This document shows, piece after piece, positions 1-23,632 of a DNA stretch of 23,632 nucleotides. The translations under genes and the position numbers were made by a program. This DNA comes from a virus: positions 1 through 23,632 of the IMG/VR virus record IMGVR_UViG_3300015024_000083. One strand, written 5' to 3'. The notes beneath the pieces are model-generated. The model did no database searches and was not told where the DNA came from. It worked only from the letters and a program-made list of their open reading frames with translations. Each line of letters starts with the position of its first letter. Position 1 is the first letter of the stretch.

Positions 1-192
1 GCTGTCGCTGCCCTCCCAGGATTCTGGCGTTGACGGCAGGATCTGCACGCCAAGCGGCTCGGCGATCGGCGCGCTTCCCTCCCATGATTCTGGCAGGATC
101 TGCACGCCAAGCGGTGGCGTGCGGGGGCGCCGGGATTCGTTGCGGTCGCCGAGGATCGTGCCAGGGCGGCGGGGAGGCTTGTGGTCTGTCAT
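1..192 (-). CDS. Proline-rich repeat protein, N-terminal part (cut by left edge)
   Basis: Only the first 64 codons are visible. The ATG at 192-190 overlaps the TGA of the upstream gene (ATGA, 189-192), and GGAG lies about 7 nt upstream, so the start is well supported. The N-terminus is basic and rich in Pro and Arg. It is followed by a tandem peptide repeat: PLGVQILPESWEGS, a short PIAE-type spacer, then PLGVQILPSTPESWEGS. The repeat is also visible in the DNA and may continue past the edge. No family is recognised. It is the last gene of the visible structural operon, after a membrane-anchored protein. A linker or surface-repeat protein would fit; function is unknown. Confidence 0.7.
   Translation of the reverse strand, partial: MTDHKPPRRPGTILGDRNESRRPRTPPLGVQILPESWEGSAPIAEPLGVQILPSTPESWEGSDS
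11..114. repeat. Two-copy direct repeat inside the proline-rich gene
   Basis: A 23-bp identical block (ggcaggatctgcacgccaag plus cgg) occurs at 35-57 and 92-114. A second near-identical block (ccctccca, then gattctggc after one variable base) occurs at 11-29 and 77-95. On the minus strand the blocks encode the repeated PLGVQILP and PESWEGS peptides. The copies differ by a 6-base insertion that adds Ser-Thr. The reading frame is kept, so this is a coding repeat. Further copies may lie beyond the left edge. Confidence 0.85.
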
Positions 193-533
193 GGAGGATC
201 TCCTGCCAGCTCACATCGGATGACGAGCAGTGACGTGTCGCCATGCTCGCGCACGATCACGTGGGTCCGGTCTCCGAGGCACTCCATCAGCGACATCGGA
301 CGTTCCGCGAAGATCAGCCTGCAACCATCCACCGTCGGAACCGCTGCGACTGAATCAAACGTGCCCACCGCTGCCGCGCATGGCGATGACTTCCCGCCGC
401 GCACCGACGCTGAGCCTTCGTGTTGCTGGACGATAGGGACTGGCGCTCGACTGCCGCCGACGATGACCGCTCCGACCATGCCGGCAACGAGCGCGGCAAC
501 CGTCGTAGGTCCGTACGTCTTGAGCGTGTCCAT
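189..533 (-). CDS. Small membrane-anchored cysteine-containing protein
   Basis: 114 residues. The ATG at 533-531 shares one base with the TGA of the fibre-like gene (TGATG), which fixes the start; the open frame extends upstream only as shadow sequence. Residues about 10-28 (TTVAALVAGMVGAVIVGG) form one hydrophobic segment, followed by a soluble C-terminal domain of about 85 residues with four cysteines. This suggests a single-pass membrane protein with an exported, possibly disulfide-bonded domain. It ends in GDPP and overlaps the next gene by 4 nt. No known holin, endolysin or spanin motif was recognised and there is no lipobox. A lysis or superinfection-related role is possible from topology alone, but this is inference. 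Confidence 0.72.
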   Translation of the reverse strand: MDTLKTYGPTTVAALVAGMVGAVIVGGSRAPVPIVQQHEGSASVRGGKSSPCAAAVGTFDSVAAVPTVDGCRLIFAERPMSLMECLGDRTHVIVREHGDTSLLVIRCELAGDPP

Positions 534-2287
534 CAGTGACCCCAGCAGTTGTAGGAAAAGTTGTTGCAGTTCGCGGCGGCCAGTGTCGACGTGTTGAAGC
601 AGTTGAACACCGGCGCAGTCGCACTCGGCGTCACGTAGATGCCTTGTGCTGAGCCCTCGATCTGCGCTTCGCAAAACGCCGTGGTGCCGAAGCCGCCCGA
701 GAACGTGATGGTCACGCTCGTGAACGCGCCAACTGCGGTGACGCGCCCGACGAAGTTGCTCGAGCTCGCGTCAAGCGTGCCGTGGTTCGCGGTCGGCGCG
801 ACCGATGCCTGCGCAATGGCAGCGCGGGTGTTGCTCGTGAAGTCGCCGCCTCCGAGCGTCAGCGTGGTCTCGATCTTCGCCTGCGTCGAGACGTCAAACA
901 GTGCAGTGTTGGCGTAGAGGATCGCCATTTGCGAGCCGAGACCGAGATACATGTTCCCACCCGTCGTCTGAAGCGCGTAGTTCGTCTGGCCGTTGTTCGC
1001 GTCGAGGAGGAGAGCAATGTTCGTCAGCGTGTTGCCGCCCGTCGATCGTGTCGCGTCCTGCGCGATGATCGCTCCGTACGCCGTGCGACCTACCGCGGTC
1101 GTGTCGTACGACCCGGTGTCGCGCACGTAGATGTTCTGCGGACTGAGAGCGCGGCTCGTGAGCTGCTGATCAACCATCAGCGTTGTGTTGGCGACACCCG
1201 CGCTCGCCGTCACACCAGAGACGAGCAAGCCATTGGTCATGATCACGTCGCGCGCGTCGAACAGGTAATCGCCCTTGCTCATCGGGATCCATCCGCCCGT
1301 GTCGCGCTGGTGATAGAACATCATCCCGCGGTTCTGCGGCAGCACGATGTCAGCTTGGGCTCCGCCGAGGCTGACTTGCCACTGGTTGACCGCGACCGAG
1401 CTCGCGTCCAAGTTGGTCAACTTGAGGTTGCCCGGGCCGAGGTTGATCACGTATTTGACAGGCCCTTGACCCTCGACGTTTTGCGATCCGTTCGGCGCGT
1501 ACTTCATTCCGGTCACCGTCGCGGAGCCCGCACCCGTGGTGCTCAGCATGACCACCGAGTAGCTGGTCAGCGCAGGATCGCCGCCGGCCTCGCACGAGCC
1601 GGCGATGGGACCGCCGACGATCGGGCACGTGTCGGGCGCGTTGTAATCGTTGACCGTCGTTCCACTCGTGATCGGCGCCGTCACCGAGTACGGAAACAGG
1701 CCGAACTGCTTCACTGCGGAGTTTCCGACGCGACCAACACTACTGACGACAAGCCATCGCTTTGTCGTCGGATCCGACTGGTCGGGCTGTACGTAGAGGA
1801 AATCAGCGCACGAGGTCTGTCCGATGATGAATCGATGCGTCGAAGTCTGCGCACTGTTGCGCGCGTAGCCAGGATTCCAGATTCGGTTGTTCGCGAACGA
1901 GTTCGTGTCCTCGGCCGAGAATCCGACGGCGCCATCGTCCTGCGGGCTGTTCGCGTTACAGATCGTGATCCGCGTGCCGAGTGGCAGCGCTGCGCCGATC
2001 GCGTCGATCCCGGTGACCCAGTTGCCGTGGTTGTCGCCCGCCTGGATCTGATACGTCGACTTCGTGCCGAGTCCGGTCGGGTGCCAGTTGTCGAGGCGAG
2101 CGCCGTCTGTGGCAAGCACGCCGGCCTGCACGAGTGAGGTGCGGACCTGATCGACGACGAGCGTGTCACCCGAACCGGCCTGCACGATGCGACCACCCGT
2201 GACGGCGAGTGGCACCTTATCGCCTGCGGAGGCGATCGCCGCGATGATAGCTACGACCAGTGGAATGGAGAGAAGCGCGGTCTTCAT
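533..2287 (-). CDS. Fibre-like surface protein with N-terminal signal peptide
   Basis: 584 residues. The ATG at 2287 shares one base with the upstream TGA. The first 21 residues form a textbook Sec signal: MKTA, a hydrophobic run (LLSIPLVVAIIAAIA) and an Ala-Ser-Ala cleavage site before Gly-Asp. The mature part is Gly/Ser/Thr/Asn-rich and beta-rich. The start GGRIVQAGSGDTL and the C-terminal stretch around NFVGRVTAVGAFTSVTITFS resemble repetitive segments common in phage fibre or adsorption proteins. There are eight cysteines, four of them in the last about 50 residues (CEAQ, NCFN, NCNN, NCWGH). Placement after virion genes suggests a host-contact protein. The signal peptide is unusual for a virion fibre, so a secreted or host-displayed protein is an alternative. 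Confidence 0.7.
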   Translation of the reverse strand: MKTALLSIPLVVAIIAAIASAGDKVPLAVTGGRIVQAGSGDTLVVDQVRTSLVQAGVLATDGARLDNWHPTGLGTKSTYQIQAGDNHGNWVTGIDAIGAALPLGTRITICNANSPQDDGAVGFSAEDTNSFANNRIWNPGYARNSAQTSTHRFIIGQTSCADFLYVQPDQSDPTTKRWLVVSSVGRVGNSAVKQFGLFPYSVTAPITSGTTVNDYNAPDTCPIVGGPIAGSCEAGGDPALTSYSVVMLSTTGAGSATVTGMKYAPNGSQNVEGQGPVKYVINLGPGNLKLTNLDASSVAVNQWQVSLGGAQADIVLPQNRGMMFYHQRDTGGWIPMSKGDYLFDARDVIMTNGLLVSGVTASAGVANTTLMVDQQLTSRALSPQNIYVRDTGSYDTTAVGRTAYGAIIAQDATRSTGGNTLTNIALLLDANNGQTNYALQTTGGNMYLGLGSQMAILYANTALFDVSTQAKIETTLTLGGGDFTSNTRAAIAQASVAPTANHGTLDASSSNFVGRVTAVGAFTSVTITFSGGFGTTAFCEAQIEGSAQGIYVTPSATAPVFNCFNTSTLAAANCNNFSYNCWGH

Positions 2288-3093
2288 CAGAGTCCGATCG
2301 GCGGCTGAACCAGAAGCCGCAGCTGGGTAGTGGAGAGGGCGACGCCAAGGGCGGTCACAAACTGACTAGCTGCAATCGGCGCCGTCGTGGTGATCTTCCC
2401 CGCGGTCACGTCAAGCCAATACTGCATGCCGAACACGAGCCCCCCCGATCCGCCTGTGCGCGCATCCCATTGCGCGGTGGTAAGCGCGACGACGTTCGTG
2501 GCTTGCACCGATCCTGTTGCGCCGTTTACGCAGTCCGCGGTGAGAATCCCAACGACCGTGGCCGCCGCAAGGCTGGTCGCGACCGCTGCGGCGAACGAAC
2601 CGCCCGCCGATCCGTAGACAGGCGTGCCAGCCGACAATGTCCCTCCGCTTGCATTGATCAGCGGGAATGTCGCCGAAGCGCCGCCACCGCCAGATCCGCC
2701 GCCGATTATGATCTTCGCCTGCGTCGCCGAGAGTCCGGCGAGTACGGCGACGCCGCTCGCGTTGCTGGTCGTCAGCGTGCCAGCGACCGTGGCGGAGAGG
2801 TAGTACGTGACACCGAACGCCAGGCCGCCGCTCGTGCCGCAGACCGCATCCCATTGGGCGGTGGTTGCGGTGATCACGCCAGTCGTCAGGATGTTGCCGC
2901 TGGCAGCGGGACGCACAAGCGGGTCCACCACGACGCCGATTACAGCGGCCTTCGCCGAGCCATCGCCAAGTGCGAGCTTGAAGCCACCGGCCGCGTCCGA
3001 GTAGGCCGGTTGACAGATCGTCGCGTTGATCGCCTCGTCATTGACGAGAGTAACCCACGGCAAAACCGTCGGCACGCCGGTGAGGAACGCCAC
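2287..3093 (-). CDS. Internally duplicated beta-rich structural protein
   Basis: 268 residues; GTG start at 3093-3091. The protein consists of two related units, about residues 18-130 and 144-264, joined by a Gly/Ser linker (GGGSGGGG, about 131-138). Each unit carries a TTAQWDA motif (about 78 and 206), then GxSGGLxFG, an aromatic YYL or YWL and a TLTTS/KITTT strand, and ends in LSATQ or LSTTQ. Composition is Gly/Ala/Thr/Val-rich with few charges, as in head-decoration or fibre-domain proteins. It lies 36 nt after the preceding gene and overlaps the fibre-like gene by one base. The ribosome site before the GTG is poor. I infer a virion accessory protein; the exact role is unknown. Confidence 0.75.
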   Translation of the reverse strand: MAFLTGVPTVLPWVTLVNDEAINATICQPAYSDAAGGFKLALGDGSAKAAVIGVVVDPLVRPAASGNILTTGVITATTAQWDAVCGTSGGLAFGVTYYLSATVAGTLTTSNASGVAVLAGLSATQAKIIIGGGSGGGGASATFPLINASGGTLSAGTPVYGSAGGSFAAAVATSLAAATVVGILTADCVNGATGSVQATNVVALTTAQWDARTGGSGGLVFGMQYWLDVTAGKITTTAPIAASQFVTALGVALSTTQLRLLVQPPIGL

Positions 3094-3129
3094 TCTAGTA
3101 CCGTCCTGATCCCGCGCAGAGCTTGCTCA

Positions 3130-3615
3130 TCACGCTTGCTTCCCGTGGATGTACTGCCGGACTGAACCTGCCGTAGTGACGACCCATTCCGTGCGACCAC
3201 GGCGAGCGCCATTGGTCACGAGCTCGAACAAAGCGCCGCCCGCGGTGCCGCCCGCGACCACGGCGCCCGTGACCGACGACGTGCCGCCGACGACATCCGG
3301 TGCAGTCGGCAGCGTCTTTGGGATCCACAGTCCAACGGTCGGCAGTGCATTACCGGCGACGTCGATACCATTCGAGGAATCCGTATACGGTTGTCCAGTG
3401 CTCTTGTACGCGGGCATGTTGGACGAGTGATATTTGATACTCGTCGCGACAAGCACCGCGTCCCACGAGACATGAATTGAGACCACGTTTGCGTCAGGCA
3501 CGCTCGCGTCGATGTACCAGATCCCGGCACTGAGCGTGTAGCCCTTGCCGAGTTCGTACTTCGCGAGTGTACCGTCCGATTTCACCGCGTCTGGAATTGA
3601 TTGCTTGGAAAACAT
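3130..3615 (-). CDS. Hypothetical probable virion accessory protein
   Basis: 161 residues. The ATG at 3615 is preceded by TAGGAGAGAGC: a strong GGAG site 7 nt upstream, overlapping the stop region of the large ejection protein gene. The N-terminus (MFSKQSIPDAVKSDGTLAKY) is polar. The middle has beta-type stretches (IWYIDASV, VSIHVSWDAVLVA), and the C-terminus has a Gly/Val/Thr-rich section followed by TEWVVTTAGSVRQYIHG. There is no signal peptide or membrane segment. I do not recognise the family. It lies between the internal proteins and the duplicated beta-rich protein, in the same operon. A tail or surface component is plausible. Confidence 0.7.
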   Translation of the reverse strand: MFSKQSIPDAVKSDGTLAKYELGKGYTLSAGIWYIDASVPDANVVSIHVSWDAVLVATSIKYHSSNMPAYKSTGQPYTDSSNGIDVAGNALPTVGLWIPKTLPTAPDVVGGTSSVTGAVVAGGTAGGALFELVTNGARRGRTEWVVTTAGSVRQYIHGKQA

Positions 3616-3623
3616 GCTCTCTC

Positions 3624-6515
3624 CTACCGGTCCAAACGGGTCATCGTACGATCGCCGATTGACATCGACGATGTCAAGGTCGGATGCGGTGCCTGCATGG
3701 TTGCTTGTGCCACGGTGTTTGCGGCCTGTAAATATGCCGCGTGATCGGGTTTCATTGTCGAGTCCATCGGTAGTCCAGTGAGTGACGAGATCGCCACTCG
3801 ACGCATGTATGACGGCATCTTGCCTTCACGCCCGAGCATCTCGACGAGCTTCTGTTGCGCCTGCGCGTACAGCTGTGGATAGCAGTTCTTGATGCAGTCG
3901 ACCTCAGCGGTTCGAGCGACGCCACCGTCCGCAACGCGCTCGAAGATCGCCGATGGATCGTGCGATGCCGCGAGCACGTGACCAAACGCGACCATCTCGG
4001 CCTTGCTCGGCAACACGGCCGCCTGGCCTGGTAGCGGTACACCGTCAGGCTTGGGAGCCTGGTTGTAGAGATACGTGAGTTTGTTAGTCTCGGCCGCGAT
4101 GATCGCGTTTAGGATCGTCGGGTCGCTGGTATTCACGCGTTGCTTGACCGCTTGCGCGATGGCATCTGGTTGCTGCGACGCCGCGAGCTCGCCGAGACGC
4201 TGCGTGTACAGCGCGCCGATATCGCCCTTGTCGGGCTCGCTCGAATACGCCTTCTTCGCGGTGCCTGCGTCGAACAGCTTGAAGCCGAGCGCCGCCGCGC
4301 CGCCAATGTCGGGTGCCTTCGATGCGAGACGATCCGCGGTGTTGTTGAGCATCCGGCCCATCGCTCCGTTGATGCGGTTCTGTGTTTCGACGGCTTTCGC
4401 GGCGATCGTGCCCTCGGCCGTCGCCGCAAACGATCCGCCGTATTTGCCGAGGAGCTTGCCGGCGATCTTGGCCTTCAGATACAGCGACAAGATCGGGCCG
4501 ATCACCGGAATGTTTTTGGGATCCGGAAGCGGAACGCCGATCGTGCGCAACGCTTCGTACATCGTGCCGACGTCCGACGCGCGCTTGGCGAGCCCACCGA
4601 TCATTGACTTGCCGTGCGGTAGCGCAGTTGCCGGGACGCCGCGATCGGCCGCGTCGAGGTGGTCGATATCGCGCGCGGTGTTCGCCGCGTTCTGGTTCGC
4701 CGCATGCTCCTGCGCGGCTCGAAACTGCGCGGCATGCTCCTTGGCTTGCTGCGATGCCGAGTCGCCCAGTGCATCGGTGAGGCTCGCTTTGGCGGCCTCG
4801 TAACGCGTGATCTTGGGAGCGATGTCGCTGATGTCCTCGTTGACGTCCTTGGACTTCGCGAGCGCGTTCTCGACCGCGGTGTCCGGATCAATCGGCTTGT
4901 CGACGCCCTTGATGATGCGTTGGCCGAGCGAGAGCGGCTCTTTCGATGCTGCCATCGCCTGGAGTTGCTCGGTCAGATCACCGGCCGGCTGCTTGGCCAG
5001 CGATTGGATCATGTCGGCGCGCGCTTCGGCGAGCTCGTGGAGCTGGCCCGTGAGACGTTGCGTCGACGCTGCCCGGATGTCGACGATCGGCTTGCCGGCT
5101 GCGTACGCCGCATAGACGTCGTCCTGTGCCTGCGCTGCGGCCTTGCGGCCCGCGTATGTCGCGCGCGCCATCAACTCGACACCTGACGTCGAGACGTTCG
5201 CGCCATCGGCGGTAGCGGCTGCGTACGCATCGTGAGACGCGACGGCCGCGTTCTGTCTGGCAACGGCCTGCACCGACTTCGGTGCCTGGATGTCGCCGAG
5301 ACGATCGCCAGGCGCGGTGCGCCCTGGATCCATCGGGTCGGAAAAGTACGCCTTGATCGTCTCGTCCTCGGGGGTCTTCGCTTCGAAGTCTTTGGCCCAG
5401 TCCGAGAGGCGCTGACGACGTGAGGCCGCGTTGGCTGCGTCGTACTCGACCGCGCCATCGGGGAACTTCTCGCGCCACGACTTGATGAGCTGGCGAGCGT
5501 CCTTGGCTGGCACGGCTGCGGGGGTTGGCGTCTCAGCGACCGGCGCGGCCTCGGCGATGCCTGGTGCTGCGGCCTCGGCGACCGGCGTACCGGCCGCTGG
5601 TGCCTCTCCGATCGCCGGCGCTTCGCCCACGACCGGATCCTTGACCAGCCGCAGGTTCGGCACGCCGCCCTCCTGCACCGTGCGCATGTCAGCGGCCTGC
5701 TGGAGCCCAGCGCTGCGCTCCGACTCGAGGTCGGTGATAAACTGCTGCGTCTCGCGATCGGTTTGCGTGACGGCTTGCTGGCCCGTGCGATCGAGTCCAG
5801 ACGACGTGTCGATCGAATCGCCGATCGCCCGTTTCGCGCCGAGCTTCGCGACCGCCACGGCCTCGGGGGTCGACTCGGACAACGGAAACAGCCGCCGCGC
5901 CGCGATGAGTCCGTTGCTCGCCACGGATAGCGCGCCTGCGCCAACGCCGCCGTAAAACGCGCCCTTGCCCATCGCGCCAACGAAGCCTTCGGCCGACAGA
6001 TCACGGTTGCCGAGCGCGACGTCTGAGACGTAGGCGCCAGCGTTGTACAGCGAGCCCTCAGCGGCGCCGGCTGCGACAGTACCGATAAGGCCACCGCCGG
6101 TGCGCTCGGCGATGCGTGCGCCAAGACGTGAGGTCAGTCCTGCCGGGGTGAGGCTCGCGAGTCCGGCCTCGTCGCCGAGGAGAGCGGGCGCGATGGCGCC
6201 TGTCAACTGACCGGCCATCGATGCGTAGGGGTGTTCGTCGCGAAGTGCCTGGAGATCCCCGCCGCCACCAAGCGCCGAGATGCCGGCATCAGATAGTCCG
6301 AGGGTCGCTCCACTCAGGGCATTCGCACCGAACGCAGCTGCGGTGCCGAGTGCACCGCCATAGGTGTCATGACGGACATGATCGGAGACGCGCTGTGCGG
6401 CTTCGTCGCTTTGCTCGACGCGGTATCCTTCCTGGACGAGCGCGCCAGCCTTGTCGATCGGCGCGGTAATAGTGTCGCCATGGTCATTGACGAGATTGAC
6501 AGTCGCGTCGCCCAC
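3624..6515 (-). CDS. Large internal virion / DNA-ejection-type protein
   Basis: 963 residues. GTG start at 6515-6513 shares one base with the upstream TAG, with GGAG 7 nt upstream. The N-terminal about 45 residues (VNLVNDHGDTITAPIDKAG and VQEGYRVE) form a small domain. They are followed by long Gly/Ala-rich hydrophobic, amphipathic stretches to about residue 210 (ANALSGATLGLSDAG, GLIGTVAAGAAEG, GVGAGALSVASNG). A Pro/Ala/Glu-rich linker lies around 300-345, then long Ala/Gln-rich helices with coiled-coil character, a second hydrophobic part near IPVIGPILSLYLKAKIAG, and a helical C-terminus. Size, composition and position beside other coiled-coil proteins match internal proteins of podoviruses that are ejected with DNA. 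I see no lysozyme or transglycosylase motif. Confidence 0.75.
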   Translation of the reverse strand: MGDATVNLVNDHGDTITAPIDKAGALVQEGYRVEQSDEAAQRVSDHVRHDTYGGALGTAAAFGANALSGATLGLSDAGISALGGGGDLQALRDEHPYASMAGQLTGAIAPALLGDEAGLASLTPAGLTSRLGARIAERTGGGLIGTVAAGAAEGSLYNAGAYVSDVALGNRDLSAEGFVGAMGKGAFYGGVGAGALSVASNGLIAARRLFPLSESTPEAVAVAKLGAKRAIGDSIDTSSGLDRTGQQAVTQTDRETQQFITDLESERSAGLQQAADMRTVQEGGVPNLRLVKDPVVGEAPAIGEAPAAGTPVAEAAAPGIAEAAPVAETPTPAAVPAKDARQLIKSWREKFPDGAVEYDAANAASRRQRLSDWAKDFEAKTPEDETIKAYFSDPMDPGRTAPGDRLGDIQAPKSVQAVARQNAAVASHDAYAAATADGANVSTSGVELMARATYAGRKAAAQAQDDVYAAYAAGKPIVDIRAASTQRLTGQLHELAEARADMIQSLAKQPAGDLTEQLQAMAASKEPLSLGQRIIKGVDKPIDPDTAVENALAKSKDVNEDISDIAPKITRYEAAKASLTDALGDSASQQAKEHAAQFRAAQEHAANQNAANTARDIDHLDAADRGVPATALPHGKSMIGGLAKRASDVGTMYEALRTIGVPLPDPKNIPVIGPILSLYLKAKIAGKLLGKYGGSFAATAEGTIAAKAVETQNRINGAMGRMLNNTADRLASKAPDIGGAAALGFKLFDAGTAKKAYSSEPDKGDIGALYTQRLGELAASQQPDAIAQAVKQRVNTSDPTILNAIIAAETNKLTYLYNQAPKPDGVPLPGQAAVLPSKAEMVAFGHVLAASHDPSAIFERVADGGVARTAEVDCIKNCYPQLYAQAQQKLVEMLGREGKMPSYMRRVAISSLTGLPMDSTMKPDHAAYLQAANTVAQATMQAPHPTLTSSMSIGDRTMTRLDR

Positions 6516-8929
6516 TATTTGGCTCCGACGATTTGTACGAGCGCGGCCTTTGCCTTGATGTCACCCGCATCGGCGCGCCGAATGATTTCCTGCCGAGCGT
6601 CGCGTTGCTCGGCGCTGTCACGTTGACCGCGCAGTGCTTGCGTGGTGAGCGCGTCGATCGGCGCCTGCTCGATCATGCTCTGTGCTGCCGTGGTCTGCGC
6701 TGCACCGCCATACGATGAGTCGCGCGCCGTCGTGCTCGATGATGTTGACGTCGGCTCGATCGGAAGCGTCGACGCTCCCGCATTCGCGTTCACCGCGGCC
6801 TGTGTCTGCGTTGCGAGCGCGTAGTCTTTGATGGCTTTGCTCTGCGCGGTTTGTGTCGCCTGATCGAGATTCGCTTCGGCTTTCTTCTTGTCGGCTGCGG
6901 ATGCCTTTGGATTGGAGAGAATCTCGCCCCATCCATCGATCGTCTGTTTCTGCGATGGGAGCATCCCGACCTTGTCGAGCTGCTCTGTCATCTTGCGTTG
7001 AAACCCTTGGACGTCACTACGGGCACGCGGATCCCATGTGGTGATGTCGTTTGGACTGTTTCCGGTCGTTTCGGACGTGTACTGGTCAACCGTCGGCTGG
7101 CGCAAGACATGTGCGAGTTGCTGATCGTCGGGTGACGGCGCAACCTTCAGCTTGATCGGGTCAGCGAATTCGATTTTCTTGCCGGTGTAGCCGGCGCCAC
7201 GCATTCTCGAATCGAGCTGATCCACAATCGTTGATCGAGATGTGTCGAGCGCTCCCATCAGGTTCTTCACGCTGTCCGCATCAAGACCTCCGGTCAATTC
7301 TTGCTTGGCGAGTTCTACGGCCTCACCGGATAGGCGATTGATGCCGGAGGCTGTATGCATATCGAGCAGTGCACGAGCCTGTGCCTGCATGAGAGCGCGG
7401 CCCTCTTCGTTGTGCGCAACCCAGTTGTCAAACTGTTCGTTGGTTGAAAACTCGGAGCGCTTCTTGCGAAGAACATCGATTGCCTTGACGCCGTCGATTG
7501 TGGCGGCACGAAAACCAGTCAGTTCTTCGCTAATCTTGCCCTTTTCGGCGAGCCACGGCTCCTGTACGCCATCCTTGCCGGGCTCCTGCATGGCGGGCTC
7601 GTAGTGAGCGGTTCCATCTGCGTTGAGTCCCGTCGGAACCATGGCGCCGCGCTCTGTAACCTCCGCCTGCTGCGCTTGGCCCTGTGCGTTGTACTCAGCG
7701 ACCTTGAGCGCGAAGTCTTTATCTTGCTGCGTAAGCGCATCTTTGTGCTCTTGCCGCCTTAGGGCGAGCTCGCCGTAGGACACACCGAGTGTGTTGTTCT
7801 TGTACTGCTGATCCGCCGCAGTCTTCTGCGCCTCGAGCTTGCGGTTCGCGAGACCCATCGTGATGCCGGCGGACTGCTGATCGAGTCCCGCTTGCAGTTG
7901 CTCTCCTCGTGCCTTGAGCTGCGGGTTCGCCGACTGCGCCGTGATGGTCGCGATCTGATTCTTGACCGCCTGGAGCTCGGCTGCCTTGGCGACGTCCTGA
8001 TCCTGGCGATCGTCCGTCGCAGTTTGACGCGACGTCTCGAGCAGATCCTTTGTTCCAGCGGCCGTATCTCCGAGCGACTTCTTCTTGGCCCACTGGTCGG
8101 CGATGTTCGCGTCGATCCGCTTGTTGATGATCTCAAGCGCCGCGTTCGGTCCGTTGCGATGCGCGATGGCGTCGCCGATGCCGGACAACGCAACGGCGAT
8201 GAGGCCGCCCATGCCGATGTCGCGGTTCGTGTTGACCTTGAGATCCGCCGCGTCCTTGATTTGCTGCGCGTATTGTTGCGCGTATTGCTGCGTAGCAGCC
8301 TGATCGTGTGCGCGCTGAGCGGCGTTGATCTTTTCCTGGGCGGCTTGGCGAGCAGCGCTGTCGGCCTGTGCCGTCGCCACAGCAGTGTTCTGTGCAGCCT
8401 GCGCAGCCTCGGCATCTGCCTGCGCCTGTCGCTCCTTGTCGATGACCGCTCGGTTTTCAGCATCGGCCTTTTGCGCGATGCCATCCGGCGAAGCCTCAAA
8501 TGCCTTTTGCTGTGCCTGTTGCGCCGCGTACATCTTGTTATTCGCCGCGGTCTGATTCGGCGTGAGCGCGTCGTACGTACCGATCACCTGATCGGGTCCA
8601 GATGCTACTGGCAACCCGACAGTCGGTGGCGGCGTGGCCTGCACCGACGCGTCTGGAGGCGCCAACACGCCGCCGGTAACAGACTGCGGCTGGACTTCGG
8701 GCGTGTAGGCCGTCGCGAGATTGTCGCCGCCCATGCCGGTGCCGGTCGGTGTGTTGAGTTGCTGTGGAGCGGGCTGCGGCGCAAATCCGTTTTGCACGCC
8801 ACTCACGACGCTCGGATCGAGCCCGTATGGCGACGGCCCCTGAGCAGGCATCGGTGCGGCCTGCGGAGGCATGCCGTAGCCGATCGCAGGCTGCGCAAGC
8901 ACCGACGGGTCGAGGCCGTAATCAGCCAC
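6515..8929 (-). CDS. Internal virion protein, coiled-coil (ejection-type)
   Basis: 804 residues; GTG start at 8929-8927, overlapping the end of the S74-domain gene by 8 nt. The N-terminal about 130 residues are Pro/Gln/Gly-rich and low-complexity, and carry a duplicated YGLDPSV motif at about residues 4 and 35. Residues about 130-240 are Ala/Gln/Lys-rich and strongly helical (coiled-coil type: AADSAARQAAQEKINAAQ-like runs). A short hydrophobic segment GMGGLIAVALSGIGDAIAH follows, then further long helices to the C-terminus. There are no recognised enzyme motifs. It sits in a block of three internal-type proteins after the nozzle gene, the usual place for podoviral inner-core proteins. Assigned from size, composition and context only. 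Confidence 0.75.
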   Translation of the reverse strand: MADYGLDPSVLAQPAIGYGMPPQAAPMPAQGPSPYGLDPSVVSGVQNGFAPQPAPQQLNTPTGTGMGGDNLATAYTPEVQPQSVTGGVLAPPDASVQATPPPTVGLPVASGPDQVIGTYDALTPNQTAANNKMYAAQQAQQKAFEASPDGIAQKADAENRAVIDKERQAQADAEAAQAAQNTAVATAQADSAARQAAQEKINAAQRAHDQAATQQYAQQYAQQIKDAADLKVNTNRDIGMGGLIAVALSGIGDAIAHRNGPNAALEIINKRIDANIADQWAKKKSLGDTAAGTKDLLETSRQTATDDRQDQDVAKAAELQAVKNQIATITAQSANPQLKARGEQLQAGLDQQSAGITMGLANRKLEAQKTAADQQYKNNTLGVSYGELALRRQEHKDALTQQDKDFALKVAEYNAQGQAQQAEVTERGAMVPTGLNADGTAHYEPAMQEPGKDGVQEPWLAEKGKISEELTGFRAATIDGVKAIDVLRKKRSEFSTNEQFDNWVAHNEEGRALMQAQARALLDMHTASGINRLSGEAVELAKQELTGGLDADSVKNLMGALDTSRSTIVDQLDSRMRGAGYTGKKIEFADPIKLKVAPSPDDQQLAHVLRQPTVDQYTSETTGNSPNDITTWDPRARSDVQGFQRKMTEQLDKVGMLPSQKQTIDGWGEILSNPKASAADKKKAEANLDQATQTAQSKAIKDYALATQTQAAVNANAGASTLPIEPTSTSSSTTARDSSYGGAAQTTAAQSMIEQAPIDALTTQALRGQRDSAEQRDARQEIIRRADAGDIKAKAALVQIVGAK

Positions 8930-9998
8930 CCGTCGCCTCGAGCTTCTTCAGGCGCTCGTTGAGACGCGCAGTAGATGCAAGTGCGGCCGACACGGCCTTG
9001 CCGACGTCGAAGCCCTTCATGCCGGGGGAATCTGGCAGGTCGACGACGAGCGCCGATCCGGCCTTCGACTTCGCGAGGTCGCCGGCCATGATGCCGGCGC
9101 GCGGGCCCGCACCGAATTTCTTCTCGTCCTTGTAGCGATACGTTTTCGCGACGAGGTTGTTAAGCATGTCGTCGATGTCGTTGCCGGCATCGCTGATATC
9201 TGTCTTGAGACGCTCGTCGGATGCGGCGGTACCCGAGTTGCCGTATTTCGCGGCGAGCACCGAGCCCGCCGCGCTGATCATGCCGCCTTGCAGTGCGCGC
9301 TGATTGTTGGCGTCGTTGTTGTACTGTTGATATTGCTGATTGTTCTGCGCGGCATTCATGCCGATGTCGGCATTGAGATAGCCGAGTCCGCGGCTCGTAT
9401 TGAGGCCGTATTGCTGCTGTTGGAGGTTCGCGTTCTGACCCGCAACGCCGATGTCTTGGCCGCGACCCTGATCGAGAACGTTCGATAACTGGCCCTGCGC
9501 CATTTGCTGGTCTTGCAGTGCTGCTTGCTGCGACTGGCCTACGCCCTGAAGGCCGATGCCTGCCTGATTGTTCGCCGCGCCGCGAAACGCAAGCGCTGCG
9601 TTCTGACCGCCGCGCGCCATGTGCGCCATGGCTTGCTGTTGCATCATCGCCTGCTGGACCTGTCGTTGTGCGGCGAGCTCGCCGGCACCTTGCTGTTGCC
9701 CCGAGGCGATGCCCTGGAGACGCTGAGCCTGTGCGATCTGCATCGCGCGAAACTGCTGTTGCGTTGTCGATAGCTGCGGCGCCATGCCGTTCGCGCTGGC
9801 CATGCCGTTTGCGATCGACGAATCGATCTGACCCTGATCGCGATACGTGGACCCGGGCTTCGGGTCGTCCGATCCGCTGAACAGTCCGATCGCGCCACCG
9901 ATGACGCCACCTGCGGCAGCGCCCCAGGGTCCCGCAACTGAGCCCATGGCTGCGCCAGACGCTGCGCCTGTTAGTGCTCCACTTCCGCTGAGACTCAT
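8922..9998 (-). CDS. Glycine-zipper, Gln-rich virion protein with C-terminal S74 chaperone domain
   Basis: 358 residues; the ATG overlaps the nozzle gene stop (ATGA, 9995-9998). Residues about 8-42 form a glycine/alanine zipper (GAASGAAMGSVAG, AAAGGVIGGAIGLFSG) that could insert in or cross a membrane. Residues about 75-240 are extremely Gln/Ala-rich (QQQAMAHMA, NLQQQQYG). Residues 260-358 match the S74 intramolecular chaperone family: SDERLKTDIS at the start, YRYKDE, a RAGIMAGDLA strand, GMKGFDVGKAVSAAL, and a terminal helix RLNERLKKLE. In characterised members the domain trimerises the protein and cleaves itself off near the Ser-Asp pair, here Ser260-Asp261. The rest resembles an ejection or tail-needle-type protein more than a beta-helical spike. 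Virion location is inferred. Confidence 0.82.
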   Translation of the reverse strand: MSLSGSGALTGAASGAAMGSVAGPWGAAAGGVIGGAIGLFSGSDDPKPGSTYRDQGQIDSSIANGMASANGMAPQLSTTQQQFRAMQIAQAQRLQGIASGQQQGAGELAAQRQVQQAMMQQQAMAHMARGGQNAALAFRGAANNQAGIGLQGVGQSQQAALQDQQMAQGQLSNVLDQGRGQDIGVAGQNANLQQQQYGLNTSRGLGYLNADIGMNAAQNNQQYQQYNNDANNQRALQGGMISAAGSVLAAKYGNSGTAASDERLKTDISDAGNDIDDMLNNLVAKTYRYKDEKKFGAGPRAGIMAGDLAKSKAGSALVVDLPDSPGMKGFDVGKAVSAALASTARLNERLKKLEATGG

Positions 9999-12900
9999 TG
10001 GGACCTCGATGCTCCGGGTACGAATTTCGGATTAAGCACGCCGCCGATCAACAGCAGTTCGCTCAGGTCAAATGACGCGCCGTAGTCGTCTGCTGCCTCG
10101 GCATCCTCGATGACGAACGAGATTGCCTGGCATCTGACGTTAAGATGGAATTGCTCTTGATACACGGTGTTTGGTCCGAGCGATCCGCTGTAGTCGACAA
10201 CTCCATACGCGCCCGCCCCGTACAGGGACGGAGTATACGTCGAATTGACGTCGACCGGATCCAGAACCGTATAGCCATCCTCGTAGTCGAGTCGATAGCT
10301 CACCGAGAGCTGATGCCTGGAGTAGTACGTACCGAGGATCATCACGTACAGCACCTTCTGCCAGCCCTGGAGGTAGCCTGAGAACTTGATCCACGACGTC
10401 TCGACGCGTCGCTTGATGTGCCGAGTGCCGTCGCGATACACGCCAGGCGTCTCGACGTACACGGTCCCGTCGGTGCTCAGGTAGTAGTACGAGCCATTGA
10501 GCACGACCGCATCGAGGCCAACATGGTTCGTGAACGTCGACCACGCATTGCGGTTGTAGTCGTAGAGCAGCGTGCGGCCCTGATCGACGTCGGTCAGGAA
10601 TACGATATGCGTCCGATCGGGAAGCAACGTGGCGCGCGAGATGTGCTGCGCGCGATACGCGAATACATCATCTCCAATGCTCTTGATCTGGAGGCTGCGA
10701 TCGAGCAAAACAGGACCCTTGCTCGTCTGAAAGACGATGCCTAGTGGCACGTTCGAGATGCTGCCCGGCGACGAGCATCCGACGTCCGTGGTCACGAGCT
10801 GCGGCTGCGTCCATGCGTTGGACGGGTTCAGCAATCCGCCATCGGCATCGGGGCCGGGTCCGCCGAACGCAAAGATCGCCGTCTGTTTGAAGATGACCAC
10901 CGTGTCGTCCATCACGGCGAGCGCGATGATATCGCCGCCATGTGGATCCACGCGCACCGATAGCGCCGCGCTGAGCTCGGCGGCGGTGTCGTCGCGAAGT
11001 GCCTGCGAATAGTTGACGAGATTGCCGTCGAGCGGATCGAGCCAAAACAACCGCGTCTTGCCGCCGACGATTGCCGCGCCACCGCTCTGCTCGGGGTCGT
11101 TGGAGAGGATGCCACCGTTGGTGTAGATCGGCTCGAGCGTCAGCGCGGCCGCGTCGCTCATGTTGTCGATAAACGTCAGGCTGTCGACGGTCGGATCGTT
11201 AAGCAGGTAGCCATTCGGCCCGGTGGCAGTTGGATTTACCGACGAGACGCGGTTAAATCCTGCGTTGGTGTTCGCCTGCGATCGGAACACGCCGATCCGG
11301 ACATGCTGCTTGGACGTCAGCCGGTACGTTGGGATCGTCAGCGTAACGGCGCTGTTGCCGGCCGTGAGCGTGATCGGAACCGGAATGGACTGCGCGCCGG
11401 GGTGCAGCTCGCCTTGCGCGTCGATCTCCTCGTAAATGATTTTGTAGTTGTATGCACCGGACGCGGTCAGAGCGCCGCCGACGCCTTGCGACGTCGCGAT
11501 CGTGCCGCTCGCGGTGTCGGGTGCGCAATGGAAGTTGTGCTCTGACCAGCGCGAGCCATCGTAGTGCTGGATCAGCGCGCCGGCCAGGTACATGCCGTTG
11601 CCGAGCACCGCGGTGTGGAACGAATCGGCATGGTTGTAGTCGAGCGAGAACAGCCGGATGCCCTGCTCGCCGAACTGCTTTCCGCTGGTGCCCGTGAGCT
11701 GGATGCGATAGCCCAGCGCGATCTGATGCTGGCGCGAGAAGCTCGAGGGCGGGCCGCTCAGCGTGGACGGCGCACTAGACGGTGCAATCGGCGTCACCGA
11801 CGGCAGGATCGGCCGGGTGAGTTGTCCGCTTGCGAGTCCCGGGTGCAAGCGCGCCTGTGCTCGTCCACCAGCGCTGATTTGCACGACCGCGACGTATGGG
11901 AAGTACAGCGCCGGATGCACGAGCGAGACGTAAATCGCGCCGTTGTCGTTCCACGCGCGAGACGCGAGCGAGTGACCTAGGATCGTCTGCACGGTTGACG
12001 GCACGAGCGTAGCTAGCGGCAGGTTGCCGAACTGCGTAGAGCAGATATCCGCGGTAGCCGCGTTGCGCTCTCCTGCCCACCACAGCGAACTGCTATCCCA
12101 CTCGACGGCGATGCGATTCCATTTTTGCGCAAAGCTCGCGCCGATAAGCCCGGTCGTGCTCGATCTAACGATGGTGGTCCCGTCGATAATGTCAGCGGTC
12201 GCGTATCCTGTGGCTGACGCAACGCCATTTTGGTAGACGACGCCGATCTGTACGGTGAGTACGCTCGAAACCAAACCCGAAATGAACGCCACACCGATCG
12301 CCGATCCCATGGCGCCGCTTGCTGGAAAAAATGTCGCCGCCGACGGCAATCCGGTAACCGGCGATCCGAGCACGCCGCTTGGATGGATGTATCCGACGCG
12401 GTAACCACCGGGGGTGACCCAGGCGATGCATCCGGGTTTGCTTGTCGCGTTGTACGAGTCGAGCGTCGACACCGCGTCGTAGCCCAGCACTGCCGGATCG
12501 AGATCGATGATCATCGGCATCGGTGTGCCGAACGCGGACGGCGCCGCGGGGTTGACGATCGATACCCACAGGATTGATCCGCTGACCCACAGCACGTGCA
12601 AGACCTCGCCGACGGCGAGACAGCGCGGCATCATGCCGGCTGCGTCGAGTTGAGTCGGCGGGGCGAGCAAGCGCTCGGTGCCGGCCTCGACGACGCTGGC
12701 CCACAAACCGCCCTGCGAGTCCTCCCAGGCCAGTACGGTTACGCCGTGGTTGGTCGCCGCGTCGGGAGCGGTCTGGTTAGTGCCAGTGCGCGCGAGTGCG
12801 GAGCCTGCCGCAACGATCGACTGCGTGGCGCCGATCGTCTGCCACGAGTCAGACGTTGGTCGGTAGCTCAGCGAGTTGCCGCCCGCGAACAGCACGAGCT

Positions 12901-13126
12901 CGTTCTGACGCACGCCGAGGCCGACGGCACCGGAGTACGTCAGGCCCGAGGAGTCGACGAGGCTGCCAAGGGCGCGATGACCGTTGCGCTTGGAGAGCGA
13001 TCCCGATTTGTCGAAGACCGCATTTTGCAAATCGATCAGCTTCGTCGGCGCGACGAGCTTCGCATCGGTTCGCGTGTCAACGCCCGATGCGAATTGAAGT
13101 GCAAATGGAACCTTCTGGATCGCCAC
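9995..13126 (-). CDS. Large tail protein, nozzle-like (podoviral tail tube/beta-propeller type)
   Basis: 1043 residues. GTG start at 13126-13124 lies 4 nt after the stop of a 54-residue gene with no clear ribosome site, suggesting coupled translation. The N-terminal region (LQNAVFDKSGSLSKRNGHRA) matches the opening strand pattern of podoviral tail-nozzle proteins, where a line of 'source data' precedes repeated propeller blades. The body is almost entirely beta-type, with recurrent aromatic/Gly turns (WEDSQGGLWAS, IAWVTPGGYRVGYI, FQTSKGPVLLDRSL). The C-terminal part is Tyr-rich (YYSRHQLSVSYRLDYEDGY) and ends FVPGASRSQ. It follows the adaptor and fibre genes and precedes internal proteins, as nozzle genes do. 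An adsorption or stopper protein is an alternative. Confidence 0.72.
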   Translation of the reverse strand: MAIQKVPFALQFASGVDTRTDAKLVAPTKLIDLQNAVFDKSGSLSKRNGHRALGSLVDSSGLTYSGAVGLGVRQNELVLFAGGNSLSYRPTSDSWQTIGATQSIVAAGSALARTGTNQTAPDAATNHGVTVLAWEDSQGGLWASVVEAGTERLLAPPTQLDAAGMMPRCLAVGEVLHVLWVSGSILWVSIVNPAAPSAFGTPMPMIIDLDPAVLGYDAVSTLDSYNATSKPGCIAWVTPGGYRVGYIHPSGVLGSPVTGLPSAATFFPASGAMGSAIGVAFISGLVSSVLTVQIGVVYQNGVASATGYATADIIDGTTIVRSSTTGLIGASFAQKWNRIAVEWDSSSLWWAGERNAATADICSTQFGNLPLATLVPSTVQTILGHSLASRAWNDNGAIYVSLVHPALYFPYVAVVQISAGGRAQARLHPGLASGQLTRPILPSVTPIAPSSAPSTLSGPPSSFSRQHQIALGYRIQLTGTSGKQFGEQGIRLFSLDYNHADSFHTAVLGNGMYLAGALIQHYDGSRWSEHNFHCAPDTASGTIATSQGVGGALTASGAYNYKIIYEEIDAQGELHPGAQSIPVPITLTAGNSAVTLTIPTYRLTSKQHVRIGVFRSQANTNAGFNRVSSVNPTATGPNGYLLNDPTVDSLTFIDNMSDAAALTLEPIYTNGGILSNDPEQSGGAAIVGGKTRLFWLDPLDGNLVNYSQALRDDTAAELSAALSVRVDPHGGDIIALAVMDDTVVIFKQTAIFAFGGPGPDADGGLLNPSNAWTQPQLVTTDVGCSSPGSISNVPLGIVFQTSKGPVLLDRSLQIKSIGDDVFAYRAQHISRATLLPDRTHIVFLTDVDQGRTLLYDYNRNAWSTFTNHVGLDAVVLNGSYYYLSTDGTVYVETPGVYRDGTRHIKRRVETSWIKFSGYLQGWQKVLYVMILGTYYSRHQLSVSYRLDYEDGYTVLDPVDVNSTYTPSLYGAGAYGVVDYSGSLGPNTVYQEQFHLNVRCQAISFVIEDAEAADDYGASFDLSELLLIGGVLNPKFVPGASRSQ

Positions 13127-13130
13127 GGTG

Positions 13131-13295
13131 TTAGCAGCCGTGCTTTTTCGCCATCGCTTCGCCTGCGGCCTTGAGCTTGTCCGCCGCAGCGCGCGCGTTC
13201 ATTTCAGCGTCCTTCATCTCCTTGACGAGCCAGCGGGGCTCGCTTGCAGCGGTGGGAACGGTGCCAGTGTCTTGCGGGGTTTCGATGTCTTTCAT
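13131..13295 (-). CDS. Small charged helical protein
   Basis: 54 residues, too short for most ORF cut-offs. The ATG at 13295-13293 has AGAAAGG about 6 nt upstream, a good ribosome site. It ends in TAA at 13133-13131, just before the GTG of the nozzle-like gene. The N-terminus is acidic and polar (MKDIETPQDTGTVPT). It is followed by RWLVKEMKDAEMNARAAADK and an Ala/Lys-rich helix ending MAKKHGC. The coding frame fills the interval between two virion genes, and the spacing on both sides is tight (11 nt before, 4 nt after). A small helical virion or chaperone-like protein would fit; function is unknown. Confidence 0.68.
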   Translation of the reverse strand: MKDIETPQDTGTVPTAASEPRWLVKEMKDAEMNARAAADKLKAAGEAMAKKHGC

Positions 13296-13306
13296 GGGGT
13301 GCCTTT

Positions 13307-14437
13307 CTAGGTGACTACCGTCGTATTGAGTACGACGGACAATACGTTACACGTGACTCCGGCCGCGACGACGACGTCGAGAGAAAGGAAACCGCCGGCG
13401 ACCGTATAGAACGAGTACGTAAACGGCGTCGCTGGCGTTATCGTAATCGGCGAATACTGTCCGAGCGATGACGTCGTGGCCGTCGCACCCGTGATCGGCG
13501 CAAAGTTTCCGCCAGTTGTTCCGACCAGGAGACTGAACGTCACAGCTCCTCCGCCGGATACCCTGGCGTAGACCACGGCCGACGTGATGGTCATCAGTTG
13601 CTCGTCGACGATCGCCGGCGCCAGGAAGAAACCGTTTTCGCTCGATGCCGGACACTGAGCGCCCGCATATCCGATCGACGCCACCGAGGCCAGGCCGCCA
13701 GAGACGTTGTAAGAACCGGTGTACCGTATCGGAATCGTAAACGAGCGATTGCCACGCAGCGCGTGACCCGTCCCCTGGAATGTCATGTTCTGATTCGCGC
13801 CAAGAACGCCGTCTGTCAGCACCGCACCGGTCGTGCTCATTGTGAGCGGCGCGGCCTGCGCGGGAACTGCCGCCGGCAACGTCATCGAGTACGACGCCGC
13901 GAGCGCAGCAGGACTCTTGAGCGTCACCTTGTTCGTGATGCTCGCGGCCTTCTGATACAGATCGATGTCCCCCGTGGCGAACCCGGCCCACGGACGAGGC
14001 AAGCCTTCCTGCTGTGCGAGGTAGCGGCGCGTCGCGTCGTCGTACGAGAACAGCGCTGAGACGGCCGCGTAGTCCCCGCCGATCCCGCCAACCGCGGCCA
14101 GGTTCAGCTGGCCGGCGGCCGTGATCTGCACCGGTGTGCCGGAGCTGTTCCGCCACCACAGGTTGTTGTCCGCGACGTTGACGTAGAACGCGTTCGCGTA
14201 GCTTGTCATCGACGCCGCGGTCACCGGAACGAACGTGACCGTCTTCGCCGCGGTAAGCGCGTACGAAGCCCACGACACATCCGCGTTGATGCCGAGCGCA
14301 GATGATCGAATCAGCGATCCCTTGCCGCTCGTGTGATCGTGCTGCTCGACGAGGCCGAGCATCGTGTTTAGCGTGACGCCCCAGACATCCGTGCTTGCGC
14401 CCGGCGTTGGGAAAACGAGGTTCATCGGACCGCTCAT
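13307..14437 (-). CDS. Tail-fibre or collar-fibre-like protein
   Basis: 376 residues; the ATG overlaps the upstream TGA (ATGA, 14434-14437). The N-terminal segment holds LVEQHDHTSGKGSLI and SSALGINADVSW, a pattern I know from phage fibre and collar proteins (HDHTSGKG followed by an I/LNADLS strand). The rest is beta-rich, low in charge and high in Gly/Ala/Ser/Thr/Val, with AGQLNLAAVGGIGGDYAAV and DATRRYLAQQEG in the middle and a jelly-roll-like C-terminus (SFYTVAGGFLSLDVVVAAG). It lies between a small head-tail gene and the nozzle-like gene. A receptor-binding or accessory fibre role is inferred; the receptor is unknown. Confidence 0.75.
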   Translation of the reverse strand: MSGPMNLVFPTPGASTDVWGVTLNTMLGLVEQHDHTSGKGSLIRSSALGINADVSWASYALTAAKTVTFVPVTAASMTSYANAFYVNVADNNLWWRNSSGTPVQITAAGQLNLAAVGGIGGDYAAVSALFSYDDATRRYLAQQEGLPRPWAGFATGDIDLYQKAASITNKVTLKSPAALAASYSMTLPAAVPAQAAPLTMSTTGAVLTDGVLGANQNMTFQGTGHALRGNRSFTIPIRYTGSYNVSGGLASVASIGYAGAQCPASSENGFFLAPAIVDEQLMTITSAVVYARVSGGGAVTFSLLVGTTGGNFAPITGATATTSSLGQYSPITITPATPFTYSFYTVAGGFLSLDVVVAAGVTCNVLSVVLNTTVVT

Positions 14438-14685
14438 GTCGTTCCGTCCTTGATCAAGCCGAGCGTGACAAGCGCTGCGATCAGCGACGTCAGCGCGACG
14501 TTTCCGCCCTTCGCGCCGGTCACCGTCAGCGGATTCGTCATCAGCTTCTGCAGCTGGCCGACCTTGGCCTCGAGCTTGTCAAGCCCGTCATCGAGCACCT
14601 GGCAGGCCAGCGATGGGTCATCGAGTGTCTGCCGGTGCAGCGTGCGTGCGCTCGCGGCCGGGCGAATGGGTTTTTGTGTCGCCAT
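14434..14685 (-). CDS. Small protein with hydrophobic C-terminal GLIKDGTT motif
   Basis: 83 residues; the ATG at 14685 shares one base with the stop of the adaptor gene. The N-terminus is basic (MATQKPIRPAASARTLHRQ). The middle helix has heptad character (LDDGLDKLEAKVGQLQKLM), which could trimerise. The C-terminus (VALTSLIAALVTLGLIKDGTT region) resembles an N- or C-terminal motif seen in many small phage head/tail-fibre proteins, where a short amphipathic helix is followed by GLI-(K/T)-D. It is translationally coupled to both neighbours. Probably a minor virion or fibre-assembly component; function is not established. Confidence 0.7.
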   Translation of the reverse strand: MATQKPIRPAASARTLHRQTLDDPSLACQVLDDGLDKLEAKVGQLQKLMTNPLTVTGAKGGNVALTSLIAALVTLGLIKDGTT

Positions 14686-15368
14686 CAGTAGCTATCCTCA
14701 TAGGGATCATCGCCTCCGCCCGTGTTTCGGCCGAGATACATCGGCTCGCTCGCATCGTGATCACCTGCCGTGCGCAGCTGGCCAGTGAGCTGCACGATCT
14801 TGCCTTCGATCTCCTGGGTCGGAAGATCCTGGCGCTGGTAGCAGTCGCGCAGTGCGATATGCAATACGAGCTTTTGCTCCACCGGCGTATCGAACTGCAC
14901 GGTGTCAGTGTCGAGTAAGAGTTGTGGAGCCGCCGGGATGTAAAACACCCGCAACGTATCCGTGGACGAACCTGGAACCGGCACGAGTACGAGTCCCGCG
15001 GTCGTCGGGCGATACTTGTAGTTCGACGTCGATGGCTGCACGAGATGCGTATCGTCCACGTCGACCGAGAACAGCCGTCGCCATCGCGCTTGCGGATCGG
15101 TCGCGACGCCAGATGCGAGGAGCTCGACCTTGCGGAGCTTGTAGAAGTCCGTCGGCAGCGCATACGTGCTCGTTCCCGCCACGGTTGTGAACGTTGGCGA
15201 GACCACTGTGTAGTAGTCATCCCAGCGCTCGACGACGATGTTGTACGACTCCTCGAGCGCATCGTTTAGCAGCTCGTTCGCCACCGCCGGGGTGATGTCC
15301 TTCGAGCGCTCGTATCCACCCCGCACGAGCAGGGATTGACGAAGCTGGGCGAGGGTGCGGGTGTACAT
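14685..15368 (-). CDS. Head-tail adaptor/connector-like protein
   Basis: 227 residues; ATG at 15368. The N-terminal helix (MYTRTLAQLRQSLLVRGGYE) and the segment AVANELLNDALEESYNIVVE are followed by TSTYALPTDFYKLRKVELL. That 'YxLPxDF-xKLxxVE' pattern is typical of phage adaptor proteins that dock below the portal. Next come RWRRLFSVDV, then beta-strands YRPTTAGLVLVPVPG and TLRVFYIPAAPQL, and a C-terminal helical tail (EQKLVLHIALRDCYQRQD). The order capsid, small head genes, adaptor, fibre, nozzle supports this. The name rests on this pattern and context; the family cannot be verified here. Confidence 0.78.
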   Translation of the reverse strand: MYTRTLAQLRQSLLVRGGYERSKDITPAVANELLNDALEESYNIVVERWDDYYTVVSPTFTTVAGTSTYALPTDFYKLRKVELLASGVATDPQARWRRLFSVDVDDTHLVQPSTSNYKYRPTTAGLVLVPVPGSSTDTLRVFYIPAAPQLLLDTDTVQFDTPVEQKLVLHIALRDCYQRQDLPTQEIEGKIVQLTGQLRTAGDHDASEPMYLGRNTGGGDDPYEDSY

Positions 15369-15394
15369 GGAGAGCCTATCGAAGCGACACGATC

Positions 15395-15420
15395 GCGCTC
15401 ACACGTTGCCGTGTGAACGC
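15395..15420 (-). promoter_or_regulatory. Intergenic hairpin with GNRA tetraloop
   Basis: In the 64-nt gap between the 141-residue gene and the adaptor gene, the minus-strand RNA can form an 11-bp stem (GCGUUCACACG with CGUGUGAGCGC, one G-U pair) closed by a GCAA tetraloop of the GNRA class. No U-tract follows, so it does not look like an intrinsic terminator. It could stabilise or delimit processing of the polycistronic RNA, or bind protein. Seen directly; role inferred. Confidence 0.6.
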
Positions 15421-15432
15421 TGTCCTATCGCC

Positions 15433-15858
15433 TTAGGTGTTCGAGTCTTGGCACTCGAACGCGATCACAAGCAGTCCCGAGGACGGCAGGTCGGTGGCGG
15501 CGCCAGCGGCTGCGTACGTGGTCACGGCAAGCTGCCGTGTCACCGTATTGACCGAGGTCACCGACGCCCACATACCCGCCACGCCGTAGACTTCCGACGG
15601 CGCGTTCAGCACCTTCGCGATCGTGAACGACTTGTCGTAGGTGATGGTGTAGACGCCGACGCCGGATCGCGTCGGAATCTCCGTCGGGTTCGCCGACAAC
15701 ACGTTCGCCTTCTTTGGGAAGTCAGGCGTAGCGTTGAGCGCCGCGATAGCGCCCGTCGGAGCCACCGGAGCAGCCGCACCGGCGCCCACGACCGCGAGCC
15801 GCATGTACTGCATGCAGTTCGGCCAGTCGAGTGCAGGTTGTCCGCCGTGACCGATCAC
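15433..15858 (-). CDS. Hypothetical beta-rich head/tail protein
   Basis: 141 residues. GTG start at 15858-15856 immediately follows the TAA of the upstream gene; GGAGG lies about 7 nt before it, a strong ribosome site. The N-terminus (MIGHGGQPALDWPNCMQYMR) is distinctive and is followed by Ala/Pro-rich AVVGAGAAAPVAPTGA. The rest is beta-type (GVGVYTITYDKSFTIAKVL, YGVAGMWASVTSVNT) and ends in FECQDSNT. No family recognised. It stands directly after the probable decoration protein and before the adaptor. A minor capsid or head-completion role is plausible. Confidence 0.72.
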   Translation of the reverse strand: MIGHGGQPALDWPNCMQYMRLAVVGAGAAAPVAPTGAIAALNATPDFPKKANVLSANPTEIPTRSGVGVYTITYDKSFTIAKVLNAPSEVYGVAGMWASVTSVNTVTRQLAVTTYAAAGAATDLPSSGLLVIAFECQDSNT

Positions 15859-16341
15859 TTAGAGCCTCCGCGCGACGACGGTGACGTTCGCCTGGATGTC
15901 GCCGGCAGCAAAGGTGTTGACCACCGTGAACTTCGCGCCCGCGGCGATCGTGTTGAATGCCACGAACACCGAACCCGCGCGCGTGATCGCGTTGGCAGTG
16001 GCCGCGGCAATCGCATCGCTGATCGGGTTTGTCGCCGTCGCGTCCTTGACCTGCACGGTATTACCGGCGCCGGCCGTGTCCTTGCGGACGATGACATCGA
16101 CGATCTCGATCTTGTCCGGTGTGGTCACGGTGAACGTTTGAGTTGCCGCGCCCGTCGGGAACAGCAGGTCGAAGTGCACCAGCGAAGACGCGTTTTGGAT
16201 GGTCGGTCCGACGACGCCGATCGGCGTGATCGCACCGAGCGCTACGCCGACGCCAGCGAAGAATGGGTTACCCGGATCCGTGATGATCGCGGCTTTGCCG
16301 GCAATCGCGGTGGGAAGGAATGCATTGGGATCAATAGTCAT
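15859..16341 (-). CDS. Probable capsid decoration/head accessory protein
   Basis: 160 residues from the ATG at 16341-16339. The open frame continues upstream over the capsid gene, but AAAGGA about 9 nt before this ATG and the shadow character of the extension fix the start here. The N-terminus MTIDPNAFLPTAIAGKAAI is followed by beta-strands FDLLFPTGAATQTFTVTT, KIEIVDVIVRKD, TVQVKDATATNPIS and VTVVARRL. It lies 31 nt after the major capsid gene, where decoration proteins usually lie. Decoration function is inferred from position and composition. Confidence 0.72.
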   Translation of the reverse strand: MTIDPNAFLPTAIAGKAAIITDPGNPFFAGVGVALGAITPIGVVGPTIQNASSLVHFDLLFPTGAATQTFTVTTPDKIEIVDVIVRKDTAGAGNTVQVKDATATNPISDAIAAATANAITRAGSVFVAFNTIAAGAKFTVVNTFAAGDIQANVTVVARRL

Positions 16342-16372
16342 GGATTCATGTCCTTTCTTTGGGTCGCGCGCC

Positions 16373-17623
16373 TTACGGCAGGATTCCCATGACGTTCCAA
16401 CCCGGACCGCGGTTGGAGAGGTTGACGTACTCGCCGATACGAGCCTCGATGGCGTCCGCGTTTTCGGAGACCTTGAGGATCGAGCCGGTGCGCTTCTGCA
16501 AAAACATCGGCGCGGTGCCGGCAGAGAACAGCGTCCAGGTGTCGATCTGAAGACCGAACACGCGCTTGATGGGACACACGCGATCCGTGAGGATCGTGAC
16601 CTCCTTGCCGTTGAGGCTGACGTTCCAGCCCTTGTAGCCGACCTCGGCATCGCCGTCGTAGTCCTGGGCCTTGCTGATGACCCACTTGCCCTCGAGCTGC
16701 TTCGTCAAGTCGGCAGTCGCCAACGGGTGCATCACGATGAAGTCGAGGTTGGCGCCGAAGTGATCGGCCTTGGCCATCATGTCGATCAGAACCTCGTGCA
16801 CCGGTGCGCCGCTCGCGGACGCGTCGACCCGCAGGCCGCCGAGCATTTCAGGTTCGATCGAGCGATCTTGGCCATAGAACAGCGTCGACGTCGGATTGGC
16901 ATCCGGGATCCAGTCGCGCATGCCGGAGATCGCGAGGCCGTAGTCGCCGGCGAGGAACATAAAGTCGTTGGTAGCCGCGGTCGGCACGCCCGTCGAGATC
17001 GGCGTGGTGAACGTGACCGTACCCGCCGAGCGCTGGACGCTCAGGATCTGCAGCGAGCCGGGCTTGAGCGTGCCGGTTCCGTCGGTCGCCGAGAGCACGA
17101 CGGTGTCGTTCTTGACGTAGGCCCACGCGTCGGCAGGATCGAGCAGCGATAGCACTGCCGATCCGAACGACGTGTTGGTCATGACGCCGGCCGATCCGCC
17201 CGAGGTGCGGAACAGGCGGAAGTTGAGATAGTTCGCTTCGGCCTCGATGCCACGATCGAGCTCGTCGATCATGTCTTCGAATGCGTCTTCGGCGCCGGTG
17301 TCGGTCGCCTCGACGAGCTCGGTCGACATCTTCGCGAGTCGATAGTGACTCTTGCGCTGGACGGTGAAGACACCGAAGCCAGACGCGTTGTTGGTCGCCG
17401 CCATCGCGGTGCCGAAGTCCGACGAGCCACCACCCGGATACGAGATCCGGATCGGCTGCGTCCAGGACCGGCCACCAGCGGAGGTGACGGTCCGTTTGTT
17501 TTTCTTTGACAAAATACCGAAAAGCGTATTTTGCTGCGCGGCCAGATTCATCAATGGCCCGGGTGCGTAGTTTTGCTTGAGCACCCCGTCTGCGGTGGCC
17601 AACGTATCACCTTGTAATGTCAT
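16373..17623 (-). CDS. Major capsid protein (HK97-fold type)
   Basis: 416 residues; ATG at 17623-17621. The N-terminus (LKQNYAPGPLMNLAAQQNTL) is followed by SWTQPIRISYPGGGSSDFGT and RKSHYRLAKMSTELVEAT. A helix (AFEDMIDELDRGIEAEANYL, the spine-helix position) and LFRTSGG come next, all typical of phage major capsid proteins. Later segments include FIVMHPLATADL, GWNVSLNGKEVTILTDR and a C-terminal IEARIGEYVNLSNRGPGW. It lies after the scaffold-like gene, separated only by the inserted endonuclease cassette. No protease-type prohead gene is visible. The leader contains RNA structure described separately. Assignment rests on pattern plus context. Confidence 0.85.
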   Translation of the reverse strand: MTLQGDTLATADGVLKQNYAPGPLMNLAAQQNTLFGILSKKNKRTVTSAGGRSWTQPIRISYPGGGSSDFGTAMAATNNASGFGVFTVQRKSHYRLAKMSTELVEATDTGAEDAFEDMIDELDRGIEAEANYLNFRLFRTSGGSAGVMTNTSFGSAVLSLLDPADAWAYVKNDTVVLSATDGTGTLKPGSLQILSVQRSAGTVTFTTPISTGVPTAATNDFMFLAGDYGLAISGMRDWIPDANPTSTLFYGQDRSIEPEMLGGLRVDASASGAPVHEVLIDMMAKADHFGANLDFIVMHPLATADLTKQLEGKWVISKAQDYDGDAEVGYKGWNVSLNGKEVTILTDRVCPIKRVFGLQIDTWTLFSAGTAPMFLQKRTGSILKVSENADAIEARIGEYVNLSNRGPGWNVMGILP

Positions 17624-17700
17624 CAGATTTCCGTCTTCGACTGCTTTGCAGTCAGTTCAGAGTGGTTGTTTACGAACCGCGTCTGAGTCGAAATCTGAAG
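17621..17700 (-). promoter_or_regulatory. Structured leader upstream of the capsid gene
   Basis: The minus-strand leader can fold in two incompatible ways. Fold 1 is a local hairpin GACTGC-AAA-GCAGTC (17653-17639) about 15 nt before the ATG. Fold 2 pairs TCAGATTTCGACT (17698-17686) with AGTCGAA (17643-17637) and ATCTGA (17628-17623). It leaves a bulge GACGGAA that contains the weak ribosome-site-like GACGG, and puts the A of the ATG in the stem. AGTC is used by both folds, so they exclude each other. A translational switch or a processing site is possible. Pairings are seen directly; function is inference. Confidence 0.45.
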
Positions 17701-17754
17701 ACCTGGTCAGATCAAACCTGGTGACCCTTGTCGCTCACGAGAACGCTAATCGAT

Positions 17755-18690
17755 CTATTTCTTACCTGCAAGAGATAGTGCTAGTCGCTTGGCGACTGCC
17801 TGTTCACGCTTTGTAGTGCTGATTCGATTCTTAGATTCATCAGTGTGATGTTTTCCTAAGAATGGACGATTGGATCCTTCGGCCATATTGCGATGGCGTT
17901 GCCTCATTGCCTCGCTTAGTTTTGCCCGTGTCTCGTCGGTGATCCTCGACGGGTTCGCGCGCTTAGTCGCGCTGATCTTCGCCTTCTGCTCAGCACTCAT
18001 AGTCTTGCCGTAGTTCGGATTCTTCTCACCGGCCTGCACTCCGATGTGCGCTGCGCTCAACTTTGCGCGCAATTCAGGAGATGCCTTCAGACCTCGTGTC
18101 GGATTGCCTGCCCCAAGCATCCGCTCACGCAGCATTTGCTTGTATGCCTCGGAGTGTTTCGGCTTGCCGCGGTTCGCAGCGCCGATCTTCGCGGCGTGAT
18201 CCGGGGTCCTGGTCTTCTTTGGCACACACAGCGCAGCGCGATGTTCTTCCGACTTCGGGATCCCCTTACCGACCGACTTGCCCATCTTCGCCGCCGATAT
18301 CTTCGCGCCATGCTCAGGCGTCCTTACGAGCCCACGCAGTCCGTCGCCACCGTCTGTCCCATTCGTCAGCGGCCATCCAGCGGCGCGACCGTGTGCAATC
18401 CAACGCATCTCCGCAGCATCGAGTGCGCCCCACTCGATCGCCGGATCGTAGTGATTCAGTAGCGGTGGGACGGCTTCGTCGGGATCTGCGATGTGCTGCA
18501 ACACCTCAACCCCGGGTACGAGCCCGGCATCGAAGATGCGACGCACGGCAAGTCCTTTCAGCGTCTGCTCCTTGCGAGCGAACGGCGTGAAGTGCTCCTT
18601 GCAGCGCTCCAGCCCTCGCGACGACTGCCCCACATAGAACCGCTCACCCGTACGTGGGTCCACGAGCGCGTAGATCAGAAACAGGCTCAC
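17755..18690 (-). CDS. GIY-YIG homing endonuclease with NUMOD3 repeats
   Basis: 311 residues from the GTG at 18690-18688, which overlaps the TGA of the RHH gene (GTGA). Residues 4-21 are the GIY-YIG core (FLIYALVDP and FYVGQS, Leu replacing the first Gly). Arg29 lies in the catalytic-Arg helix (GLERCKEHF). Glu94 in AEMRWIAHG and Asn110 in LTNGTDGGDG match the conserved metal-binding Glu and Asn. The C-terminal about 190 residues contain repeated NUMOD3-type DNA-binding motifs (TPEHGAKISAAKMGK, SPELRAKLSAAHIG, SAEQKAKISATKRAN, TDETRAKLSEAMRQ, TDESKNRISTTKRE). Catalytic residues look intact. It is free-standing between scaffold and capsid genes, and probably nicks or cuts the cognate intergenic site in related phages to spread itself. 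Confidence 0.92.
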   Translation of the reverse strand: MSLFLIYALVDPRTGERFYVGQSSRGLERCKEHFTPFARKEQTLKGLAVRRIFDAGLVPGVEVLQHIADPDEAVPPLLNHYDPAIEWGALDAAEMRWIAHGRAAGWPLTNGTDGGDGLRGLVRTPEHGAKISAAKMGKSVGKGIPKSEEHRAALCVPKKTRTPDHAAKIGAANRGKPKHSEAYKQMLRERMLGAGNPTRGLKASPELRAKLSAAHIGVQAGEKNPNYGKTMSAEQKAKISATKRANPSRITDETRAKLSEAMRQRHRNMAEGSNRPFLGKHHTDESKNRISTTKREQAVAKRLALSLAGKK

Positions 18691-18839
18691 TTCGCAACTG
18701 CCGCGTTGCAGCAGTCGCGCACCCACTGCGCCATTGATCGCCTGGACGTCAGGGCTGCTTCTTGCCACTCCTTGGATTCGGCCGGCGAGATTCGGAGCTG
18801 GAACACAACGGTCTTCAGGAAGCGCTTCGGTTTGGCCAC
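18687..18839 (-). CDS. Small ribbon-helix-helix (Arc-type) protein, coupled to GIY-YIG gene
   Basis: 50 residues from the GTG at 18839-18837, the only start after an in-frame TAG. The sequence has a short basic N-terminus (VAKPKRFLK), a strand TVVFQLRIS, a first helix PAESKEWQEAALTS, a Ser/Arg turn and a second helix MAQWVRDCCNAAVA. This is the ribbon-helix-helix layout of Arc/MetJ-type repressors and mobilisation-protein RHH domains. The gene has no clear ribosome site and ends inside the GIY-YIG start codon (4-nt GTGA overlap). In this family the strand pair contacts the DNA major groove as a dimer. It probably autoregulates the endonuclease cassette via the palindrome just upstream; this is inference. 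Chance coding is unlikely given the match and coupling. Confidence 0.7.
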   Translation of the reverse strand: MAKPKRFLKTVVFQLRISPAESKEWQEAALTSRRSMAQWVRDCCNAAVAK

Positions 18840-18877
18840 AACCGATTGTAGCTACAAATACAGCTACCGCAAGCGAT
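18840..18877 (-). promoter_or_regulatory. Candidate promoter/operator of the RHH-endonuclease cassette
   Basis: This 38-nt gap between the scaffold stop and the RHH start holds a perfect 12-bp palindrome TTGTAGCTACAA (18846-18857). A second AGCTAC half-site (18862-18867) lies 12 bp away. On the minus strand TACAAT (18850-18845) resembles a -10 box; TTGCGG (18872-18867) is a weak -35-like hexamer 16 bp upstream. Transcription would start at or next to the GTG, giving a leaderless message, consistent with the missing ribosome site. The palindrome overlaps the -10 box, as an operator would. Candidate only. Confidence 0.45.
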
Positions 18878-20140
18878 CTATTGCGTCTTGCCAGCCAGCG
18901 CAGCCCTGAATGCGGCCCTTGTATTCTCCATCTGCCGTTCCCGACTCCACTTCTGGTTTCCGCCAGGCGTGGTGATCACCGCGGACTTGGCGACCGCAGC
19001 GACCGGCGCAGCCGCAACAACGGGCTTCGCGACTGCTGCCGCCGGCTTTACACCGCCGAGCAGCGCGCTGCGCTTGCCGTAGTACTTCTCGGCCTCGGTC
19101 TTGAGATAGTCGTTCGCCTGTTTGGCGGCTTCCTGCCACGATAGCTGTGTGCCGTCACGCGTGAAGGTCGCGCGAATCACGTCGACAATCGCATGGCCGG
19201 GATTGTCCTCGGCAGCGAGCCACGGATACGCCTTCATGGCGGCCGAGTCCTGCGGCTTGCCATCGGCGTCAGCTACGTGACGGAACTGGTCCGACAGCGA
19301 CGACGCGGCCTTGCCCCACTCTTGCTCGACTCGCTCGGTCTCCTGTTTCTCGGTCGCGGAGACACGCTCCTTCTCGGCACGCGCAGTGGCCTCGGCCTCC
19401 TTGCGGGACATGATCGTCTTGTGCGTGCGGACCATCTTCTTGGCCTGGGCGGCCTCGAGCTTGATCCGAACGTTCTCGGGCAGCGGCACGCCGAGCACGT
19501 CGCCGGACAGCATCGTGATGAGGTCGGCCACCTCCGATTTGAATTCCTCGTCGCTCATCTTGTCAGCGCGCATCGCCTCGAAGGTATTGCGCAGCCACGA
19601 TGGCGCGTTGTCGATGTAGCTCTCGAGGTCGGGCACCTGCGACGGCGCAGCGGCCAATGCGACAGCCTCGGGCTTCGCCTTGGACTTTTCAAACTCGGCA
19701 CGTTCGGCCGCGAGCTGCTCGCGTTCGCGCTTTGCCGCCTCGCGCATCTGGCGCACTTCGGGATCGAGCGACGGTGCAGGCGGCTTCGCAGCCTCGGCGG
19801 CGGGTGCGTCGGCAGCTGCGGCCTTGGCCTTCGCGATGTCCGCCAGCGCCGCGAGCGGCTTGGCCTCTGGAATCATCGGCGCTTCGGGATCGAGGTCGTC
19901 GACCTCGGTCGGTGGCTTGTTGGCCGCCTCGGCCTTGCGCGTTACAATGGCCTCGGCAAACGCCTTGCGAGCCGCTTGAGTCCGGTGTGCGGCGCGGTTG
20001 GTACGCTGTACGGGCGCGTCCGTCGTCGACGAGCTGTCGATGCCGCCCTGCTTGGCGTCGCTGCCGCGCGGGGCGTCGGTCTCGGGCGCGTCCGCCGCTT
20101 CGGAGTCTGCAGAGCCTTCGGGAAATTCGTCATCACTCAT
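18878..20140 (-). CDS. Scaffold-like capsid assembly protein
   Basis: 420 residues; the ATG at 20140 overlaps the previous gene by 8 nt and has AGGTG close upstream. The N-terminal about 110 residues are acidic and low-complexity (MSDDEFPEGSADSEAADAPE). The middle is Ala/Glu/Lys-rich and strongly helical (REAAKREREQLAAERAEFEK, about 135-160). Residues about 170-240 are a more ordered helical segment (LESYIDNAPSWLRNTFEAM), followed by another coiled coil (RKEAEATARAEKERVSATEK). The C-terminus is Ala/Val/Pro-rich and ends KWSRERQMENTRAAFRAALA, a basic helix of the type that binds capsid subunits. Position between portal and capsid genes fits a scaffold. There is no protease motif. Confidence 0.78.
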   Translation of the reverse strand: MSDDEFPEGSADSEAADAPETDAPRGSDAKQGGIDSSSTTDAPVQRTNRAAHRTQAARKAFAEAIVTRKAEAANKPPTEVDDLDPEAPMIPEAKPLAALADIAKAKAAAADAPAAEAAKPPAPSLDPEVRQMREAAKREREQLAAERAEFEKSKAKPEAVALAAAPSQVPDLESYIDNAPSWLRNTFEAMRADKMSDEEFKSEVADLITMLSGDVLGVPLPENVRIKLEAAQAKKMVRTHKTIMSRKEAEATARAEKERVSATEKQETERVEQEWGKAASSLSDQFRHVADADGKPQDSAAMKAYPWLAAEDNPGHAIVDVIRATFTRDGTQLSWQEAAKQANDYLKTEAEKYYGKRSALLGGVKPAAAVAKPVVAAAPVAAVAKSAVITTPGGNQKWSRERQMENTRAAFRAALAGKTQ

Positions 20141-20402
20141 CGATCACCTGTGGGTCCTGGGTAAATTCGGCTGCGTCGTGCTCTTGGATCTGGTCGTGTC
20201 GCCATGGCACCGGCATCGCGTTGGGAACGCATAGCCACAGATTCTTGTCCTGCTCGACGGCGTAGACGCGACGACCTGTGCATCGCGGGCACGGATCGCC
20301 GAGCGTGAAGCGCGAGACGTCGATCGGCAGCGCAGGGCCGAGGGCGCGCACGATGCGTTCGAAGTCCTCGAGGCTCATGACGGGTTGAGTAAGGCCGGTC
20401 AC
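20133..20402 (-). CDS. Small hypothetical protein with CxxC motif
   Basis: 89 residues from a GTG at 20402-20400 that overlaps the portal stop (GTGA). A downstream ATG (MSLEDFERIV, eight codons later) is an alternative start; neither has a clear ribosome site. The N-terminal helix (MSLEDFERIVRALG) is followed by a short metal-knuckle-like stretch GDPCPRCTGRRVY and NLWLCVPN. Only three cysteines are present, so a complete four-Cys zinc site is not obvious. It ends with an acidic tail (FTQDPQVIDE). It sits between portal and scaffold and overlaps the latter by 8 nt. No family recognised. Confidence 0.68.
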   Translation of the reverse strand: MTGLTQPVMSLEDFERIVRALGPALPIDVSRFTLGDPCPRCTGRRVYAVEQDKNLWLCVPNAMPVPWRHDQIQEHDAAEFTQDPQVIDE

Positions 20403-22429
20403 TGTGGCGGCATCCCAGCCGGCATTGGCGGGCCAGGCGGTGGACCACCTGCACCCATGAGATCGCCGGCGTTGCTCTGAGCGACCAGATTGTTTGCCTG
20501 CGAGCCTGCGAGCGACGGTGCGCCTTGCTTGGCGAGATCGTCGAGTCGTTTGCAGTCCGCCAGGAAGTCGCGGAAGCGCTGCAGGATCGCCTCGTGTTTC
20601 TCGATCGCATTCGAATTGCTGTCTGAAGGTCGTTTGGACTTGGCCTCCTCGAGCTCGCCGGTTGCGAGTACCTTGGCGAGTGAAAGATTGATCTCAGGAT
20701 CTGGCGCGCACTCGATGTACGGCACGCTCGTATCGCTCAAGTCCGATAGACATCGCTCGATGCGATGCACCGGGCCGAGGATCCCGCGGTTTGCGCGCGC
20801 GATATCAGGCTCGTCAAAGAGCGCTGCGGTCAGCGACGGATCTGGAATCAATCCGGCCTTGGCCGCCTCGTTGATCTCGTTGAGCTTGCCGCCGCGCGTC
20901 CCAGTAATAAAATTCTCGGGCTCGAGCGACAGGTGGTAATCACCGCCGTCGATGTCGACATCGGGCCACGCGTTGTCGCGAATCCATGCGGCCAACTTCT
21001 TCTTGGAGATCGGCTCGGGCTGCTCCGGAAACATCCTCTCAACCTTGCCGTTCGCTTCGTCGTGCATCATCCGTGCGCCATCGACGTGGCGCTGACCGAT
21101 CTGCACGCGCCATTGCTGATAGCCCGACTCGACGTGCGCGAACCGATCGGATTGCTGATCATCCATCGTGTCGAGCGCCTTGCCGCTGGGCGTGCCGCCG
21201 AGAGGCGCCTTCGATTGCTGGGCCCACGCCGAGATGCCGCTCGTGGCGTCCATCTCGCCGAGGATCTGAAACGCGATACCCCACGCTTGCGAGCTCACCG
21301 GATTCGGTGCGATGTACTGCGGCATCGCGCCGTCGTGCTCGATGATCGCCGGGTGACGTGCCTTTAGGTGATGCTTGTTAGCGCCGCCGGTCCGCGGCTG
21401 GAACACTTTGAGTTGCGAACCGTGGTGCAGCGCTTCGCGAGCATCCTGGAGGATGTCGTTCACCATGCCCTGAGCTTCGCTCTGCTCGTAGACCAGCCCC
21501 GTGCCGCGACCGATGCCGCGCGTGGGCGCCGACCAGTACACCGGCACGAGCGGATCACGCAGACAACTCCACGGCGCTCGAGCGATGCACTTGTTTCGCA
21601 GGCACATCACCCACTGGCCATCGTCGGCACCAGGTGCGCTCGGCGGGTGCCAGCTCTCGGCGACCTCGACCATGTCGGCCATGTTCGGCCCGACGTATGT
21701 GTAGGCCATCCATGCGTCGACGCGAGTGAACGGCACCGCCGCGCGAATCTCTTTCTCCATCGACGGGAAGCGCTCGCACAACGCGTCGCGATTCTCCGGT
21801 CGGACATGCGCGCGGTGGCTGCACTTGCCGTACAGCGCCTCGCGTTGGTCGTAGATCACCTCGTAGGACGGTACGCGCTGAAACTCGGTGTCGCCGCCGA
21901 TGCGCTCGACCTTGCCGTACGCTGTGCCTCTGATAATGAAGTCTCGAATGATGAGCGGTGCGGCGATCTCCATCTCGCCAGACCCCATCTTGCGACGCAA
22001 CACACGCGACTGCTCGCGAGCGAATCGCGCCTCGGCGTAGTCGGCGTCGTCGGCGCTGATCACCGGCATCGAGCGGACCTTGGTGAGCCGTGCCGTACCG
22101 GTGTCGACGAGCGACTTGATCTTGTTGATCGGATTGCGTCCCATCCCGCCGCCGGTCCAGCGACCACCAGCACCGAGGCGACCGCCTCCGGAAATCGGCG
22201 TGTCGGAGTAAATCGCCTCCGAAACTAAATCGCCGATCGCATCGGTCGACCACGTTGCACGCTGGCGATCAATCCACTGCCACAACGTTTGGCGAGCCTG
22301 ATCGCCAGTCGGTGCCATCCACCATTTTAGATAGGTGACCTCGTCGCGGGACGCGCGACGCTTCGGCGAAACGACTGGATACTCACGGACGGCATTGCCG
22401 TCTGGGGTAATTACTTTACGCCGGGCCAT
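20399..22429 (-). CDS. Portal protein
   Basis: 676 residues; ATG at 22429. The order terminase, portal, scaffold, capsid and several segments support a portal. These include an N-terminal basic tail, helical stem-type regions, IRDFIIRGTAYGKVERIGGD and RVPSYEVIYDQREALYGKC (clip/wing strands typical of portals), and GIGRGTGLVYEQSEAQGMVN and DILQDAREALHHGSQLKVF in the core. GISAWAQQSKAPLGGTPSGK resembles the 'ATSGGxPxG' loop seen in large portal families. The C-terminal about 60 residues are helical and then Pro/Gly-rich (PPPGPPMPAGMPPQ). The ring lies at one vertex, loads DNA with the terminase and connects to the adaptor. No strong ribosome site is visible before the ATG. Confidence 0.85.
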   Translation of the reverse strand: MARRKVITPDGNAVREYPVVSPKRRASRDEVTYLKWWMAPTGDQARQTLWQWIDRQRATWSTDAIGDLVSEAIYSDTPISGGGRLGAGGRWTGGGMGRNPINKIKSLVDTGTARLTKVRSMPVISADDADYAEARFAREQSRVLRRKMGSGEMEIAAPLIIRDFIIRGTAYGKVERIGGDTEFQRVPSYEVIYDQREALYGKCSHRAHVRPENRDALCERFPSMEKEIRAAVPFTRVDAWMAYTYVGPNMADMVEVAESWHPPSAPGADDGQWVMCLRNKCIARAPWSCLRDPLVPVYWSAPTRGIGRGTGLVYEQSEAQGMVNDILQDAREALHHGSQLKVFQPRTGGANKHHLKARHPAIIEHDGAMPQYIAPNPVSSQAWGIAFQILGEMDATSGISAWAQQSKAPLGGTPSGKALDTMDDQQSDRFAHVESGYQQWRVQIGQRHVDGARMMHDEANGKVERMFPEQPEPISKKKLAAWIRDNAWPDVDIDGGDYHLSLEPENFITGTRGGKLNEINEAAKAGLIPDPSLTAALFDEPDIARANRGILGPVHRIERCLSDLSDTSVPYIECAPDPEINLSLAKVLATGELEEAKSKRPSDSNSNAIEKHEAILQRFRDFLADCKRLDDLAKQGAPSLAGSQANNLVAQSNAGDLMGAGGPPPGPPMPAGMPPQ

Positions 22430-22493
22430 GGCCAGTGCCGATCAAGTGCTGGGTTGGTAGCCGCGCAATAGTCGTCATTGTGGTCATACTAAC

Positions 22494-22512
22494 CGATTGC
22501 GATACGCAATCG
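22494..22512 (-). promoter_or_regulatory. Perfect hairpin abutting a stop codon before the portal gene
   Basis: The minus-strand RNA contains CGATTGCG-TAT-CGCAATCG, a perfect 8-bp stem with a 3-nt loop, directly after the TAA of the upstream gene (22515-22513). With one bulged C it extends by AA/TT. The 83-nt gap before the portal start holds no gene. No U-run follows, so this is unlikely to be a strong intrinsic terminator. An RNA-processing site, an operator or a mild attenuator would all fit. Confidence 0.5.
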
Positions 22513-22758
22513 TTAACCATCACTCAGTGCCTCATCCGGGATCATGTCGCTCGCCTTTGAGCTCGGCTGCCGCAACAGGTCGGCGCCGTAGCGCTCGTAC
22601 ATCGACGGGCGATCGGGCTCGGGTTTCGCGGGCTCGAACTCGGCCATCTGCAGGTCGACGACGCCGTCGAGGGTGATGCCACCGGCGGAGATGGTTGAGA
22701 ACGAGATGCGCTCGGCGCGGAGCCATTGCACGAGAGTTTGAAATTGCTTTGTGGTCAT
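22513..22758 (-). CDS. Small hypothetical protein between terminase and portal
   Basis: 81 residues. The ATG at 22758 overlaps the previous TGA (ATGA, 22755-22758), and AGGA is about 10 nt upstream. It has an amphipathic N-terminal helix (MTTKQFQTLVQWLRAE), a short beta-type region (ISFSTISAGGITLDGVVDLQ) and a Pro/Glu-rich tail (FEPAKPEPDRPSMYERYG) ending in an acidic EALSDG. No cysteine and no known motif. Its place between the large terminase and portal genes, with tight coupling, suggests a minor packaging or assembly protein; this is inference only. Confidence 0.7.
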   Translation of the reverse strand: MTTKQFQTLVQWLRAERISFSTISAGGITLDGVVDLQMAEFEPAKPEPDRPSMYERYGADLLRQPSSKASDMIPDEALSDG

Positions 22759-23000
22759 GGTTCGATCGTCCTAGGCGTCACGGGCCAGTGCTTCACGTAG
22801 TACGTGTCGCCATTCCATCGCTCACGTGGTGCTTCATCGATGGCCTTGGCCTTGGCGGCTTCGGCTGACTCCTGCGTAATGTGGATCGAGATCATTTTCT
22901 CGCCCGGACAACACACGTTTCCGTCGTCGCAGCTCAAGACCCAGACGCCGTTGCCGACCGCGCACGGATTCCCACAGTCGACACAGTTATAGTGGCTCAT
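22755..23000 (-). CDS. Small zinc-ribbon-like cysteine-rich protein
   Basis: 81 residues. The frame is open from 23021, but the ATG at 23000-22998 overlaps the terminase TGA exactly (ATGA) and has GAGGG about 5 nt upstream, so it is chosen. The N-terminal 32 residues carry six cysteines: CVDCGNPC, LSCDDG and VCCPG, a pattern that could bind one or two zinc ions. The remainder is a helix (ITQESAEAAKAKAIDEAPRE) and a short aromatic tail (WNGDTYYVKHWPV). The two halves suggest a small nucleic-acid- or protein-binding module. Function unknown; coupled to the terminase, so perhaps involved in packaging. Confidence 0.75.
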   Translation of the reverse strand: MSHYNCVDCGNPCAVGNGVWVLSCDDGNVCCPGEKMISIHITQESAEAAKAKAIDEAPRERWNGDTYYVKHWPVTPRTIEP

Positions 23001-23632
23001 GCCATCCCTCTGCGTCGCCACGGTTGGTCGAATTCCTCGTCTAGATCTTCCTCGAGCTCGGCGGCCTGGCGAGCGAACGCCGCGGGTGTGCCCGCGACGG
23101 GCTTCGCATCCTCTGGCCGTGATCGATAGGCATACGACGCACGATGCGAATACAGGCTTGCGTCGCAGTTGTGCACGAGGATTCCGTTGGCGAAGTACTC
23201 GTGCTCGCCGTCAACCGATAGGTTGTACACGGAAGCCACGCGCCCGGTTCGTTCGACGCGTGCGACACGATCGAGAACAACAGCCGAGCTTGCGATATCG
23301 GTTGACGCGAAACGCTTTGCTGCACTCTGGACAGATCCTGTCCTCGTCGTCGATTCCGCTGTCTCGCCTGCGTTTGGCGTGACATCGCATGCTGCATACC
23401 TCCGCGCCGGAGACCTTGCTTTTGAATCCTGATTCGCAGACGACGCACTTGCAGTCATGGAATGCTCGATTGGCCATGACTTCGATTCCATGAGTGACAT
23501 GCCAAGCTCGTCCCTTCGGTGACCGATGCCATGCCTTTGCGGCTGGCACTGCGAATTTGACAACGTTGCGTGTTGCTTCAGCGACTCGCGCCGGTTTGAG
23601 CATGTGCTCTCTGAGATGTTCAGATCCGTCAA
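22997..23632 (-). CDS. terL: Large terminase C-terminus plus intein C-terminal splice region (partial)
   Basis: The right edge cuts the gene. In this frame the intein C-terminal blocks are clear: VARVERTGRVASVYNLSV, then DGEHEYFANGILVHN. They end in the penultimate His and terminal Asn, with Cys as the +1 residue (TGC at 23167-23165). The 56-residue C-extein starts CDASLYSHRASYAYR; the Asp after Cys and the DAxxY pattern fit the last catalytic Asp of the terminase nuclease. The tail is acidic (ELEEDLDEEFDQPWRRR). The gene precedes the portal, as terL usually does. Upstream of about 23290 this frame is low-complexity shadow; the real intein sequence is in the neighbouring frame (23630-23211), so a frame break is present. 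Splicing ability depends on that break. Confidence 0.72.
   Translation of the reverse strand: MTDLNISESTCSNRRESLKQHATLSNSQCQPQRHGIGHRRDELGMSLMESKSWPIEHSMTASASSANQDSKARSPARRYAACDVTPNAGETAESTTRTGSVQSAAKRFASTDIASSAVVLDRVARVERTGRVASVYNLSVDGEHEYFANGILVHNCDASLYSHRASYAYRSRPEDAKPVAGTPAAFARQAAELEEDLDEEFDQPWRRRGMA
23211..23630 (-). other. Cys-rich homing-endonuclease-type segment of the terminase intein (second frame)
   Basis: This frame is open from the right edge to a TGA at 23213-23211. It encodes HMLKPARVAEATRN, then AKAWHRSPKGRAWHVTHG, a WHxSPxGxxWHxxHG module I know from HNH-type homing endonucleases. Two zinc-knuckle units follow: CVVCESGFKSKV with VCSMRCHAKRRR, and CPECSKAFRVNRYRKLGCCS with RSC. 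An HNH nuclease core, if present, would lie beyond the edge. The frame runs past the sequence where the intein C-terminal blocks begin in the other frame, which is +1 relative to it. So endonuclease and splice domains are not continuous as read. A free-standing endonuclease inside a split intein is an alternative. Confidence 0.68.

What the first reader, a model, noticed from the sequence alone, without database searches (positions are those of the whole stretch)
23168..23632. Terminase intein is read in two frames: decayed, split or programmed?
The endonuclease-type zinc-knuckle region (frame ending at the TGA at 23211) and the intein C-terminal splice blocks (frame ending at 22997) are both clearly coding, but in different frames. 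Going from one to the other needs a +1 shift (or -2) somewhere around 23240-23290. Both frames are open through this zone, so the exact point cannot be read. The linker usually expected between the endonuclease domain and the last Hint strands is also very short. Four options remain: an assembly or sequencing indel, a decaying endonuclease, a programmed frameshift, or a split intein with a free-standing endonuclease gene between halves (an arrangement known for other phage genes). If real, the terminase depends on an unusual expression route.
Basis: partly seen in the sequence, partly recalled or inferred. Interest (0 to 1): 0.68.

Follow-up and report, generated by a model that had tools for sequence, protein, structure and literature searches.

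The report
Intein hiding an out-of-frame endonuclease gene
A self-splicing insert (intein) in a phage's DNA-packaging motor gene carries its homing endonuclease as a second gene written over it in a different reading frame, so what looked like a frameshift error is an unusual overlapping-gene layout shared by well over a hundred virus sequences.

Summary
The two frames are real, but nothing needs repair or a ribosomal shift. The terminase/intein frame (22997-23632, minus) has no stop across the whole endonuclease region, up to the contig end. The HNH endonuclease (23211-23630, minus) is a separate gene written over the intein's linker in the -1 frame.

Complete relatives show the layout: one terminase ORF runs N-extein, IntN, stop-free unconserved linker, IntC (HN|C), C-extein. 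Inside the linker lies an out-of-frame, ATG-started zinc-knuckle HNH nuclease. Over 54 non-redundant loci the host frame has 0 stops where 91 are expected, and substitutions fall on nuclease-frame wobble positions. AlphaFold gives a Hint fold with a disordered linker in one frame and a folded nuclease in the other.

A second group (HNH or DUF559 nucleases) uses the opposite frame, so the trick probably arose at least twice. Close relatives of this phage carry intein-free alleles at the same site. Some loci have the split form instead; the window fits the nested form, but its IntN lies off-contig. The nearest published case (ShiLan domain) lacks splicing domains; I found no published out-of-frame endonuclease inside a true intein in the searchable open library.

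The parts
22997..23167 (-). TerL C-extein (CDASLYSHR...), with stop codon at 22999-22997; Cys+1 is the first codon
   Evidence: 50-66% identical over 33-56 residues to intein-free TerL of L092-L096; ORF
23168..23272 (-). IntC: intein C-terminal splice blocks F and G (RVARVERTGRVASVYNLSVDGEHEYFANGILVHN)
   Evidence: TIGR01443 above cut-off; PF14890 E=1.5e-7; IntC profile
23273..23632 (-). Host-frame intein linker: stop-free, unconserved as protein, overprinted by the HEN; continues beyond the contig end
   Evidence: ORF open to contig end; family-wide absence of stops; linker unconserved and predicted disordered in L009
23211..23630 (-). 3' part of the nested HNH_3-type homing endonuclease gene, -1 frame relative to TerL; HNH core and start codon lie beyond the contig end
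   Evidence: 53% identity to L009 HEN, which matches PF13392 HNH_3 above cut-off; -1 offset shared by relatives
23382..23447 (-). First zinc knuckle of the HEN (CVVC...CSMRC)
   Evidence: Cysteines conserved in alignments A1 and A6
23265..23333 (-). Second zinc knuckle of the HEN (CPEC...CCSRSC)
   Evidence: Conserved in A1 and A6
23211..23213 (-). HEN stop codon TGA, formed across the host-frame Val-Asp codons (GTT GAC) of block F
   Evidence: Same column in 14 of 54 loci including TJE1 and L012; a second favoured column (VY|D/N) in 20

Best explanation
This is a cis-splicing intein in the phage terminase large subunit whose homing endonuclease is a separate gene written over the intein's central linker in the -1 reading frame. 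A ribosome that starts at TerL reads straight through N-extein, IntN, a stop-free linker, IntC and C-extein, and the intein then excises itself and joins the exteins (splicing is inferred from intact splice blocks). A second initiation event at the HEN's own start codon, just after IntN, reads the nuclease in the other frame and ends inside block F (inferred from relatives). The free nuclease cuts intein-free TerL alleles at the nuclease-domain site and repair copies the intein in (inferred). The linker's protein sequence is irrelevant; selection only keeps it free of stops (shown for the family).
For: Host frame open across the HEN. Same -1 nesting in 74 of 75 loci where both parts were found, with one continuous host ORF; the exception, L024, is nested in +1. 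Zero host-frame stops in 7,984 codons vs 91 expected under synonymous shuffling and 729 in the third frame. HEN codon position 3 carries the substitutions, and host-frame linker identity equals that of the unused frame. HEN has its own ATG in 45 of 50 loci. HEN-seeded sampling again gives nesting: 65 of 110 loci in the -1 frame with IntN and IntC in one ORF. AlphaFold: Hint ends confident, linker disordered; HEN mean pLDDT 95.6. Window HEN groups with nested L009. Intein-free TerL alleles in close relatives at the same site. GenBank phages TJE1 and Highwayman annotate one TerL ORF with the HEN out of frame inside it.
Against: The contig ends inside the HEN, so IntN, the HNH core and the HEN start are not seen in this phage. 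Openness over 120 codons in this GC-rich contig alone is not significant (P=0.15). Related loci include split forms. Shine-Dalgarno support for the nested start is weak (36% vs 21% background). No splicing, translation or cleavage data exist here.
Confidence: 0.88

Rival explanations
1. Split ('fractured') intein: TerL-N with IntN ends at a stop, the HEN is a free-standing gene, and IntC with TerL-C is translated from its own start and trans-splices.
For: About 14 loci with the same HEN family have this layout. The window's IntN is off-contig.
Against: Host frame is open for all HEN codons present. There is no start codon in the IntC frame between 23458 and 23239. Window IntC has the VYNLSVDGEHEYFANGILVHN form typical of nested inteins, while most split ones differ, e.g. 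VVNGGFVAHN or IANGIVVKN. The window HEN clusters with nested L009.
Confidence: 0.07
2. Programmed ribosomal frameshifting joins the two frames (-1 into the HEN, +1 back out).
For: The HEN is in the -1 frame, which is the usual direction of phage frameshifting. Four of about 50 relatives have a slippery heptamer in the entry zone.
Against: Slippery heptamers are not enriched: 6 of 1,520 sites vs 93 of 20,253 in control regions. HEN-frame stops lie just upstream of an ATG in most loci, leaving almost no room for entry. The host frame is open, so no return shift is needed.
Confidence: 0.02
3. Sequencing or assembly indel, or a decaying in-frame endonuclease.
For: Only one contig exists for this phage and no reads could be inspected.
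Against: The same offset recurs in over 100 contigs and two GenBank phage genomes. No strong match of this HEN family is in frame; the one in-frame HNH, L117, is only weakly related. The HEN is under purifying selection and host-frame stops are absent far beyond chance.
Confidence: 0.02

Closest known systems
ShiLan-domain type out-of-frame HNH insertion in actinobacteriophage DNA methylases (PMC11855218, 2025)
   Same: An HNH nuclease hidden in an alternative frame of an insertion that is stop-free in the host frame, with disjunct distribution and a disordered host-frame translation.
   Different: The paper found no intein splice domains and no evidence of splicing there. Here the insertion has full Hint splice blocks at both ends and sits mostly in terminases.
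Class 1 inteins with in-frame homing endonuclease (e.g. LAGLIDADG TerL inteins of mycobacteriophages BAKA and Bethlehem, PMC5050341)
   Same: Mobile intein in TerL with Cys1, TxxH, HN|C blocks and an associated homing endonuclease.
   Different: Those nucleases are in frame as a domain of the intein; here the nuclease is a separate overlapping gene.
Fractured genes with split inteins and a free-standing HEN (Dassa et al. 2009; gp41-1)
   Same: Same kind of parts, HEN between intein halves; host-frame intein is closest to gp41-1 by sequence and fold. Related loci have this form.
   Different: In the nested form one ORF spans both halves, so splicing would be in cis; the HEN overlaps the linker instead of separating two genes.
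I-HmuI HNH homing endonuclease (PDB 1U3E)
   Same: HNH nuclease homologous over profile positions 31-121 (E=1e-4).
   Different: I-HmuI is encoded by a group I intron (own knowledge); this family has two C-terminal zinc knuckles and mostly sits in inteins. A fold search gave no strong match.

Membership tests
Class 1 intein | C-terminal blocks F and G with HN|C | tested here: met
   23168-23272; TIGR01443 above cut-off
Class 1 intein | N-terminal Cys1 and block B TxxH in the same ORF | tested here: inconclusive
   Off-contig in the window; present in complete relatives
Class 1 intein | Protein splicing | not testable with these tools
   Needs expression; host-frame Hint fold predicted for L009
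HNH_3 (PF13392) zinc-knuckle homing endonuclease | HNH catalytic core | tested here: inconclusive
   Core lies past the contig end in the window; present in L009 (48.4 bits, cut-off 24.8)
HNH_3 (PF13392) zinc-knuckle homing endonuclease | C-terminal WH..WH and zinc knuckles of this family | tested here: met
   Conserved in alignments
ShiLan-type out-of-frame HNH insertion | HNH in an alternative frame, host frame stop-free | tested here: met
ShiLan-type out-of-frame HNH insertion | No intein splicing domains | tested here: not met
   Splice blocks present
Fractured gene / split intein | Stop between IntN and IntC in the host frame, with a start for the IntC gene | tested here: inconclusive
   No stop over the 120 HEN codons tested and no start between 23458 and 23239, but IntN is off-contig
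Programmed frameshift gene | Conserved slippery site in the entry zone | tested here: not met
   No enrichment across relatives; the window's own entry zone is off-contig

The most novel reading that the evidence does not exclude
Overprinting the homing endonuclease in an alternative frame of the intein linker is a widespread, repeatedly evolved strategy of tailed viruses (at least two origins, -1 and +1 frames; HNH_3, HNH and DUF559 nucleases; bacterial and archaeal hosts). It makes the nuclease an independently expressed protein and leaves the host protein with only a small splicing domain plus a disposable linker, and it interconverts with mini-inteins and split inteins.
Probability: 0.72. 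Interest if true: 0.87.

Novelty: new variant of a known kind. Interest (0 to 1): 0.8.

Why it matters
Inteins are usually described as carrying their endonuclease in frame as a domain, or as having lost it (mini-inteins). Here a large class of phage inteins has the nuclease hidden in another frame. It is a strong overlapping-gene case with a built-in control: the host frame is constrained only to avoid stops, while the nuclease frame is under normal protein selection. The two GenBank phages examined annotate only the host frame, so long phage inteins with no recognised endonuclease should be re-read in the other frames. It suggests a possible link between contiguous inteins and split ones such as gp41-1, and it raises a testable question: how is an internal gene in a packaging-motor mRNA translated?

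Tried and rejected
Programmed frameshift: no slippery-site enrichment. Sequencing error or decay: rejected by recurrence and selection. In-frame HEN: none among strong matches of this HEN family; L117 is a genuine in-frame HNH in a DNA-polymerase intein but only weakly related. Strong Shine-Dalgarno for the nested start: only mildly enriched. The 19-sequence HEN alignment was too diverse for a collection scan; a 5-sequence alignment worked. Highwayman vs Acinetobacter phage BP10 as an empty-site pair: TerLs too diverged, 27% identity. Foldseek of the HEN model: no strong PDB match, I-HmuI only at E=0.7. A (R)-mandelonitrile lyase hit in NCBIfam (20 bits, cut-off 140) dismissed as far below threshold. 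Inteins of B22, PhiXhv-12 and 13VV501A showed no comparable out-of-frame HEN on inspection. The careful tree did not finish; only the quick tree was used.

Full report
What was claimed.

Check. The window is a whole IMG/VR virus record of 23,632 bases. On the minus strand the nuclease frame runs from 23630 to 23211, ending in TGA. The splice-block frame runs from 23632 to 22997 and holds ...VYNLSVDGEHEYFANGILVHN|CDASLYSHR.... TIGR01443 (intein C-terminal splicing region) matches above its cut-off, and PF14890 matches just below its own. The nuclease part has the WH..WH motif and both zinc knuckles of its family. The offset is real. But the splice-block frame has no stop up to the contig end, so no shift is needed to read it through.

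Relatives. A scan of IMG/VR with IntC plus C-extein returned 80 loci, and a scan with the nuclease returned 7. Phage records gave Tetrasphaera phage TJE1 and Acinetobacter phage Highwayman, whose TerL is annotated as one ORF with no endonuclease annotated. In 75 loci, the window included, both an HEN and IntC were found. In 74 the HEN is in the -1 frame relative to the host, as in the window; L024 uses the other frame. In complete relatives the host ORF reads N-extein, Cys1 and block A, block B TxxH, a nonsense-looking linker, blocks F and G, HN|C and C-extein. Many sit at the TerL nuclease motif D[DH]x|CDAxxYA, which is the window's site; others sit elsewhere in TerL.

Statistics. For 54 non-redundant loci (80% identity) I shuffled HEN codons synonymously. 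The host frame has 0 stops in 7,984 codons where 91 are expected; the unused third frame has 729. For the window alone P(0)=0.15, so the inference rests on the family. In pairwise comparisons of related loci, substitutions in the HEN region fall on HEN codon positions 1/2/3 as 321/299/779. Amino-acid identity in the host frame there is about the same as in the unused frame. Upstream, the usual pattern holds in the host frame (538/416/1150). So the HEN protein is conserved and the linker protein is not, beyond being free of stops. Alignment A4 shows this directly: invariant residues occur only in IntN (C1, G13, G31, H63) and IntC.

Boundaries. In 45 of 50 loci an ATG lies in the HEN frame between the upstream stop and the nuclease domain. 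ATG is about four-fold enriched there (51 of 1,420 codons, against 140 of 16,917 in the same frame of N-exteins). The HEN stop falls in or near block F, in 34 of 54 loci at one of two columns (VY|D/N or V|E/D). The window uses the second, as do TJE1 and L012. Shine-Dalgarno matches are only mildly enriched (36% vs 21%), so how the nested gene is initiated is open. Slippery heptamers are not enriched.

Independent sampling by HEN. Scans seeded with the HEN alone gave 110 loci. Of these, 65 are nested in the -1 frame with IntN and IntC in one ORF, 2 are nested in the other frame (L110, L202), 14 are of split type, 4 have IntN only, 23 have no intein blocks found, and one gave no HEN match. Only L117, a weakly related HNH in a DNA-polymerase intein, is in frame. 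Nested cases include an archaeal contig (L097, Methanomethylophilaceae), and an archaeal virus, vir335, carries a HEN-less sibling intein. In a quick tree the window joins L009, a nested case, with SH-aLRT 93.

Second group. Inteins in L024, L065, L076, L077, L080, L216, L217, L218 and L219 carry HNH (PF01844) or DUF559/MTES_1575 nucleases out of frame in the opposite (+1) direction. Host-frame stops are again zero, where 2 to 16 are expected per locus. Different nuclease families and opposite frames imply at least two origins (inference).

Structure. AlphaFold of the L009 host-frame intein gives a confident Hint fold at both ends and pLDDT below 50 for most of residues 91-274. Foldseek matches gp41-1, DnaB and RecA inteins, as does sequence. 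The L009 HEN frame folds with mean pLDDT 95.6; the only solved relative found by sequence is I-HmuI.

Empty sites. Relatives of this phage (portals 63-78% identical) have intein-free TerL at the same position (L092-L095), and the +1 Cys is already present there. This fits recent mobility of the intein.

Mechanism, shown versus inferred. Shown: overlapping open frames, conservation pattern, splice blocks, predicted folds, empty alleles. Inferred: protein splicing, internal initiation at the nested ATG, nuclease activity and homing. For the window itself, IntN, the HNH core and the HEN start are off-contig and are inferred from relatives. The main rival is the split form. It is disfavoured by the open host frame, the absence of a start codon for IntC between 23458 and 23239, the IntC type and the tree position.

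Novelty. Out-of-frame HNH insertions were reported in 2025 for the ShiLan domain of phage methylases, explicitly without splicing domains (PMC11855218). TerL inteins with LAGLIDADG endonuclease domains are known in mycobacteriophages (PMC5050341). Fractured genes with split inteins are known (Dassa et al. 2009, seen here only as a citation in PMC3229294; content from own knowledge). Ten full-text searches of the open library found no description of an out-of-frame HEN inside a true intein. Subscription papers and preprints may hold one. I rate it a new variant of a known kind.

Noticed in passing
window 17755-18768 (-): A 337-aa ORF with NUMOD3 motifs (PF07460, E=3e-17), probably another free-standing homing endonuclease between structural genes.
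   Followed up: no
L065 5276-6067, also L211-L213: A DUF559/MTES_1575 (Vsr-like) nuclease lies out of frame (+1) inside an intein at a DEC|TKLKN-type site, apparently a helicase and not a terminase.
   Followed up: partly
L076, L077, L080, L216-L219: A separate group of terminase inteins with a classic HNH nuclease nested in the +1 frame; zero host-frame stops where 7 to 16 are expected.
   Followed up: yes
L146, L147, L149, L150, L151, L156, L162, L166, L169, L174, L181, L182, L185, L098: Apparent split (fractured) TerL genes: IntN gene ends at a stop, HEN free-standing, IntC starts a new ORF; same HEN family as the nested inteins.
   Followed up: partly
L207 (archaeal virus vir335) vs L002: Near-identical IntN and IntC, but the HEN-bearing linker is deleted in vir335, leaving a mini-intein: HEN loss caught in related alleles.
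   Followed up: partly
L226 (Acinetobacter phage BP10) 2195-2836: A free-standing HNH of the same family lies just upstream of the terminase genes in a phage whose annotated TerL is of intein-free length (469 aa).
   Followed up: no
L117 870-4520: A DNA-polymerase-like ORF with an intein that carries an HNH motif in frame, a contrast case to the nested layout.
   Followed up: no
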